From an uncultured Pelagibacteraceae bacterium (GTDB lineage: Bacteria; Pseudomonadota; Alphaproteobacteria; Pelagibacterales; Pelagibacteraceae), in assembly GCA_902524345.1 (NCBI GenBank), contig CABZCX010000002.1, positions 1 to 64,000 on the forward strand: 64,000 nucleotides of DNA. Direction: 5' to 3'. The translations under genes and the position numbers were made by a program. The notes below the pieces were generated by a model that saw nothing but the letters and a program-made list of their open reading frames with translations, had not been told where the DNA came from and ran no database searches. This document shows, in pieces, positions 1 to 64,000 of this stretch; within the stretch, counting starts at the first letter, position 1, and each line of letters begins with the position of its first letter.

Positions 1-2
1 AT

Positions 3-233
3 ATAGGTTGGAATAAAGTTTTTTCCAAAAACGAAAACATTAATGATAAAGAATTTTATTTTTGTCATTCATATTATGCGCCAGTAAATGAAAAACATAC
101 AATTGCTAAATGTCATAATGGTGTTAATTTTTCATGTATAGTAAACAAAGATAATTTTTTTGGTATACAGTTCCATCCTGAAAAAAGTGGAAATAATGGA
201 TTGTCAATATTAAAAAGTATTATAAATATTTAA
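3..233 (+). CDS. HisH-like glutamine amidotransferase, C-terminal part (cut by window edge)
   Basis: The window opens inside this gene, and frame 3 is open from base 3 to a TAA at 231-233 (76 residues). The visible part has the class I glutaminase end: an HSYYAPV segment, then GIQFHPEKSG, which carries the His and Glu of the Cys-His-Glu triad. The nucleophile Cys lies to the left of the window. HisH proteins release ammonia from glutamine and channel it to a HisF-type partner, which starts one base after this stop. The next gene is an N-acetyl-sugar amidotransferase, so this is more likely the HisH2/WbpH-type surface-sugar paralogue than the histidine-pathway enzyme. That assignment is inferred from context. 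Confidence 0.85.
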   Translation: MGWNKVFSKNENINDKEFYFCHSYYAPVNEKHTIAKCHNGVNFSCIVNKDNFFGIQFHPEKSGNNGLSILKSIINI

Positions 234-234
234 A

Positions 235-990
235 ATGAGACCAAGAATAATACCTGGATTTCAAATTTCTAAAGGTGAACTTGTTCATATAATAGAATTT
301 AACAAAAATAGTAAGAGATATATCGGGGATCCTTTAAATACTCTAAGAATTTTCAATCAATTTGATTGTGATGAAATTAGTATTGTAGATGTTGATGCAT
401 GGAAAAATGGAATCAATTTTGGATTATTAGAAAAAATTTCTGAGGAAATCTTTCTTCCGTTATCTTACGGAGGTGGAATAAAAGATATTAATGAAGCATC
501 AAAAATAATTGGATTAGGCTTTGAGAAAATAATTTTTAATGACACAATATTTTCAAATATTAATTTAATTGAGGAATTTGCTGAGAATTTTGGTAGTCAA
601 GCTGTTGTTCTTAAAGTCAATGTAGTTAAATCGCAAAACATTTATAAAATATATGATCATAAAAATGACTTAATATTAGATGAAAATTTAGAGTTATTTT
701 TAAAAAAATTAAACAATATTAAAGCTAGCGAAATATCTGTAATTGTGACAAATTTAGATGGCAGTTTTTCTGGTCCTGACTTATTTTTTATTAATTATGT
801 AAAGAAAATTATAGATAAACATTTTATATATTCTGGAGGAATATCAAAAGAGACTGATTTTAAGGATTGTTTTAAAGCTGGAGCAAATGCAGTTATTTCA
901 AACAATTTTTTTATTATGAAAAAAAAAAATGGTGGAATTATTTTTTCAAATCCTAAAGATGTAAAGCGACAGACAGATGATAGAGTGTAG
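235..990 (+). CDS. HisF-like (HisF2/WbpI-operon type) synthase subunit for sugar amidation
   Basis: This 251-residue (beta/alpha)8 protein belongs to the HisF family. It has RIIPGF at 4-9, GDP at 31-33 and a YGGGIK phosphate loop near 78-83. The partner HisH-like gene ends one base upstream and the sugar amidotransferase start overlaps its 3' end by 14 bases. Histidine-pathway HisF uses two catalytic aspartates, D11 and D130 in Thermotoga. Here they align with Q10 and N129, so IGP cyclase activity looks unlikely. I infer that it passes ammonia from the HisH-like glutaminase to the amidotransferase, as proposed for WbpG/HisH2/HisF2 in Pseudomonas O-antigen synthesis. The fold is secure and the specific role is moderately supported. 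Confidence 0.85.
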   Translation: MRPRIIPGFQISKGELVHIIEFNKNSKRYIGDPLNTLRIFNQFDCDEISIVDVDAWKNGINFGLLEKISEEIFLPLSYGGGIKDINEASKIIGLGFEKIIFNDTIFSNINLIEEFAENFGSQAVVLKVNVVKSQNIYKIYDHKNDLILDENLELFLKKLNNIKASEISVIVTNLDGSFSGPDLFFINYVKKIIDKHFIYSGGISKETDFKDCFKAGANAVISNNFFIMKKKNGGIIFSNPKDVKRQTDDRV

Positions 991-3073
991 AATTTGTTTA
1001 ATTAATAGCAATCTACCAGGTGTATCCTTTGATAAAGAAATTTGTAGTATTTGTCGGAATTTTGATAATACAATTGATAATTTTAATTACTCTGAGATTA
1101 AAGAAAAAAAAAATTTAGTATCTCTTAAAAAGAAAATTATAAGTAAAAAAGAAAAATCAAAATATGATTGTTTAATTGGAGTTAGTGGTGGTTTGGATAG
1201 CACTTATTCAGCATTTTTATCTCATAAAATTGGATTAAATTCTCTACTAGTTACAGTTGACAATGGATGGAGCAATGTTGTTTCTCATAACAACCTATCA
1301 AAATTAATTGACTATACAAAATTTGATTTTCATAGTGTTCATTTGAATTGGGAAATCTTTAAAGAAATGCAAAAAAATTTTCTATTACAATCTTACCCCG
1401 ATGTTGAGATTTTAAGTGATCATTTTATATTTTCAAATTTATACAGAGTAGCAGTAGAGAAAAATATTAATTGTTTAATCAATGGGTTAAATTTTAGAAG
1501 TGAGCACTCAAATATTAAAGCCTTAGGATGGAATAAGAGAGATGGTTCTCATATTCAACAAGTTTTAAAAAATATTAAAGGTAAAAACGAATTAGAATTG
1601 TATCCATATTATAAATTTTTATATTTATCAAAAATTACTAAATTGTCAGAAATTCCAATTTTAAATTACATAAATTATAATCCTCTTAAAGCAAAAAAAG
1701 AACTTGAGGAAAAAATAAAATTTATTAGTTATGAAAATAAACACTATGAGTCATCTTTTACAAAATTTTTTCAAGGTTATTATTTAATTAAAAAATTTGA
1801 TTTTGATAAAAGAATTTTACATCTCTCAAGCGATATTAGAAATAAATATTGCTCTAAAGAGGAAGCTATAAAAAAAATAAAAGAACCACCTATACCAGAG
1901 TTTGAAGAAAATGAATTAAAAGATTTTATTAAGAAGAAATTAGATTTTAAAGATAATGAATTTGAACATATCCTTGAAAAGAGAGCAATTGACAATAAAA
2001 AATATAAAAAAACTCTTATAATAAAGACAACTGATTTAATGGTTAATTTATTTAAATCAATTTCAAACTATCTAAGATCTTTTGATTTTAAAAATGAGAA
2101 AAAAGAAAATTATTATTCATCAATAAGCTTTATTAATGAACCAAAATTTTTTGGTGGACCAGGTACATTTCAGAAAAACTTAACATCTAAGCTGAAACAA
2201 AAGAATTTTGTTATAAGATATAAAAATGACAATATTAAAACTGATTATTTTATAATAATTGGATCGTCTCTAAGAAGTTTTTTTTGGCTATTAAAAATGA
2301 AATTAAGCGGATCGAAAATGATACATAGAATTGATGGTGCTAAATGGCAATATAAATACAAAGGAAATTTGATTGAAAAATTTAAATCAATTTTGCAAAA
2401 CTACTTAATATTTTTTACTCAGTTTTTGGCAGATAAAATTGTATATCAAAGTGAGTATGTTAAGAACCTATGGACTAATAAATTTTTTAAAAATAAATCA
2501 ATTATTATTTATAACGGTGCCGAGAGAAATTATACGCTAAGAAAATTTTCAGATATTGAAAAACCCACTCTAATTTCAGTTGAGGGTAATATTTGTTCTG
2601 CTTTTAATTCACTAAATTTAATTAAATGTTTAAGTGGATATGACTATGAAATTTATGGAGAGATAGATGACGAAAGTTATGCAGAAAACCTAAAACATTT
2701 GAATAATGTGAGAATAAAAGGAATTGTATCAAGAGACAAAATCAAAGAGACTTTTAAAAAAAATAAAAAATATATATTTGTTTCATTAGAAATTAATACA
2801 GCATGTCCTAATTCTGTAATTGAAGCACTAAATTTCGGTATTCCAGTTCTAGGCTACAAAAGTGGAAGTATGGAGGAGATTGTTAACGAAAAATTCGGGA
2901 GATTAATTAACATTAATAAAAATTTTGAGATAGATCCTAAAGAAGTAATTAGCAAAATTAATTTCATAAGTAAAAATTACAATGATTTTAACCATAATTT
3001 AGAAAACCTTGATAAAAAATTTAATCTAGATTTTATGTCAGATAAATATATTGATGAAATTATTAAAACTTAA
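977..3073 (+). CDS. Fusion of N-acetyl-sugar amidotransferase (WbpG-like) with a GT4 glycosyltransferase
   Basis: The protein has 698 residues, and WbpG-type proteins are usually about 370-380. Residues 1 to about 375 match that family: two CxxC pairs (C4/C7 and C23/C26) that probably bind zinc, a PP-loop SGGLDS at 70-75 for ATP adenylation, and a KRILHLSS segment near the domain end. From about residue 385 the sequence becomes a GT-B glycosyltransferase, with a GGPGTF donor-side loop and a family-4 tail reading NSVIEALNFGIPVLGY around residues 612-627. The reading frame is continuous across the junction. I infer that the first half amidates an N-acetyl sugar using ammonia from the HisH/HisF pair, and the second half transfers a sugar. 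The gene overlaps the hisF-like gene by 14 bases and the next gene by about 20. Confidence 0.85.
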   Translation: MIECRICLINSNLPGVSFDKEICSICRNFDNTIDNFNYSEIKEKKNLVSLKKKIISKKEKSKYDCLIGVSGGLDSTYSAFLSHKIGLNSLLVTVDNGWSNVVSHNNLSKLIDYTKFDFHSVHLNWEIFKEMQKNFLLQSYPDVEILSDHFIFSNLYRVAVEKNINCLINGLNFRSEHSNIKALGWNKRDGSHIQQVLKNIKGKNELELYPYYKFLYLSKITKLSEIPILNYINYNPLKAKKELEEKIKFISYENKHYESSFTKFFQGYYLIKKFDFDKRILHLSSDIRNKYCSKEEAIKKIKEPPIPEFEENELKDFIKKKLDFKDNEFEHILEKRAIDNKKYKKTLIIKTTDLMVNLFKSISNYLRSFDFKNEKKENYYSSISFINEPKFFGGPGTFQKNLTSKLKQKNFVIRYKNDNIKTDYFIIIGSSLRSFFWLLKMKLSGSKMIHRIDGAKWQYKYKGNLIEKFKSILQNYLIFFTQFLADKIVYQSEYVKNLWTNKFFKNKSIIIYNGAERNYTLRKFSDIEKPTLISVEGNICSAFNSLNLIKCLSGYDYEIYGEIDDESYAENLKHLNNVRIKGIVSRDKIKETFKKNKKYIFVSLEINTACPNSVIEALNFGIPVLGYKSGSMEEIVNEKFGRLININKNFEIDPKEVISKINFISKNYNDFNHNLENLDKKFNLDFMSDKYIDEIIKT

Positions 3074-4373
3074 TTTAAATTATATATTTTTAATTTTTAT
3101 ATATTTTTTTTTGATCAAACTTAATATTGATCATTTTGTTTTTAAATCTCACTCTATAGATTATTCTTTTATAGATTTTTTTAAAAAATTTAATCTTTTT
3201 AGTATCATTGAAATTATTACGATTTCTTTACCATTCTTTTTTATAAAAAATAAGAACTTCAATTTTGGTTATTTATTTTCTGTAATATTTTATCTATTTC
3301 TTTTTATTCCTTTCATCTGCCTTTTTTTCGATCCAAGCTCAAATCTAATAAAGATTTTTTTTTCACACATTATTTTTTCCACACATTATATCTCTATTGA
3401 AACTAAAGAATTTTATTTTTTTATTTTTATTTTTACTATCAATATAAGTTTTTTATTTTTTTTTCTAACAACAAAAAGTTCTCCAATTAAAAAGTCTTTG
3501 AATATTAACAAAGATTTGATTGAAAAGATTTTGTTAATAAGTTTTTTGATTTTTTTTTGTTTATTATCATTTTTTATTTTAAAGGAATTCAATCAACTTC
3601 ATTTCGTCAATTACAGATCTAAGTTGAAGGGTTTGTTGGGGTACTATTTTTATTGGAACATAATCTGCTTGTTGCCAACCTTTTTCTTAATACAGCGTAA
3701 TAAATTACTTCATTATATGATTATATTGTCCTATATTTTTTCATTTGTACTCTTTAAAATAAAAATTTTATTATGTTTTATCATATTTTTGATTTTTAAA
3801 GATTTAATATATAATAGAATTATAAATTCTAAAGATTTATTAAAAACATTTCTAATCATTAATATTGCCACCTTAATTATAATTTTTTTAATAAATTTTT
3901 CTCTGTGGTACTTTTTTAAAATTCATGACCCAACATACTTCCAAAGAATTTTTGTTTCACAACCAAAAAATTTATTAATGTATTTAGATTTTTTCAATCT
4001 CAATAGTAACACAATGATGACTCATATTGGTATTATTGGAAAACTAACTCAAAATGATAATAATATTTTTGATCTAATTGCAAATTTTTATAGAGGAGGG
4101 AGCCCAACAAGTAATGTTTACGCGGTTGAGGGCATTGCAGCCTTTGGAGTATGGGGTATTTTTTTTTCAACGTTTTTGATAATTTTATTATCTAAAATGT
4201 TATCTTTATTTCTGTGTCAAAATACAGAAAAATATTTATATCTAACTTTAATCTTTCAGGCTGTTTATATGATTAATACTCCTTTTTTCACAAATTTATT
4301 TACTTATGGAATTGGCATAACATTAATATTTTCTCTGATTGGATTGAAAAAAAAAAATTTACATAATGCATAA
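3054..4373 (+). CDS. Multi-pass membrane protein, probable Wzy-type O-antigen polymerase
   Basis: This protein is very hydrophobic, about 439 residues, with ten or more predicted membrane helices separated by short Lys/Asn-rich loops. A longer non-membrane loop falls near residues 300-350 and includes a GGSPTSNVYAVEG stretch. Size, topology and position among glycosyltransferases fit an O-antigen polymerase, which joins repeat units on the periplasmic face. There is no sequence motif I can tie to a named family, so a flippase or acyltransferase is not excluded. I chose the ATG at 3054, just after an in-frame TTG at 3051. The start overlaps the previous gene and the end overlaps the next gene by 8 bases, so the block is probably one transcript. 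Confidence 0.55.
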   Translation: MKLLKLNLNYIFLIFIYFFLIKLNIDHFVFKSHSIDYSFIDFFKKFNLFSIIEIITISLPFFFIKNKNFNFGYLFSVIFYLFLFIPFICLFFDPSSNLIKIFFSHIIFSTHYISIETKEFYFFIFIFTINISFLFFFLTTKSSPIKKSLNINKDLIEKILLISFLIFFCLLSFFILKEFNQLHFVNYRSKLKGLLGYYFYWNIICLLPTFFLIQRNKLLHYMIILSYIFSFVLFKIKILLCFIIFLIFKDLIYNRIINSKDLLKTFLIINIATLIIIFLINFSLWYFFKIHDPTYFQRIFVSQPKNLLMYLDFFNLNSNTMMTHIGIIGKLTQNDNNIFDLIANFYRGGSPTSNVYAVEGIAAFGVWGIFFSTFLIILLSKMLSLFLCQNTEKYLYLTLIFQAVYMINTPFFTNLFTYGIGITLIFSLIGLKKKNLHNA

Positions 4374-5043
4374 TATATTTAAAAAAAACAAAGTTATAAT
4401 TCGAGGTATACAAAGAAGTGGGACAAATTTTTTAGAAAAGATATTATCTGAGCTGGACACAAAAATTATTAACAAGGGTAATATTGAAAGAAATAAAGCA
4501 GAGCATAAACATTTTAGAATTCAAGACAATAAGTCTTCTATATTTATGGATAAACAATATTTTAATTCAATTTATGTACAGAATATCCAAGAATTAAATT
4601 TGAAGTCATATAATAAAAAAAATATTAAAAATATCCTTATTATTAAAGATCCTGTAAATTGGGTATTAAGCATCAATAGATGGGCAAAAAAATGTAACTG
4701 GATTTCAAAAGATAAAAATCTAACAGATGATTATGATCTTATGTCTAAGTATTTGTTTGAATGGGATTGTTTTCACTTAAAATGGCTTCAATTTTCAAAA
4801 GACAAAGAATATTTACTAATCTTACAATGGGAAAACTTAATCACTAATTTTCATGAAAATTTAAAGAAGATAACAAATTTTCTTGGTGTAAAAAATCCAA
4901 ATATCAATCTTCAAATTTCTGATTTTAAAAATATTAACCTTTCTGAAAACTCTAAGATTTTAGAAAAAGAAAAAATTAATATAGAAATTTCTGATAAGAT
5001 ATATAATTTAGTTGAATTCAAAAATTTTAGAAAAATATATTAG
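4366..5043 (+). CDS. Sulfotransferase-family protein
   Basis: This 225-residue protein has the two PAPS-binding signatures of the sulfotransferase fold. The first is an N-terminal 5'-phosphosulfate loop, IIRGIQRSGTNF (about 11-22). The second is a 3'-phosphate element, IKDPVNWVLSINRWAKK, in the middle of the chain. Sulfotransferases move sulfate from PAPS to a hydroxyl or amine, and in a polysaccharide cluster the acceptor is probably a sugar. No transmembrane segment is evident. Its start overlaps the membrane protein gene by 8 bases and its TAG shares a base with the next start. PAPS supply is doubtful in SAR11, so another phosphate-linked activity or an exogenous donor is possible. Fold likely, substrate unknown. 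Confidence 0.7.
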   Translation: MHNIFKKNKVIIRGIQRSGTNFLEKILSELDTKIINKGNIERNKAEHKHFRIQDNKSSIFMDKQYFNSIYVQNIQELNLKSYNKKNIKNILIIKDPVNWVLSINRWAKKCNWISKDKNLTDDYDLMSKYLFEWDCFHLKWLQFSKDKEYLLILQWENLITNFHENLKKITNFLGVKNPNINLQISDFKNINLSENSKILEKEKINIEISDKIYNLVEFKNFRKIY

Positions 5044-5750
5044 TGATTTTTAGATTTAATAGATATTTTAATCAAAAATTTTTTTCTTTGATATTTTTAA
5101 TAGTTTCAAAAATTTGGTTTAGAAAAAAAGACTTTAAAGTTTACGGAAAAGACCATGGGAAATATTTTTTACCTAAGTTAAAAAATCGAAAATACGATAA
5201 ATGGATTATTTCCGCTGGAGTGGGGGACAATATTTCTTTTGATATAGAAATGCTAAATTTAGGTTATAAGATAATTTTTATTGACCCAACACCTTTAGCT
5301 ATTGAATATTTCAAAAATAATTTTGATCATAAATTTTACAAAAAAAAAACTATCTTTTATAAGAAAGGTTTGTGGAAAACAAAAACAAATTTAAAATTTT
5401 TTTATTCAGATAAAAATGTAATAAGCAATACTATTTCTAATTATAATCAATCAAATAAATCTATAGATATTGAAACTATTACAATTGGTGACATAATGTT
5501 GGAAAATAAAATTGATACATTTTTTTTGATAAAACTTGATATTGAGGGAGCGGAATTAGCAATAGTTGATTATATTTTCAAAAAAAAAATAAAACCATAT
5601 TACTTATTGATTGAATTTGATTTTTTAAAACAGCAAAATTTATTTAGAGTAATTATCAGCTTATTTCATTTATTGAAAAAATTAAAGAAGCTAAATTTCA
5701 AAATTATTTATATAGATAATTTAAATTTTACATTTAAGAGGGAAATTTGA
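5043..5750 (+). CDS. FkbM-family SAM-dependent methyltransferase
   Basis: This is a 235-residue protein. It has a Rossmann methyltransferase core: an AGVGDN loop near residue 58, then an acidic strand end IFIDPTP that would bind the SAM ribose. It also has the FkbM hallmark IKLDIEGAE in the C-terminal half. FkbM proteins usually O-methylate sugars or polyketides, and here a polysaccharide residue is the likely target. The start is a GTG at 5043 that shares its G with the previous TAG stop, and the stop overlaps the next TTG start by 4 bases. The N-terminal 30 residues are hydrophobic and basic, suggesting membrane contact. The substrate cannot be read from the sequence. Confidence 0.8.
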   Translation: MIFRFNRYFNQKFFSLIFLIVSKIWFRKKDFKVYGKDHGKYFLPKLKNRKYDKWIISAGVGDNISFDIEMLNLGYKIIFIDPTPLAIEYFKNNFDHKFYKKKTIFYKKGLWKTKTNLKFFYSDKNVISNTISNYNQSNKSIDIETITIGDIMLENKIDTFFLIKLDIEGAELAIVDYIFKKKIKPYYLLIEFDFLKQQNLFRVIISLFHLLKKLKKLNFKIIYIDNLNFTFKREI

Positions 5751-6853
5751 AAATTTTAATAATTGCTCCAGTCGAAACAAAATTTAAAACAGGCCTAAGT
5801 AATGCCGTAAAAACTACAAAAGATATTCTTAAAGAGGAACATGATGTATATTTAATAGACACTGCAGAGAATGTAAATACGGACAATATAAGAAAATTTT
5901 CTATTAAAAGATTAACTCTTTTTTTTAAAATTTTTTTACATTTTTTAGTTAAAATCCGGAAATTTGACATTGTTTATATGACGATTTCAATGTCATTAGG
6001 TGGTTTTTTAAGAGATATGATTTTTATTATTTCCTCAAAGATTTTCTCAAAGAAAATCTTTCTTCATCTTCATGGTGGTGGATATAAGAAAAATTTTTTT
6101 TTAAAACAAAATAGCCTTATTAAAAAGATTATAATTTTTACATTGAATAATTGTAATAAACTATTCATACTAAGTGAAAATTTTAGAGATGATTTCAGCT
6201 TTATAGAAGACACAAAAATTAAGGTACTTGAAAATACAATTAATGTTAAAATTGATAAATCAAATAGAGATATTGATTATTTGAAAATAATTTATATCTC
6301 AAATTTTATAAAATCGAAGGGTTATTACTTACTTCTAAAAACATGTAAATTATTAGCTACACAAAAGATAAATTTTAAGTGTGAAATGTATGGTAAATTT
6401 TTAAATATCAGTGATGATGAAAAAAATCTTGGTAAAGATCAATTAAAAAATGAGGTAAAAGAATTCATAAGATTAAACAAATTAGAAAATAATGTGACTT
6501 TTTCAGAAAATTTAGACTCTGATAAAAAGTACGAAAAGTTAAGAAATTCAAATGTTTTTGTTTTTCCCTCAACATATCCAGGTGAGGGTTTACCCTTATC
6601 TTTGATGGAAGCTTTAGTTAGCAAATTACCCATAATTTCGACAAATCATGCTGCTATCACTGATATTGTAAAACATAATTATAATGGATTTATTTTAAAA
6701 ACATTTAATGAATTAGAGATTGTAAATTACTTATTACAATTTACTAAGAATAAAGAATTATTTAAAACAATGTCTGAAAACTCATTAAAAATTTTTGATG
6801 AAAAATTTAATTATGTAAAGATTAAAGGTAAAACGCTTGATGAATTTAAATAA
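5747..6853 (+). CDS. GT4-family glycosyltransferase
   Basis: This 368-residue GT-B glycosyltransferase has an HLHGGGYKK loop near 107-115 in the N-terminal domain. It has an EX7E motif (E280 and E288, in a PGEGLPLSLMEAL stretch) in the nucleotide-sugar domain, followed by a STNHAAITDIV segment, both typical of family GT4. It probably adds one sugar to the lipid-linked O-unit on the cytoplasmic side of the inner membrane. The start is TTG at 5747, supported by an AGAGGG ribosome-binding site just upstream. It overlaps its neighbours by 4 bases on the left and 14 on the right, so it is translated as part of a tightly coupled operon. Donor and acceptor are unknown. Confidence 0.85.
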   Translation: MKILIIAPVETKFKTGLSNAVKTTKDILKEEHDVYLIDTAENVNTDNIRKFSIKRLTLFFKIFLHFLVKIRKFDIVYMTISMSLGGFLRDMIFIISSKIFSKKIFLHLHGGGYKKNFFLKQNSLIKKIIIFTLNNCNKLFILSENFRDDFSFIEDTKIKVLENTINVKIDKSNRDIDYLKIIYISNFIKSKGYYLLLKTCKLLATQKINFKCEMYGKFLNISDDEKNLGKDQLKNEVKEFIRLNKLENNVTFSENLDSDKKYEKLRNSNVFVFPSTYPGEGLPLSLMEALVSKLPIISTNHAAITDIVKHNYNGFILKTFNELEIVNYLLQFTKNKELFKTMSENSLKIFDEKFNYVKIKGKTLDEFK

Positions 6854-7904
6854 GAAAATTAAATGTGGAATAATCGGTTGTGGTAGAATTTTTCCAAAGC
6901 ATTATGAAATTTTCTCAAAAAAAATTATACCAAATCTTCAACTGATTGCCGTTTGTGATTTAAAAAAAGAAAAATTGAATGTAATTCAAAACAAAAAGTT
7001 AATTAAATTTCAAAACTATAATGAGATCTTTAAAATGAAAAATATTGATACCATAATAATTCTTACGGAAAGCGGAAAACATTATAAGATCGCGAGAGAG
7101 GCTTTATTGAGTAAAAAAAATATTATTGTTGAAAAACCCTTATGTTTAAAAATTAAAGAAGTAAATGATCTCATTAAAATTTCAAAAAAAGTAAAAAAAA
7201 AAATATTTGTTATTATGCAAAACAGATTTAATAATCCAATTCAACTTGCAAAAAAATATATTAGAAACAACAAATTTGGAAAAATAATAAATATCACTGC
7301 AAGAGTAAGATGGTCAAGAAATCAAAATTATTATAATCAGGCTTTTTGGAGGGGAACATGGAAATATGATGGTGGTGCTTTGACAAATCAGGGCATTCAT
7401 CACATTGATTTATTATATTATCTTGGAGGTAATATTGAAAAAACATTTGCCTTTAGTTCAAAAAGACTTGCAAAAATCCAATCAGAAGATACAGCTGTTG
7501 CAGTTTTGAAATTTAAAAGTGGTGCACTAGGTACTTTAGAGGTAACTACCGCGACTAGACCAAAAGATTTAGAAGGCTCAATATCAATTTTAGGTGAAAA
7601 GGGGACACTTATAATAGGAGGATTTGCAGCAAATAAAATTCAATTATGTGATTTCATAAATAAAAAAGACAATATCATTAAGAAAAATTATTATGAAAAT
7701 CCAAAGAATATTTATGGCTTCGGACATAAAAAAATTTATAGCGAAATTGTAAAAAGTCTTAAAAACAAAAAAAATGAAGCTATCCAAGCAAAACATAGTC
7801 TTGAAAGTTTAAAGATTTTACATTCTTTATATTCTTCAATCGAAAATAAAAAAATCTTTTCACCAAAAAATACTAAGTTTAATAACAAATTGAATAATGC
7901 CTAA
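6840..7904 (+). CDS. Gfo/Idh/MocA-family sugar-nucleotide dehydrogenase (WbpB/WlbA-like)
   Basis: This NAD(P)-dependent oxidoreductase has about 354 residues. The dinucleotide fold starts with GIIGCGRIFPKH at 10-21, the family EKP motif sits at 98-100, and a GGALTNQGIHHIDLL segment at 178-192 matches the catalytic region of WlbA/WbpB proteins. Those enzymes oxidise C3 of UDP-GlcNAc-uronic acid to a 3-keto intermediate. The next two genes are an acetyltransferase and an aminotransferase of the expected partner types, which supports this role. I preferred the ATG at 6840 over the in-frame TTG at 6837. The exact substrate is inferred from the gene trio, not proven. Confidence 0.85.
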   Translation: MNLNKKIKCGIIGCGRIFPKHYEIFSKKIIPNLQLIAVCDLKKEKLNVIQNKKLIKFQNYNEIFKMKNIDTIIILTESGKHYKIAREALLSKKNIIVEKPLCLKIKEVNDLIKISKKVKKKIFVIMQNRFNNPIQLAKKYIRNNKFGKIINITARVRWSRNQNYYNQAFWRGTWKYDGGALTNQGIHHIDLLYYLGGNIEKTFAFSSKRLAKIQSEDTAVAVLKFKSGALGTLEVTTATRPKDLEGSISILGEKGTLIIGGFAANKIQLCDFINKKDNIIKKNYYENPKNIYGFGHKKIYSEIVKSLKNKKNEAIQAKHSLESLKILHSLYSSIENKKIFSPKNTKFNNKLNNA

Positions 7905-8355
7905 GTTAAAAAGAAAAAAAATAGATATTAAAAAAGTAAAAATGGGTAAAAATGTAACTATTTATAGTCCTTCTAATATTTATGAATGTGAAATTGGTGA
8001 TAATTCATTTATAGGACCCTTTGTTGAAATTCAAAAAGGTGTAAAAATTGGTAAAAATTGTAAAGTGCAATCACATACTTTTATATGTGAGCTAGTAAAA
8101 ATAAAAAATAATGTTTTTGTGGGTCATGGAGTGATGTTTATAAATGATAAATTTAGAAATTATGGACCGTCAAATAGAAATAAAAAATTGTGGAGTAAAA
8201 CAGAAGTTGGTAACCAAGTTAGCATAGGATCAAATTCTACGATTTTACCTGTTAAAATTTGTGATAACGTAGTAATTGGCGCTGGCTCGGTTGTTACAAA
8301 AGATATTAATACCAAAGGTGTTTATGCGGGCAATCCAGCTAAGAAAATAAAATGA
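7897..8355 (+). CDS. Hexapeptide-repeat N-acetyltransferase (WbpD/WlbB-like)
   Basis: This short 152-residue protein is almost entirely left-handed beta-helix. Repeats of the I-G-x-N or I-G-D-N type run from about residue 30 to 147, for example EIGDNSFIG, VKIGKNC and NNVFVGHGV. It ends in a YAGNPAKKIK tail typical of sugar acyltransferases. WbpD/WlbB proteins acetylate the 3-amino group of UDP-2-acetamido-3-amino-uronic acid using acetyl-CoA. It lies between the dehydrogenase and aminotransferase genes, overlapping them by 8 and 4 bases, which matches the Pseudomonas/Bordetella trio apart from gene order. Other O- or N-acyl targets remain possible. Confidence 0.85.
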   Translation: MPKLKRKKIDIKKVKMGKNVTIYSPSNIYECEIGDNSFIGPFVEIQKGVKIGKNCKVQSHTFICELVKIKNNVFVGHGVMFINDKFRNYGPSNRNKKLWSKTEVGNQVSIGSNSTILPVKICDNVVIGAGSVVTKDINTKGVYAGNPAKKIK

Positions 8356-9455
8356 AAGTAAAATTTAATAATCTTTTCTTACAAAACAAGCCTATTTTGG
8401 AAGATTCAAAAAAAATATTTGTTAATACATTTAAAAATTCCAAATTTGTATTTGGAAGTGAGATAGATAAGTTTGAAAAAAATTTTAGTAAAATTTTGGG
8501 TTCAAATTATTGTGTTTCTGTAGCCAATGGTACTGATGCATTAATCATAGCTCTAAAGTGTCTTGGTGTTAAATATGGAGATGAAGTAATTACATCTGCA
8601 CATACCTGGGTATCTACAGCTGGGGCAATAGTCGCTGTTGGTGCAAAACCAATATTTGTAGATACAGATAAATTTTTTTCTATAGATCCAGATAAAATTG
8701 AAAAAAAAATCTCAAGAAAAACAAAAGCAATAATACCTGTTCATCTTTATGGACAATCTTGTGATATGGACAAGATAATTAAAATAGCAAAAAAAAATAA
8801 TTTAAAGATAATAGAAGATTGTGCTCAAGCTCATTTATCTAAATATAAAAATAAATATTTAGGAAATTTTGGTGATGTCGGAACCTTTAGTTTTTTTCCA
8901 GCAAAAAATCTTGGTTCAATTGGTGATGCGGGAGCAATAGTATGTAAAAAAAAAAATTTATATCAACTTTTAAAAAGGTATAAAAATCATGGATCAATAA
9001 AAAAAAATATTCATGAAACTCTCGGTATAAATTCAAGAATGGATAGTATTCATGCTGCATTTTTAAATAAAAAAATAAAATATCTAAAAAAATTCAATTC
9101 TAGAAGAAATAAAATTGCTAAGATTTATTATTCTAAACTTAAAGATAATAAAGATATAGAATTACCTCATTTAAGAATAAAATCTAAACATACTTTTCAT
9201 CAATATGTAATAAAGGTAAAAAAAAACAGAGATAGATTAATCCAATATTTAACAAAGAAAAATATAGAAGTCGGAATTCATTATCCAAAAATGGTAATTA
9301 ATTTAAAACCATATAAAAAAAATATAAATAAGAAAGAGTTTAAAAATTGTTTGAAATATGAAAATTTAATTTTATCTTTGCCAATACACCCTTTTTTAAC
9401 TTACAAAGAAATATTTTTTATATGTAAAAATATTAATAATTTTTTTAAAAAATAA
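8352..9455 (+). CDS. DegT/DnrJ/EryC1-family PLP sugar aminotransferase (WbpE/WlbC-like)
   Basis: This 367-residue protein is near the usual length for the family. The PLP-binding lysine is K185 in FFPAKNLGSIGDAGA. An ANGTDAL phosphate-binding loop lies at 58-64 and EDCAQAH at 155-161 carries the Asp that binds the PLP ring nitrogen. DegT enzymes transaminate keto-sugar nucleotides. With the adjacent dehydrogenase and acetyltransferase it would convert a 3-keto to a 3-amino group, giving UDP-2,3-diacetamido uronic acid after acetylation. Its start overlaps the acetyltransferase stop by 4 bases. The family is certain and the specific sugar is an inference from the gene set. Confidence 0.9.
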   Translation: MKVKFNNLFLQNKPILEDSKKIFVNTFKNSKFVFGSEIDKFEKNFSKILGSNYCVSVANGTDALIIALKCLGVKYGDEVITSAHTWVSTAGAIVAVGAKPIFVDTDKFFSIDPDKIEKKISRKTKAIIPVHLYGQSCDMDKIIKIAKKNNLKIIEDCAQAHLSKYKNKYLGNFGDVGTFSFFPAKNLGSIGDAGAIVCKKKNLYQLLKRYKNHGSIKKNIHETLGINSRMDSIHAAFLNKKIKYLKKFNSRRNKIAKIYYSKLKDNKDIELPHLRIKSKHTFHQYVIKVKKNRDRLIQYLTKKNIEVGIHYPKMVINLKPYKKNINKKEFKNCLKYENLILSLPIHPFLTYKEIFFICKNINNFFKK

Positions 9456-9458
9456 TTA

Positions 9459-10643
9459 GTGAAAATCTTACACTTAATAAATTATTTCAATGATAATCTA
9501 GATTATCAAGAAAATAGATTAATAAATTTGCAAAAAATTAATGGTCACAAGGTAAATTTGATAACCTCTGACAGGTTTTTCCCATTTAAAGATTATAATT
9601 TGCTTTATAAAAAAACTTTAGGGAATAGAATTGTAGGATCTAAAGAGTATTTATATAAAGGCGTAAGCATCAAAAGAAAAAAAGTATTTTTTGAGAATAA
9701 AAATCATGCGCAATGTTTTTTTTTTAATATTTTAGACGTTATAAAACTAAATCCAGATATTATACATATTCACAATTGTGGAACCTACACATTTATTTCA
9801 ACATTAATTTATTCTTTTTTTTTAAAAAAGAGAGTATTTGTTGATTGTCACCAGGATAAAAATAATACGAAAAATAGTTTTTTAAATAAAGTCCATAATT
9901 ACATTTGGAAAATCATTTATAGTATATTTAGAACAACAATAATTTGTTTTTTACCAATTAACCAAGATTCTAAAAAGTTTATAAAGGATAATTTTAATAT
10001 AAGAGATGAAAATATTATAATATCACCCTTAGGTTTTGAAAAATGTAATAAATATGAATTTTATTACAAGAAGAAGTTACAATTTTTTAAATACTTTAAA
10101 AATAACGGAGAAAAAGACATAGTTATAATAAATTCTGGCAAACAAAACCACTCAAAAAAAATTGATAAATTAGTTGAATTTGTTGAAATACTTAATAAGA
10201 AAAAAATTAACTGCAAATTACTTTTGATAGGAAACAGTCCAAGAGAATATGATATTCTTTTAAAAAGTAAAATTACAAAAACCCACCGCGTTATAGGCCA
10301 AAATAAGATTTTACAATTACCTTTTCAAGATAAAAAAAGCCTTAGATATTTTTTAACTATATCTGACGTAGCTATTTGGCCAGGAATACCTTCAATAACT
10401 ATCCAAGAGTCATTATTTTTTAACAATATTTTGATGCTACCTCAAAAAAGTGCTTCATCCAATCTCTTAACATCAAAATTATTAATATTTCACAGTGACT
10501 TAAATAAAACTGCAAATAACTTAATCAGGGTAATTAGGAGTAAAAAAATTATAGAGTCGATTAGAATTAAAAACAGACATGTTCTAAAAAAAATAAGTTG
10601 GGAAAAAATAAACAGCGACTTAGAGAAAATTTATGAAAAATAA
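9459..10643 (+). CDS. GT4-like glycosyltransferase
   Basis: This 394-residue GT-B protein begins MKILHLINYFN, and a DIIHIHNCGTYTF segment near residue 100 is typical of the N-terminal domain of family GT4. The C-terminal domain has SGKQNHSKKIDKLVE (helix after the donor loop) and WPGIPSITIQESLFF, a diverged form of the EX7E region in which the first Glu is not evident. It probably transfers a sugar to the growing lipid-linked O-unit. The start is a GTG at 9459, three bases after the previous stop, and the 3' end overlaps the epimerase gene by 11 bases. Donor and acceptor are unknown. Confidence 0.75.
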   Translation: MKILHLINYFNDNLDYQENRLINLQKINGHKVNLITSDRFFPFKDYNLLYKKTLGNRIVGSKEYLYKGVSIKRKKVFFENKNHAQCFFFNILDVIKLNPDIIHIHNCGTYTFISTLIYSFFLKKRVFVDCHQDKNNTKNSFLNKVHNYIWKIIYSIFRTTIICFLPINQDSKKFIKDNFNIRDENIIISPLGFEKCNKYEFYYKKKLQFFKYFKNNGEKDIVIINSGKQNHSKKIDKLVEFVEILNKKKINCKLLLIGNSPREYDILLKSKITKTHRVIGQNKILQLPFQDKKSLRYFLTISDVAIWPGIPSITIQESLFFNNILMLPQKSASSNLLTSKLLIFHSDLNKTANNLIRVIRSKKIIESIRIKNRHVLKKISWEKINSDLEKIYEK

Positions 10644-11625
10644 AAAAATTAATATTTTATTAACAGGAGGTGCGGGTTATATTGGAAGTGTTTTAGCTCA
10701 ACATCTATTAGAAAAAAATTACAACGTATTTGTAATTGATAATTTGACCACAGGTCATGTGTCTTTGGTTCCAAAGAAGTGTATTTTTTTTCAGGGAGAT
10801 TTTTCCTCTAAAAGAATATTAAAAGAAGTTTTTAAAAATCGGATAGATATCATTGTCCATATGGCTGCTTATATCGAGGTCGAAGAGTCAATAAAGAAAA
10901 AAAGGAAATATATGGATAATAATTACAAGAAATTCAAAATTTTTTTAAAATTCACAAATAAATATTGTAAAAATATAATATTTGCTTCGACTGCCTCGGT
11001 TTACAAATCTAAAAATAAACTGATTAAAGAAAATTCAATTATAGATCCGATTAACCCTTATGCAGAGAGCAAATTGCAAGCTGAAAATTTTCTAATAAGT
11101 TTCGCTGAAAAAAAAATAAATTATGTCATTTTGAGATTTTTTAATGTTGCTGGTGCTCACAAAAAATTGAAATCTGGATTAGTCACAAATAAACCAACAC
11201 ATTTGATCAAAAGACTCTGTGTATTTGCTGTGAAAAAGAAAAAAAATTTTTCTATATTTGGAAACAGCTATAATACACCAGATGGTACTGCTATTAGAGA
11301 TTATATTCATGTTTCTGATTTGTGTAACATTATACTTTTAACTATTCCTAAAATTTTAAAAAAAAGAGTTTCAAAAATTTTCAACTGTGGTTATGGAAAA
11401 GGTTTTTCTGTAAAAGAAGTTTTCGAAAAGTTTAATAAATTATCTGATTTCAAGCTTAAACCAATCATTAAAAAAGCAAGAAAAGGTGATGTCAAAATTT
11501 TAGTCTCTAACTCAAATAAGATTAAAAAATTTTTAAATTGGAAACCACAATTTAATAATTTATCACTAATTTTAAAAAGTAGTATAAGATGGGAAAAAAA
11601 AATTAAACAAGAAAATTTTAAGTAA
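10633..11625 (+). CDS. UDP-glucose 4-epimerase-like sugar-nucleotide epimerase (GalE family)
   Basis: This is a 330-residue extended short-chain dehydrogenase. It has the NAD loop TGGAGYIGS at 11-19, an ASTASVY strand at 118-124 and the catalytic Tyr-Lys pair Y143/K147 in NPYAESKLQAE. An RDYIHVSDL stretch in the C-terminal part is the classic GalE sugar-binding end. It likely interconverts UDP-Glc/UDP-Gal or the N-acetyl forms to supply a precursor for this polysaccharide. It overlaps the preceding glycosyltransferase by 11 bases and is followed 9 bases later by a WaaL/Wzy-like gene. Whether it acts on UDP-Gal or UDP-GalNAc cannot be told from these motifs. Confidence 0.88.
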   Translation: MKNKKINILLTGGAGYIGSVLAQHLLEKNYNVFVIDNLTTGHVSLVPKKCIFFQGDFSSKRILKEVFKNRIDIIVHMAAYIEVEESIKKKRKYMDNNYKKFKIFLKFTNKYCKNIIFASTASVYKSKNKLIKENSIIDPINPYAESKLQAENFLISFAEKKINYVILRFFNVAGAHKKLKSGLVTNKPTHLIKRLCVFAVKKKKNFSIFGNSYNTPDGTAIRDYIHVSDLCNIILLTIPKILKKRVSKIFNCGYGKGFSVKEVFEKFNKLSDFKLKPIIKKARKGDVKILVSNSNKIKKFLNWKPQFNNLSLILKSSIRWEKKIKQENFK

Positions 11626-11634
11626 TTTTATTAA

Positions 11635-12900
11635 ATGACCAAGAAAATTTATCAAAAAGATATTATTACTTATTTGTCATTTGTATTTATCTCTTTTCCA
11701 ATTTTATTAATATCAGGTCCATTCTTGTCAGATTTATTGGTTGTTTTCTTCTCAATATTTTTTTTAATAAGATATAGATATTTTCAATTCAGCAGCAAGT
11801 GTCGTATTTTTCTTTTTCTTATATCTATATTTTATATTTTGATCAATATTTCCTCAATTTTAAGTGACAACATTTTTTTAAGTTCAAAAAGTACACTACC
11901 TTATTTTCGTTTTATTTTTTTCGCATTTGTAATTTCATTGCTTATAAGACAGATAGAAAAAAATGATGTTATTAAAAATTATTTTAATATAATATTTCAA
12001 TTTATATTTATATTTTTATTCATTGATAGTTTTTATCAATTTGTCAATTTAGAAAATCTATTTGGTTTCAGGATTTCTGAGCATATGAGTGACGAAAGAG
12101 TAAGCAGTCTATTTGGAGAAGAATTAATTTTAGGTAGTTATATTTCAAAAATAATGTTTCTTTATTTAGGATTCCTTCACGGAAAACAAAATAATCCCAA
12201 AAATTTTTTAAACATAGATTTAAAAATTTTATTTATTTTATTAATCACTCTTTCAACAATTTTCATAAGTGGTGATAGAGCTGCATTCGTTTTAGCAGTA
12301 GCAGGAACTTTTATGTATTTATTGATTAATCTAAATTTTAAAGCTACGGGGATAATTGTAGGATTTATGGTAATTATTTTTTTTATATTACAAAGTAACC
12401 CAAGTTATAAAAGCAGATATGATGTTTTATTTCAGACTATATTTATTGATAGAGTTATAGGACAATCAACACATCACCAACATTTTAAAACAGCCTATAA
12501 AATGTTTGATGAAAGAAAACTTTTTGGACACGGTGTCAAGTCTTTTAGAAATAAATGCAATCTTAAAAAGTTTAATAGCGGGCCAAAATCATGTTCAACG
12601 CATCCTCATAATTATTATCTTCAATTATTATCTGCAACTGGAATTTTTACTTTTATAATTTTGACAATTTTTTTTATTTTTATTTTAAAAGAACTGATAG
12701 CGAACTTTATCATTAGGATTAAAAAAAAAAAAATAAATAACAAAAAAGTTTGCTATTTAATATCTGTGTTTATTGCAATTTTCCCATTTGCAACTACTGG
12801 AAGTTTTTTTAATAATTGGATTTCATTCACTATATTTTTATCTTTGGGATTTTTATTAAGTGAGTATAAAATATTTAGTTATTCAATGAAAAAAAAGTAA
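11635..12900 (+). CDS. O-antigen ligase/polymerase family membrane protein (WaaL/Wzy, PF04932-like)
   Basis: This 421-residue protein has about ten to twelve membrane helices. A large periplasmic loop after residue 270 contains FGHGVKSF and then HPHNYYLQLLSATG, the H-x-HN-x-YL pattern characteristic of the WaaL/RfaL and Wzy family. WaaL transfers finished O-antigen from undecaprenyl diphosphate to lipid A-core, and Wzy polymerises repeat units. With another Wzy-like protein at 3054, this one is my better candidate for the ligase, but the pair could be reversed. It is the last plus-strand gene of the first operon, and the next gene faces it from the other strand. Confidence 0.78.
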   Translation: MTKKIYQKDIITYLSFVFISFPILLISGPFLSDLLVVFFSIFFLIRYRYFQFSSKCRIFLFLISIFYILINISSILSDNIFLSSKSTLPYFRFIFFAFVISLLIRQIEKNDVIKNYFNIIFQFIFIFLFIDSFYQFVNLENLFGFRISEHMSDERVSSLFGEELILGSYISKIMFLYLGFLHGKQNNPKNFLNIDLKILFILLITLSTIFISGDRAAFVLAVAGTFMYLLINLNFKATGIIVGFMVIIFFILQSNPSYKSRYDVLFQTIFIDRVIGQSTHHQHFKTAYKMFDERKLFGHGVKSFRNKCNLKKFNSGPKSCSTHPHNYYLQLLSATGIFTFIILTIFFIFILKELIANFIIRIKKKKINNKKVCYLISVFIAIFPFATTGSFFNNWISFTIFLSLGFLLSEYKIFSYSMKKK

Positions 12901-12923
12901 AATTTACTTTTAAAATTTGTTTA

Positions 12924-14606
12924 TTATTTTAATGAAAAAAATCTATAATTGAGAAATTTTTTTACCTCTATATTTTTTAAATTTTGCTCATAGTTTGTAC
13001 AAGGAGATTTTTTATAACCACAAAGTTCATTATTTTTGGTATAATATAAAACGAAATTATCATCATTTTTCTCATAATATGTAGTTTTTTTGTAGATTGT
13101 TGGATAAATATTTTTATCAAAATTATTATAAATTTTAATTAAATTTTTAGAAACAAGAACAAATATACTCAAAATTATTATATATTTTAATTTAGAAAAA
13201 TATTTATTTTTAATAAATAGATATGAAATTAAAAAAAGTTGGATAAAGATGTATGCCAGTCCGTAACGCATTATTGGAAATTTGATGAACCATAAAAGTA
13301 ATGCGATTAAATTTATGATAAACAAAATTCTAAATAATTTGTTATTTTCTTTTTTATTTGATTTATAAATTTTTTTTCTTTCCAAGATCAATAAAATCAA
13401 AATAAGAATTAAAAAAGGTGTGATTTTTTTTAAAATATGTAATCCATGCACATTTGACCACTCTTCGAGCCAAAAGAACTTTTTTAGATAATTTTTTTGA
13501 GACTCGATTTTATCAATATTTTTTCCCAGGCTTTTTTGTTTTTTATTATATGTATTCCAATTTTTTGCCCAGGCTTCTGACTCTAGAGAAATTTGATTGG
13601 CGTCAATAAAATTTTTATTTTCAGTATTGTACCAGGGTAGCTTATTTATACAGGTAAAGCTTGCAGGATAAACTGCACAACCACTTACAAGAACATTTTT
13701 GAGGAACCACAAAAACAAAAAAAATACACAAATCAGATTTGGTAAGTTAATAATTCTTAAACTCTTTTTGGATATCCACAAATAAAAAGATAGTATCAAA
13801 GGAACAAAATAAAAAACTTTCAGGGTAAAAATAAAAGAAGCTAATAGAGAAATTTTATTTTTTAAATAGAGTGTATTTGTCTCAAAATTTCTGATAAAAA
13901 AACTTATAAAATAAAGAAAGAAAATTGTTGCCACATTATCATTTCCATAATCACTATATCGATTCATTCTTAAACAAATAAATATTAAAGAGGAGACAAT
14001 AAAAAAATTATGTAGATTATAATAATTATCCTTTTTAAGGATTTTAGAAATTTGATTTATTAAATATAAAAGAAAAAATGAGAACGCTAAAGATATTGGA
14101 ATTATTGTACCATGAGCTCCAAAGATATGATTATTAAAAAATGCATTAATGTATTGTAGGATAGATATGTGTCCAAACCTAAAATGCATCAGAGATGAGC
14201 CAGATAAAATTTTGTACTCATTTACAATATTTGAAAATGGTAAATGATATAAAAAAGCATCAGGATCATAATTGTTAGAAAAAGCCACAAATATTATTGC
14301 TATAAAACTGATTTTTAAGGATGTAATTGCAACATCTAGTATATCTCTCAATTTATTTTTATTTTGGAAAATAAAAAAAACTATTATCAACAAAAAAATA
14401 GTTGTAGTGAGATTTTTGCTTAAGGGTAAAAAGAAATTTAAAAAAAATGAAATGAAACCTATGTATATAAAACCAAATAATCCACTTTCAACTGAATTTT
14501 GTTGAATTTGAATTTTTGATATTTTATTTAAATGGTGCCCCGAGCTTATTAAGAAAATTGATGATAAAAATAAATTTAAAAAAAGAAAAACCATAGTATT
14601 AATCAT
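12924..14606 (-). CDS. Multi-pass membrane protein, possible GT-C glycosyltransferase
   Basis: This 560-residue protein has a dozen or more hydrophobic helices. After the third helix a loop reads NNYDPDAFLYHLPF, with an acidic pair and a His. Such an acidic loop early in the protein resembles the first extracytoplasmic loop of GT-C enzymes that use polyprenyl-phosphate sugars. A large soluble segment follows near residues 325-380. The divergent neighbour at 14680 looks like a polyprenyl-phosphate sugar synthase, which would supply the donor. I know no precise family, so this function is an inference. The ATG at 14606 is the first of two (MINTM). It is convergent with the WaaL-like gene, with a 23-base gap and no terminator hairpin. 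Confidence 0.5.
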   Translation of the reverse strand: MINTMVFLFLNLFLSSIFLISSGHHLNKISKIQIQQNSVESGLFGFIYIGFISFFLNFFLPLSKNLTTTIFLLIIVFFIFQNKNKLRDILDVAITSLKISFIAIIFVAFSNNYDPDAFLYHLPFSNIVNEYKILSGSSLMHFRFGHISILQYINAFFNNHIFGAHGTIIPISLAFSFFLLYLINQISKILKKDNYYNLHNFFIVSSLIFICLRMNRYSDYGNDNVATIFFLYFISFFIRNFETNTLYLKNKISLLASFIFTLKVFYFVPLILSFYLWISKKSLRIINLPNLICVFFLFLWFLKNVLVSGCAVYPASFTCINKLPWYNTENKNFIDANQISLESEAWAKNWNTYNKKQKSLGKNIDKIESQKNYLKKFFWLEEWSNVHGLHILKKITPFLILILILLILERKKIYKSNKKENNKLFRILFIINLIALLLWFIKFPIMRYGLAYIFIQLFLISYLFIKNKYFSKLKYIIILSIFVLVSKNLIKIYNNFDKNIYPTIYKKTTYYEKNDDNFVLYYTKNNELCGYKKSPCTNYEQNLKNIEVKKFLNYRFFSLK

Positions 14607-14679
14607 AATTATATCAGTTTATTATGTTTATATGAATTTATTATCAAAAATTTTAATGAAAAATGAATTAATTTAATAA

Positions 14680-15384
14680 ATGTTATTATCAGTAATAATA
14701 CCAAATTATAATGAGGAAAGAACAATAGAAATTATCGTTGAAAAAGTAATTGTACAGAAAAAAAATATTGAATTAGAAATTATAGTTGTTGATGATTTTT
14801 CATCAGATAAATCAAAAGAAATTCTCAATAAATTAAAGTCCAAAGGTAAGATTGATCATTTAATTTTACATGAAAAAAATTATGGAAAAGGTTATGCTAT
14901 ACAAACAGGTTTAAAAATGTGTTCAGGTGAGATTACAGTAATTCAAGATGCTGATTTGGAGTATGATCCGGTGGACTTTCAACGCATGTTATACATAATG
15001 AAACAAAAAAAACTAAGTTGTTTATATGGATCTAGAGTTTTAGGAAAGAATAGATACAATCAAAAAAATTTTACCTCTTTTTTTAGAATTTTTGCAAACC
15101 ATATTTTGACTATTTTTACTAACATAATCTATGGACAAAAATTAACAGACGCTCATACTTGCTATAAAATGGTTGAAACAAATTTGATTAAAAGTCTTAA
15201 TTTAAAAGAAAAAAAATTTGCTTTTTGTCCAGAACTAACAGCAAAAGTATCCAAAAGAGGTGTTACCATTGAAGAATGTGCAATAAGCTACAAAGGTAGA
15301 ACTTACAAAGAAGGAAAAAAAATAAATTTTTTTGATGGGTTAGAAGCCATATGGGTATTGATTAAATATAGATTTTATGACTAA
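14680..15384 (+). CDS. GT2 glycosyltransferase, polyprenyl-phosphate sugar synthase type
   Basis: This 234-residue GT-A protein begins SVIIPNYNEERTI, has VVDDFSSD at 36-43 and has the metal-binding motif QDADLEYDP at 89-97. That form of DxD is typical of dolichyl/polyprenyl-phosphate mannose or glucose synthases. Unlike ArnC or GtrB it lacks C-terminal membrane helices. It would make a lipid-phosphate-linked sugar on the cytoplasmic face for a GT-C transferase, and the divergent gene at 12924-14606 is a candidate partner. The intergenic 73 bases should hold both promoters, but no convincing -35/-10 pair stood out. It overlaps the next gene by 8 bases. Confidence 0.8.
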   Translation: MLLSVIIPNYNEERTIEIIVEKVIVQKKNIELEIIVVDDFSSDKSKEILNKLKSKGKIDHLILHEKNYGKGYAIQTGLKMCSGEITVIQDADLEYDPVDFQRMLYIMKQKKLSCLYGSRVLGKNRYNQKNFTSFFRIFANHILTIFTNIIYGQKLTDAHTCYKMVETNLIKSLNLKEKKFAFCPELTAKVSKRGVTIEECAISYKGRTYKEGKKINFFDGLEAIWVLIKYRFYD

Positions 15385-16171
15385 ACCTTATTTTTCAATA
15401 GTTACCACAACTAAAAATTGTCAAAGCACAATTATTGAAACATTAAATAGTGTAAAAATTCAAACTTTTGAAGATTATGAGCATATAGTTATAGATAGTT
15501 TTTCTGATGACAAGACCTTTGAATTAATTGAAAATTTTAATTCAAACAAAATTTTTAAAAAACAGATAAGAGACAACAGTTGTTTTGAGGGATTAAATAA
15601 CGCTTATAAATTTGTGAATGGAAAATTTATTGTTTTATTACACTCGGGAGACTTACTTTATTCTCCACAAACTCTTGAAAAAGTAAAAAAAAATATTGAT
15701 GAAAAAACTGACTTATTAATTTGCAATTGTATTTATTACAATAAATTAGATAAAATAAAAAGAATATGGGAGATTAATACTAACAATTTAAATTTAAAAA
15801 ATTGTTATACGATTCCTCATACAGCAACTGTTATGAACACAAAACTTGTAAAGGAAATTGGTGATTATAAGCTAGACTTTAAAATTGCTTCAGATACTGA
15901 ATATATTTTAAGAATATTTAAAAATAGGCAGATTAATTATATTTTGTTAGCTGACTTTTTGTGTTTTATGAAACTTGGGGGGATGAGTACAAGTTCTAAA
16001 TTTGTCTTTAAAAAAGTAAAAGAGGATTTGGATATCTATTTAGAGTATTTTGGTAAAATCAAATTTATGATTATCTATTTGAAAAAAATATTTATTAAAT
16101 TCAGACAATATAGAAAACTTAAAGATAAAGAAATTCATAATAAAAACTTATTACTTATTAAAAAAAATTAA
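15377..16171 (+). CDS. GT2-family glycosyltransferase
   Basis: This 264-residue protein opens with YFSIVTTTKNCQSTI, followed by IVIDSFSDDKTF (about 36-47) and LLHSGDLLY near residue 90. In this subgroup SGD takes the place of DxD, as in WcaE-like colanic acid transferases. A later TDTEYILRIF-like segment (SDTEYILRIF) is the usual acceptor-side acidic motif. It probably adds one sugar to the O-unit. The ATG overlaps the previous GT2 gene by 8 bases, so the two are co-translated. A 61-base AT-rich gap precedes gmd. The donor might be GDP-fucose made by the next genes, but that is only a guess from adjacency. Confidence 0.82.
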   Translation: MTKPYFSIVTTTKNCQSTIIETLNSVKIQTFEDYEHIVIDSFSDDKTFELIENFNSNKIFKKQIRDNSCFEGLNNAYKFVNGKFIVLLHSGDLLYSPQTLEKVKKNIDEKTDLLICNCIYYNKLDKIKRIWEINTNNLNLKNCYTIPHTATVMNTKLVKEIGDYKLDFKIASDTEYILRIFKNRQINYILLADFLCFMKLGGMSTSSKFVFKKVKEDLDIYLEYFGKIKFMIIYLKKIFIKFRQYRKLKDKEIHNKNLLLIKKN

Positions 16172-16232
16172 ATTACAATTTACTTTATTTTTCTTGATTA
16201 ATTAAATTATTAGTAATAATAGATTATTTCAG

Positions 16233-17264
16233 ATGAAAAAAAAAGTTGCACTAATTTTCGGAGTTACTGGCCAGGATGGTGCATATCTCTCAAAATTTTT
16301 ACTAAAAAAAAAATATACAGTTCACGGAGTCAAAAGAAGAAATTCTACTTTAAATACTTATAGAATTGATGATATTTATAGAGCACCATTTTCAAAGAAA
16401 AACAAATTTATTCTACATTATGGAGATATATCAGATTCTTTGTCAGTATTTAAAATCATTAAAAAAGTTCAACCAGATGAAATATACAATTTAGCTGCTC
16501 AATCACATGTAGCTGTTTCTTTTAACCTCCCAGAATATACGACTAATGTTGATGCTCTTGGAACTTTGAGAATTTTAGATGCTATTGTTCAATCAAAAAA
16601 AAAAATAAAATATTATCAAGCTGGATCCTCAGAGATGTTTGGTAAAGTTTTTGAAAATCCTCAAACTGAAAAAACTCCCTTTTATCCAAGAAGTCCTTAC
16701 GGTGTCGCAAAAGTTTATTCCCACTGGATCACAGTAAACTATAGAGAGTCATATAATTTATTTGCTTGCAACGGAATATTATTTAATCATGAAAGTCCTT
16801 TAAGGGGCGAGACATTTGTTACAAAAAAAGTGGTAAGGGCGCTGTGTAGGATTAAACAAAAAAAACAAAAAAAATTATTTGTAGGGAACATTTACTCTAA
16901 AAGAGATTGGGGTCATGCAATAGATTATGTAGAAGCGATGTGGAAAATTCTACAATACAAAAAACCAGAAGACTTTGTTATTTGTACCGGTAAACAATAT
17001 ACAATTAAACAATTTATCAACATGGTTGCCAAACAACTAAAAATTAAACTTAGATGGAAAGGAAAAGGGCTCAAAGAAAAGGGAATAGATGAAAATAATA
17101 ATGTTATTATTGAATGTAAAAAAAAATATTTAAGACCTGCCGAGGTTGATACCCTTAGAGGCAATTATTCAAAAGCTAAAAAACTTCTTAACTGGAAACC
17201 AAAACATAATATTCAATCTTTAATCAATGAAATGATAAAGTATGAATATAATTTAAAGGTTTAA
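16233..17264 (+). CDS. gmd: GDP-mannose 4,6-dehydratase
   Basis: This 343-residue protein closely follows the Gmd pattern: GVTGQDGAYL at 10-19 for NADP, a KRRNST element at 34-39 and LAAQSHVAVSF at 87-97. It also has GSSEMFG at 131-137 and the catalytic YxxxK pair Y156/K160. A LFNHESPLRGETFVT segment is diagnostic for the family. It converts GDP-D-mannose to GDP-4-keto-6-deoxy-D-mannose. The next gene, overlapping by one base, is GDP-L-fucose synthase, so the pair makes GDP-L-fucose. The GDP-mannose genes manB and manC are not in this window. Its start follows an AT-rich 61-base gap that may carry a promoter. Confidence 0.97.
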   Translation: MKKKVALIFGVTGQDGAYLSKFLLKKKYTVHGVKRRNSTLNTYRIDDIYRAPFSKKNKFILHYGDISDSLSVFKIIKKVQPDEIYNLAAQSHVAVSFNLPEYTTNVDALGTLRILDAIVQSKKKIKYYQAGSSEMFGKVFENPQTEKTPFYPRSPYGVAKVYSHWITVNYRESYNLFACNGILFNHESPLRGETFVTKKVVRALCRIKQKKQKKLFVGNIYSKRDWGHAIDYVEAMWKILQYKKPEDFVICTGKQYTIKQFINMVAKQLKIKLRWKGKGLKEKGIDENNNVIIECKKKYLRPAEVDTLRGNYSKAKKLLNWKPKHNIQSLINEMIKYEYNLKV

Positions 17265-18211
17265 TGATAAATAAAAAATCTAAAATTTATGTTGCAGGAC
17301 ATAAAGGTTTAGTTGGTTCTGCTATACTGAGAAAACTGAGATCTAAAAAATATTTTAATTTACTTTTAAAAACAAGAAAACAACTTGATTTAACAAATCA
17401 ATTAAAAGTATTTAATTTTTTAAAAAAAAATAAACCAGATGCTGTGATCATAGCTGCAGCTAAAGTTGGTGGTATTCAAGCAAACAATAAAAATAAAGCA
17501 GAATTTATCTATGACAATTTAGCAATTCAAAATAATTTAATTCATGGAAGTTTCAAAGCAGGAGTTAAAAATTTAATATTTCTAGGCTCAAGTTGTGTTT
17601 ATCCAAGAGATTGTAAACAACCAATTAAAGAGGAATATTTATTATCTGGATATTTAGAAAAAACTAATGAACCCTATGCAATTGCTAAAATTGCAGGTGT
17701 TCATATGTGCTCTAGTTATAGCAATCAATATAACCTTAACTATAAATGTTTGATGCCTTGCAACTCATATGGAATTAATGATAATTATGATCAAAACACT
17801 TCTCATTTTTTACCTGCTTTAATAAGAAAAATAATTCATGCATTAAAAAATAACAAAGATCACATAAAAATTTGGGGAAGCGGAAAACCACTTAGAGAGG
17901 TAATTATAAGCGATGATATTGCAGAAGCATGCATCTTCTTTTTAAGAAAAAAAACTAAAGAGTCTTTAATTAATATTGGTTCTGGTGTAGAGAAAAGTAT
18001 AAATGATTACGCAAAATTTATAATGAAATATTTGAAATTAAAATTGAAAATTGTAAATCAAAAGAATAAACTTGAGGGAACCCCGAGGAAACTTCTGGAT
18101 AGTAGCTTAGCCAAAAAATATGGATGGAAGGCAAGTGTTTCTTTAGAGGATGGTATTGGATTTGCAATAAATGATTTTATAAAAAATTTTATTCAAAATG
18201 AAATTAAATAA
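17264..18211 (+). CDS. fcl: GDP-L-fucose synthase
   Basis: This 315-residue extended SDR has a nucleotide loop AGHKGLVGSA at 11-20, AAAKVGGIQANN at 64-75 and GSSCVYP at 108-114, which carries the Ser and Cys acting in epimerisation. The catalytic pair is Y138/K142 in EPYAIAK. It epimerises C3 and C5 and reduces C4 of GDP-4-keto-6-deoxymannose to give GDP-L-fucose. The ATG overlaps the gmd stop by one base, so translation is coupled. It ends 5 bases from the convergent WecA-like gene. Assignment is firm. The fucose (or a derivative such as colitose or perosamine if other enzymes exist) would enter the surface polysaccharide. Confidence 0.95.
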   Translation: MINKKSKIYVAGHKGLVGSAILRKLRSKKYFNLLLKTRKQLDLTNQLKVFNFLKKNKPDAVIIAAAKVGGIQANNKNKAEFIYDNLAIQNNLIHGSFKAGVKNLIFLGSSCVYPRDCKQPIKEEYLLSGYLEKTNEPYAIAKIAGVHMCSSYSNQYNLNYKCLMPCNSYGINDNYDQNTSHFLPALIRKIIHALKNNKDHIKIWGSGKPLREVIISDDIAEACIFFLRKKTKESLINIGSGVEKSINDYAKFIMKYLKLKLKIVNQKNKLEGTPRKLLDSSLAKKYGWKASVSLEDGIGFAINDFIKNFIQNEIK

Positions 18212-18216
18212 TTCAA

Positions 18217-19230
18217 TTATATTTTTTTCAAATTTAAGAAATAAATTTTAAAATATAAAAATATAAAAAAAATTACCACAAATCCTATCAGAGAAAATAA
18301 AGAGCCAAAAAAATAATAAATACCAAAACCCAGAAGTGTTATTAAGAAGTTAATTGAGTTTATAATTAAATTGATTTCTAATATTCTAAAATTATATTTT
18401 TTTGAAATTTGATAATGAAAGTGGTCATCTCCAGATTGAAATAAGTTTTTCTTTTTAAAAATTCTCACTAAATTTGTACCAAGAAAATCATATATGATTA
18501 AAGCTACAGGCCATATCAAAATTGATGGTTTAATTAAGAGATTTGAATATAAAAAAATCATTACAAAACCTGTTATAAAACCTAACAATGTACTACCAGA
18601 ATCACCTAAAAAAGTTTTTGGTAATTTTAAAAAAGATACATTAAAAAGAAAAAACACAAGAACAGGCACTATTATATGGATGAAACTATAAATAATAGAT
18701 ATTTTTTCATGAAAGAAACAAATTAAAGCAAAAGAAAAAAAAATATTTATAAATAAACTCGATAATAAACCATCTATTCCATCCGAATAATTAAAAGAAT
18801 TGATAATTAAAAGGCAACATAGAAAAGTAAAAATTTTACTGAAGTATCCTAAGTTGATTATACCAATATATTTATACTCACCGATATCAGTTAAATATAA
18901 GCCTTTAGATATTAATAAATAAACTGGAATTGATTGTAATAACAATTTAAAAATGGGGTTAATATCAAACTTATCATCAACAAAACCAACAAGTGATATT
19001 ATTAACGAATAAAGAAGTATTAAATTTATCATTGAGTATTCAATTTTAGCGATATATATGACTAAACAGTAGTATAGCCCTAGAGCTAAGCCGCCAATAT
19101 AAGGAGTAGGCTTTGAATGAATTTTTCTTTTATTTGGATAATCAAGTAAATTAACTTTATAAGCAAATTTACTGAGTACAAATAAAATAAAAAATTGTAA
19201 AATAAATAAAAAAAATAAATTTATTAACAT
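18217..19230 (-). CDS. Undecaprenyl-phosphate sugar-1-phosphate transferase (WecA/MraY family)
   Basis: This 337-residue protein has about ten membrane helices. It carries the polyprenyl-phosphate N-acetylhexosamine-1-phosphate transferase signatures in order: HSKPTPYIGG near 38-47, FVDDKFDINP near 84-93, YSDGIDGL near 148-155 with the metal-binding Asp pair, FLGDSGSTLLG near 207-217, and GDDHFHYQ (about 264-271). WecA-like enzymes start O-antigen synthesis by putting GlcNAc-1-P (or a related sugar) on undecaprenyl phosphate. It is on the opposite strand to its neighbours and just inside the end of the island, so it may be transcribed alone. The exact UDP-sugar is unknown. WbpL-type specificity for FucNAc or similar is possible. 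Confidence 0.88.
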   Translation of the reverse strand: MLINLFFLFILQFFILFVLSKFAYKVNLLDYPNKRKIHSKPTPYIGGLALGLYYCLVIYIAKIEYSMINLILLYSLIISLVGFVDDKFDINPIFKLLLQSIPVYLLISKGLYLTDIGEYKYIGIINLGYFSKIFTFLCCLLIINSFNYSDGIDGLLSSLFINIFFSFALICFFHEKISIIYSFIHIIVPVLVFFLFNVSFLKLPKTFLGDSGSTLLGFITGFVMIFLYSNLLIKPSILIWPVALIIYDFLGTNLVRIFKKKNLFQSGDDHFHYQISKKYNFRILEINLIINSINFLITLLGFGIYYFFGSLFSLIGFVVIFFIFLYFKIYFLNLKKI

Positions 19231-19293
19231 TTTAATAACTAATATTTAAAATATTTAAGTTTAAGTTTAAATAAATATTTGAGCAAATATTTT

Positions 19294-20226
19294 ATGAAAA
19301 AAATTAAAATCGGACTTTTATCACCATTTAATAAAAAAAAATTTCATTTATTGAACAATAAATTATTCGAATTAATCAATTTAGGTATTAAAAATAAAAA
19401 AAAAAACTTTAAAAATATTTCTTGCCTTATTTTAGATACTAGAACTTTAAGTTTTTCTATTTTGGAAAAATTTAGTAACTTAAAATTAATATGTCGATTT
19501 GGTGTTGGAGTAGATAACCTTGATTTGTCTTATCTTAAAAAAAGAAAAATTGACCTGTGTATCACAAAAAAAAGTATTGTTACACCTGTTGCTGAACATG
19601 CCTTAAGTTTTATAATTTCTAGCATCAAATCTTTAAATGAATTTAATTCTATAATTAAAAAAAACGAATATGAAAAAGTTTCAAATTATCCAGTAGTTAA
19701 AGATTTAAAAAATAAAGAAGTACTGATAATTGGTTTAGGAAATATTGGAAAAAGATTAGCAAAAATTTTAAAAGTTTTTGATTGTAAAATAACTTTTTAT
19801 GATCCAAGAGTACCTAAATATAATAATTATAATAAATTAACTATATTAAACACAAATTTAAAAAAATTTGACATTATTTCGATAAATTGTTCTCTAAATA
19901 AATCTACTAAAAAAATTATTAATCATTCAACCTTAAGATTTTTTAAAAAAGAAGTAATTATTGTAAATACCTCAAGAGGTGGAATAGTAGATGAAAAATC
20001 ATTGATAAAATTCTCTAAGAAAAAAAAAATAATATATTGTTCGGATGTTTTTGAACAGGAACCACTCGCTAAAAATTTTAAATTATCCAACTATACTTAT
20101 AACACATTTACACCACATATATCTACCTCTTCACCTGAAACAAGATTATCAATGTCCGAAGAGGTCATTGAGAACATTAAGTATTACTTTATTACTAAAA
20201 AAAAAAATCAAAACTTTTTAACATAA
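19294..20226 (+). CDS. D-isomer-specific 2-hydroxyacid dehydrogenase (SerA-like, short)
   Basis: This NAD-dependent dehydrogenase has about 310 residues and no ACT regulatory domain. Substrate-side CRFGVGVDNLDL lies near 68-79 and the Rossmann loop GLGNIG at 147-152. The catalytic triad is visible as R228 in NTSRGGIVDE, E256 in FEQEP and H275 in TPHIS. It should oxidise or reduce a 2-hydroxy/2-keto acid such as 3-phosphoglycerate. It sits between the WecA-like gene and the 5S gene, so it may make an acidic substituent for the polysaccharide or may be unrelated. I chose the ATG at 19294 over the in-frame TTG at 19279 because homology begins there. The substrate is unknown. Confidence 0.82.
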   Translation: MKKIKIGLLSPFNKKKFHLLNNKLFELINLGIKNKKKNFKNISCLILDTRTLSFSILEKFSNLKLICRFGVGVDNLDLSYLKKRKIDLCITKKSIVTPVAEHALSFIISSIKSLNEFNSIIKKNEYEKVSNYPVVKDLKNKEVLIIGLGNIGKRLAKILKVFDCKITFYDPRVPKYNNYNKLTILNTNLKKFDIISINCSLNKSTKKIINHSTLRFFKKEVIIVNTSRGGIVDEKSLIKFSKKKKIIYCSDVFEQEPLAKNFKLSNYTYNTFTPHISTSSPETRLSMSEEVIENIKYYFITKKKNQNFLT

Positions 20227-20301
20227 TTAAAAGAATTAAAAATATAGAATTTATATTTTAAATTAACTAATAATAGATGTCTAATGTGGAGATATAATTG
20301 T

Positions 20302-20330
20302 TTGACATTTGAATATTCTAAATGTATATC
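20302..20330 (+). promoter_or_regulatory. Sigma-70 promoter for the detached 5S rRNA gene
   Basis: A perfect -35 hexamer TTGACA (20302-20307) is followed after exactly 17 bases by TATATC (20325-20330), close to TATAAT. The predicted start site falls at or just before the 5S 5' end near 20337. No 16S or 23S gene lies upstream in the window. This is among the best-matched promoters I could find here, and it gives the 5S gene its own transcription start. Confidence 0.8.
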
Positions 20331-20336
20331 AAGGCC

Positions 20337-20453
20337 GCCTGGTGATTATTGCGAAAGTGTAATACCCGATCCCATTCCGAACTCGGAAGTCAAGCCTTTC
20401 AGCGCCAATGGTACTTTGTCTTAAGACATGGAAGAGTAGGTCATTGCCAGGCT
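20337..20453 (+). rRNA. rrf: 5S ribosomal RNA
   Basis: This is about 117 nt, the size of bacterial 5S. The ends can pair as helix I (GCCTGGTGAT with TCATTGCCAGGC). The interior holds the highly conserved loop-B/helix III stretch CCCGATCCCATTCCGAACTC, followed by GGAAGTCAAGCC and the GTAGGTCATTGCCAGG 3' half. It is alone, with no rRNA or tRNA near it. A promoter lies 7 bases upstream, and the next start codon (ATG at 20462) is only 8 bases past the 3' end, so mature 5S must be cut from a longer transcript unless termination is inefficiently placed. Ends are estimated to within a few bases. Confidence 0.95.
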
Positions 20454-20461
20454 ATTAATTA

Positions 20462-21349
20462 ATGAAAGATATCATTGTAGTCACTGGAGGAGCTGGATTT
20501 GTTGGATCAAATCTCATTGAATATTTTTTAAAGAAGACTAATAAAAAAATTATCAGCTTAGATAATTATTCTACAGGTTCTAAAAAAAATCATATTAAAA
20601 ACACAAGAATTAAATATTTAAATTCAGAAACTTCAAAGATAAATTTAAAACTTTCCAAGTTTAAAAAAAATATACATACCGTTTTTCATTTTGGTGAATT
20701 TGCTCGTATATATCAAAGTTTCAATCATTTTGATGAATGTTATGACTCAAATACTATTGGTACAAAAGCAGTTTTTAAGTTTTGCTTAGATAATAGAGTA
20801 AAATTAATTTACTCTGCAACATCTGCAAGTCTTGGAAATCGAGGTAATGATAAGAATTTATCTCCTTATGCTTTTACTAAGTCAAAAAATTTAGAATTAT
20901 TAGAAAACCTAAAAAAATGGTTTAATTTTAAATTTGAAGTAATTTACTTCTACAACGTATATGGACCAAAACAGATTAAAAAAGGCAAAATGGCAACAGT
21001 AATAGGAATTTTTGAAAATCTTTATGAAAATAAAAAACCTCTTACAGTTGTAAAACCAGGATCACAAACTAGACGATTTACTCATATAAAAGATACTATT
21101 GATATATGTTATGAGGCTTGGAAAAAAAACAAGTCAAAACATTATAGTATCTCACATAAGAAATCTTACTCAATTTATGATGTGGCCAAAATGTTTAAAA
21201 CTAAAATAATCTTTTTAAAACCTAGGAAGGGAGAAAGGTATGCGTCAGCATTAACTAAAATTTCTCAAAAAAATCATATTATTCGAAAATTTGGCAAAAT
21301 AGATTTGAAAGATTATATAACATCGTTTATTAAAGATTTGAAGTTATGA
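20462..21349 (+). CDS. NAD-dependent sugar-nucleotide epimerase/dehydratase
   Basis: This 295-residue extended SDR has TGGAGFVGS at 8-16, an SATSAS strand near 118-123 and the catalytic pair Y136/K140 in [16 protein letters not shown] segment and a [10 protein letters not shown] segment are typical of UDP-glucose/UDP-glucuronate 4-epimerases and related enzymes. The substrate is probably a UDP-sugar but is not readable. It lies immediately after the 5S gene and is the first of a same-strand run with rpmJ, whose start overlaps its stop. No Shine-Dalgarno is visible, because the 8 bases upstream abut the 5S 3' end. It may functionally belong with the polysaccharide island on the other side of the 5S gene. 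Confidence 0.85.
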
Positions 21350-21471
21350 AAATAAAAAGCTCATTAAAGTCAATTAAAAAAAGAGATCTCAACTCTAAAC
21401 TTGTAAGAAGAAGGGGTAGGGTTTACATCATCAATAAAACTAACCCTAAATTTAAAGCAAGACAAAAATAA
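21346..21471 (+). CDS. rpmJ: 50S ribosomal protein L36 (zinc-free form)
   Basis: This 41-residue, very basic protein ([15 protein letters not shown] start, then [20 protein letters not shown]) matches the alphaproteobacterial L36 pattern. It lacks the Cys/His zinc ligands of the classical form. L36 binds 23S rRNA in the large subunit. The ATG overlaps the TGA of the epimerase gene (ATGA), so translation is likely coupled. Confidence 0.95.
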
Positions 21472-21476
21472 TTTCT

Positions 21477-21587
21477 ATGGACAATCAAAACCATAAAGAT
21501 ACTTGGAATAATTTCACTAAATTTGTACTGTGGGGAACTGTCGCTATTATATGTGTTTTAGTTTTAATGGCAATATTCTTATTGTAA
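21477..21587 (+). CDS. aa3-type cytochrome c oxidase subunit IV-like microprotein
   Basis: This 36-residue ORF starts at the ATG at 21477, five bases after rpmJ. It has a short polar head (DNQNHKDTWNNFTKFVLW) and one membrane helix with an AIICVLVLMAIFLL core. The W-x-x-F-x-K plus helix ending in MAIF pattern matches the small bacterial aa3-oxidase subunit IV family (PF07835-like), which in alphaproteobacteria often sits next to the pnt genes, as here. It would be a single-pass inner-membrane subunit of cytochrome oxidase. No other cytochrome oxidase gene is in the window. Confidence 0.8.
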   Translation: MDNQNHKDTWNNFTKFVLWGTVAIICVLVLMAIFLL

Positions 21588-21596
21588 AACAATCTG

Positions 21597-22685
21597 ATGA
21601 TAATTGGATCTATTTTAGAAAATCAAAGTTTTGAAAAAAGAATTGCCATAACACCAGAGATTGTAAAAAAATATATTTCTCTTGGTTTTGAATTATCTTT
21701 AGTAGAAAATTATGGTTCACATTTAGGACTCAAAGATGAAGAATATTCTGATCTTGGAGTTAAATTTTTCAAAAATGAGAATGAAATTTTAGAAAATGCA
21801 GATCTTATTATTCAATTGGGTATTTTATCTGATGAAAAGATTTCATTAATTGGTGAAAGACAATCTTTAATTGGAGTATTGAACCCATATGAGAATAAAG
21901 AGAAGCTTCAGGCCCTGGTGAAAAAAAAAATAAATATTTTTTCATTAGAACTTTTACCAAGAATAACAAGAGCACAATCAATGGATATATTATCTTCACA
22001 AGCTAATCTTGCAGGATATAAAGCTGTAATTGAGTCATTTGCGAATTTTGAAAAAGCTGTTCCAATGATGATGACAGCCGCAGGAACAATCCCAGCTGCA
22101 AAAGTTTTAGTTGTTGGAGCGGGGGTCGCGGGACTTCAAGCAGTAGCGACAGCAAAAAGAATGGGTGCTATAGTTTTTGGCACAGATGTGAGAATGGCAT
22201 CTAAAGAACAGGTTGAAAGTTTAGGTGGTAAATTTTTAACTGTTGAAGGTTCAGAAAATCTTGAAACAGCAGGTGGATACGCAAAAGAAGCTTCTGAAGA
22301 TTTTAAAAAGAAACAAGAGGATTTATTGACAGAAACACTCAAAAAAATTGATATAGTGATATGTACTGCTTTGATACCTGGAAAAAAAGCACCAATTATC
22401 ATTAAAGACCATATGATAAGTAACATGCAACCAGGATCTGTAATATATGATTTGGCTGCAGTCCAAGGAGGCAATACAGCATTCACAGAAGCGGATAAGA
22501 TTATTAATAGAAATGGTGTACGAATTATGGGGGAAAGCAATATCTTGAACAGGTTGCCAGTTTCTGCATCTAATTTATATGCAAAAAATTTATTCAATTT
22601 TGTAGAAAATTTATACGATAAAGATCAAAAAAAAATTAACATTAATCTAGAAGATGAGATAATAAGTAAAACATTAATTAAATAA
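21597..22685 (+). CDS. pntAA: NAD(P) transhydrogenase subunit alpha, NAD-binding part (dI)
   Basis: This 362-residue protein is the alanine-dehydrogenase-like domain I of proton-translocating transhydrogenase. The start (FEKRIAITPE) and the Rossmann loop VVGAGVAGLQA near 170-180 bind NAD(H). The conserved mobile loop region (VIICTALIPGKKAPI) and GSVIYDLAA are present. With PntAB and PntB it couples hydride transfer from NADH to NADP+ with proton import, supplying NADPH. Alphaproteobacteria usually split the E. coli PntA into AA and AB, as seen here. The next gene starts 3 bases after its stop, so the three genes form one operon. Confidence 0.96.
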   Translation: MIIGSILENQSFEKRIAITPEIVKKYISLGFELSLVENYGSHLGLKDEEYSDLGVKFFKNENEILENADLIIQLGILSDEKISLIGERQSLIGVLNPYENKEKLQALVKKKINIFSLELLPRITRAQSMDILSSQANLAGYKAVIESFANFEKAVPMMMTAAGTIPAAKVLVVGAGVAGLQAVATAKRMGAIVFGTDVRMASKEQVESLGGKFLTVEGSENLETAGGYAKEASEDFKKKQEDLLTETLKKIDIVICTALIPGKKAPIIIKDHMISNMQPGSVIYDLAAVQGGNTAFTEADKIINRNGVRIMGESNILNRLPVSASNLYAKNLFNFVENLYDKDQKKININLEDEIISKTLIK

Positions 22686-22688
22686 AAT

Positions 22689-22997
22689 ATGGAAATAGAC
22701 CCTTTAATATTTAGATTGAGTATATTTATCCTTTCAATTTTCGTTGGGTACTACGTTGTCTGGAGTGTTACCCCTTCGTTACATACACCATTAATGTCAG
22801 TAACCAATGCTATTTCATCAGTAATTATTGTTGGAGCAATTATTGCAGGATTATCTGGAGACTCACAAAGTGTGTTCAATACCTCGAGTATATTTGGCTT
22901 TATGGCTATTGCTCTTGCAGCAATTAACATTTTTGGTGGATTCTTGGTAACTCAAAGAATGTTAGCAATGTATAAGAAAAAGAAAAAAGATAAATAA
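22689..22997 (+). CDS. pntAB: NAD(P) transhydrogenase subunit alpha, membrane part (dII)
   Basis: This 102-residue protein has about three to four membrane helices and is the PntA-side half of transmembrane domain II. The sequence includes GYYVVWSVTPSLHTPLMSVT and AISSVIIVGAI, strongly conserved in the family. It contributes to the proton channel in the inner membrane with the PntB helices. It lies 3 bases after pntAA and its TAA overlaps the ATG of pntB by one base, so stoichiometric translation is likely. Length is normal for the alphaproteobacterial split form. Confidence 0.96.
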   Translation: MEIDPLIFRLSIFILSIFVGYYVVWSVTPSLHTPLMSVTNAISSVIIVGAIIAGLSGDSQSVFNTSSIFGFMAIALAAINIFGGFLVTQRMLAMYKKKKKDK

Positions 22998-24394
22998 TGA
23001 TATCTGCAAATTTATCAGCAATATTTTATTTAGTCTCGGGTGTATTATTTATTCTCGCTTTAAGAGGCCTGTCTTCACCAGAAACATCTAGACAAGGAAA
23101 TCTATTTGGAATTTTAGGTATGATTATTGCTATAACTGTAACTTTTCTATCAATAGGAACTTTTTCAATTGGTTTTGTTTTTGTCATATTATTTATTGTT
23201 GTTGGAGGTTCAATTGGAGCTTTTATAGCGTATAAAATTCCAATGACAGCTATGCCCGAATTGGTAGCAGGATTTCACAGTTTAGTTGGACTTGCTGCAG
23301 TCTTTGTAGCTATTTCAGCCTTTTTAAATCCTATCGCATTCAATCTTGGTTCACCTGGTAATATAAAACTTGGAAGTTTAATTGAAATGTCGATTGGTGC
23401 TGCAGTTGGAGCTATAACATTTTCAGGATCTGTAATTGCTTTTTTGAAACTACAAGGGATTATGTCTGGTTCACCAATTACATTTAAAGGTCAACATCCA
23501 CTTAATGCAATAATTTTAATTTCAATAATTGTTTTAATTTATTTATTGTGTTCAACTCAATCATCAAATTTGTTTTGGATATTATTATTTGTTTCATTTT
23601 TAATTGGCTTTCTATTGATAATTCCAATTGGTGGAGCAGATATGCCAGTAGTAATTTCGATGCTAAATTCTTATTCTGGTTGGGCAGCAGCTGGAATAGG
23701 TTTTACCCTAGAAAATACAGCTTTAATAATTACCGGTGCTTTAGTTGGCTCATCTGGTGCAATACTCTCCTATATCATGTGTAAGGGAATGAACCGCTCT
23801 TTTTTTAATGTAATCTTAGGAGGGTTTGGTGCTTCTGATGATACATCAAGTAAATCATCTAAAGAGCAAAAACCAGTTAAAAGTGGTAATGCTGATGATG
23901 CTGCATTTTTAATGAAAAATGCATCTTCGGTTATAATCGTTCCCGGGTATGGTATGGCAGTAGCACAAGCTCAGCATGCTTTAAGAGAAATGGTCGATAC
24001 ATTAAAGAAAAATGATATAAAAGTTTCATACGCTATTCACCCTGTAGCTGGTAGAATGCCAGGACATATGAACGTTTTATTAGCCGAGGCAAACGTTCCA
24101 TATGATGAAGTATTTGAGTTAGAGGAAATCAACAATGATTTTGCAAATGCGGATGTGGCTTTTGTAATTGGTGCTAATGATGTCACAAATCCTGTCGCAA
24201 AGACAGATCCGCAAAGTCCAATTTATGGTATGCCAGTTCTTGATGTAGAAAAATGTAAATCTGTATTATTTGTTAAAAGAAGTTTATCTCCCGGATATGC
24301 TGGAATAGATAATGATCTTTTCTACAAAGAAAATACTTTAATGTTGTTCGCAGACGCAAAAAAAATGACTGAGGACATTACAAAGAATCTATAA
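22997..24394 (+). CDS. pntB: NAD(P) transhydrogenase subunit beta
   Basis: This 465-residue protein has about eight or nine membrane helices in residues 1-270 (the rest of dII), then the soluble NADP-binding domain III. Domain III shows VIIVPGYGMAVAQAQHALRE near 313-331, the GAND element VIGANDVTNP, and the lid region near KRSLSPGYAG. It completes the proton-pumping transhydrogenase with the two genes before it. In a cell with limited routes to NADPH this complex would be a main source. The transaldolase gene starts 6 bases downstream. Identification is secure. Confidence 0.96.
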   Translation: MISANLSAIFYLVSGVLFILALRGLSSPETSRQGNLFGILGMIIAITVTFLSIGTFSIGFVFVILFIVVGGSIGAFIAYKIPMTAMPELVAGFHSLVGLAAVFVAISAFLNPIAFNLGSPGNIKLGSLIEMSIGAAVGAITFSGSVIAFLKLQGIMSGSPITFKGQHPLNAIILISIIVLIYLLCSTQSSNLFWILLFVSFLIGFLLIIPIGGADMPVVISMLNSYSGWAAAGIGFTLENTALIITGALVGSSGAILSYIMCKGMNRSFFNVILGGFGASDDTSSKSSKEQKPVKSGNADDAAFLMKNASSVIIVPGYGMAVAQAQHALREMVDTLKKNDIKVSYAIHPVAGRMPGHMNVLLAEANVPYDEVFELEEINNDFANADVAFVIGANDVTNPVAKTDPQSPIYGMPVLDVEKCKSVLFVKRSLSPGYAGIDNDLFYKENTLMLFADAKKMTEDITKNL

Positions 24395-24400
24395 GATTTA

Positions 24401-25099
24401 ATGAGTATAAAAATTTTTTGTGATATTGCAGATTTAGATTTAATTAAAAAATTTAATAAAATTAAAATTGTAAAAGGTTTCACAACAAATCCGAGTTTAA
24501 TGAGAAAAGCTGGTGCAAAAGATTATAAGTCATATTCAAAAAAAATTCTCAGTGTATGTAAAATTAAACCAATTTCCTTTGAAGTTTTTGCAGATGATCA
24601 AAAAGCAATGATTAATCAAGCTTTAAAAATCAATGGTTGGGGAAAAAATATTTATGTGAAAGTTCCCGTTGTAAATTCAAGAAATAAATTTTCTGGAAAA
24701 GTTATAAGAGAATTAAATAGTCGAAATATCAAGCTAAATATTACGGCAGTTTATACTGCAAATCAAACAAAGAAAATTTTAAATAAAATAAATAAAAAAA
24801 CAAAAGTGATAATCTCTATTTTTGCAGGAAGAGCTGGCGATGCTGGAAAGGATCCTGTTCCTGAATTTACTAAAAGTATAAAAATGGCAAAAAAATTTAA
24901 AAATGTAGAAATTTTATGGGCGAGTGTAAGAGAACCGTATAATTATACACAAGCGAAACAATTAGGTTGTCATATTATAACAATACCACCAAGCATAATT
25001 GAAAAAATCGAAAAATTTGGAAAATCATATCAAAACCTCACTACAGAGACAGTAAAAGCTTTTTTAATTGACAGTAATAAATCTAAATTTAAAATTTGA
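24401..25099 (+). CDS. tal: Transaldolase family protein (TalC/FSA-like)
   Basis: This 232-residue protein is the short, subfamily-3-type transaldolase, also related to fructose-6-phosphate aldolase. D8 in FCDIADLD and TTNPSLMRKAG at 28-38 are conserved. K87 in IYVKVPV is the Schiff-base lysine, and ISIFAGRAGDAGKDP forms the phosphate-side loop. It would exchange dihydroxyacetone units between sugar phosphates in the non-oxidative pentose pathway, complementing the transketolase at 31381. It follows pntB by 6 bases on the same strand and faces the tRNA-fMet gene 7 bases later. Transaldolase versus F6P aldolase activity cannot be decided from the motifs. Confidence 0.88.
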   Translation: MSIKIFCDIADLDLIKKFNKIKIVKGFTTNPSLMRKAGAKDYKSYSKKILSVCKIKPISFEVFADDQKAMINQALKINGWGKNIYVKVPVVNSRNKFSGKVIRELNSRNIKLNITAVYTANQTKKILNKINKKTKVIISIFAGRAGDAGKDPVPEFTKSIKMAKKFKNVEILWASVREPYNYTQAKQLGCHIITIPPSIIEKIEKFGKSYQNLTTETVKAFLIDSNKSKFKI

Positions 25100-25105
25100 A
25101 AAATT

Positions 25106-25182
<77 letters not shown>

Positions 25183-25188
25183 ATATAA

Positions 25189-25383
25189 TTAAATTCTATT
25201 TCTTAATTTATTTAATTTCTTTACTCGCTTAATATTTTCTTGGAGAATTCTCTTTTTTTTTTCAGAAGGTTTCTCATAAGTATTCTTTAGTTTTATTACT
25301 TTAAAAAAACCATCTCTTTGAAGCTTTCTTTTTAAAACCCTTAAAGCTTGCTCAACATTGTTATCTTTTACTTCTATTTTAAT
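25189..25383 (-). CDS. rpsU: 30S ribosomal protein S21, probable ATT start
   Basis: This basic protein of about 64 residues matches alphaproteobacterial S21: KIEVKDNNVEQALRVLKRKL, then FFKVIKLKNTYEKPSEKKKR. No ATG, GTG or TTG lies at the homology start. The only in-frame common start is a TTG at 25395-25393, but it sits on the strong Shine-Dalgarno GGAGGG. An ATT at 25383-25381 lies 5 bases after GGAGG and aligns with the Met of relatives starting MQVLVRDNN. I therefore annotate the ATT. S21 helps base-pair recognition at initiation on the 30S subunit. The gene lies just upstream of tRNA-fMet on the same strand. Confidence 0.85.
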   Translation of the reverse strand: MKIEVKDNNVEQALRVLKRKLQRDGFFKVIKLKNTYEKPSEKKKRILQENIKRVKKLNKLRNRI

Positions 25384-25461
25384 AAATCCCTCCAAAAAAA
25401 TGTGTGGATAACATTTTTATAATTTTATGTCTATTAATTTCATTCATATTTTTGTTATTTA

Positions 25462-26025
25462 TTATAATTTTGCTTTCTCTTTCTCTTTTTTTTCTCTTTT
25501 TACTCTTCTTTCAGCCTTTTCTATTGCTTCAATTAAATCTTTTTGAGAAAAAAGGTTAAGCGCTACGGGGTCTTTTGGACTTAAATTATTATAATTCCAA
25601 TAACTTTTATTTCTTATTGAGGTAACAGAATTTTTTGTTATTCCAATCAATTTTGCAATTTGTGAGTCTTTTAATATATTATGTTGCTTGATTAACCATA
25701 ATGCTGAGTCTGGTTTATCTTGCCTTTTTGATAAAGGGATATATTTTTTAATCTTTTTTTCATCATTTGATATTTCAACATCAATATTCTTAATATTTAA
25801 AGGTCTATCATGATCTTTAGAAGATAATTCAATTTCTTCCCTTGAAAGCTGACCAGTTATTATCGGATTATATGCTTTTATACCTTTGGCAACTTCACCA
25901 TCTGCAATACCTTGAACCTCCACCTCATGTAAATGGCAAAAATTAGCTATTTGTTTAAAAGTTAAAGTGGTGTTTTCAACAAGCCATAAAGCTGTAGCCA
26001 TAGGCATTAAGGGAGCTTTTGACAT
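25462..26025 (-). CDS. DUF1013 / TrcR-like putative cell-cycle transcription regulator
   Basis: This 187-residue protein begins SKAPLMPMATALWLVENT, a signature of the DUF1013 family that is nearly universal in alphaproteobacteria. Two similar segments (TFKQIANFCHLHEVEVQGI and DSQIAKLIGITKNSVTSI) each look like a helix-turn-helix, and each is preceded by ALWL(V/I). The C-terminal 25 residues are mostly Lys and Glu, suggesting a charged helix. The family has been named TrcR for a cell-cycle transcription role, but I cannot read targets from the sequence. It begins directly after rpmE stops, with no gap, and lies upstream of rpsU. Family certain, function modest. Confidence 0.85.
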   Translation of the reverse strand: MSKAPLMPMATALWLVENTTLTFKQIANFCHLHEVEVQGIADGEVAKGIKAYNPIITGQLSREEIELSSKDHDRPLNIKNIDVEISNDEKKIKKYIPLSKRQDKPDSALWLIKQHNILKDSQIAKLIGITKNSVTSIRNKSYWNYNNLSPKDPVALNLFSQKDLIEAIEKAERRVKREKKEKEKAKL

Positions 26026-26256
26026 CTAGTTTTTTTTTTCTGATTTAAAGTTCTGAAATTTTTTATTAAATTTACTTATTCTCCCTTTATCCATCAGCTT
26101 TTGTTTTCCCCCTGTCCAGGCAGAATGAGACTTAGGATCAATTTCTAATTTTAATACATCCCCTTCTTTTCCCCAAGTTGACTTGGTTTCAAAATGAGTC
26201 CCGTCAGTCATTTCAACTTTAATTTTATGGTATTTAGGGTGTATATTTTTTTTCAT
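26026..26256 (-). CDS. rpmE: 50S ribosomal protein L31 (zinc-free form)
   Basis: This 76-residue protein starts [18 protein letters not shown] and continues [25 protein letters not shown] and [10 protein letters not shown], the alphaproteobacterial L31 pattern. No cysteine is present, so it is the zinc-independent type. L31 bridges the two subunits near the 5S rRNA. It lies 35 bases after suhB and abuts the TrcR-like gene. Confidence 0.95.
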
Positions 26257-26291
26257 TCGGTGACTTATAACAAAAGATTATTTTAAAACAA

Positions 26292-27032
26292 TTAAAAGTT
26301 GCTTATTTTTTCCATTAATTTTTCATTAATATCTGGGCTTGAAGCAATTATTTTAAGATCTTTACAAAAATTAAGGTCAATTTTGTTAATCACACCCCCC
26401 GCTTCTTTAACAAGAATTAATCCTGCAGCAATATCCCATAAGTGTAAATTTTTTTGAAAATATCCATCGTATCTTCCGCAGGCTATGTATGCCAGATCTA
26501 ATGCTGCTGAGCCCGATTTGCGATAAGAAAATTCAATTTCTTTGTCAACTGTTCCACTAGTAGCAAATAAGCATTCTTGTATATTATTTTTTTTTGACAC
26601 CCTAATTCTTTTATTGTTTAAGAAAGCTCCATTATTTTTTTCAGCATAAAACATCTCATCTTTTATTGGATCAAAAATTAGACCAGAAATTATTTCATTT
26701 TCATGTTTTAGAGCGATTGAAATTGCAAAATGAGGAATTCCGTGTAAGAAATTTACTGTTCCATCTATTGGGTCAATTACCCATGTGTTTTTGTTGTCTT
26801 TATTTTCTTTGACACCATTTTCTTCACTTATAATTGAGTAATCAGGTCTACCCCTTGCTAATTCTTCTATTATTATTTTTTCGGTTTTTACATCAGAGTT
26901 TGTTACAAAATCTGAGGGTCCTTTTTTAGATACTTGAAGTTTTTCAACTTCTCCAAAATCTCTAATAAGTATTTTGGATGCTTTTTCACAAGCTTTAATC
27001 ATCAAGTTTAAATTAGCAGAAATAGAATTCAT
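26292..27032 (-). CDS. suhB: Inositol monophosphatase family protein (SuhB-like)
   Basis: This 246-residue protein is the usual length. The metal-binding motifs are complete: E70 in SEENG, DPIDGT at 87-92 with D87 and D90, and WDIAAGLILVKEAGG in the C-terminal third. It dephosphorylates inositol monophosphate or similar sugar phosphates using Mg2+. In E. coli SuhB also helps rRNA antitermination, but that role cannot be inferred here. It starts 2 bases after efp ends on the minus strand and precedes rpmE by 35 bases, so it is inside the tkt-to-rpsU operon. Confidence 0.92.
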   Translation of the reverse strand: MNSISANLNLMIKACEKASKILIRDFGEVEKLQVSKKGPSDFVTNSDVKTEKIIIEELARGRPDYSIISEENGVKENKDNKNTWVIDPIDGTVNFLHGIPHFAISIALKHENEIISGLIFDPIKDEMFYAEKNNGAFLNNKRIRVSKKNNIQECLFATSGTVDKEIEFSYRKSGSAALDLAYIACGRYDGYFQKNLHLWDIAAGLILVKEAGGVINKIDLNFCKDLKIIASSPDINEKLMEKISNF

Positions 27033-27034
27033 TT

Positions 27035-27595
27035 TTAAATTTTTTTTACGTATTCTAAATTTCTTGTGTCAATAATTATGTGATCACCAGACTCAATAAA
27101 TGGTGGTACTTGTATATTTAATCCATTATCTAAAGTTGCAGGCTTGTAAGAAGAAGAGACTGTTTGACCCTTTAAAGCTGCATCTGTTGAGTTAATTTTA
27201 CATCTGACTTGATTAGGTAAATCTACTGAAATTGGCTGATTATTATAAAAACTTATAGTTACATCAAGATTTTCGGTCAGTAATTTGCCTTTTTGCCCGA
27301 TGATACTTTTTTTAATTTGAACTTGTTCAAAGGATTTAGGACTCATAAAAAAAAAATTATTCTCATCCTCATAAGAATAATTAAAATTAATTTCTTCTAA
27401 GGATGCTTTTTCTACAGTCTCACTAGATCTAAATCTTTCATTTAATTTTGTATTTTTGTTTAAACTTTTCATTTCTATTTGCGCAAAAGCTCCACCTTTT
27501 CCAGGTTTTACATGTTGTGTCTTTAAGACTTGCCACAAATCATCTTTATATTCAAGCAACATGCCCACTCTTATTTCACTAGCATTTATTTTCAT
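27035..27595 (-). CDS. efp: Elongation factor P
   Basis: This 186-residue protein is the standard three-domain EF-P. The domain I loop KPGKGGAF carries the tip lysine K33 that is beta-lysylated in many bacteria. The C-terminal signature DTRNLEYVKK is intact. EF-P rescues ribosomes stalled at polyproline stretches. No epmA or epmB gene for lysine modification is in the window, so the modification state is open. The ATG overlaps the thiE stop in an ATGA (27592-27595), and suhB follows 2 bases later. Confidence 0.97.
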   Translation of the reverse strand: MKINASEIRVGMLLEYKDDLWQVLKTQHVKPGKGGAFAQIEMKSLNKNTKLNERFRSSETVEKASLEEINFNYSYEDENNFFFMSPKSFEQVQIKKSIIGQKGKLLTENLDVTISFYNNQPISVDLPNQVRCKINSTDAALKGQTVSSSYKPATLDNGLNIQVPPFIESGDHIIIDTRNLEYVKKI

Positions 27596-28206
27596 TTTAA
27601 TTTTTTAATTGCCTCAATAGGTTTAAGTTTTTTATTTTTCCAAATGTAGCCTGAGATAGCTAATAAGTTAGCTTTATTCAACAAAAGTTTTTTATAATTA
27701 TTTGAGTTGATACCACCAATGGCGACGATTGGTGTTTTTGTTATCTTTCTGGCTTTTTTTAATATATTTAATGAAGTTTTGTAATTTGTTTTTTTTGTAT
27801 TTGTAGAATAAAAAGCGCCGAAAGCTAAATAATTAGCTTTGTTTTTTAAAGCTACTTTTGCTAATTTGATTGAATTATGACAGGTAATTCCAATTATTTT
27901 ATTCCCGATCAATTTTCTTGCTTTACGAATATTCATATCATTCTGACCTAAATGGCAACCATCAGCATTTAACTTTTTAGCTAGGTAAACATCATCATTT
28001 ATTAGGAATTTAACTTTAAACTTTTTACAGATTTTTCTTATTTTCTTTCCAATTACTAACTTTTCTTTAAATTTTTCACTTTTAAGTCTAAGCTGAAAAA
28101 AACTCACTTTTTTCTGTGTTAAAACATATCTAAGATTTTGATAAAAAGTTTTATCAATTTTTAATGGAGATATTAAATAGATAAATTTTTTTTTATTAAA
28201 TCTCAA
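27592..28206 (-). CDS. thiE: Thiamine-phosphate synthase (ThiE/TenI family)
   Basis: This 204-residue TIM barrel has QLRLKSEK near 38-45, INDD near 69-72 with the metal-binding Asp, GCHLGQNDMN near 83-92, and VAIGGIN near 161-167 for phosphate binding. ThiE joins HMP-diphosphate and the thiazole phosphate to give thiamine phosphate. ThiD, the HMP-P kinase, lies separately at 47062. TenI-like thiazole tautomerases share this fold, but the LGQND motif favours ThiE. The gene overlaps the aldolase by 11 bases and efp by 4 bases, an odd partnership of thiamine and glycolysis genes that may reflect the TPP need of transketolase upstream. Confidence 0.88.
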   Translation of the reverse strand: MRFNKKKFIYLISPLKIDKTFYQNLRYVLTQKKVSFFQLRLKSEKFKEKLVIGKKIRKICKKFKVKFLINDDVYLAKKLNADGCHLGQNDMNIRKARKLIGNKIIGITCHNSIKLAKVALKNKANYLAFGAFYSTNTKKTNYKTSLNILKKARKITKTPIVAIGGINSNNYKKLLLNKANLLAISGYIWKNKKLKPIEAIKKLK

Positions 28207-29203
28207 GATCTTTAGACCAATTTCCTTGAGCAGCTAAAGTGTTCATTTTTGCACGATGGTTAAAGATTTTTTGAGTACCTTCAACATTCTTTGTATTTTT
28301 TGACCAAAATTTTAAGGCACTCTGCTGAAGTGCACGTCCATAAGAGTAGCTCATTATGAAATTAGTATCGTTGTATTTATTTATCAAGTCTAAATTTTCT
28401 GTTGCCTCTAACTCTGACTGCCCACCAGATAAAAAAGCAATTCCAGGAACTTCTGAAGGAACACATTTTTTTAAGCACTTTAAAGTTAACTTTGCAACCT
28501 CATTATTTGAAATTTTATTTTTTGACTTATTTCCAGCTAAAATCATATTTGGCTTTAGAATAATTCCTTTTAAATCTACTTTGTGCAAAATTAATTCCTC
28601 AAAACATTTTTCAATTACAATAGAAGTTTTTTCATAGCAATCTTCAGCAGTATGTTCGCCATCCATTAAAACCTCTGGTTCTACAATTGGCACCATATTA
28701 CATTCTTGAACTATCGCTGAATATCGTGCTAAAGCATGAGCGTTTGAACTTATTGAAAGCTTACTCGGATAATCTTTAGAAATATTGTAAACTCCCCTCC
28801 ATTTAGTAAATTTTGCACCAATTTTATAATACTCTTTTAATCTTTCTCTTAATCCATCCAGTCCCTCGGTGATTTTTTCATCTGGTGAACCAGCTAGAAT
28901 TTTCGCTCCTGTGTCCACTTTAATGCCTGGCAATGATCCTGTTTCAGATATTAATTCAGTAATTTTGTTTTTTTGTGATGATATTTGTTTTATTGTTTCA
29001 TCATACAAAATAACGCCTCCTATACAATCAGTCATACTAGTTGAACTAAAAAGTATTTCTCTAAATAGCAACCTATTTTCAGGAGTTGATGGCACGTTTA
29101 CATCACTAAGTCTTTTCGTCATAGTATTTGTGCTCTCATCAGCAGCCAAGATACCTTTCCCATTACCAATTATTTTTAAAGCAATATTATTTAATTCAGA
29201 CAT
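28196..29203 (-). CDS. Class I fructose-bisphosphate aldolase
   Basis: This 335-residue protein is the eukaryote-like class I type. It has GILAADESTNTM near 17-28, KWRGVY near 134-139 with a catalytic-site lysine, EPEVLMDGEH near 175-184, and the Schiff-base K217 in ILKPNM. It interconverts fructose-1,6-bisphosphate with DHAP and G3P and needs no metal. It follows pgk by one base on the minus strand and overlaps thiE by 11 bases, so it is part of a central-carbon operon with tkt, gap and pgk. In SAR11, where phosphofructokinase is often missing, it may run mainly toward gluconeogenesis. That last point is from general knowledge. Confidence 0.95.
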   Translation of the reverse strand: MSELNNIALKIIGNGKGILAADESTNTMTKRLSDVNVPSTPENRLLFREILFSSTSMTDCIGGVILYDETIKQISSQKNKITELISETGSLPGIKVDTGAKILAGSPDEKITEGLDGLRERLKEYYKIGAKFTKWRGVYNISKDYPSKLSISSNAHALARYSAIVQECNMVPIVEPEVLMDGEHTAEDCYEKTSIVIEKCFEELILHKVDLKGIILKPNMILAGNKSKNKISNNEVAKLTLKCLKKCVPSEVPGIAFLSGGQSELEATENLDLINKYNDTNFIMSYSYGRALQQSALKFWSKNTKNVEGTQKIFNHRAKMNTLAAQGNWSKDLEI

Positions 29204-29204
29204 T

Positions 29205-30383
29205 TTAGTTTAAGGCTTTTATACCAGGAAGGTCTTTTCCTTCAAGATATTCTAAAAAGGCTCCACCAGCAGTTGAAACAAAATTGAAATTACCTAGCGC
29301 ATTCATTTGATTTAAAACTGCTATTGTATCTCCTCCTCCAGCTATAGAATAAATTTGATTTTTTTCATTTTTTTCAATGATTTTTTTTGTGATTTCATAA
29401 CAACCTTTAGCAAAGTTTGGATTCTCAAAATATCCTGCTGGTCCATTCCACAAGATAGTTTTGCTTCTCTCAATGATATCCTTAATTTTTTTTATTGTTT
29501 TTGGTCCGATATCTAAAATTAAGTCGTCATTAGCAACTTCACAATTTTCTTTGATTACAGCCCTGTCATCCATATTCTTTCCTACCACAACATCTTCTGG
29601 ATAATTGATTGAACAAGAATATTTTTTTGCTATTTTAAAAATTTCATTTATTGCTGTTTCACAATTATCTTCTTTTATAGATTTTCCGATTGGATTACCT
29701 TTATGATTTAAAATATTATTTGCCATCGCTCCAACAATTATAATGTTATCAAACTTAGGTATTAAGTTTCTAATTAGACCTATTTTTGTAGATATTTTAG
29801 ATCCACCAACAATACAAGTAACTGGTTTTTTTATTTCTGTAGTAACTTTTTTTAGTGCGCTAATTTCATTTTCAAGTTGTAAACCTGCAAATGAGGGTAA
29901 AAATTCAGTTATTTTACTTACAGACGCGTGAGCTCTATGTGAGCAAGAAAAGGCGTCATTAACAAATATATCCGCTAGTTCTGCCAAATTTTTTGAGAAG
30001 TTTGCATCATTATTTTCTTCCTCTTTATAAAATCTTATATTTTCTAAAAAAATTATTTTATCTTTAGAGTTTTTAAATAAGTCATCTTTATTTATCTTAT
30101 AAATATCATCTTTAATCAATTTTATTTTTTGACTAGTTTTTGCCTCTAAATTTTCGCAAATTGGTTTTAAAGATAGATCGTTATTTATCTTTCCTTTAGG
30201 ACGCCCGACATGTGAGACTATTAAAATTTTAGATTTTTTCTTAATTAATAAATTAATAACTGGTAATATCTTGTTAATTCTTGTCTCATCAGTAATCACT
30301 CGATTTTTGAGAGGTACATTCAGGTCCAGTCTTAATAATACAATTTTTCCCTCGAGATTTTCATGATCTTTTATATATCTCAT
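29205..30383 (-). CDS. pgk: Phosphoglycerate kinase
   Basis: This 392-residue protein is the usual size. It starts with the substrate loop LLRLDLNVPLKNR and has SHVGRPKGK for 3PG binding, then a DAFSCSHRAHAS segment. The central GGSKISTKI hinge and the C-terminal nucleotide region WNGPAGYFE and GGGDTIA follow. It transfers phosphate between 1,3-bisphosphoglycerate and ADP. The start overlaps the gap stop by one base, and the aldolase begins one base after its stop. No frameshift or missing motif is seen. Confidence 0.97.
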   Translation of the reverse strand: MRYIKDHENLEGKIVLLRLDLNVPLKNRVITDETRINKILPVINLLIKKKSKILIVSHVGRPKGKINNDLSLKPICENLEAKTSQKIKLIKDDIYKINKDDLFKNSKDKIIFLENIRFYKEEENNDANFSKNLAELADIFVNDAFSCSHRAHASVSKITEFLPSFAGLQLENEISALKKVTTEIKKPVTCIVGGSKISTKIGLIRNLIPKFDNIIIVGAMANNILNHKGNPIGKSIKEDNCETAINEIFKIAKKYSCSINYPEDVVVGKNMDDRAVIKENCEVANDDLILDIGPKTIKKIKDIIERSKTILWNGPAGYFENPNFAKGCYEITKKIIEKNEKNQIYSIAGGGDTIAVLNQMNALGNFNFVSTAGGAFLEYLEGKDLPGIKALN

Positions 30384-31384
30384 TAAGAAATTTTATAAAG
30401 GTGTTCTGCAATATCACACATCCTGTTGGAAAAACCCCACTCGTTATCATACCATGCTGAAATTTTACCCATATTTTTACCTATTACATTAGTTAAAGTT
30501 CCATCAACAATTGATGAGGCAGAATTATGATTGAAATCTATAGATACAAGTTTTTCTTTTGTAAATTCAAGAACTTTATTTTTTTTGCTAAAACTTTGAA
30601 ACACTGAATTTATTTTATTTATACTTAAATCTTTTCTTGTACAAAATACAAGTTCAATTAAAGAAACGTTAGGAATTGGCACCCTCATTGCTACACCTTC
30701 TAATTTACCTTTAAGAGAAGGAATTATTTCACCAATTGTTTTTGATGCACCAGTTGAAGTTGGCACAATGGATTGACTTGCGGATCGTGCTCTTCTAGGA
30801 TCTTTATGAGAATTATCTAAAATTCTTTGATCGCTTGTAAATGCGTGAATAGTAGTCATAAATCCTTTTTCAATTTCAAAATTTTCATTTAAAACAAAAG
30901 CCACAGGCGCAAGACAATTAGTTGTACACGATGCAGCAGAAATTATTTGATCATTTTTTTTCAATTCCAATTCATTTACCCCAAATACAATTGTTTTATC
31001 TGCATTTTTACATGGAGCAGAAACAATAACTTTTTTGGCTCCATTTTTTAAATGGGACTCTAATTTATCTTTAGAATTAAATTTGCCAGTACATTCAAAA
31101 ACATAATCCACACCATATTTTTTCCAGTTTATATTATTTAAATTGGTTTCTTGAGTAAAAGTAATTTTATTCTTGTTGATTATAAGGTGTTTCTCATCAA
31201 AATTAATCTCTGCATTAAATCTTCCATGTATGGAGTCATATTTCAAAAGTGTTGAGCTGGCTTCCGAGTCTGTTCTATTATTTATATGTTTGATCTCTAT
31301 ATTAGTGTAATTATTTTCAATAATTGAACGAATAATCATTCTTCCTATTCTACCCAATCCATTGATTCCAACTTTTATTCTCAT
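30383..31384 (-). CDS. gap: Type I glyceraldehyde-3-phosphate dehydrogenase
   Basis: This 333-residue protein has the dinucleotide start INGLGRIGR and the catalytic C153 in [12 protein letters not shown]. The catalytic His lies in the [12 protein letters not shown] segment, and [12 protein letters not shown] closes the chain. It links G3P and 1,3-bisphosphoglycerate with NAD(P) and phosphate. After the second strand the usual IND(L) is replaced by INNRTD, with N36 and R37, so the Asp that normally selects NAD is missing. This hints at NADP use or dual specificity. The start overlaps the tkt stop by 4 bases and the end overlaps pgk by one base. Confidence 0.96.
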
Positions 31385-33384
31385 AAATTTTCTTTAATTT
31401 TTTTAATTATATTTTCATTGCTTATACCAAAATGCTTATAAATATCTTTGTATGGAGCGCTTTTTCCAAAATCATCAATTCCAAAATTTAAACCACTGTA
31501 GTTTGTATATTTTTTCCAATAACTTGTTTCAGAGGCCTCTATTGACACAACAAGTTTTGTTTCTGATAAAATTTCATTTTTGTAGCCTTCACTTTGCTGA
31601 TCAAATAATTCGTGACAAGGCATTGATATTATTTTTGAATAGATACCATCTGTGGCTAATTTATGACCAACTTCACTTGCCAAACTAGTTTCTGATCCGG
31701 TTGCGATAATTGTAACTTTTATATCGTTATTAGTTCTAAAAATTTCATAAGCACCTAATGATGACATATTTTTTGTTGAACTTTTAATTCTTACAGGTTT
31801 TATTGCCTGTCTTGTTAAGGCAATCACACTTGGTGTATTTTTACTCTCCAATGCTAACTGCCAGCACTCAAAAGTTTCAATAAGGTCAGATGGTCTAAAA
31901 ACATTTAAATTTGGAATAGACCTTAAACTTGCCAATTGTTCAACAGGCTGATGAGTTGGACCATCTTCACCAAGCCCAATAGAGTCATGGGTAAAAACAT
32001 ATATGACTTTTTGTTTCATCATAGCCGCGAGTCTAATTGATGGTTTACAATAATCGCTAAATATTAAAAAAGTTCCACCATATGGTATTAGACCACTATG
32101 AAGCGAAATACCATTCATGACTCCACACATCGCATGCTCTCTCACTCCATAATGAATATAGTTTCCAGAAAAATCACCTGACTTTATAATTTTGTGATTT
32201 TTAGTTTTTGTGTTATTTGAACCAGCTAAGTCAGCTGACCCACCTATTAAACTTGGAAGTTTTGATACAATCTCTAAGAATTTTTCAGAGCATTTTCTTG
32301 TTGCCATTGGCTCTAGACTTTTTAAATATTCTGTTTTTGCTTTCTCTATAGATCCAATGATGGCATTTTTTGCAAGGTTATATCCTGGTGGAAAATCTTT
32401 TTTAAATTTATTAGATATTGACCATCCTGACCAACCTAGTTTTTTAAGCTCTTTACTTAAAATTTTTTCATGTTTTTTCGCTTTTTTAAATGCTCTTTCA
32501 CCGATTAATTTCCACTCATTCAATAATTTTTTTGGAATTTCAAAGGGACTGTGACTCCAGTTTAATTTTTTTCTTACTAATTTTATTTCATCATCACCCA
32601 ACGGGCTGCCATGCGAAGAAGCTTTACCACCCTTGTTTGGAGATCCATAACCAATCGTAGTTTTACAAGAAATAGCAAAAGGTTTTTTTGATTTTTTAGC
32701 TTTTTTAAGTGCTTTCGATATTTCTTTATAATCATGACCATTAATTTTAATATAATCCCAACCATAACTTCGAAATCTTTTTTCATGATTGTCAGAAACT
32801 GCTAAGTTGGTGGGACCATCAATTGAAACAGAATTATTATCGAAAAGCATAATAAGATTCTTTAATTTAAGGTGTCCAGCCAGACTCAAAGCCTCGTGGC
32901 TAATCCCTTCCATTAAACACCCATCACCTGCAATTACATAAGTTTTATGATCAATAATTTTTTTTCCAATTTGTTTTTTTAATATTTCTTCTGAAATAGC
33001 AAATCCAACTGCATTAGATATGCCTTGTCCCAAAGGACCTGTGGTAGTTTCAATACCAGTATTAGGATGATATTCAGGATGACCTGCACAAATTGAATCT
33101 AATTGACGAAAATTTTTAATATCATTCAAAGAAACACTTTTATAACCAGTGAGATAAAGAAGTGAATAAAGTAACATTGATCCATGACCAGCAGAGAGAA
33201 CAAATCTGTCTCTATTTACCCAACTTGGATTATTTGGGTTAAAATTTAAAAAATCTTTAAATAAAACTGTTACCACATCGGCCATACCCATAGGCATTCC
33301 TGGATGACCCGAGTTGGCTTTTTGTACAGCATCAATTGATAAAAATCGAATGCAATTAGCTAATTCCCTATATTGTTTACTCAA
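31381..33384 (-). CDS. tkt: Transketolase
   Basis: This 667-residue protein has GHPGMPMG near 27-34 and the TPP motif [13 protein letters not shown] near 153-165. The pyrimidine domain carries SADLAGSN, then YGVREHAM with the catalytic Glu, and [15 protein letters not shown]. It moves two-carbon units between sugar phosphates using thiamine diphosphate. It heads the minus-strand operon tkt-gap-pgk-aldolase-thiE-efp-suhB-rpmE-trcR-rpsU. The 53 bases upstream face a plus-strand coiled-coil gene, so divergent promoters are expected there. Length and motifs are normal. Confidence 0.97.
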
Positions 33385-33437
33385 AATTATCCTGTCTAGA
33401 CTTAGAAGATTCTATTTAATATTATAAATATATATAT

Positions 33438-33761
33438 ATGAATTTTTTTAGTGAAAAAGAAAAAAAGTTAAATGAGGCCATAGCAAAATTAAAAAATTTA
33501 AATCTCAATCATCCAAATATAAATAAAAATATTGAAAATCTTAAGGATCAAAAAAATCAATTAGAAATTGAAAAAAAGGAACTGGAGAAAAAATACGTTT
33601 CTTTGGTTAATGAGCATGATGAATTATCTAGGAAATTAGTTGAATTTGAAAGACAAGAAAAAATTGAAAAACAAAAGCAATTGAATTTTTCAGAAAAAAT
33701 TGATGAATTAAATCAAGAAACAGATATTTTGTTAAATGAAATGGATGAATGGCAAACGTAA
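33438..33761 (+). CDS. Small coiled-coil protein upstream of zapA (DUF4164-like)
   Basis: This 107-residue protein is almost entirely heptad-type coiled coil from about residue 30 to 105, rich in Lys, Glu and Asn. It has no signal peptide and no catalytic motif. Many alphaproteobacteria have a short coiled-coil gene (DUF4164) directly before zapA, and here it overlaps zapA by 13 bases. By position and shape it may be a division-ring accessory analogous to ZapB, but that is inference. The start is an ATG in a run of TA repeats with no clear ribosome-binding site. It is divergent from tkt. Confidence 0.65.
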   Translation: MNFFSEKEKKLNEAIAKLKNLNLNHPNINKNIENLKDQKNQLEIEKKELEKKYVSLVNEHDELSRKLVEFERQEKIEKQKQLNFSEKIDELNQETDILLNEMDEWQT

Positions 33762-34192
33762 GCATTAAATTTAACGGTAAAGAATTTTTACTTTCTTGTG
33801 AAGATGGACAAGAAGAACAATTGGAAGAATTATTAATTCAAATAAATCAAAAGTTTAATAAAATTAAAAATGATCTTGGTAATTTAGGTGAAAATAAACT
33901 TTTACTTATTACCGCAGTTAAAATTATGGATGAATACTATGAGACACAAAAAAAAATAGAGCAAAAAAAAAAGGAGCTTAATGATTTGTCGAATAAGTTT
34001 AAGGAACTTAAGTCCTTAATATATGAGTATAGAGATAAAAAGGAGAATGAAATTAGTAAGTTGAATACAAAACATATTCATTTAAAAAATGAAATTGAGC
34101 TGAGTCAACAAAGTTATGAAAAATTGATTGATGAAGCTACGAATGAAATTTCAAATTTTGTAAAAAAAGCAAACTTAGAAAATTTGTCTTAA
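33749..34192 (+). CDS. zapA: Cell division protein ZapA
   Basis: This 147-residue protein has the ZapA globular head: VSIKFNGKEFLLSCEDGQEE, then LLLITAVKIMDEY, which leads into a long C-terminal coiled coil. ZapA crosslinks FtsZ filaments at the division site. The coiled-coil tail is longer than in E. coli ZapA (109 residues). It is co-translated with the upstream coiled-coil gene (13-base overlap). The cyclo-ligase gene starts only 5 bases after its stop, so the 6S RNA gene that often lies between zapA and ygfA is not in that place. Confidence 0.88.
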   Translation: MANVSIKFNGKEFLLSCEDGQEEQLEELLIQINQKFNKIKNDLGNLGENKLLLITAVKIMDEYYETQKKIEQKKKELNDLSNKFKELKSLIYEYRDKKENEISKLNTKHIHLKNEIELSQQSYEKLIDEATNEISNFVKKANLENLS

Positions 34193-34197
34193 ATTTT

Positions 34198-34743
34198 GTG
34201 AAAAAATCTCAAATAAGAAAAAAATTTTTAAAGCTTAGAGAAAATAAGTTAAAAAAAGTTAAATCAATTAATCACAATGATATTATCAAGCTTTTAAAAA
34301 AAAAAGGAATAAAAGGAAAAATAGTAGGAGGATATTATCCTTACAACAACGAGTTAGATTGTATTCAAATTTTGGAAAAATTAGAAAAGAAAAATTACAT
34401 TATTTCTTTACCAAAAATAAAAAAAAAATTTCAAATGGATTTTATCCAATGGAGCTCCAAAGAGCCATTGGTTATAAACAAATTTGGCATACCAGAACCG
34501 AGTAATGGCAAAATAAAATTTCCAGATATATTGTTAATACCCTTATTGAGTTTTGATAAAAAATTGAACCGAGTAGGTTATGGAGGTGGTTTTTACGACA
34601 GATATATTCACGGAATAAAAAGAAAAAAAAAACCAATCCTTATTGGGTTGGCATACTCTTTTCAAATAGTTAAAAGCATTCCTATTAACAGATATGATAA
34701 AAAACTTGATTTTGTAGTGACAGAAAAAAAAATTATAGAATGA
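34198..34743 (+). CDS. 5-formyltetrahydrofolate cyclo-ligase
   Basis: This 181-residue protein is the YgfA/MTHFS type. It has a basic N-terminus (KSQIRKKFLKLR), an EPSNGK stretch near 101, and the C-terminal signature FDKKLNRVGYGGGFYDRYI, which binds ATP and folate. It converts 5-formyl-THF to 5,10-methenyl-THF with ATP. The start is a GTG at 34198, as no ATG is near. It follows zapA by 5 bases, and its TGA overlaps the phosphoesterase ATG by 4 bases. The zapA-ygfA neighbourhood is common in proteobacteria. Confidence 0.93.
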   Translation: MKKSQIRKKFLKLRENKLKKVKSINHNDIIKLLKKKGIKGKIVGGYYPYNNELDCIQILEKLEKKNYIISLPKIKKKFQMDFIQWSSKEPLVINKFGIPEPSNGKIKFPDILLIPLLSFDKKLNRVGYGGGFYDRYIHGIKRKKKPILIGLAYSFQIVKSIPINRYDKKLDFVVTEKKIIE

Positions 34744-35543
34744 GAATATTATTTTTAGGTGATGTTGTGGGTAGTTCAGGATGTTCAAAATTAGTTCAAA
34801 ATCTTCCTTCTCAAAAAAAACAAAGAGAGATCGATTTCGTTATTGTAAATGGAGAAAATGCAGATGAAAGTGGGGTTGGTTTAACACCGAAAATTTGTGA
34901 ACAATTCTTCTCCTCGGGAGTCGATGTAATTACAAGTGGAAATCATATTTGGGATCAAAAAGAAATAATGAAATTTGTTGAAAATGAAAAAAGAATACTT
35001 AGACCAAAAAATTTTTTTGAACCCTCTCCGGGAAAAGGGTTTGAAATTTTTACAACTGTTAATAATTTTAAAATTGGAGTTTTAAATTTAATTGGAAATG
35101 TTTTTATGAAAAAAAGTAATGATGTTTTTGAAGCAGCAAATCAATTTATTAATAAGTTTAAATTGAAAGAGGATTTCGATTTTTTAGTTGTTGATTTTCA
35201 TGGAGAAATTACAAGTGAAAAAAATGCAATTGGACATTTTTTTGATGGTAAAGCTTCGCTTGTAGTAGGTACACACACTCATATACCAACTAGTGATGCA
35301 AGAATTTTACAAAAAGGTACAGCATATCAAACTGATGCAGGGATGTGTGGTGATTATGACTCAGTAATTGGAATGGACAAAAATAATTCATTAAACAGAT
35401 TTACGAAAAAAGACTCTTTAAAACATTTTCCAGCAAATGGAGACTCTACTTTATGTGGGGTAGTTGTTGAGTGTAACACAGAAACTGGTTTAGCTAATAA
35501 AGTTGAAAGTTACATTTTTGGAGAGCAATTAAAGAATAGTTGA
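34740..35543 (+). CDS. YmdB-like (TIGR00282) metallophosphoesterase
   Basis: This 267-residue protein has FLGDVVGSSG near 5-14, VNGENADESG near 37-46, SGNHIWDQ near 66-73, DFHGEITSEK and GTHTHIPTSDA, which give the dinuclear metal site. YmdB proteins hydrolyse 2',3'-cyclic nucleotides in Bacillus, but the role in alphaproteobacteria is not settled. The start overlaps the cyclo-ligase stop by 4 bases, and the YebC-like gene starts 3 bases after its stop. The cyclo-ligase/YmdB/YebC order recurs in related genomes, as far as I recall. The biological role here is unknown. Confidence 0.9.
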   Translation: MRILFLGDVVGSSGCSKLVQNLPSQKKQREIDFVIVNGENADESGVGLTPKICEQFFSSGVDVITSGNHIWDQKEIMKFVENEKRILRPKNFFEPSPGKGFEIFTTVNNFKIGVLNLIGNVFMKKSNDVFEAANQFINKFKLKEDFDFLVVDFHGEITSEKNAIGHFFDGKASLVVGTHTHIPTSDARILQKGTAYQTDAGMCGDYDSVIGMDKNNSLNRFTKKDSLKHFPANGDSTLCGVVVECNTETGLANKVESYIFGEQLKNS

Positions 35544-35546
35544 TTT

Positions 35547-36269
35547 ATGGCTGGGCATTCACATTGGGCAGGTATTAAACATAAAAAAGGGAAGGCAGAT
35601 AAGGAAAGATCAAAATTATTCTCAAAGTTATCAAAAGAAATTACTGTTGCTGCAAAATTAGGAGATAAAGATCCAAATATGAACCCAAGATTGAGATCAG
35701 CCATTCAAGCCGCAAGATCAGCTAATATGCCTAAAGATAATATTGAGCGAGCTGTTAATAAGTCATCATTAAATAATAGTGCGAATTTTGAAAATTTAAG
35801 ATATGAGGGCTTTGGACCAAATAAAGTTGCTGTCATTGTAGAAGCATTAACAGATAACAAAAATAGGACTGCGTCAAATATAAGAACTATATTTCAAAAA
35901 TCGGGGGGCAGTCTTGGAACACAAGGATCAGCTTCTCATAATTTTACTCAACTAGGTATCATAAAAATTAACAGAAATGAAATTTCAGAGGAAAAAATTT
36001 TAGATTTAGCTATTGAGGCAGGTGCTGATGAATGTAAATCAAATACAGAATTACATGAAATTCAATGTTCAGTAGTCAATATATATAATATTAAAAAAGA
36101 GTTAGAAAAAAAAATTAGTAATTTTATATCGACTGGAATAGAATGGGTTCCATTAAACAATGTACAAATTCCAAAAGAAGATCATGAAACTTTAATAAAT
36201 TTTTTTATTTCATTGGAGGATGATGATGATGTTCAAAACGTATATTCAAATGCTGAGTTTTTAAATTAA
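35547..36269 (+). CDS. YebC/PmpR/TACO1-family protein
   Basis: This 240-residue protein begins with the hallmark MAGHSHWAGIKHKKGKAD and shows SANMPKDNIERA near 54-65, a KSGGSLG segment and an acidic C-terminus. YebC-family proteins act as transcription regulators in some bacteria and as translation factors for proline-rich stretches in others. With efp also in this window, the translation role is plausible. It often precedes ruvC, and a RuvC-like gene starts 3 bases after its stop. No regulatory site is evident. Family membership is certain. Confidence 0.95.
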   Translation: MAGHSHWAGIKHKKGKADKERSKLFSKLSKEITVAAKLGDKDPNMNPRLRSAIQAARSANMPKDNIERAVNKSSLNNSANFENLRYEGFGPNKVAVIVEALTDNKNRTASNIRTIFQKSGGSLGTQGSASHNFTQLGIIKINRNEISEEKILDLAIEAGADECKSNTELHEIQCSVVNIYNIKKELEKKISNFISTGIEWVPLNNVQIPKEDHETLINFFISLEDDDDVQNVYSNAEFLN

Positions 36270-36272
36270 GTT

Positions 36273-36767
36273 ATGTTAATAATTGGTATAGATCCGGGTG
36301 TTTCTGGTTCAATTTGTTTTTTTAAAGATGGAAAAATTTTAGATGTAGTTGAAATGCCTGTCATGAATGAAGGAAAAAAAAATAAAAAACAGGTTAATGG
36401 AGCTCAAATTTATAATGAAATTACTAAAAAAATTAATAGCAATCCTGAAACTAACATAAGAGTTGTGATAGAGCATGTTACAGCTATGCCAGGGCAAGGA
36501 GTAACAAGTATGTTTAATTTCGGTCAGTCTTTAGGAGTCTTAAAGGGTATTTGTTCTGCAATGAGGTTACCGATGTTTTTTGTTAGACCAGCAAAATGGA
36601 AAAGATATTTTAATCTAATCAATTCTGAGAAAGATGCTAGTCGAACTAGGGCTATTGAAATATTCCCAGATTTCTCATCGCAGTTATCAAAAAAGAAAGA
36701 TTCAAATAAGGCTGATGCTATATTAATTGCCAGTTTTTATTATGAAACTTATAAAATTGAGGAATAA
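36273..36767 (+). CDS. RuvC-like Holliday junction nuclease (atypical, phage-like subgroup)
   Basis: This 164-residue RNase-H-fold protein has IIGIDPGVSGS with D7, VVIEHV with E67, AMPGQGVTSMFNFGQSLG at 71-88, and KADAILIAS with D148 as acidic residues. It sits where ruvC lies in many proteobacteria, after yebC and before tolQ. The GQGVTSMFNFG segment and the missing DH(N) before the last Asp resemble RuvC-like proteins of phages and plasmids more than classical RuvC. It would resolve four-way DNA junctions in recombination. No ruvA or ruvB follows, unlike the usual operon. A non-nuclease role is not excluded. Confidence 0.75.
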   Translation: MLIIGIDPGVSGSICFFKDGKILDVVEMPVMNEGKKNKKQVNGAQIYNEITKKINSNPETNIRVVIEHVTAMPGQGVTSMFNFGQSLGVLKGICSAMRLPMFFVRPAKWKRYFNLINSEKDASRTRAIEIFPDFSSQLSKKKDSNKADAILIASFYYETYKIEE

Positions 36768-36803
36768 ATCTTAATAAATAAGTCAAAATCATGACACATT
36801 TAA

Positions 36804-37493
36804 GTGACAGAAGCTGGTATGGAAGCTGATATATCATCACAAGCAGTTGGACTAGCATCAAGTGCTGATTTTTCATTAATGAATTTGTTCATAAGAGCAG
36901 ATATTGTAGTTAAGTCAGTCATTTTAATACTTATAGCGTGCTCAATTTACTCATGGGCTGTAATATTCGAAAAATTTAAGCTTTTCAAAAAAATTAATAA
37001 ATCTACTGAAGAATTTGAAAATAAGTTTTGGAACTCTAAGTCTGCAGAAACTTTTTATAACAATCTCCCTGCAACTACTGAAGATCCAATGGCTTTACTT
37101 TTTAGAGATGCAATGCAAAATTTACTTAAAAGAAGATCAAAAACTGATTTAAATGTCCGAATGACAACATTGCTCGAAACTGGTATTGAAAAACAAATCA
37201 CCAAAATTAGTAAAGGTTTTACTTTTTTAGCCACAGTTGGATCGACAGCTCCTTTTATAGGTCTTTTCGGAACTGTTTGGGGGATAATGAATTCATTTCA
37301 GTCTATTGCGATTTCTCGAAATACAAGCTTAGCGATTGTTGCACCTGGAATAGCAGAAGCTCTTTTTGCTACTGCCCTAGGTTTATTAGCTGCTATACCA
37401 GCAGTTGTCGCTTATAATAAATTTAATAATGATTCAATTAAGTATTATCAGAGATTAGAAAGTTTCTCTAAAAGATTTTTAACAATTATTTAA
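36804..37493 (+). CDS. tolQ: Tol-Pal system protein TolQ
   Basis: This 229-residue inner-membrane protein has three helices: one near 30-50, then two in the C-terminal half (FTFLATVGSTAPFIGLFGTVWGIM and LFATALGLLAAIPAVVAYN). The TVGSTAPFIGLFGTVWG stretch lines the proton channel. TolQ/TolR use the proton motive force to drive the Tol-Pal link that constricts the outer membrane at division. The GTG at 36804 and the ATG at 36819 are both possible starts, with 5 residues' difference. It begins the operon tolQ-tolR-tolA-tolB-pal. tolR starts 3 bases after its stop. Confidence 0.93.
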   Translation: MTEAGMEADISSQAVGLASSADFSLMNLFIRADIVVKSVILILIACSIYSWAVIFEKFKLFKKINKSTEEFENKFWNSKSAETFYNNLPATTEDPMALLFRDAMQNLLKRRSKTDLNVRMTTLLETGIEKQITKISKGFTFLATVGSTAPFIGLFGTVWGIMNSFQSIAISRNTSLAIVAPGIAEALFATALGLLAAIPAVVAYNKFNNDSIKYYQRLESFSKRFLTII

Positions 37494-37496
37494 TTA

Positions 37497-37913
37497 ATGG
37501 CTTTTAAGTTTAACCGATCATCAAAAGAACCTATGAGCGATATAAATGTTACACCATTTGTAGATGTAATGCTCGTTCTTTTAATAATTTTTATGGTTAC
37601 GGCTCCATTACTGACGGTTGGAGTGCAAGTTGATTTACCTGAAAGTTCTGCAGACTCACTTCCAGAAGAAGCTGAACCGTTGACGTTATCAATTAACTCT
37701 AAAGGAGAAATTTTCATACAAGAGTCGAAAGTAGAATATGAAAAAATAATCGCAAAGGTCTTAGCTGTCTCAAAAAATAGAACTGATACTCGAATTTATG
37801 TTAGGGGGGACAAAACTATAAATTATGGCAGAGTGCTTGAAATTATGGGTCTTTTATCTGGATCAGGTTTTACAAAAGTAGCTTTGATTTCAGAGCCATA
37901 TAAGGAAAGGTAA
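37497..37913 (+). CDS. tolR: Tol-Pal system protein TolR
   Basis: This 138-residue ExbD/TolR-family protein has one membrane helix after a short cytoplasmic tail. The sequence ISNVTPFVD-like stretch (SDINVTPFVDVMLVLLIIF) holds the essential protonatable D23. The periplasmic domain ends in VALISEPYKE. It works with TolQ to harvest the proton motive force. The ATG is 3 bases after tolQ, and the TTG of tolA follows 4 bases after its stop. Confidence 0.93.
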   Translation: MAFKFNRSSKEPMSDINVTPFVDVMLVLLIIFMVTAPLLTVGVQVDLPESSADSLPEEAEPLTLSINSKGEIFIQESKVEYEKIIAKVLAVSKNRTDTRIYVRGDKTINYGRVLEIMGLLSGSGFTKVALISEPYKER

Positions 37914-37917
37914 GAAA

Positions 37918-38727
37918 TTGAATAGAAGTGTAATTATATCTTCTGTTTTACATTTAGTATTTATATTTTTAACCGCCATGAGTTTGCCATTCTTAACAAA
38001 AAAACCCATTGATCTTCCCCCAATTGTATCCATTGAGTTAATACAAATTACAGATAAAACAAATATTCCTTTTGCTCCTAAAGCAAAAAAAATTATAGAA
38101 GAGGTAAAAAAAAAAGAGGAAAAATTGGTATCCGAGCAGGCGCCACCTAAGAAAATAAAAAAGATTAAACCCGAATCTGTTCCTATGCCCGATAATCTTG
38201 TAAAAAATGAAGAGGAATTAAGAGAGGATAAGCAAAATCCTGATGTTGTGGACAATGAAGTTAAGCAAGTTTCAGAGTTTGAAAAAGATGAGCTTTTTGA
38301 TCCAAATAACATTGCAGCATTGATTGATAAGTCAAAAGAGGAAACAGCTGAAACAATAAAGAAAAATGATAAAGTTACTCAAGATCAAAAAAGGAATGTT
38401 GAAAATGCAGGTTTATCTTTAAGCGAGGAGGATGCTCTAAAGGCACAAATATTTGGATGCTGGAGTATACCTTTAGGTTTACCTTACAATGAGAATTTGT
38501 TAGTTAGAATAAAATTACAACTAAAACCAGATGGCACGGTAGCTAAATCAGAGATTATAGATCATGCAAGAATGAATAAACCTGGACAAGGTTTTTATAA
38601 AGTATTAGCAGAAAGTGCACTAAGAGCAGTTAAATTGTGTCAACCACTAAGGGTTCCAACTACAGGTTACGAAAGATGGAAAGAATTACAATTAAATTTT
38701 GATGCAAGAGAAATGTTAGAAGGATAA
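37918..38727 (+). CDS. tolA: Tol-Pal system protein TolA
   Basis: This 269-residue protein has a short basic start, one membrane helix (SVLHLVFIFLTAMSLPF, near 9-25), a Lys/Glu/Pro-rich periplasmic stretch at about 45-155, and a C-terminal TonB/TolA-like domain with GCWSIPLGLPYNENLLVRIK. It spans the periplasm to reach TolB and Pal. The central helix is shorter than in E. coli TolA (421 residues). The start is TTG at 37918, backed by AAAGGTAAG upstream. tolB follows 9 bases after its stop. TolA rather than TonB is favoured by the operon. Confidence 0.85.
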   Translation: MNRSVIISSVLHLVFIFLTAMSLPFLTKKPIDLPPIVSIELIQITDKTNIPFAPKAKKIIEEVKKKEEKLVSEQAPPKKIKKIKPESVPMPDNLVKNEEELREDKQNPDVVDNEVKQVSEFEKDELFDPNNIAALIDKSKEETAETIKKNDKVTQDQKRNVENAGLSLSEEDALKAQIFGCWSIPLGLPYNENLLVRIKLQLKPDGTVAKSEIIDHARMNKPGQGFYKVLAESALRAVKLCQPLRVPTTGYERWKELQLNFDAREMLEG

Positions 38728-38736
38728 CATATACTT

Positions 38737-40080
38737 ATGAAAATTTTATCACATATCATTATATTTTTAATTTTATTTCCCATAAAGAGTTATGGTCTTA
38801 TAGAAGTTGATATTACTAGAGGAAATCTGAACCCTCTTCCTATTGCAGTTTCACCTTTGTCAATTGATGAAAATTCAAGAAAAGATTTTGAAAAAATTTT
38901 AAAAAAGAGAAATATTGGAGACGAAATTTCGAAAATAATCGAAGTAAATTTAAAAACATCTGGTCTTTTTAATCCATTAGATAAAGACGCTTTTTTGCAA
39001 GCACCCGATATTGCTAATCTAAAACCTAGATTTGAAGATTGGAATTTGATAAAGGCTCAGGCGTTAATTACTGGTAAAGTTAGCTACGTTGAAGAAAAAT
39101 TACGAGTTGAATTCAGACTTTGGGATGTGCTTGCTGGAAAAGAAATGGTTGCATTAGCTTTTACCACAGTGCCAAATAATTGGAGGAGAGTTGGTCATAT
39201 AATAACTGACAAAGTTTATCAGAGATTGACTGGTGAAAAGGGTTATTTTGATACAAGAATAATTTATGTTGCAGAGGAGGGCCCAAAAACTAAACGTATT
39301 AAAAAACTTGCAATAATGGATCAGGATGGAGCAAATAATAAATTTTTAACTTTAGGTAATGAACTTGTTTTGACACCAAGGTTTAATCCAACAAGTCAAA
39401 TGGTTACATATCTTTCTTATTTTAGAAATTTACCTAGGGTGTATCTTTTGGATATTGAGACAGGAATGCAAGAAGTTGTAGGTGATTTTCCTGGAATGAC
39501 TTTTGCACCACGTTTTTCACCTGATGGAAAAAAAATTATTATGAGTTTCGCTAAAGATGGAAATTCAGAAATATACACCATGGATTTAGAAAATCGTATT
39601 GTGGAAAAAATTACCAATCACCCCTCAATTGATACTTCGCCTTCTTTTTCTCCAGACGGCAAATTTATTTGTTTTAACTCTGATAGAAGTGGATACCAAC
39701 AAATTTATGTAATGAAAAGTGACGGGAGTAGTGTTAAAAGGATTTCATTTGGTAAAGGTCTATACGGAACACCAGTTTGGTCACCCAGGGGTGACTTGAT
39801 AGCATTTACGAAGCTTCACAAAGGGAAGTTTTATATCGGTGTTATGAGAACAGATGGTAGCGGGGAAAGACTTTTGACTGAAAACTTTTATCAAGAAGCA
39901 CCTTCTTGGTCACCTAATGGAAGAGTTCTAATATTTTATAGAGAAACAAAAACTGATGATAAAGGGGAGGGATTTTCTGCTAAATTATGGTCCATTGATT
40001 TAACTGGTTATAATGAGAGGATGGTAAAAACCCCTACAGACGCGTCTGACCCATCATGGTCATCATTATTAAGCAATTAA
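38737..40080 (+). CDS. tolB: Tol-Pal system beta-propeller protein TolB
   Basis: This 447-residue periplasmic protein has an N-terminal signal peptide (about 1-20, [19 protein letters not shown]), then a TolB-N domain with NIADLKP-type GKV region and a six-bladed propeller. The propeller shows repeated FSPDGK-type turns ([34 protein letters not shown]), each followed by SDRSG or similar. It binds Pal and TolA in the periplasm. Length is typical of the family. It follows tolA by 9 bases and precedes pal by 85 bases, where an alternative promoter may start pal transcripts. Confidence 0.96.
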
Positions 40081-40091
40081 TTTAAATTATC

Positions 40092-40120
40092 TTGATTTTT
40101 TAACTTGAAACATCTATTTA
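40092..40120 (+). promoter_or_regulatory. Possible sigma-70 promoter upstream of pal
   Basis: TTGATT (40092-40097), a 17-base spacer, then TATTTA (40115-40120) lie in the tolB-pal gap. Spacing is ideal and both hexamers are fair matches. A separate promoter would let pal be made in excess of the other Tol proteins. The AT-rich background makes chance matches common. Confidence 0.35.
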
Positions 40121-40165
40121 GTTGTGAAAAAGTCAAGAATAAGAAATATTGATCAAGGAGCAATA

Positions 40166-40645
40166 ATGAAATTAAACAAAATTCTTAAAAACACTTTATT
40201 AATAGTTTTTGCTTGTTTTGCGCTATCTGCTTGTGCAACATCAAAAAAAACTACAGGTCAAATGCAAGGAGATGTTTATACCGGCACAGACACTGTTGAG
40301 TATCTAGCATCAGGAGTTCCTGACAGAGTATTTTTTGCAACAAATGAGTCAGTTTTGACAACAGCATCGAGAGAAACTTTAAGAAAACAAGCTGCATACT
40401 TGAGAAAAAATTCAAAAATTACAATTGTGCTTGAAGGTCATGCAGATGAAAGAGGTACAAGAGAGTACAACCTGGCACTTGGAGAAAGAAGAGCAAATGC
40501 TGCTAAGGACTACTTAATGACGTATGGAATCTCTTCAGACAGGATATCAGTTTTAAGTTATGGAAAAGAAAGACCAGTGGACTCAGGATCAAATCCTTTA
40601 GCTTGGTCAAAAAATAGAAGATCTGTAACAGTAAAAGCTAACTAA
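40166..40645 (+). CDS. pal: Peptidoglycan-associated lipoprotein Pal
   Basis: This is a 159-residue lipoprotein. A signal peptide ends in the lipobox LSAC, with C23 as the lipidated residue. After a linker comes an OmpA-like peptidoglycan-binding domain with VLEGHADERGTREYN and LGERRANAAKDYL. It anchors the outer membrane to the cell wall and partners TolB. I chose the ATG at 40166 because a strong AAGGAG lies 7 bases upstream and the signal peptide starts there. An upstream GTG would add 14 charged residues and spoil the signal. A terminator follows at 40657. Confidence 0.95.
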   Translation: MKLNKILKNTLLIVFACFALSACATSKKTTGQMQGDVYTGTDTVEYLASGVPDRVFFATNESVLTTASRETLRKQAAYLRKNSKITIVLEGHADERGTREYNLALGERRANAAKDYLMTYGISSDRISVLSYGKERPVDSGSNPLAWSKNRRSVTVKAN

Positions 40646-40656
40646 TTTTTTTAATC

Positions 40657-40698
40657 AAGACCCTTAAACATGTAATTTGTTTAAGGGTCTTTTTTTTG
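40657..40698 (+). terminator. Intrinsic terminator after pal
   Basis: A perfect 13-bp stem (AGACCCTTAAACA, 40658-40670, with TGTTTAAGGGTCT, 40678-40690) closes a 7-base loop and is followed by a run of seven or more T (40691-40697). This is the clearest terminator in the window and would end the tol-pal transcript, or partly reduce read-through into cpoB. Confidence 0.92.
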
Positions 40699-40724
40699 CC
40701 ATTATTTTAATAATAACCTCAAAT

Positions 40725-41711
40725 ATGAAATCGCTAATTAAAAAATTTTATTTAAACACAATATTGTTTTTTTGTTTTTTTCATCCGTCAGTCATATTTG
40801 CTGATAATCACAATATTTACGAAACCTTGGAACAAATGCAAAAAGATATTAAAACTCTTGAGAGAGCAGTGTATTCAGGATCTACAGTTGTAGACAGCAA
40901 TCTCAGCAATACGTCTACGTCATTGGACATAAATTCAGAGGATGTTTTAACAAGGCATTTACTAAAACTTTCAGAAATTGAGACTCAATTTCAAGATTTA
41001 ACAAATAGATTTGAGGAAATAAATTTTAAACTTGATAAATTGTCCAATAGATTATCTAAGGTTCAAGCAGATAATCAAATAAGATTTCAGGATTTAGAAA
41101 ATACATCAGTAATAAATGATGATAAAAAAATTTTAACTAAAAATGAGTCTAAAGATAAAATTTTACCAGGAAGCTCACAGCCTCAAGACCTTGGTTCAAT
41201 TTCATATAAGGACACGAATACTGGTGAGACGTCGCAACAAACACGATCAGTAGACTCAACTGCAACAATTATCACAGAGACTTTTCAAGCGGAGGAAAAA
41301 ATTCTACCAAGTGAGAAACCAGAAGCTCAATACGAATTTGCGACAAGTTTTTTGAAAGTTGGTGATTATTCAACAGCAGAAAGAGCATTTAGAGAATTTG
41401 TGCAAACAAACCCTGAGCATAAACTTGCCGGTAATGCACAATATTGGTATGCAGAAACATTTAGAATAAGACAACTTTATACAGACGCAGCATCTGCATA
41501 TTTAGAGGGATACCAAAAATATCCCAAAGGTGAAAAAGCTGCAGTAAATTTGTTAAAGCTAGGTGTATCAATGGTCCAGATAGGGGAAAAAGATCAAGGT
41601 TGTAAAATGATCAACGGTGTAGAAAAACAATATCCAGATGCAAATCAATCTGTGATACAAAAAGCGAAATATGAGTCTCAAAAATTCGAGTGTAAAAATC
41701 AAAATTCCTAA
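40725..41711 (+). CDS. cpoB: Tol-Pal accessory protein CpoB (YbgF)
   Basis: This 328-residue periplasmic protein has a signal peptide (LNTILFFCFFHPSVIFA, near 10-26), then a coiled-coil segment (about 90-125) and three C-terminal TPR-like repeats starting at ARYEFATSFLKVGDYS-like text (AQYEFATSFLKVGD, near residue 203). CpoB links Tol-Pal to peptidoglycan synthesis. I placed the start at the ATG at 40725, since an ORF extending upstream runs through the terminator hairpin. The tilS start overlaps the last 41 bases. A middle region of about 60 Ser/Thr/Asn-rich residues is low complexity. Confidence 0.85.
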   Translation: MKSLIKKFYLNTILFFCFFHPSVIFADNHNIYETLEQMQKDIKTLERAVYSGSTVVDSNLSNTSTSLDINSEDVLTRHLLKLSEIETQFQDLTNRFEEINFKLDKLSNRLSKVQADNQIRFQDLENTSVINDDKKILTKNESKDKILPGSSQPQDLGSISYKDTNTGETSQQTRSVDSTATIITETFQAEEKILPSEKPEAQYEFATSFLKVGDYSTAERAFREFVQTNPEHKLAGNAQYWYAETFRIRQLYTDAASAYLEGYQKYPKGEKAAVNLLKLGVSMVQIGEKDQGCKMINGVEKQYPDANQSVIQKAKYESQKFECKNQNS

Positions 41712-42696
41712 GGTTTTAAAGAATAAACTAAACAATAATAAAATTGGCCAGATTTATAAAAAATTCGAAAAGTCTTTGAATGTTAATAGAGATTTAATAG
41801 TTGCTGTATCCGGAGGACCAGATAGTCTCGCCTTAGCTTTCCTCTCTAAAATTTATTCGGTTAAAAAAAAACTTAAAGTAAAGTACTATATTATAGATCA
41901 CAAATTAAGAACTGGGTCTACTGCTGAGGCAAAATATATAAAAAAAATACTTAGTAGATTTTACATAAATGCTGAAATTTTACATTGGCAAGGTAAAAAA
42001 CCAAAAAAAAATATTCAATCTTTAGCGAGGTCAAAAAGATTTGAATTATTGCTTATGAAAGCTCAAAAGTTTGGCATTAATCATATTTTGCTTGGGCATC
42101 ATCAAGGAGACTTATTTGAAAATTTTTTTATAAGAATTATTAGAGGTAGTGGATTAAAAGGTTTAATTTCATTAGGTAAAAAAACTAAATTACAAAATGT
42201 TAACATTTTAAGACCTTTAATAAATCAAAAAAAAGAAGATTTAGTATTTATTTCAAAAAAAGTTTTTGATTTTTATGTTAAAGATCCGACAAATAATGAT
42301 GAAAAGTTTCAAAGGGTGAGAATAAGAAAACTTTTAAACGGGCTCAAGAATGATGGTTTAGATCAAAAAAAATTTTTAAAAACTATTGAAAATTTAAAAA
42401 AATCAAATGATGTTGTTAGTTACTATGTTACTAAAAATTTAGAAAATAATTCTTTTTTTTCACATAAAAAAAAATGTCTAATTTTAAACGATAAATTTTT
42501 TAAACAACCTCACGAGGTTGTATTTAGATCGTTGTCTGATTCTTTAAATTTTATAAGTAAAAAATATTACTCTGTAAGAGGAAAAAAAATTGATAAAATT
42601 ATCAAAGAAATTCAAAAAAGCTCATTTTCTAAGAGCACACTAGGAAGTTGTTTGATCGAAAAGGTCAATCAAACGGTCATAATCTCAAAAGAATAA
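41671..42696 (+). CDS. tilS: tRNA(Ile)-lysidine synthetase TilS
   Basis: This 341-residue protein has the PP-loop VAVSGGPDSLALA (SGGPDS 47-52) and IDHKLRTGSTAEA, followed by LGHHQGDLFENFFIRIIRGSG near 135-155. It modifies C34 of the AUA-reading tRNA-Ile to lysidine so that it pairs with A rather than G. It is essential because AUA is common in this AT-rich genome. It overlaps the cpoB gene by 41 bases and lies just before ftsH, the usual alphaproteobacterial order. The C-terminal part is short compared with E. coli TilS (432 residues). Confidence 0.93.
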   Translation: MSLKNSSVKIKIPKVLKNKLNNNKIGQIYKKFEKSLNVNRDLIVAVSGGPDSLALAFLSKIYSVKKKLKVKYYIIDHKLRTGSTAEAKYIKKILSRFYINAEILHWQGKKPKKNIQSLARSKRFELLLMKAQKFGINHILLGHHQGDLFENFFIRIIRGSGLKGLISLGKKTKLQNVNILRPLINQKKEDLVFISKKVFDFYVKDPTNNDEKFQRVRIRKLLNGLKNDGLDQKKFLKTIENLKKSNDVVSYYVTKNLENNSFFSHKKKCLILNDKFFKQPHEVVFRSLSDSLNFISKKYYSVRGKKIDKIIKEIQKSSFSKSTLGSCLIEKVNQTVIISKE

Positions 42697-42728
42697 TAAT
42701 TTTCATCAATATTAACCAAAATTGCCAC

Positions 42729-42756
42729 TTGTTTAATCTTAAATAATTCTTATTTT
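42729..42756 (+). promoter_or_regulatory. Possible promoter for ftsH, near-leaderless
   Basis: TTGTTT (42729-42734), a 16-base spacer and TATTTT (42751-42756) lie in the 66-base tilS-ftsH gap. The predicted transcript start would be at or next to the ftsH ATG (42763), giving almost no leader, and no Shine-Dalgarno is visible. AT-rich sequence makes false matches likely. Confidence 0.3.
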
Positions 42757-42762
42757 ATCACT

Positions 42763-44670
42763 ATGAATTTCAAAAATATTGCAATGTGGGCTGTCATAGT
42801 TTTTTTGACTATAGGTCTCTACAACATGTTCAAAAATCCTCAAGCAAACATTCGAGGCAATAATAAAGTAATATTTTCGGAATTTTTGACAGCCGTTGAT
42901 AATGGAGAAGTTGTAAAAGTAGAAATCCAAGGCAATAATATAAAAGGAACTTATTCGAACGGTAATAATTTCACTACATATTCACCCAACGACCCAAACT
43001 TAATAGAGAAGCTTTCGGAAAAAGGTGTCAGTATTTCTGCAGCCCCTATTGAAGAAAAAATGCCATCACTGTTTGGAGTGTTACTTTCTTGGTTTCCAAT
43101 GTTGTTATTAATTGCAGTATGGATTTTCTTTATGAGACAAATGCAAGGTGGCAAAGGTGGAGCCATGGGTTTTGGTAGATCAAAAGCAAAAATGATGAAT
43201 GAGCTCAAGGGGAAAGTTACCTTTAATGATGTTGCTGGGGTAGAGGAAGCTAAAGAAGAAGTTGAGGAAATTGTAGAATTTTTAAAAGACCCAAAAAAAT
43301 TCAGCAGACTTGGTGGAAAAATTCCTAGAGGAGCTTTGTTAGTGGGTCCTCCTGGGACAGGAAAAACTTTACTTGCAAGAGCTATTGCAGGGGAAGCTGG
43401 AGTACCATTTTTCACAATATCTGGTTCAGATTTTGTAGAAATGTTTGTAGGAGTTGGAGCATCAAGAGTCAGAGATATGTTTGATCAAGGTAAAAAAAAT
43501 TCTCCGTGTATAATCTTTATTGACGAAATCGATGCCGTTGGTAGAAGTCGTGGAGCAGGTTTAGGTGGGGGAAATGATGAACGAGAGCAAACGCTTAATC
43601 AGCTTTTAGTTGAGATGGATGGTTTTGATACAAACGAAGGGGTAATTATAATCGCTGCAACCAATAGACCTGATGTTTTAGACCCTGCTTTGCTAAGACC
43701 AGGAAGATTTGATAGACAAGTGGTCGTATCTAATCCTGATATTATAGGTAGAGAAAAAATATTAAAAGTACATGTTAAAAAAATTAAAATGGCTCCAGAT
43801 GTAAATTTAAGAACTATTGCAAGAGGTACTCCAGGTTTTTCAGGAGCAGACTTAGCAAATCTTGTTAATGAGGCAGCATTGTTGGCAGCAAGAAAAAATA
43901 AGAGAATTGTTACTTTAATGGAATTTGAGGAAGCTAAAGATAAAGTAATGATGGGAGCTGAGAGAAGATCAATGGTCATGACTGAGGATGAAAAAAAACT
44001 TACGGCTTACCATGAGGGTGGACATGCATTGGTTTCATTTAATATGCCTAGTTACGATCCAATTCACAAAGCAACAATAATCCCTAGAGGAAGAGCCTTA
44101 GGTATGGTAATGAATTTACCAGAGAGAGATAAGCATGGTTATTCTATAAAATATCTTAAAGCTAGGTTGGCAGTCTGCTTTGGCGGCAGAGTTGCAGAAG
44201 AACTTATTTTTGGTAAAGATGATATTACCACAGGCGCTGGTGGAGGGACAGGATCTGATATAAATCAAGCAACTCAACTTGCAAGAGCCATGGTAACTAA
44301 GTATGGTATGAGTGAGGAAATGGGGCCTGTTGAATATGGCGAAAATCAAGAGGAGGTGTTTTTAGGCAGATCAGTAACACAGACACAATCTGTGTCCGAA
44401 GCAGTTGCGCAAAAAATTGACAAAGAAATAAGAAAGCTTGTCGACGAGGGTTATAATCAGGCAAAAAAAATATTAACAGAAAAAATAGATGATCTACATA
44501 AAATTGCCAAAGCTTTGATTACATATGAAACTTTGACTGGTGAAGAAATTGAAAACATCATCAACAAAAATATATATCCAAAAGATAAATTGTCTGAAAA
44601 ATCAGACGAAAAAGATGATAAAAGTTCTGCTCTAGGAGCAATGGGTTTAAAACCAAAAATTGTTCATTAA
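42763..44670 (+). CDS. ftsH: ATP-dependent zinc metalloprotease FtsH
   Basis: This 635-residue protein has two N-terminal membrane helices (about 5-20 and 103-124) around a small periplasmic domain, and then an AAA+ module. The Walker A motif GPPGTGKT lies near 195-202, Walker B is [11 protein letters not shown], and the second region of homology is [20 protein letters not shown]. The zinc protease site is HEGGH at 417-421, with the third ligand Asp in the later [11 protein letters not shown]. It degrades membrane and cytoplasmic proteins and, in proteobacteria, sigma-32. rpoH is 4.5 kb away in this window. No shortened motifs are seen. Confidence 0.97.
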
Positions 44671-44676
44671 ATAATA

Positions 44677-45729
44677 ATGAAAAGATATTACACAAGAGCG
44701 TGTAATTTCTACTATGGTCATCTCTCAAAAGAATTGGTAAAAAAGAAAAAAACCATACCTATACATCAGATTAAAGAAATATCTTTTGATAATATAGAAA
44801 TTATAACTAGAAAGTCTAAAAAAAGAATTTCGATAGATAGAATTAAATATTTACCTAAAAATTTGAGACATAAAATAAACTTAGATTTAAAAAGAATTAA
44901 TTCAAAAAAAAAAAACTTTTCTAACTTTAATTTTAAAAAAATTCCAAATATATTAGGAGTATTAAATCTAACTCCCGACAGTTTTTCAGATGGTGGAAAG
45001 TTTAATACAAAAAAAAAGGGAATAAATCATGCCATGGACCTCTATAAGAAAGGGGCTGACCTAATTGATGTTGGTGGTGAGTCGACTAGGCCAGGATCTA
45101 AATCAATTACTGAAAAAACTGAGTGGATTAGAATTAGTAAGATTTTAAAATTAATTGTAAAAAAATTACCAGTTTCTTTAGACACAAGAAAATCTAAAAT
45201 CATGGAAAAGGGCATTACATTAGGGGTTAAGCTAATAAATGATGTGTCTGGACTTGAATATGACTCTAAAACTTTGACAGTTCTTAAAAAAAATAAAATT
45301 CCTTTTGTAATACAGCATTCAAAGGGGACACCAGAGAACATGCAAAAAAATCCTAATTATAAAAATGAATTATTGGATATTTATGATTATTTTGAAAAAA
45401 AAATTAAGTTAATTAGATCTAAAGGTATAAAACATAATAATATAATTTTAGATCCAGGTATTGGATTTGGAAAAAATTTGAAACATAATATGAATCTGTT
45501 CAAAAGAATTTCTATTTTTCATTCTCTTGGTTTTCCTATACTTGTTGGGAATTCTAGAAAAAGATTTATCAAGGACGTTTCTAAAGAGAATGACAGTAAA
45601 ACTAGAATTGGTGGTACGATGGCATCTTCAATATTTTTAATAATGCAAGGTATACAGATATTAAGAATTCATGATGTGAATGAAGTAATGCAAGGAATTA
45701 AAGTTTTTAGAGAGCTAATTAAAAATTAA
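44677..45729 (+). CDS. folP: Dihydropteroate synthase with N-terminal extension
   Basis: This 350-residue protein is longer than E. coli FolP (282). Residues 1 to about 85 form an extension, and the DHPS barrel then starts with IPNILGVLNLTPDSFSDGG near 89-107. It continues with DVGGESTRPGS, a QHSKGTPENM pterin loop and DPGIGFGKN. It joins pABA with dihydropterin diphosphate. Many alphaproteobacterial FolP proteins carry a similar extension, so the start may be right. It follows ftsH by 6 bases and overlaps glmM by one base, the usual order in this class. Confidence 0.92.
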   Translation: MKRYYTRACNFYYGHLSKELVKKKKTIPIHQIKEISFDNIEIITRKSKKRISIDRIKYLPKNLRHKINLDLKRINSKKKNFSNFNFKKIPNILGVLNLTPDSFSDGGKFNTKKKGINHAMDLYKKGADLIDVGGESTRPGSKSITEKTEWIRISKILKLIVKKLPVSLDTRKSKIMEKGITLGVKLINDVSGLEYDSKTLTVLKKNKIPFVIQHSKGTPENMQKNPNYKNELLDIYDYFEKKIKLIRSKGIKHNNIILDPGIGFGKNLKHNMNLFKRISIFHSLGFPILVGNSRKRFIKDVSKENDSKTRIGGTMASSIFLIMQGIQILRIHDVNEVMQGIKVFRELIKN

Positions 45730-47060
45730 TGACAAAAAAATACTTTGGAACTGATGGAATTAGAGGAGCTATAAATAGCAAACATATTAATGGAGATATG
45801 TTTTTTAAATTTGGGCTTGCAAGTGGAACTTATTTCAAATCCCAAAAAAAAAAGAAACAAATTGCAATAATAGCTAAAGATACTAGATTATCTGGTTACA
45901 CTCTAGAACCCGCTCTTGTTTCTGGCTTAGCATCTGCTGGTATGAATGTTTATACTCTTGGGCCTTTACCGACTAATGGGCTAGCAATGCTTACAAAAGA
46001 GATGAAGGCTAATATGGGTATAATGATTACAGCTTCACACAATCCTCACTACGACAATGGTTTAAAATTATTTGGTCCTGATGGAATGAAATTATCGGAT
46101 AAAATCGAAAAAAAAATTGAAAATCTTATAGACAAAAAAATTTCAAAACACCTATCTCAACCTAAAATGTTAGGACGAGTTAAAAGATTGGAAACTGGAA
46201 CAAAAAAATACATTAAAATATTACAAAAAAATTTTCCAAAAGAGTTTAATCTAAGAGGATTAAAAATTGTTATAGATTGTGCTAATGGTGCCGGTTATAA
46301 AGCTGGGCCTGAATTATTAAAATCACTTGGAGCTAAAGTCATACCGATAGGTGTTAATCCAAATGGTTTAAATATAAACCAAAACTGTGGTTCAACTTTT
46401 CCAAAAAAAATTAGATCAGCTGTTAAAAAATATAAAGCTCACATCGGCATATCTTTAGATGGAGATGCTGATAGAATTATAATGTGTGATGAGAAAAGTA
46501 ATATTATAGATGGAGATCAAATTATTGCTGCCTTAGCAACGAGGTGGAAAAATAAAAAAATGTTAAAAGGCGGTGTAATTGGAACTTTAATGTCAAACTA
46601 CGGCTTAGAAAAATATTTTAAATCAAAGGGAATAAAATTTATTAGGGCTAACGTTGGTGATAGATATGTTAAAGAAAAAATGCAAAAATATAGATACAAT
46701 CTTGGTGGTGAGCAATCAGGTCATATTATTTTAGGCAAATTTGCAACAACTGGTGATGGTCTGCTTGTGGCTTTGGAGGCTCTTTTTGCTTTAAGGAAGG
46801 GAAAAAAAGCAAGTGAATTTTTTGATAAATTTAAAAAAATACCCCAGCTTTTAGTAAATATCGATGTTAAAGATAAAAATATTATTAATAAACCCGAGAT
46901 AAGAAAAATTATAAGAAGTGTAGAAAAATTGATTAAGGATAAAGGAAGAATTTTGGTAAGAAAATCAGGCACTGAGTCTAAAATAAGAATTATGGGGGAA
47001 AGTGAAAATAAAATACTTTTATCTGAATGTGTTAAAATTATATCTAAAAAAATAAAATAA
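45729..47060 (+). CDS. glmM: Phosphoglucosamine mutase
   Basis: This 443-residue enzyme has FGTDGIRG at 6-13 and MITASHNPHYDNG near 99-111, with the phosphorylated serine S103. Its metal site is SLDGDADR, and the substrate site ends in RKSGTESKIR. It interconverts glucosamine-6-P and glucosamine-1-P, feeding UDP-GlcNAc to peptidoglycan, lipid A and the surface sugars made by the left-hand island. The ATG overlaps the folP stop by one base. The thiD TTG lies one base after its stop. Confidence 0.96.
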   Translation: MTKKYFGTDGIRGAINSKHINGDMFFKFGLASGTYFKSQKKKKQIAIIAKDTRLSGYTLEPALVSGLASAGMNVYTLGPLPTNGLAMLTKEMKANMGIMITASHNPHYDNGLKLFGPDGMKLSDKIEKKIENLIDKKISKHLSQPKMLGRVKRLETGTKKYIKILQKNFPKEFNLRGLKIVIDCANGAGYKAGPELLKSLGAKVIPIGVNPNGLNINQNCGSTFPKKIRSAVKKYKAHIGISLDGDADRIIMCDEKSNIIDGDQIIAALATRWKNKKMLKGGVIGTLMSNYGLEKYFKSKGIKFIRANVGDRYVKEKMQKYRYNLGGEQSGHIILGKFATTGDGLLVALEALFALRKGKKASEFFDKFKKIPQLLVNIDVKDKNIINKPEIRKIIRSVEKLIKDKGRILVRKSGTESKIRIMGESENKILLSECVKIISKKIK

Positions 47061-47061
47061 A

Positions 47062-47874
47062 TTGAAGCCGAACTCTAAAATTTTGATTATTGCAGGCTCA
47101 GATTCTTCAGGAGGAGCAGGTATCCAGGCTGATTTAAAAACTGTAACCTCTCTTGGATCTTATGCCATGACAGCTATAACTGCGGTAACAACACAAAACA
47201 CCACAGGTGTAAAATCAATCATTGGAATTGATCCAAAAGATATTTTCAATCAAATTATTTATACCTGCAACGATATAAGACCTGATGCGATTAAAATAGG
47301 TATGTTGCACTCTTCAGGAGTTATAAGATCGGTATTAAAGGCTTTAGATATAATCAAAATAAATAAAATTATTTTGGACCCAGTTATGGTTGCAAAGGGT
47401 GGGGCTAAATTGATAGATGATAAGGCGAGTCAATTATTAAAATTAAAGTTAATTAAAAAAGTATTACTAATAACTCCCAATATCCCAGAAGCAGAAATTT
47501 TGACTAAAACGAAAATTTTAAATAAAGAGGATATGATTTATGCTGCTAATAAACTTTTAGAATTGGGAGCCAAAAATGTACTAGTTAAAGGTGGACACCT
47601 TATAAACAAAAATGTTATTGATATTTTTATTAACAAAAGAGAAATTAAATTTTTTAACAATAAGCGATATAAGACAAAAAATACTCATGGCACAGGTTGT
47701 ACTCTATCTAGTGCTGTTACAACTTTTGTGTCGTGTGGAAAACCAGTAAAGAAATCTTGTGAGCTTGGTATTATGTATGTAAATTCAGCAATAAAATCAA
47801 ATCCTAAATATGGAAAAGGTCATGGCCCAATTAATCATCTCACTTCTCTTAAATTAAAAACGAAGTTTAAATAA
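47062..47874 (+). CDS. thiD: Hydroxymethylpyrimidine (phosphate) kinase
   Basis: This 270-residue ribokinase-fold protein begins with [18 protein letters not shown]. It has [15 protein letters not shown] near 35-49, an [10 protein letters not shown] anion-hole motif and a KGHGPINH tail. It phosphorylates HMP-P (and HMP) for thiamine synthesis. With thiE at 27592 it completes the last part of the pathway. SAR11 is known to depend on imported HMP, which fits the absence of thiC in view. The start is TTG at 47062, one base after glmM. It overlaps purA by one base. Confidence 0.95.
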
Positions 47875-49166
47875 TGAAAAATATTGTCGTTGTTGGATCT
47901 CAATGGGGTGATGAGGGTAAAGGAAAAATTGTTGATTGGCTATCTGAACAAGCAGATGTGGTAATAAGATTTCAAGGAGGTCATAATGCTGGACATACTC
48001 TTGTGATAGATGGTGTAATTTATAAGCTAAGATTACTACCGTCTGGGATAGTTAGAAAGGGTAAAATATCAATAATTGGAAATGGTGTTGTTGTAGATCC
48101 TTGGGCTTTATTAGAGGAAATTAAAGAGATAAAATCTAAAGGTGTAGAGGTTAACACAAATAATTTTATTATATCTGAGTCTGCAAATTTAATTTTGCCT
48201 TTTCATAGGGAAATGGATGAAATTAGAGAGGATGCAGCAGGTAAAAGTAAGATCGGAACCACTAGAAGAGGAATTGGACCTGCATATGAGGATAAAGTTG
48301 GTAGAAGATCAATAAGAGTTATGGATTTAAGGTCTGAAAAAAATTTAGATCAAAGACTTGAAGCAGTATTAATTCATCATAATGCAATAAGAAAAGGTCT
48401 TGGAAAAAAAATTTTTGAAAAAGATCGGTTGAAGTCTGATTTACTTAAAATTGCACCTAGAATATTAGAATTTTCACAACCAGTATGGCTTAAAATTGAT
48501 GAATTCAAAAAACAAAAAAAGAAAATTTTATTTGAGGGTGCTCAAGGTGTCTTGCTCGATGTTGACCATGGAACATATCCTTTTGTAACATCTTCAAATA
48601 CAGTTGCATCTAGTGCTGCCACAGGAACAGGTTGTGGAATTAATTCAATAAATTATGTTCTTGGAATTACAAAAGCTTATACAACAAGAGTTGGAGAGGG
48701 TCCGTTTCCAACGGAACTAACAGACAGCACTGGTGAATTACTAGGTACGCGGGGGAAAGAATTTGGAACTGTTACAAGCAGAAAAAGAAGATGTGGATGG
48801 TTTGATGGTGTTTTAGTTAGACAAACAATTAAAGTTTCAGGTATTAATTCTATTGCTTTAACAAAATTGGATGTCTTAGACGAGTTAAATGAAATTAAAA
48901 TGTGTGTCGCTTACGAACTTAACGGTAAAAAATTAGACTATTTGCCTGCTGCTGTAGAGGATCAAATCAAAATAAAACCTATATATAAAATTTTTCAAGG
49001 TTGGAAAGTTTCCACAAGTGGTATCAAAGATATGGATTCATTACCTGAAAATGCTAAGAAATATATCTTTGCAGTAGAGGATTTTATTGGCGCAAAAGTA
49101 TCTAGTATTTCAACGAGTCCAGAGAGGGATGATACTATTTTAATTGAAAATCCTTTTGATGTTTAA
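47874..49166 (+). CDS. purA: Adenylosuccinate synthetase
   Basis: This 430-residue enzyme has [19 protein letters not shown] at the start, with the GTP loop, then [11 protein letters not shown] and [16 protein letters not shown] in the IMP-binding region. The [10 protein letters not shown] end binds GTP. It converts IMP and aspartate to adenylosuccinate. It overlaps thiD by one base. Its stop codon is overlapped by the rpoH stop from the other strand (TTAA, 49163-49166). No terminator is visible between the two convergent genes. Confidence 0.97.
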
Positions 49167-50056
49167 TTTGCGGGTAATAGATTTTTTGACTTAGCTAAAA
49201 GCAGCATATGCTTTTGAAGTTTTTCAAACGCCTTATTTTCAATCTGTCTAACTCTTTCTCTACTAATTTTATATATCTTGCTTAAATCTTCTAGAGTAGT
49301 TGGATTATCAGTCAGTCTTCTAGAGTATAAAATTTCTCTTTCCCTATCATTAAGAACTTTGATTGAGTCTTTTAATAAATCTTTTCTCTGTTCCAACTCT
49401 TCATGATGAGCATATTTTAAATCCTGATCTAGTTCCTTGTCTTCTAACCAGTCCTGCCACTCATCACCGTCTTCACCTACTTGAGCATTTAAAGAAAACT
49501 CTTTACCTGAAAGCCGTCTATTCATTGAAACTACCTCTTCTTTACTAACATCAAGTTTATTAGCAATGTGGTCTACATGTTCATCTCTTAAATCACCCTC
49601 AGTTTCAGGCGAAATTTGATTTTTAATTTTTTTTAAATTAAAAAATAATTTTTTTTGCGCAGTAGTAGTTCCGATTTTAACAAGGCTCCATGATCTTAGA
49701 ATATATTCCTGTATCGAAGCTTTAATCCACCACATAGCATAAGTTGCCAATCTAAAACCTTTCTCTGGTTCAAATTTTTTAACAGCTTGCATTAACCCTA
49801 CATTGCCTTCTGAAATCATTTCATTAACTGGTAAACCGTATCCTTTATATCCCATTGCGATCTTTGCAACTAATCTTAAGTGACTTGTAACTAATTTCTC
49901 TGCAGCTTTAATATTTCCAGTGGTTCTCCAGTTTTTTGCAAGCATATACTCCTCTTCCGCGGCTAACATTGGAAATTTTTTGATTTGCTCTAAATATGCA
50001 GATAGCCCACCTTCATTAGAAAGGGTTGGCAGATTATTACTTATTGTTGCGCTCAT
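49163..50056 (-). CDS. rpoH: RNA polymerase heat-shock sigma factor RpoH (sigma-32)
   Basis: This 297-residue sigma factor has region 2 elements ([54 protein letters not shown]) and the RpoH-box region [14 protein letters not shown], which is specific to sigma-32. Region 4 ends with [19 protein letters not shown]. It directs transcription of heat-shock genes such as ftsH and chaperone genes. It is 41 bases downstream of rluD on the same strand, and its start follows an AT-rich gap. Its last codons overlap the end of purA on the other strand. Confidence 0.95.
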
Positions 50057-50097
50057 AGGAGTGTTTATTTAATTAATTATACCTAATTTTCAATAAT

Positions 50098-51078
50098 TTA
50101 TTCTTCAGTGTTTCTAAGCATTTTTAGGATATTATTAAGATCTTGTGGCAAAAGTGAGGAAAAAATCATCTCTTTCTTAGTTTGAGGATGTATAAATCCT
50201 AGAGTTTTTGCATGCAGAAATTGTCTATTTAATTTAGTAATTGAATTTTGGATATCTAAATCAATATTTTTTAACTTTTTATATTTTTTTTTATATTTAT
50301 CATCTCCAACTAGACTATTACCTTTATAATTCATATGAACTCTTATCTGATGTGTTCTTCCTGTTTCTAATTTACATTCAACTAAACTTAAGATTGGTGT
50401 TTTCTGATTTTCAAAAATTTCAAGTGTTTTATAATTTGTTATAGCTTTCTTACCTTTAGAACTACTAACTTCCATAAGTTGTCTATTTTTTGAACTACGA
50501 GTAATAAATGTTTCAATTCTTCCTGAGGAAGGTCTTAATTTTCCCCATATTAAAAGTTGGTACTCTCTTATAATTGTATGATCACTAAATTGTTTTGATA
50601 AATTTTCATGTGTTTCATTGTTTTTTGCAATTACAACTAAACCAGATGTGTTTTTATCAATTCTATGAACAATACCAGGCCTCAACTTGTCACCTATATT
50701 TGATAAAGAATCCTTATCATAATGCATCAATGCATTAACAATTGTCTTATCGTAATTTCCAGCCCCTGGATGCATGATTATTCCTGCAGGTTTATTAATT
50801 ACTAATAGATCATCATCTTCGTATATTATTTCTAATTTAAATTTGTAAGGTTTAAGGGATGCTATTTCAGGCTCTGGAATCTTAAGATTTATAGTATCAC
50901 CAATGGAGACTTTTTTTGATGGACTTTTAATTATTTCATTATTTAGTGTTAACTTTTCTTTTAAAATTAAATTTTTAATCCTAGTTCTACTAATTAATTC
51001 CTCTCTTTTGTTAATTAAAATATCAACTCTTAAATTCTTCTCATCCTCTTTGACTATAAAATTAATGTTTTTTTCCAT
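50098..51078 (-). CDS. rluD: RluD-family 23S rRNA pseudouridine synthase
   Basis: This 326-residue protein has an N-terminal S4 RNA-binding region (about 18-70) and the RluA-family domain. The catalytic Asp is D141 in PGIVHRIDKNTSGL. A KPAGIIMHPGAG motif is at 96-107 and the LETGRTHQIRVHM motif is in the C-terminal half. RluD converts uridines 1911, 1915 and 1917 of helix 69 to pseudouridine in E. coli. RluC or RluA paralogues share these motifs, so the target site is uncertain. It precedes rpoH on the same strand, and the tRNA-Arg gene starts divergently 23 bases upstream. Confidence 0.9.
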   Translation of the reverse strand: MEKNINFIVKEDEKNLRVDILINKREELISRTRIKNLILKEKLTLNNEIIKSPSKKVSIGDTINLKIPEPEIASLKPYKFKLEIIYEDDDLLVINKPAGIIMHPGAGNYDKTIVNALMHYDKDSLSNIGDKLRPGIVHRIDKNTSGLVVIAKNNETHENLSKQFSDHTIIREYQLLIWGKLRPSSGRIETFITRSSKNRQLMEVSSSKGKKAITNYKTLEIFENQKTPILSLVECKLETGRTHQIRVHMNYKGNSLVGDDKYKKKYKKLKNIDLDIQNSITKLNRQFLHAKTLGFIHPQTKKEMIFSSLLPQDLNNILKMLRNTEE

Positions 51079-51101
51079 AAAATATAATATTAATACTATA
51101 T

Positions 51102-51178
51102 GCGCTTGTAGCTCAACTGGATAGAGCGCCTGACTTCGGATCAGGAGGTTCTGGGTTCGACTCCTAGCAGGCGCACCA
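51102..51178 (+). tRNA. tRNA-Arg (TCG)
   Basis: This 77-nt cloverleaf has anticodon loop CTTCGGA with anticodon TCG, which reads CGN arginine codons. The acceptor GCGCTTG pairs with CAGGCGC (one U:G wobble). The T arm is TTCTGGGTTCGACTCC-type and CCA is encoded. It sits alone between rluD and the ABC permease. Confidence 0.95.
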
Positions 51179-51179
51179 A

Positions 51180-51971
51180 TTATTCACCCATATTAATTAA
51201 TGTTCCTTTAATTCGAGCTCTCAAAAAAGATAAATAAAATAGAATTATTCCGATGATTAAATAGATCAGGTTTAATAAATATGCTTGTTTTAAATTTGTA
51301 TAATCAATTGAACCATTTAAAAGTATGTTTCTGGTCTCATCGAAAATATAAACAAGTGGCAAACCTTTTGCTATCAATTGAAATAATTCTGGTAAAATTT
51401 CTATTGGATAATATATGCATCCTAAAGGAGCTAGCAAAAATAGGGATGACCATGCAATATTTTCAAAAGATGGACCAAATCTAATTAGTCCTGAACTCAC
51501 AAACAACCCAAGTGTTATTCCAAAAAGATATAAACTAAGGAATAGGAATAAAAGTGGTAATCCTAATTTTAAAATTGATATACCAAATAAAGGAGAGGTT
51601 AGCATTATCGCAGGAACCAATCCTATCAAAGTCCTTATTAAAGCCGTAAAAATTAATGAAATAATAATTTCTTTAAGTTTAAGAGGTGCTATAAACAAAT
51701 TTGTGAAATTTCTACTCCAGATTTCTTCTAAAAAAAGCATGTTAAAACTAATACTTGATCTAAAAAGAATATCGTAAAGTATTGCGCAAGTTAAAATTAC
51801 TCCCAAAGTATTGCTATAGTAGTCACTATGTATTGAGAAGAACTTTGAGATAAAACCCCACAAAATTATTTGAATTGTTGGCCAATAAATTAAATCCAAA
51901 ATTCTTGGTAAAGAACTTTTAATTAAATAAAAGTGTCTTAGGAAAAGACCATACATTTTATTTAAATTCAT
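51180..51971 (-). CDS. ABC-2-type transporter permease
   Basis: This 263-residue protein has six membrane helices in the ABC-2 arrangement, with a re-entrant region near 175-200 (LAPLGCIYYPIEILPELFQ). This is similar to the YP(I)E(I)LP pattern seen in drug or polysaccharide exporters of the NodJ/CcmB-like class. It partners the ATPase encoded upstream, which it overlaps by 4 bases. The substrate is unknown, and antibiotic, lipid or polysaccharide export are all possible. It ends one base after the tRNA-Arg CCA on the other strand, so any read-through terminates near the tRNA. Confidence 0.82.
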   Translation of the reverse strand: MNLNKMYGLFLRHFYLIKSSLPRILDLIYWPTIQIILWGFISKFFSIHSDYYSNTLGVILTCAILYDILFRSSISFNMLFLEEIWSRNFTNLFIAPLKLKEIIISLIFTALIRTLIGLVPAIMLTSPLFGISILKLGLPLLFLFLSLYLFGITLGLFVSSGLIRFGPSFENIAWSSLFLLAPLGCIYYPIEILPELFQLIAKGLPLVYIFDETRNILLNGSIDYTNLKQAYLLNLIYLIIGIILFYLSFLRARIKGTLINMGE

Positions 51972-52696
51972 ACTTTTTCCCTTGTTAGTTTTAAAAAAAC
52001 TTCTTCCATATTTTTTCTTCCATGTTTTTTAATTAACTCCTCTGGTCTACCCTCATCAATAATTGACCCTTTATTCATCATTAAAACTGAAGAACATAGT
52101 CTCTCTACTTCTGCCATATTGTGAGATGCTAATAGAATTGATGTTTTATTTCCCTGTTGATATTCCTCTAAAAAACTTCTAACAAAATCACCTGTTTCAG
52201 GATCAAGTGATGCCGTAGGTTCATCAAGAAGTAAAACTTTTGGATTATTAATTATTGATTTTGCAAGACTAACCCTATTTTTTTGACCAGATGACAACTC
52301 CCCAGTTAATTTATCTATAAATTCGTAGAGTCTTAATTTTTCACACAGATATTCAATTCTTTCCTTATGTTTGTTCACATCATAAAGCCTCCCATAAACT
52401 TCTAAATTTTGTCTAACTGTCAATTTTTTTGGCAACTCTATATAAGGTGATATAAAATTTAATTGATTTAATAAATCTACACGTTGATTTTCAATTTCGA
52501 CTCCATTTATTAAAACTTTTCCTTTTGATGGTTTTAATAAACCTAAAATCATACCGATTGTAGTAGTTTTTCCACAACCATTAGGACCAAGTATACCAAT
52601 AATTTCATTTTGATTTACTTTAAAAGAAACTTCTTTTACTGCTTCTTTTGTATTATAAGTTTTTGATAATCCTATTACTTCAAGTGGTTTTTTCAT
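51968..52696 (-). CDS. ABC transporter ATP-binding protein
   Basis: This 242-residue ATPase has Walker A GPNGCGKT at 37-44, a Q-loop near residue 83 (FISPYIELPKKL, unusually with Ser in place of Gln), and the signature LSSGQKNR at 134-141 (LSGGQ variant). Walker B is VLLLDEPTASLDP with D158 and E159, and a switch His lies in LASHNMAEV. It is the nucleotide-binding subunit for the permease that follows. The LSSGQ form and DrrA/NodI-like size suggest an exporter. It overlaps tsaC by 17 bases. The substrate is unknown. Confidence 0.88.
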   Translation of the reverse strand: MKKPLEVIGLSKTYNTKEAVKEVSFKVNQNEIIGILGPNGCGKTTTIGMILGLLKPSKGKVLINGVEIENQRVDLLNQLNFISPYIELPKKLTVRQNLEVYGRLYDVNKHKERIEYLCEKLRLYEFIDKLTGELSSGQKNRVSLAKSIINNPKVLLLDEPTASLDPETGDFVRSFLEEYQQGNKTSILLASHNMAEVERLCSSVLMMNKGSIIDEGRPEELIKKHGRKNMEEVFLKLTREKV

Positions 52697-53627
52697 TGTA
52701 TCTCGATGCTCTTAATAACCTATCATTAATTGTTTTACCATATCCTCTATCAGGAATTTTACATACTGCAATCGAGCTGTATTTCTTTTTTTTAATTTTT
52801 CTTAAAGTAGAATATAAATTTTTTGCAGCTTCTTTTAGATTTCCTTTTTGTGACAAAAAATAATAATTTGGTTTACTTACTTTTTTCTTTCTAATCAATA
52901 AATATGCTTCATCTTTACGAATATTTTTTGCATTAAGTCTGATGGGCAAACCTGGTGAATAATGAACCTTAAGTTGACCTGGTGAAACGATTTTTAAAGG
53001 TTTGTTATTTATTGTTATTTTTTTTCTTAGTATTTTTTGAATAGTTGAAACATTTAAGCCCCCCAATCTTAAGATTTTAGGTTTCTCTCTAAGGTCAACA
53101 ATTGTTGATTCTACTCCAATAGATGATTTTCCGCCCTCAAGTATGTATTTAATTTTTTTTCCAAAATCTTCTTTTACATGATTAGATGTTACAGCACTAA
53201 CCCTAGATGAGGGATTAGCACTTGGAGCTGCTAAAGGAAATTCTAAAATTTTTAGTAATCTTCTCGTGACTGAGTGTCGCGGAAATCTTACTGCCAATGT
53301 ATTTTTTTTATTAGTAATTATTTTTGAAATTTTTGATGATTTTTTAAGATTTAGTATAAAAGTTAAAGGACCAGGACAAAATTTTTTATATAGTTTAATA
53401 AAGTCATCGTTTAAATGACAATCTTTTTTCAACCTTTGAATATTCAGATAATGAACTATTAGAGGGTTATTTTTTGGTCTTTTTTTAAGTTTAAATATTT
53501 TTTGACAGGCTTGGTCTGAGTAGGCATTACCCGCCAAACCATAAACTGTTTCTGTAGGTATAGCAATACACTCCCTTTTATATAGAAGTTTTTTTGCTTT
53601 TTTAATATTTGCAAGATTCATTTTCAT
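52680..53627 (-). CDS. tsaC: L-threonylcarbamoyladenylate synthase (Sua5/TsaC)
   Basis: This 315-residue protein has the TsaC domain (about 1-200) with AIPTETVYGLAGNAY near 23-36, KKRPKNNPLIVH near 48-59 and SANPSSRVSAV. After residue 230 comes a Sua5-type C-terminal extension (SPGQLKVHYSPG). It makes threonylcarbamoyl-AMP from Thr, bicarbonate and ATP, used for t6A37 in ANN-reading tRNAs. This two-domain form is the Sua5 type. It overlaps the ABC ATPase by 17 bases on the same strand and faces xseB 20 bases away. Confidence 0.95.
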   Translation of the reverse strand: MKMNLANIKKAKKLLYKRECIAIPTETVYGLAGNAYSDQACQKIFKLKKRPKNNPLIVHYLNIQRLKKDCHLNDDFIKLYKKFCPGPLTFILNLKKSSKISKIITNKKNTLAVRFPRHSVTRRLLKILEFPLAAPSANPSSRVSAVTSNHVKEDFGKKIKYILEGGKSSIGVESTIVDLREKPKILRLGGLNVSTIQKILRKKITINNKPLKIVSPGQLKVHYSPGLPIRLNAKNIRKDEAYLLIRKKKVSKPNYYFLSQKGNLKEAAKNLYSTLRKIKKKKYSSIAVCKIPDRGYGKTINDRLLRASRYNEKTT

Positions 53628-53647
53628 GTATTATCTGAGAGTATTAT

Positions 53648-53902
53648 ATGAAAGATAAAGATTTACCAAATGATTATGAATCTTCGTCTCTGGAGGAATT
53701 AACTCTCGAAGCTAATAAGATAATTGAGGATTTAGAAAGTCAAAAAGATTTACAAAATTCAATTGAAAAATATCAAAATTTGATAAAACTTAACAATATC
53801 ATCGAGAAAAAATTTAAAAAAAAAGCTACTGATATTAATACAAAAACTAAAGATAATATATCTAAGATAACCTCAAAAAATAATGCAAAAAAAACTAAAT
53901 AA
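53648..53902 (+). CDS. xseB: Exodeoxyribonuclease VII small subunit
   Basis: This 84-residue protein has the XseB helical pattern (SLEELTLEANKIIEDLES, then SIEKYQNLIKLNNIIEKKF) and a Lys-rich tail. Several XseB subunits bind one XseA to degrade single-stranded DNA. xseA is not in the window. It overlaps the prenyl synthase gene by 20 bases and leads the xseB-ispA-dxs operon found in many proteobacteria, which supports the call for so short a gene. Confidence 0.85.
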   Translation: MKDKDLPNDYESSSLEELTLEANKIIEDLESQKDLQNSIEKYQNLIKLNNIIEKKFKKKATDINTKTKDNISKITSKNNAKKTK

Positions 53903-54755
53903 AATTGCTAAAGACACAAATATTTTTTTAAAAAGATTTATTAAAAAGCAAAAAAAATCAGAATTGATTGTACCAATGCAATATGGATTATTTTCAGGTG
54001 GTAAAAAAATAAGATCAAAAATACTAGTTGATGTTGGTTCAATATTTAACTTAAATTATAAAACCTTACTAATTATTGGTGCTGCTGTTGAATGTATTCA
54101 TGCTTATTCACTTATTCATGACGATTTACCATGTATGGATAATGATTTAATAAGACGAGGTAAGCCTTCTACTCATATCAAATTTGGAGAGTCTACAGCT
54201 GTTCTTGCTGGAAACTCACTCTTAACTATGGCATTCGAAATTTTGAGTCACAAAGATTTGAATGTCAATGAAAAAACAAAAATTAGATTAATTAATAAAA
54301 TTTCTGAGAGTTCTGGACATCTTGGGATTGCTGGTGGTCAATATTTAGATCTTAGCTATGAACATAAGAAAATTTCAGAAAAAAAAATAATTGAAATGGA
54401 AATAAAAAAAACTGGAAAACTGTTTAGTTTTTGTTGTGTAGCTCCATTAATTTTAAAAAACAAAAGTAAAAAAGATATCCAAAAATTTGAAAATATCGGA
54501 GCTAATATAGGATTACTATTTCAAGTTGCTGACGATTTAATTGATTATAATGGAAGTCCTTCTGCTGCAGGAAAAAAAACTGGAAAAGATAAGAAAAAAG
54601 GTAAAGCAACTCTTATTAGTTTACTGGGAGATAAAAATACTATTAAATATGCGAATAAACTAATTTTAAAAATTAATACTAAGTTAAAAAAGTATGGACC
54701 AAAATCTAAGAATTTAAGCGAGACTCTAAATTATATTTTAAATAGAAATAAATGA
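53883..54755 (+). CDS. ispA: Farnesyl/geranyl diphosphate synthase
   Basis: This 290-residue prenyltransferase has GGKKIRSKI near 39-47 and the first Asp-rich motif DDLPCMD at 80-86. [13 protein letters not shown] follows, and the second Asp-rich motif is VADDLIDY. The DDxxxxD first motif with a cysteine and short loop matches bacterial FPP synthases. It condenses IPP with DMAPP/GPP to farnesyl diphosphate, the precursor for undecaprenyl phosphate and quinones. It sits between xseB (20-base overlap) and dxs (4-base overlap), the standard order. Confidence 0.93.
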
Positions 54756-56665
54756 AAAAAAATTACGAATTTTTAGATCAGATTAATTTTCCATCAGACT
54801 TAAAAAAGATTCCTGAAACAAAACTACAAAAGGTCGCTGATGAATTAAGAGAAGAAATGATTGATGTAGTATCAGTCACCGGAGGACATTTGGGTGCCAG
54901 CTTAGGTGTTGTAGAATTAAGCGTTGCACTACATTATATTTTCAATACACCAAGTGATAAATTAATTTGGGATGTGGGACACCAATGCTATCCACACAAA
55001 ATTTTAACAGGAAGAAAAGATAAAATAAGAACGCTTCGGCAAGGAGGGGGTCTCTCAGGTTTTACGAAGCGTTTAGAAAGTGAATATGATCCATTTGGAG
55101 CTGCTCATAGCTCCACTTCAATTTCATCAGCGTTAGGAATTGCAGAAGCAAATAAATTATCAAAAAAATCAGAAAATGTTATTGCAGTAATTGGTGATGG
55201 AGCGATAAGTGCAGGTATGGCTTATGAAGCTATGAATAACGCGGGTGCTTCAAAGACTAAAATGATTGTGATACTAAATGATAACGATATGTCAATTGCA
55301 AGACCTGTTGGAGCAATGGGAACTTATTTAGCTAAAATTTTTTCTGGTAAAATCTATTTTAGTTTAAGAGAAACTATAAAATTGATTACATCCGCATTTT
55401 CAAAAAGATTTAGTGCAAAAGCAGGTAAAGCTGAAGATTTATTAAGATCAGCTGTAACGGGTGGGACTCTATTTAGTTCATTAGGTTTTTATTATATTGG
55501 TCCTATAGATGGCCATGATCTTTCTTCATTAATTCCAATTTTAAAAAATGCTAGGGACTCTAAACACCAGGGCCCAATATTAATTCACATTAAAACAAAA
55601 AAAGGAAAAGGTTATTCTTTTGCTGAAGAGGCAAAAGATCATTATCATGGAGTGTCGAAATTTAATGTAAAGACTGGAGAACAGGAAAAAAGTTCCAGTA
55701 AAATACCATCATACACAAAAGTTTTTGCTGATACTCTGATACAACACGCAAAAAAAGATAGTAAAATAGTTGCAATAACCGCGGCTATGCCAGATGGAAC
55801 TGGATTAAGCAATTTTCGAAAAGAATTTCCAGACAGAACTTACGATGTTGGTATTGCTGAACAACATGCTGTTACCTTTGCCGCCGGGTTGGCGACTGAG
55901 AATTATAAACCTTATGCAGCAATATACTCAACATTTCTTCAAAGAGCATATGATCAAGTTGTTCATGATGTTGCAATACAGAGTTTACCTGTAAGATTTG
56001 CGATAGATAGGGCAGGATTAGTTGGAGCTGATGGACCCACACATGCAGGAAGTTTTGATACTACCTATTTAGCAACATTACCAAATTTCATTGTAATGGC
56101 TGCTAGTGATGAGGCGGAGTTAGTTAGAATGATAAATACCTCTACAGAAATTAATGATAGACCATGTGCATTTAGATACCCTAGAGGAGTAGGTGTTGGA
56201 TCAATATTACCTTCGATTAATGAAAAAATAGAGATTGGTAAATCAAGAATTATTCAAGAGGGAAAAAAATTGGCCTTAATAAATTTTGGGGCTAGATTGA
56301 GTGAAAGCTTAAAAGCGTCAGAAAAATTAAAAAAAAAAGGAGTAAATATTACAATAGTGGATGCGAGATTTGCAAAACCATTAGATGAAAATTTAATATG
56401 GCAATTAGCAACAACTCACGAGGCGATTATAACTATTGAAGAGGGATCCATTGGTGGATTTGGTTCTCATGTAATTGATTTTTTAGCAAAAAAAGGATTA
56501 TTGGACTCAAATTTAAAATTTAGGTCTATGAAACTTCCTGATATTTTTATAGATCAAGACAAACCTGACAACATGTACAAACAAGCAAATTTAGACTGTA
56601 TTTCTATTGAAGAACAAATTTTAGATGTATTAAATTCAAATATTATTTTACAAAAACAAAAATAA
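54752..56665 (+). CDS. dxs: 1-deoxy-D-xylulose-5-phosphate synthase
   Basis: This 637-residue enzyme has [18 protein letters not shown] at the start, the [15 protein letters not shown] region, and the TPP motif [18 protein letters not shown] near 148-165. The later [10 protein letters not shown] and [15 protein letters not shown] carry the catalytic acids and His. It joins pyruvate and G3P to give DXP, the first step of MEP isoprenoid synthesis, and needs TPP. It overlaps ispA by 4 bases, giving coupled expression of the isoprenoid pathway. aroC faces it 5 bases beyond its stop. Confidence 0.97.
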
Positions 56666-56670
56666 ACTGT

Positions 56671-57753
56671 TTATCCACATTGAGCTTTATTCAACAAATA
56701 ATGGTCAAGCAAGACACATGATAACATTGCTTCACCTACTGGCACTGCTCTAATTCCAACACACGGATCATGTCTACCTTTAACAGAAATAGTAGTATTT
56801 TTTCCAAATTTATTAATTGTTTTTCTACTTTTTAAAATTGACGAGGTAGGCTTAACAGCAAATGAAACAATTATTTGTTGACCGGAGGAGATACCACCAA
56901 GAATTCCACCTGCATTATTTGAATTAAATTTTAATTTATTTTTAGATTGTGAAATTTCGTCCGAATTTTCCTCTCCTGACAATTGTGCAGAATTCATTCC
57001 AGAACCAATATTAACACCTTTAACTGCGTTTATGCTCATCATCGCTGAAGCAATATCAGAGTCAAGTTTTGAATAAATTGGTGCTCCTAATCCTGCTGGG
57101 ATACCATTAGCTCTAATTTCAATTATGGCACCACAAGATGAACCAGCTTTTCTAATGCTTAAAAGATATTTTTCCCATATTTTAAGCATTGATTTATCAG
57201 GGCAAAAAAATGGATTTTTATATATTATCTTATCATCCCAATTACTTGTGTCACATCCAAGAATTCCAAGTTGGGTGACTGCGCCAGATATTTTGAATTT
57301 TTTACCTAATTTTTTTTCCAAAACTTTTTTTGCTACAGCGCCTGCAGCAACTCTTGATGCAGTTTCTCTTGCTGAAGATCTTCCACCACCTCGGTAATCT
57401 CGAATTCCATATTTTTTATAGTAGGTATAATCCGCATGACCTGGTCTAAATTTATCTTTAATATCATTATAATCTTTTGAGCGCATATCTTCGTTATAAA
57501 TGATTAAACATATGGGAGTTCCAGTTGTTCTTCCCTCAAAAACACCTGACAGAATTTCTACCTTATCGCTCTCTTTTCTTTGAGTAGTAAATTTGGATTG
57601 ACCAGGTTTCCTCTTATTAAGCTCTACTTGAATATCTTGCTCATTTAGGTTTATAAGTGGAGGACAACCGTCGATTATACAGCCAATTGCGGGCCCATGA
57701 GACTCCCCCCAAGTTGTGAAACGAAATAACTTTCCAAATGTATTAAATGACAT
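56671..57753 (-). CDS. aroC: Chorismate synthase
   Basis: This 360-residue enzyme starts [20 protein letters not shown], has [16 protein letters not shown] near 122-136, and has SGEENSDE and [15 protein letters not shown] near 308-335. These are the three family signatures for FMN and EPSP binding. It makes chorismate from EPSP with reduced FMN. It is convergent with dxs (5-base gap) and divergent from pdxH (33 bases). The C-terminus contains a TTATCCACA on the plus strand, which is a coding coincidence and not an origin signal. Confidence 0.97.
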
Positions 57754-57786
57754 TAATTATATTGTATAGATTATTTTGTTAAAATT

Positions 57787-58413
57787 ATGAATGAAAAAAA
57801 CTCACTCGGTCTTAATAAGTGCTTTTTAGATGTAGATGAACCTTTTGAATTATTTGGAAAATGGTTTGATGAGGCTAAAAAGAAAGAAATCAATGATCCA
57901 AATGCTTTAGCATTAGGGACTGCTAGCAAAGATGGCATTCCATCTGTCAGAATGGTACTTTTAAAAGGTTTTGATAAAAATGGATTTATTTTTTACACAA
58001 ATTTAAATAGTCAAAAAGGAAAAGAGATTAAGGTAAATCCAAATGCCACAATGTGTTTTCATTGGAAGAGTTTACTTAGACAAATTAGAATTGTAGGAAC
58101 ATTAAGTCCAGTTAGTGAAAAGACAGCGGATGATTATTATAACTCAAGAGCTTATGAAAGTAGAATAGGTGCATGGGCCTCGAAACAAAGCAACGTTTTA
58201 AAAGACAGAAATGAACTTATTGATGCTATGAAAAATTTTAGAAATAAATATAAAGACAAAAATAATGTACCCAGACCTAGTCATTGGTCTGGATGGAATT
58301 TAAAACCTTTAACTATCGAATTTTGGCTTGATGGTGATAACAGAATTCATGAGAGATTAAAATATTCATTAAATAAAGATAATATCTGGACTAAGAGTCT
58401 TTTAAGTCCCTAA
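57787..58413 (+). CDS. pdxH: Pyridoxamine 5'-phosphate oxidase
   Basis: This 208-residue enzyme has ALGTASKDGIPSVRMVLLKG near 42-61, FYTNLNSQKGKEI near 74-86, and WGSRAIDG-type end WGSWNLKPLTIEFW-like text (SGWNLKPLTIEFWL) plus RIHERLKY. It oxidises PNP or PMP to PLP using FMN. PLP is needed by the DegT aminotransferase in the island and many others. Its stop overlaps the ispB stop on the other strand by 4 bases. The start has no strong ribosome-binding site. Confidence 0.95.
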   Translation: MNEKNSLGLNKCFLDVDEPFELFGKWFDEAKKKEINDPNALALGTASKDGIPSVRMVLLKGFDKNGFIFYTNLNSQKGKEIKVNPNATMCFHWKSLLRQIRIVGTLSPVSEKTADDYYNSRAYESRIGAWASKQSNVLKDRNELIDAMKNFRNKYKDKNNVPRPSHWSGWNLKPLTIEFWLDGDNRIHERLKYSLNKDNIWTKSLLSP

Positions 58414-59423
58414 AAATCTCTAGACAGGCTAAATGAGGTTAAATTTTCCAGAATAGTTTTTTCTTTGGAGTCTTTAAATATCGAAAGAGAGTTAGATGCT
58501 AAGTTGATATAGTGGTGTGCTTTATGATAACATTTTTTGATAATTTCATATTTTTTTATTAGAGATAACGTATAATTAAAATCATTTTCATTTCTATTTG
58601 TTTTTGAAAACATTTTTTTTAGATTTTCTTTTTCTTGGACATTCCCTTTTTCAAACAACAAAATTATTGGAAGAGTTATTTTTCCCTCATAAAAATCTTT
58701 CCCAATTCTTTTTCCAAATAATTTTAATTCTGAATTATAATCCAAGGTGTCATCTGCTATTTGGAATGTTAGGCCTAAATTTCTTCCGTAAAATTCTAAA
58801 GCCTCTTTTTCTTTTGTTTTCACGTTAGATAAAATAGCTCCAACTTTTGTTGCTGCGGCAAACAACTCAGCAGTTTTTGAGGAGATAATTCTTAAATAAG
58901 TTTCCTCTAACATATCTACTTCTCCTTTATGTTGAAGCTGAAGAACTTCACCTTGAGCAATTTTCGAGGAAGTTGATGATAATAATTTTAAAATTTCAAT
59001 GCTTCCATCCTCTACCATCATTTCAAAACATCTGCTTAACAAATAGTCTCCAACTAAGACAGATGAATGATTATCCCACACTTTATTTAATGTTTTTTTT
59101 CCTCTTCTAACAGAACCATTATCAATAACATCGTCATGCATTAAGGTCGCTGAATGAATGAGTTCTACGCAGGCCGCAAGGTTAATATCCCTAGCGCCTT
59201 TAGCATAGCCACACAGTTTCGCTGAACCCAAAGTAAGCAAAGCTCTCAATCTTTTACCACCTGTTTTAAGATGATAATCAGTCATTTTGCTGACTAAGCT
59301 AACATCACTCTCTAATTTTGACTTAATTTTTTCTTCAACTAAAACTAGTTTATCTTCAACCGAATCTTTTAATTGAAAATAAGAATTGTTTATTTGTTTT
59401 TTTAATTGAATTACTGTTCCCAT
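58410..59423 (-). CDS. ispB: Octaprenyl diphosphate synthase-like polyprenyl synthase
   Basis: This 337-residue trans-prenyltransferase has GGKRLRALL near 55-63 and first Asp-rich motif HDDVIDNGSVRRG near 96-108 (D97, D98, D101). The second is ADDTLDY, in the C-terminal half. The first motif is DDxxD rather than the longer FPP form, as in long-chain synthases. It makes the polyprenyl tail of ubiquinone. It is divergent from the S49 protease gene, with 114 intergenic bases. The chain length is inferred from family resemblance. Confidence 0.92.
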   Translation of the reverse strand: MGTVIQLKKQINNSYFQLKDSVEDKLVLVEEKIKSKLESDVSLVSKMTDYHLKTGGKRLRALLTLGSAKLCGYAKGARDINLAACVELIHSATLMHDDVIDNGSVRRGKKTLNKVWDNHSSVLVGDYLLSRCFEMMVEDGSIEILKLLSSTSSKIAQGEVLQLQHKGEVDMLEETYLRIISSKTAELFAAATKVGAILSNVKTKEKEALEFYGRNLGLTFQIADDTLDYNSELKLFGKRIGKDFYEGKITLPIILLFEKGNVQEKENLKKMFSKTNRNENDFNYTLSLIKKYEIIKKCYHKAHHYINLASNSLSIFKDSKEKTILENLTSFSLSRDF

Positions 59424-59470
59424 AAATTAAAACAAAGTAGTATATTAAGTTTATTTTTATTACTTATCAA

Positions 59471-59498
59471 TTGACGCACCTAATTCTTCAATTATAAG
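59471..59498 (+). promoter_or_regulatory. Sigma-70 promoter upstream of the S49 protease-glyQS operon
   Basis: TTGACG (59471-59476), a 16-base spacer and TATAAG (59493-59498) lie in the 114-base gap between ispB and sohB, pointing right. The start would be about 30 bases before the sohB ATG (59538). This gap is one of the longer ones in the window. Confidence 0.6.
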
Positions 59499-59537
59499 GT
59501 GTCTTTATATTCATTTAAAATTTTGTAAGTATAAAAA

Positions 59538-60344
59538 ATGTTCTCTATTTTTAAAAAGAAAATAATTATCCCACATTTAAAATTAAGTGGTGTAATTGGT
59601 AATGTGGGAAAATTTAAACAAGGTATAGATTTTTCTGGTCAAGAAGAAATAATTTCAAAGGCTTTTTCAGTTAAAAAAGCACCTTGCGTGGCAATCACCA
59701 TTAATTCCCCCGGAGGTTCTCCTGTACAATCTCATTTAATTTATAGCCATATAAGACATAATGCAAAAAAAAACAAAAAAAAGGTTATTGTTTTTGCTGA
59801 GGACGTAGCTGCTTCAGGCGGTTATTTAATTGCATGTGCTGGTGATGAAATATATGCAAACTCTAGTTCAATAATAGGTTCAATTGGCGTAATTTATTCC
59901 TCTTTCGGATTCACAGAATTGATAAAAAAAATAGGCGTAGAAAGAAGAGTTCATACTGCTGGAAAAAATAAAAGTACTTTGGATCCATTTCTTGATGAAA
60001 AAAAAGAGGATATTGAGAGATTAAAAAATATTCAATTAGATTTACACAAAGATTTTATAGATGTTGTTGAAAAAAGTAGATCTTCAAAATTAAAAAAATC
60101 AGAAGTTGAATTATTTTCAGGTGAATTTTGGTCTGGGAGAAAAGCAAAAGAGTTAGGTTTGATAGATGAAATTGGAAATGCCAACCAGGTATTGAAAAAT
60201 AAATTTGGTGAGGATGTGATAATTAAAAAATTTGAAAAATCTAAAAGCTGGTTAACTAAAAAATTGTCATCTTCAAATGACAATATTGATCAGTTAGCAA
60301 ATATATTAGAGGAAAAATCAGTTTGGCAAAAATATGGCCTCTAA
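59538..60344 (+). CDS. sohB: S49-family serine protease (SohB/SppA-like)
   Basis: This 268-residue protein has the short S49 form. It shows [22 protein letters not shown] near 52-72, the nucleophile S93 in [12 protein letters not shown], and a candidate general-base lysine, probably K145 in [11 protein letters not shown]. SppA-type proteases cut leftover signal peptides in the membrane. There is no long N-terminal helix, so it may be peripheral. It has its own likely promoter at 59471 and overlaps glyQ by 11 bases, starting an operon with glyQS and ppdK. Confidence 0.9.
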
Positions 60345-61215
60345 AAAAAATAAAAAAAAACCAAAGTTTCAAACTTTTCAAGATACTATAATTAATTTGC
60401 AAAAGTTTTGGAGCAAACATGGGTGTGTAATTTTACAACCTTATGATATGGAAGTTGGAGCTGGAACTTTTCATCCAGCAACTACTTTAAGATCACTAGG
60501 ACCGAAGTCATGGAAAGCAGCTTATGTGCAACCTTCAAGAAGACCTAGTGATGGAAGATATGGAGATAATCCAAATAGACTTCAACATTATTACCAATTT
60601 CAAGTTATAATAAAACCCTCTCCACTAAATATTAAAAAACTTTATTTAAATAGTTTGTCAGCAATTGGAATTAATCACAAAGACCATGATATTAGATTTG
60701 TTGAAGATGATTGGGAAAGCCCTACTCTTGGAGCTGCAGGCTTAGGATGGGAGGTATGGTGTGATGGAATGGAAATATCTCAATTTACATATTTTCAACA
60801 AATGGCAGGTTTTGAGTGTAAGCCAGTGTCAGTGGAGATAACTTATGGTTTAGAGAGAATATGTATGTTTACTCAACAGAAAAAAAATGTTTATGATTTA
60901 GTTTGGAATGATGAGGGTATTGATTACAGGGAAGTTTTTCATCAATCAGAAAAAGAATTCTCAGCTTATAACTTTGAGCATGCTAATACAGAAAATTTAT
61001 TTAAAATATTTGATATGCATGAGAGTGAGGCAAAATCATTAGTTGAAAAAAATATATCTTTACCTGCATACGATCAATGTTTGAAAGCAAGTCACATATT
61101 TAACGTTTTAGATGCCCGTGGAGCTATTAGTGTTGCTCAAAGAGCAGAATATATTAGTCGAATAAGAGAAATAACAAAACAAGCCGCCACAATTTGGGTA
61201 GAGTCTCAAACATAA
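60334..61215 (+). CDS. glyQ: Glycyl-tRNA synthetase alpha subunit
   Basis: This 293-residue protein has the class II core [26 protein letters not shown] near 31-56 (motif 1/2 region), [19 protein letters not shown] near 63-81 and [12 protein letters not shown]. It binds Gly and ATP and aminoacylates tRNA-Gly together with GlyS, as an alpha2beta2 enzyme. The start at 60334 overlaps the protease gene by 11 bases, and glyS starts one base after its stop. Confidence 0.97.
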
Positions 61216-61216
61216 A

Positions 61217-63289
61217 ATGTCAGAATTTTTTTTAGAGCTATTTAGTGAGGAAATTCCTGCTGGTCTTCAAAAAAATTTAAGAGAAAAAATTTTTGAGGAC
61301 TTTAAAAATTTATTTGAGGAAAAATCAATAAAATCAAAAAAAAATTTTGCTTTTTCAACTCCGAATAGGTTAGTTTTAGTTTTTGAAGGCCTAGATAAAC
61401 AAATTAAAATTAAATCTAAAGAGATAAGAGGTCCTAAAACTAGTGCCCCTGAACAAGCGTTGGAGGGTTTTTTGAGATCAAACAAAATTGCCAAAAAGGA
61501 TTTATATAAAAAAAAAACTGAAAAGGATGAATTTTATTTTTACAAAACTGTGGCAACCTCATTAAATACACATGATCTACTAAGTGAATTCATTCCAAAA
61601 ATTTTAAGTAACTATCAATGGAAAAAATCAATGAAATGGGGTGAATTTGATTTGAATTGGGGAAGACCACTAAAATCAATTTTATCAATATTTGATAAAA
61701 GAAGTATAAGTTTTAAATTTCATCATTTGACCTCTTCTAATTTGACTTTTTTAGATAAAGATTTTGAGGATAAAAAAAGATCCTTTGAAAATTTTAAGAA
61801 ATATGAAAAATTTTTTGAAAACAATGGGGTTATTATTAATCAAAATAAAAGATTAAAAATAATCAATAAATCTTTTTTAAATATACTAGGAAAAAAAGGA
61901 CTAAAAATTAATGAAAATCCTAAATTAATGGATGAGGTTGTAAATTTAGTAGATAGCCCAAATGTTTTATTGTGCAAATTTGATAAAAAATTTTTATCAG
62001 TTCCAAAAGAGATTTTGACCTTAACAATGGAGTCTCACCAGAAATATTTTCCAACATTTAACGATAAAAATGAAATTACAAATGAATTCTTAATTGTAAC
62101 AAATAAAAAAGACAAAAAGGGACTAATTAGAATAGGCAATGAAAGAGTGGTTGATGCAAGACTAAGTGATGCAGAATTTTTTTGGAATAAAGATAAAAAT
62201 CAAAATTTAGTAAAAAAAGTGTCAGAATTAAAATCAATGAATTTTTTTAAAGGTCTTGGATCTTATTTCGACAAAGTTCAACGAATGAGGAAAATTGGTG
62301 GAATGATTTCAGATGAATTGTTAATTAGTAAAGAGAAAGTAGAATTGTTATCATCAATTTGTAAGACTGATCTTACTTCTGATCTTGTTGGTGAATTTCC
62401 TGAACTTCAAGGAATTATGGGAGGGTACTTTTCAGAATATCAACGATTTGATAAAGATATTTCTATTGCTATTTCTGAGCAATATTTGCCAATTGGACTC
62501 AATTCAATTGTTCCAAAAAAACCATTCAGTGTCGCTTTATCAATTACAGATAAGGTTGATACCTTAGTTGGTTTTTTTGGTATTAACGAGAAACCCACAA
62601 GTTCAAAAGATCCATTAGCATTAAGGAGAATTGCTCTAGGTATAATAAGAACCACTATAGAAAATAGAAAGAATTTGAAATTAAATGATCTTTTGAATTA
62701 TTCCGCACGTCTTTACGATGATCAAGGATACAGTCTTAAAAATAAAGATTTACAAAAAGAATTACAGGATTTTTTAAAAGATAGATTTAGATATTATCTT
62801 AAGGAAAAAGAAATACGTTACGATATAATCGAGGCAACTTTATCATCATTTTCAATAAATGAGTTATTTTCCTCTTTTGAAAAAGCAAAATGTCTAAATA
62901 AGGTAATCAACAGTCAAATTGGTATAGATATCAATTCAAGTTATAAAAGAGCATCAAATATTTTAGATCTCGAAATGAAAAATAATGAGATTGAAATAAA
63001 TGATACAACTGATCCTGGTATTTTTAAAAGTGATTTTGAAAAAAACTTATATAAAAAAATTAATGATATTAAAAAATATTATTCAACCATAAACAGCGAT
63101 GAAAATTATGAAAAATCATTATCAATTTTAGCTGAAACTAAAAAAGAAGTTTTTGAATTTTTTGATAATGTAAAAGTTAATGAAGACAATGAAACTTTAA
63201 GAAAAAACCGTTTGGAACTTATTAATATGTTATGTAAAACGTTTCAAAATTATATAAATTTTCAATTTTTAAAAGCTCATAATGAATAA
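61217..63289 (+). CDS. glyS: Glycyl-tRNA synthetase beta subunit
   Basis: This 690-residue protein starts SEFFLELFSEEIPAGLQ, the usual GlyS opening. It has LTMESHQKYFPTF near 270-282 and SDAEFFWNKDK near 311-321. Further on come the HD-like region VGEFPELQGIMGGYFSEYQ and KPTSSKDPLALRRIALGIIR, and a C-terminal anticodon-binding region. The beta subunit binds tRNA-Gly. Its stop overlaps the ppdK start by 8 bases. Length is normal. Confidence 0.97.
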   Translation: MSEFFLELFSEEIPAGLQKNLREKIFEDFKNLFEEKSIKSKKNFAFSTPNRLVLVFEGLDKQIKIKSKEIRGPKTSAPEQALEGFLRSNKIAKKDLYKKKTEKDEFYFYKTVATSLNTHDLLSEFIPKILSNYQWKKSMKWGEFDLNWGRPLKSILSIFDKRSISFKFHHLTSSNLTFLDKDFEDKKRSFENFKKYEKFFENNGVIINQNKRLKIINKSFLNILGKKGLKINENPKLMDEVVNLVDSPNVLLCKFDKKFLSVPKEILTLTMESHQKYFPTFNDKNEITNEFLIVTNKKDKKGLIRIGNERVVDARLSDAEFFWNKDKNQNLVKKVSELKSMNFFKGLGSYFDKVQRMRKIGGMISDELLISKEKVELLSSICKTDLTSDLVGEFPELQGIMGGYFSEYQRFDKDISIAISEQYLPIGLNSIVPKKPFSVALSITDKVDTLVGFFGINEKPTSSKDPLALRRIALGIIRTTIENRKNLKLNDLLNYSARLYDDQGYSLKNKDLQKELQDFLKDRFRYYLKEKEIRYDIIEATLSSFSINELFSSFEKAKCLNKVINSQIGIDINSSYKRASNILDLEMKNNEIEINDTTDPGIFKSDFEKNLYKKINDIKKYYSTINSDENYEKSLSILAETKKEVFEFFDNVKVNEDNETLRKNRLELINMLCKTFQNYINFQFLKAHNE

Positions 63290-64000
63290 GCTAATTCTTA
63301 ATTTTAAGTCTAAAGATTCAAAAAAAATAAAAAATCCAAAAAATTTTTTAGGCGGTAAGGGTGCAAATTTATCTGAAATGGGAAGACTAGGTTTACCAGT
63401 GCCTTCTGGTTTCACTATCTCAACAAAAGTTTGTGAAATTTTTTATAAGAATAAAAAAAAATTAAACTCCAAATTAATTAGCCAAATAAAAAAAGAAATT
63501 AAAACAATAGAAAAAGATGTATCAAAAAAATTTGGAGATTTGAAAAATCCTCTTCTTTTATCAGTTCGATCTGGTGCAAGAGTTTCAATGCCAGGCATGA
63601 TGGATACAATTCTGAACTTAGGACTAAATGACAAAACAGTTGTTGCTTTGTCTAACAAAACATCTAATGGAAGATTTGCGAAAGATAGTTATAGAAGATT
63701 CATTCAGATGTATGGAAATGTGGTTATGGGTGTTGAAAGTTACAACTTTGAGGAATTGATAGAAAATTACAAGCTAACCAAGGGTGTTTTGATGGATACA
63801 GACCTTGATGAAGACGACTGGGATGGGTTGATAAAAGATTTTAAGAATGTGGTTAAACAAAAGACTAATAAAGATTTTCCCCAAGATGTTTATCATCAAT
63901 TATTAGGGGCAATAAGTGCTGTTTTTTTATCTTGGGAAAGCAAAAGAGCGAAAATTTATAGAAAGCTGAATCAAATTCCTTCTGAATGGGGAACTGCTGT
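63282..64000 (+). CDS. ppdK: Pyruvate phosphate dikinase, N-terminal part (runs off window)
   Basis: This ORF starts at the ATG at 63282, inside the last codons of glyS, and is open to the window end (about 239 residues of the roughly 880 expected). It shows LGGKGANLSEMGRLGLPVPSGF and SVRSGARVSMPGMMDTILNLGLND, the classic ATP-grasp start of PPDK. PPDK interconverts pyruvate, ATP and Pi with PEP, AMP and PPi. With the class I aldolase, GAPDH and PGK elsewhere in the window it would feed gluconeogenesis. The phosphohistidine and PEP domains lie to the right. The glyS-ppdK link is common in alphaproteobacteria. Confidence 0.95.
   Translation, partial: MNKLILNFKSKDSKKIKNPKNFLGGKGANLSEMGRLGLPVPSGFTISTKVCEIFYKNKKKLNSKLISQIKKEIKTIEKDVSKKFGDLKNPLLLSVRSGARVSMPGMMDTILNLGLNDKTVVALSNKTSNGRFAKDSYRRFIQMYGNVVMGVESYNFEELIENYKLTKGVLMDTDLDEDDWDGLIKDFKNVVKQKTNKDFPQDVYHQLLGAISAVFLSWESKRAKIYRKLNQIPSEWGTA

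Follow-up and report, generated by a model that had tools for sequence, protein, structure and literature searches.

Does the long open reading frame that lies close to the start of this locus encode a natural fusion of two enzymes of surface-polysaccharide assembly, or were two neighbouring genes joined by an assembly error, and what might such a protein do? The frame (977..3073) is found in an uncultured Pelagibacteraceae bacterium and lies on the forward strand, as do all features given below, of a 64,000-nucleotide stretch of DNA that is called here, in its entirety, the window. It joins an N-acetyl sugar amidotransferase of the WbuX/WbpG type to a glycosyltransferase (GT), and we conclude that its product is most likely a naturally occurring enzyme with two functions that belongs to a surface-polysaccharide cluster.

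Two halves of one reading frame

The translated frame spans 698 residues and contains no internal stop codon. Its WbuX/WbpG half comprises residues 1-370 (977..2086), as delimited by the TIGR03573 profile and by alignment with nine stand-alone relatives, and its GT-B glycosyltransferase half comprises residues 381-698 (2117..3070), as delimited by PF00534, an AlphaFold2 model and Foldseek/VIA matches. Between them, a short join of residues 371-380 (2087..2116) leads, according to the alignment and the model, from the usual WbuX C-terminus to the GT fold. The 10-row alignment has the nine stand-alone relatives stopping at the point that corresponds to residues ~370-374 here, and most WbuX frames from the 80 nearest loci have lengths of 363-400 aa; the join thus coincides with a domain boundary. 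Frame 0 scored highest in 32 of 32 segments of 20 codons across residues 301-475, a preference that is largely due to stop codons in the other frames.

The first half matches TIGR03573 (WbuX) over residues 1-333 with 211.9 bits, a small margin over the cut-off of 203.2, covering positions 1-343 of the 344 in the profile. Sequence and alignment reveal a PP-loop, SGGLDS at residues 70-75 (1184..1201), which fits SGGxDS, as well as two CxxC pairs, C4/C7 and C23/C26 (986..1054). In a solved homologue (8WEX) this four-cysteine site is described as binding zinc (PMC10607449), and from the fuller motif given in the same source, CxxCxn[GN]xCxxC, the window protein departs by one residue, E21 standing where G/N is written. 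By score, PP-loop, cysteines and its HisH/HisF neighbours, this half is assigned to the TIGR03573 family. In a 66-row tree it groups with five stand-alone Pelagibacteraceae WbuX proteins (support 100/98), on a branch of length 1.91 against a median end branch of 0.44, a long branch whose placement the program called unsure. Of 48 positions that at least 93% of 89 relatives share, it keeps 42 and has lost six, including H93, which is invariant in 89/89 of the relatives compared and is Thr in the window protein; five of the 89 relatives have lost 0-1 of the 48.

The second half exceeds the gathering score of Pfam Glycos_transf_1 (PF00534) at residues 566-647 only (30.5 vs 26.4), and PF13692 scores 25.6, just under its cut-off of 27. 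An AlphaFold2 model of residues 366-698, based on a 23-row alignment of GT4-type sequences, reached a pLDDT of 81.4 and a pTM of 0.81, with confidence below 50 for the first 13 residues and for model residues 25-28. In the model two Rossmann-like domains form a complete GT-B fold that starts at about residue 381 and has its first strand at residues 382-387. Its structural matches include PglA (Z 27.4) and HepE (Z 26.6), and the three best matches superpose over 298-304 residues (2.8-3.5 A, Z of about 27). No domain-domain arrangement is claimed from the full-length AlphaFold2 prediction, which was run without an alignment and gave a pLDDT of 32. CAZy GT4 proper has both glutamates of the EX7E motif. 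Here (2798..2824), T608 replaces the first Glu and E616 is retained; in 22 other rows compared the first position is E in 17, D in 3, N in 1 and A in 1, and the second is E in 22/22. Because of T608 we term this half GT4-like and do not file it as CAZy GT4. A search of 399 genomes from the genus found no close homologue of it.

These results bear out the core of a preliminary description of this DNA, which had proposed one polypeptide with the WbuX/WbpG half first: the frame is uninterrupted over its 698 residues and the family match sits at its N-terminal end. The PP-loop and the two CxxC pairs named there are present, its stand-alone size of about 370-380 residues agrees with the range found, and the glycosyltransferase that it called complete-looking is modelled as a complete GT-B fold; a domain search failing to recover a GT fold after residue 380, which it named as evidence to the contrary, did not occur.

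The cassette and its unfused relatives

The fusion gene is preceded by the C-terminal fragment of a HisH-like class I glutaminase in the HisH2/WbuY position (3..233; PF00117, 27.6 bits, gathering 22.8), which is cut by the contig start, and by a HisF2/WbuZ-like ammonia-handling partner of 251 aa (235..990; PF00977, 130 bits) overlapping it by 14 nt. The best NCBIfam matches of this latter protein are AglZ/HisF2 (183 bits) and WbuZ (169.6 bits), both short of the equivalog thresholds, 310 and 299.7 respectively. Downstream there follow a hydrophobic protein (3051..4373) that profile searches matched to no family above cut-off and that is possibly polymerase-like, judging by position; a sulfotransferase (4366..5043; PF00685, 45.8 bits); an FkbM-type methyltransferase (5043..5750; TIGR01444, 51.2 bits, above cut-off); a separate GT4-type glycosyltransferase (5747..6853; PF00534, 99.1 bits); a Gfo/Idh/MocA sugar dehydrogenase (6837..7904; best PDB chains 3q2k and 3q2i, with synteny and identities in agreement); a hexapeptide acetyltransferase (7897..8355; PF00132); and a DegT/DnrJ/EryC1 sugar aminotransferase (8352..9455; PF01041, 347.7 bits), among whose PDB matches WbpE chains occur, though not as the best ones. 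The dehydrogenase, acetyltransferase and aminotransferase are genes of sugar-nucleotide metabolism. No PF02350 epimerase was found in the window's own genome (90% complete), which makes any precise assignment of the hexuronic acid uncertain.

In the five nearest Pelagibacteraceae the order is hisF-wbuX-dehydrogenase, with the aminotransferase following and the dehydrogenase gene directly after a stand-alone wbuX, which it overlaps by 4 nt in four of the five. The gene preceding hisF tested as HisH in one of them (L053); in the remaining four it is taken as HisH from its length and position alone. At the wbuX/dehydrogenase boundary the window carries the GT half and four genes. The GT half had been expected to be a homologue of the gene that follows wbuX in these relatives, but that gene is the dehydrogenase. 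Identities between the window and the five relatives are 35-43% for HisF2, 40-43% for WbuX, 39-45% for the dehydrogenase and 41-45% for the aminotransferase. HisF2, dehydrogenase and aminotransferase are thus about equally far from their relatives, which makes the divergence of the WbuX half not specific to the fusion and speaks against an acceleration driven by it. As all four cassette genes have diverged to a similar degree, there is no special sign of decay in the fused gene, and a pseudogene is not favoured, given the open frame and the conserved positions kept. An assembly chimera of unrelated loci is likewise unlikely, since the genes flanking the join form one syntenic block in the five relatives.

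Joins of WbuX elsewhere and rival explanations

The database check for this domain order, which the preliminary description had proposed, yielded no second WbuX-then-GT protein in the samples searched, and also the two domain kinds joined the other way round. Apart from the window, the WbuX-then-GT order occurs in 0 of the 80 nearest loci, the best 80 of at least 553 relatives, so that rarer cases may exist; it was found in no other genome in samples of 300 (genus), 289 (class) and, among the matches listed, 296 (phylum of G728) genomes, the query for the genus sample being the window protein, with which a distant WbuX could be missed. No such fusion was found in phages or in viral contigs (close relatives only), nor among 8 plasmid records, none of which covered 80% of the query. 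Three of the 80 nearest loci, all from Bacteroidota, carry GT4-WbuX fusions (L065, 760 aa; L105, 801 aa; L129, 795 aa), and the sample from the phylum of G728 returned G728 itself in this reverse order. The remark that no described example was known holds for this exact arrangement in the open-access literature searched, where no such fusion was found, but the same two kinds of enzyme are joined in reverse order in the three Bacteroidota.

Other partners of WbuX were also met. HisF2-WbuX fusions occur in L042 and L114 (family scan) and L040 (by eye). Fusions of a class II glutaminase to WbuX occur in L045 and L063 (family scan) and in L010, L046, L155-L157, L161 and L162 (by eye); in L045, L063 and L114 the WbuX portion falls short of the TIGR03573 cut-off. 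The genus sample held four other matched frames of at least 640 codons, three of them class II glutaminase-WbuX by eye (G037, G261, G312) and one uninformative. Six other frames in the class sample were of at least 640 codons and at least 80 bits: HisF2-WbuX in G436 (scanned) and G376 (by eye), NRPS-like joins in G340 and G523 (by eye), and an arginine-rich upstream reading in G467 and G612, in which a GT is absent after WbuX (by eye). In the phylum of G728, the other fetched frames of at least 640 codons and at least 100 bits, among the matches listed, were by eye three glutaminase-WbuX and one NRPS-like.

As separate genes, wbuX and glycosyltransferase genes are often neighbours. A same-strand frame lay within 150 nt downstream of wbuX in 80 of 89 loci and upstream in 78. 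With two duplicates and L114 left out, 77 downstream neighbourhoods remained, and in 27 of them the next gene was of the GT4 type, the commonest neighbour in this position; upstream, where two duplicates, L089, L114 and L118 were left out, the adjacent gene was of this type in 12-13 of 73. This adjacency, together with the reverse-order joins, suggests a pathway relation rather than chance. It is this evidence that weighs against a real but uncoupled fusion, a somewhat unlikely reading in which the stop was lost when a block of genes was inserted and the tethered domains act independently on different sugars. Such a history would suit the varied fusion partners of WbuX (HisF2, class II glutaminase, NRPS-like modules, GT4), the unlikeness of the GT half to the dehydrogenase gene beside wbuX in the nearest relatives, and a join that is no longer than about 10 residues and bears no mark of an evolved linker.

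We regard as quite unlikely that the cell has separate overlapping genes and that a single-base assembly indel in the A-rich stretch near 2094-2125 merged the halves. An out-of-frame ATG at 2094 and a third-frame stop at 2134 (2094..2136) mean that one missing base would yield two genes overlapping by about 43 nt. Overlaps of 1-23 nt occur between neighbouring frames of the cluster, and one of 41 nt in a later pair of the window, frame starts having been set mechanically. The fusion is known from one genome only, and a one-base error keeps its small probability because no relative with the same fusion was found. Against this, the error would have to fall exactly at the domain boundary, a spare ATG near it is unsurprising in an AT-rich genome (window GC 0.28), and frame 0 is favoured throughout residues 301-475, although this stretch is too short to be decisive. 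Moreover, when ten frames of the window were scanned for split genes, seven of the nine picked as short, adjacent or overlapping matched families of their own, not fragments of a single gene, and two matched nothing and are uninformative. Finally, a GT half that lacks transfer activity and serves the amidotransferase as a binding or membrane-docking module is very improbable: T608 occupies a position that is E or D in 20 of 22 compared rows, but an acidic residue is missing there in the other 2 as well, and the complete GT-B fold, the second Glu and the Pfam match are all kept.

Possible origin and action, and known systems

We consider it fairly probable that in this gene two enzymes from one surface-polysaccharide cluster have been fused naturally and in frame, with the origin and action outlined below. 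Both domains in one frame, the complete GT-B model and the join at the usual WbuX end support this reading, as do the same cassette on both sides in five Pelagibacteraceae, the similar divergence of the four cassette genes, the GT4-type genes often next to wbuX, the consecutive wbpG and wbpH of Pseudomonas aeruginosa and the reverse-order fusions; the single genome, the long WbuX branch, the six lost positions, T608 in EX7E, the lack of a close GT homologue and the absence of a PF02350 match in the genome count against it. A glycan-assembly gene block would have come between wbuX and the dehydrogenase gene, and DNA inserted exactly at the 4-nt overlap could have deleted the wbuX stop, joining wbuX to the incoming GT gene. 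HisH2/HisF2 would then provide ammonia, with which the WbuX half, using ATP, may activate the N-acetyl group of a diacetamido hexuronic-type sugar and convert it to an acetamidino group, and the tethered GT half may pass the amidinated sugar, or the next sugar, to a lipid-linked repeat unit. A putative benefit from keeping amidination and transfer together is plausible. That amidination is obligatorily coupled to transfer, the WbuX half acting on the donor sugar or on the just-transferred acceptor end in the GT half, seems unlikely to us; if true, a protein complex would provide such coupling in the many genomes in which wbuX and a GT gene are neighbours.

WbpG/WbuX is known from gene clusters and from one crystal structure with no bound sugar, and nothing in the sections of that account drawn on here settles whether it acts on a nucleotide sugar or at a later step (PMC10607449). 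A natural fusion to a GT, with the reverse-order joins, suggests which enzyme WbuX may work beside, and a single fused protein offers a test case for the order of steps that may help to place the modification in the pathway. The general weight of one case in one species is modest.

With the WbuX/WbpG family (TIGR03573; crystal structure 8WEX, as reported in PMC10607449) the window WbuX half has in common the PP-loop, the four cysteines and the adjoining HisH/HisF, but members of the family are mostly stand-alone in the 80 nearest loci, whereas here WbuX runs on into a GT-B domain and six of 48 strongly conserved positions differ. The GT half has its fold in common with PglA (8dqd/8dvz), HepE (4xso), SenB and BshA (Z 25-27 over about 290-300 residues), at 10-18% identity, and this fold does not allow donor or acceptor to be inferred. 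In the Pseudomonas aeruginosa O-antigen locus, as given in the source consulted, hisH2, hisF2, wbpG and the glycosyltransferase gene wbpH stand together, wbpG and wbpH under consecutive locus tags (PMC13277307); these are two separate genes, unlike the window fusion, and the likeness drawn here is one of gene kind and position. HisF2-WbuX and class II glutaminase-WbuX proteins are also fusions of pathway partners, but there the partner feeds ammonia, whereas the partner in the window is a glycosyltransferase. The Bacteroidota proteins hold the same two domain kinds in one frame, but with the GT first; their WbuX parts lie in other tree branches than the window WbuX half, which makes an independent origin likely, and, of their GT parts, those of L105 and L129 match the window GT half over part of the C-terminal domain only, that of L065 giving no BLAST match. 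The window fusion thus looks like a modest variation, apparently rare, on related joins known here in the opposite order from other bacteria.

A single frame with two enzyme domains

Bases 977-3073 of the plus strand form a single 698-codon frame, and the preliminary description of one polypeptide joining a WbpG-type amidotransferase to a glycosyltransferase (GT) was correct as an observation, both domains being matched. TIGR03573 (WbuX/WbpG N-acetyl sugar amidotransferase) is matched by residues 1-333 with 211.9 bits (curated cut-off 203.2), and this N-terminal half contains the two CxxC pairs and the PP-loop (SGGLDS here) that the description mentioned. Glycos_transf_1 scores above its gathering threshold in the C-terminal half on residues 566-647 only, and the rest of this half was therefore modelled. 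The model of residues 366-698 (23-row alignment; pLDDT 81.4, pTM 0.81) matched GT-B glycosyltransferases in Foldseek and VIA-align along the entire stretch from about residue 381, the top structural match being PglA (Z 27.4, 298 residues at 3.0 Å); its alignment was made up of GT4-type sequences, which helped the model towards that fold. The glycosyltransferase, earlier called complete-looking, is thus predicted to have a GT-B fold from about residue 381 on. A full-length model without an alignment was of no use.

In a 10-row alignment, nine stand-alone relatives stop where the window protein has residues ~370-374, and its first GT-fold strand comprises residues 382-387, indicating a head-to-tail fusion with about ten residues separating the domains. 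Note also that an in-frame ATG at 2039-2041 (codon 355) precedes a seemingly amphipathic segment, to which BLAST aligns the beginning of a stand-alone GT (L135); an internal start at this codon, giving a second, GT-only product, is conceivable.

Gene neighbourhood and proposed origin of the fusion

The fusion gene lies in a surface-polysaccharide cluster. It is preceded by a HisH-like fragment (3-233) and a HisF2-like gene (235-990), the first base of the window being also the first base of the contig, and is followed, in order, by genes for a hydrophobic protein, a sulfotransferase, an FkbM methyltransferase, a separate GT4-type protein, a Gfo/Idh/MocA dehydrogenase, a hexapeptide acetyltransferase and a DegT aminotransferase, beyond which lie more glycan genes, including one for a Wzy_C protein. 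Given the sulfotransferase gene (4366-5043), this Pelagibacter-like cell may carry a sulfated glycan on its surface. The glycan cluster also contains a 560-residue minus-strand ORF (12924-14606) without a Pfam match at E 0.001.

Matches to the amidotransferase half were found in 51 of 300 genus genomes, own included; the seven best after the own one stand alone and have frames 368-382 codons long (32-42% identity), in agreement with the size of about 370-380 residues previously given for WbpG-like proteins. Among the GTDB contig matches listed, the five nearest loci (L053-L057, 38-42%) are from uncultured Pelagibacteraceae, and a 66-row tree groups the window half with them (support 100/98), on a long branch whose placement the program flagged as unsure. 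In all five the dehydrogenase gene directly follows wbuX, overlapping it by 4 nt in four loci and starting after a gap of 2 nt in L057, and an aminotransferase gene also lies downstream, one extra gene preceding it in L055 and L056. In the window, the GT half and four genes (3051-6853) stand between wbuX and the dehydrogenase gene. This is most simply read as an insertion at the boundary, which, if it fell into the 4-nt overlap, could have deleted the wbuX stop; alternatively, the relatives lost this stretch. For each of HisF2, WbuX, dehydrogenase and aminotransferase, identity between the window and the relatives is 35-45% (47-82% among the relatives themselves), so that the whole cassette shares the divergence seen in the fused half.

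A single missing base near 2094-2125, hiding two genes that overlap by about 43 nt, would fit an out-of-frame ATG at 2094 and a third-frame stop at 2134, but we consider it unlikely, as the join falls exactly at the domain boundary, frame 0 is preferred throughout (an argument of little weight in a region of this length), and, among nine window ORFs that are short, adjacent or overlapping, seven have separate family matches and two have none. The flanking genes on both sides are parts of one syntenic block, which makes a plain assembly chimera unlikely. The frame is real and rare, and probably represents a natural enzyme fusion.

Proposed action

HisH2 and HisF2 are the ammonia suppliers of the WbuX/WbpG family. 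By family analogy, the WbuX half would convert an N-acetyl group of a sugar to an acetamidino group with their ammonia, and the GT half would then move the amidinated, or a neighbouring, sugar onto a lipid-linked repeat; beyond the fold assignment, this action is a proposal. The amidotransferase is proposed to form the acetamidino group with ammonia while converting ATP to AMP and PPi (PMC10607449). The fused half keeps 42 of the 48 positions conserved in at least 93% of 89 relatives; H93, invariant in 89/89, is among the six changed, and five of the relatives, counted in the same way, lost 0-1. A WbuX relative of the same genus (L039, 5143-6279) lacks three of the four zinc-site cysteines and keeps the PP-loop (10-row alignment). 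Transfer by the GT half calls for caution, since T608 occupies a position that is E or D in 20 of the 22 GT4-type rows compared, and only eight weak matches to this half, besides the own one, were found in 399 genus genomes.

The best PDB chains for the dehydrogenase are 3q2i and 3q2k, which we take to be WlbA enzymes acting on UDP-GlcNAcA; together with the acetyltransferase and the aminotransferase, this points to a diacetamido hexuronic acid as the substrate. PF02350 (UDP-GlcNAc 2-epimerase) was not found in the own genome (90% complete), where one nucleotide-sugar dehydrogenase exceeds the PF03721 cut-off, so that more than one configuration of this sugar is conceivable.

Rarity and comparison with other WbuX proteins

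Within the searched samples the WbuX-then-GT order is unique: it was absent from the 80 nearest GTDB contig loci (the best 80 of at least 553 relatives), and, judging from WbuX-like frames long enough for both domains (all but one, which runs through withheld bases), from 300 genus and 289 class genomes outside the own one and, among the matches listed, from 296 genomes of the phylum of G728, which holds a reverse-order fusion. The preliminary remark that no described example was known stands for the open-access literature, where we found no paper on this fusion (most subscription papers lay outside the scope). Proteins joining the two kinds of enzyme in reverse order do exist. In three Bacteroidota loci (L065, L105, L129) an N-terminal GT4-type domain is followed by WbuX in one frame of 760-801 residues (PF00534 56-70 bits, WbuX 259-305 bits); these frames were recovered again in whole-genome records, which re-read the same assemblies. 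In L126, which the tree places nearest to L129, GT and WbuX are encoded by two genes with an 11-nt overlap.

The WbuX domain is prone to fusion: HisF2-WbuX and class II glutaminase-WbuX proteins, identified partly by family scan and partly by eye, occur too. In the former, the amidotransferase is linked to the barrel that delivers ammonia (L042 1407-3644 and L114 136-2190, by scan; L040 604-3021, by eye). The latter, which might do without HisH2/HisF2, were called by Pfam in L045 and L063, and by eye, from an MCGIFG start, in the same genus (L010 733-2691, L161 1100-3034, L162 181-2148) and in the phylum of G728 (L155-L157). WbuX-like domains also lie inside NRPS-type proteins (L047 1157-6757, L048 1374-5597, L154 2022-6041), apparently, by eye, between the adenylation-domain core and its small C-terminal part, followed by a carrier domain; such an amidotransferase-interrupted adenylation domain is worth separate attention.

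The fusion offers a chance to test for coupling between amidination and sugar transfer. Separate genes of the two kinds also occur side by side: the first gene downstream of wbuX is of GT4 type in 27 of 77 neighbourhoods, and the first upstream in 12-13 of 73. In Pseudomonas aeruginosa, wbpG and the glycosyltransferase gene wbpH have consecutive locus tags beside hisF2 and hisH2 (PMC13277307).
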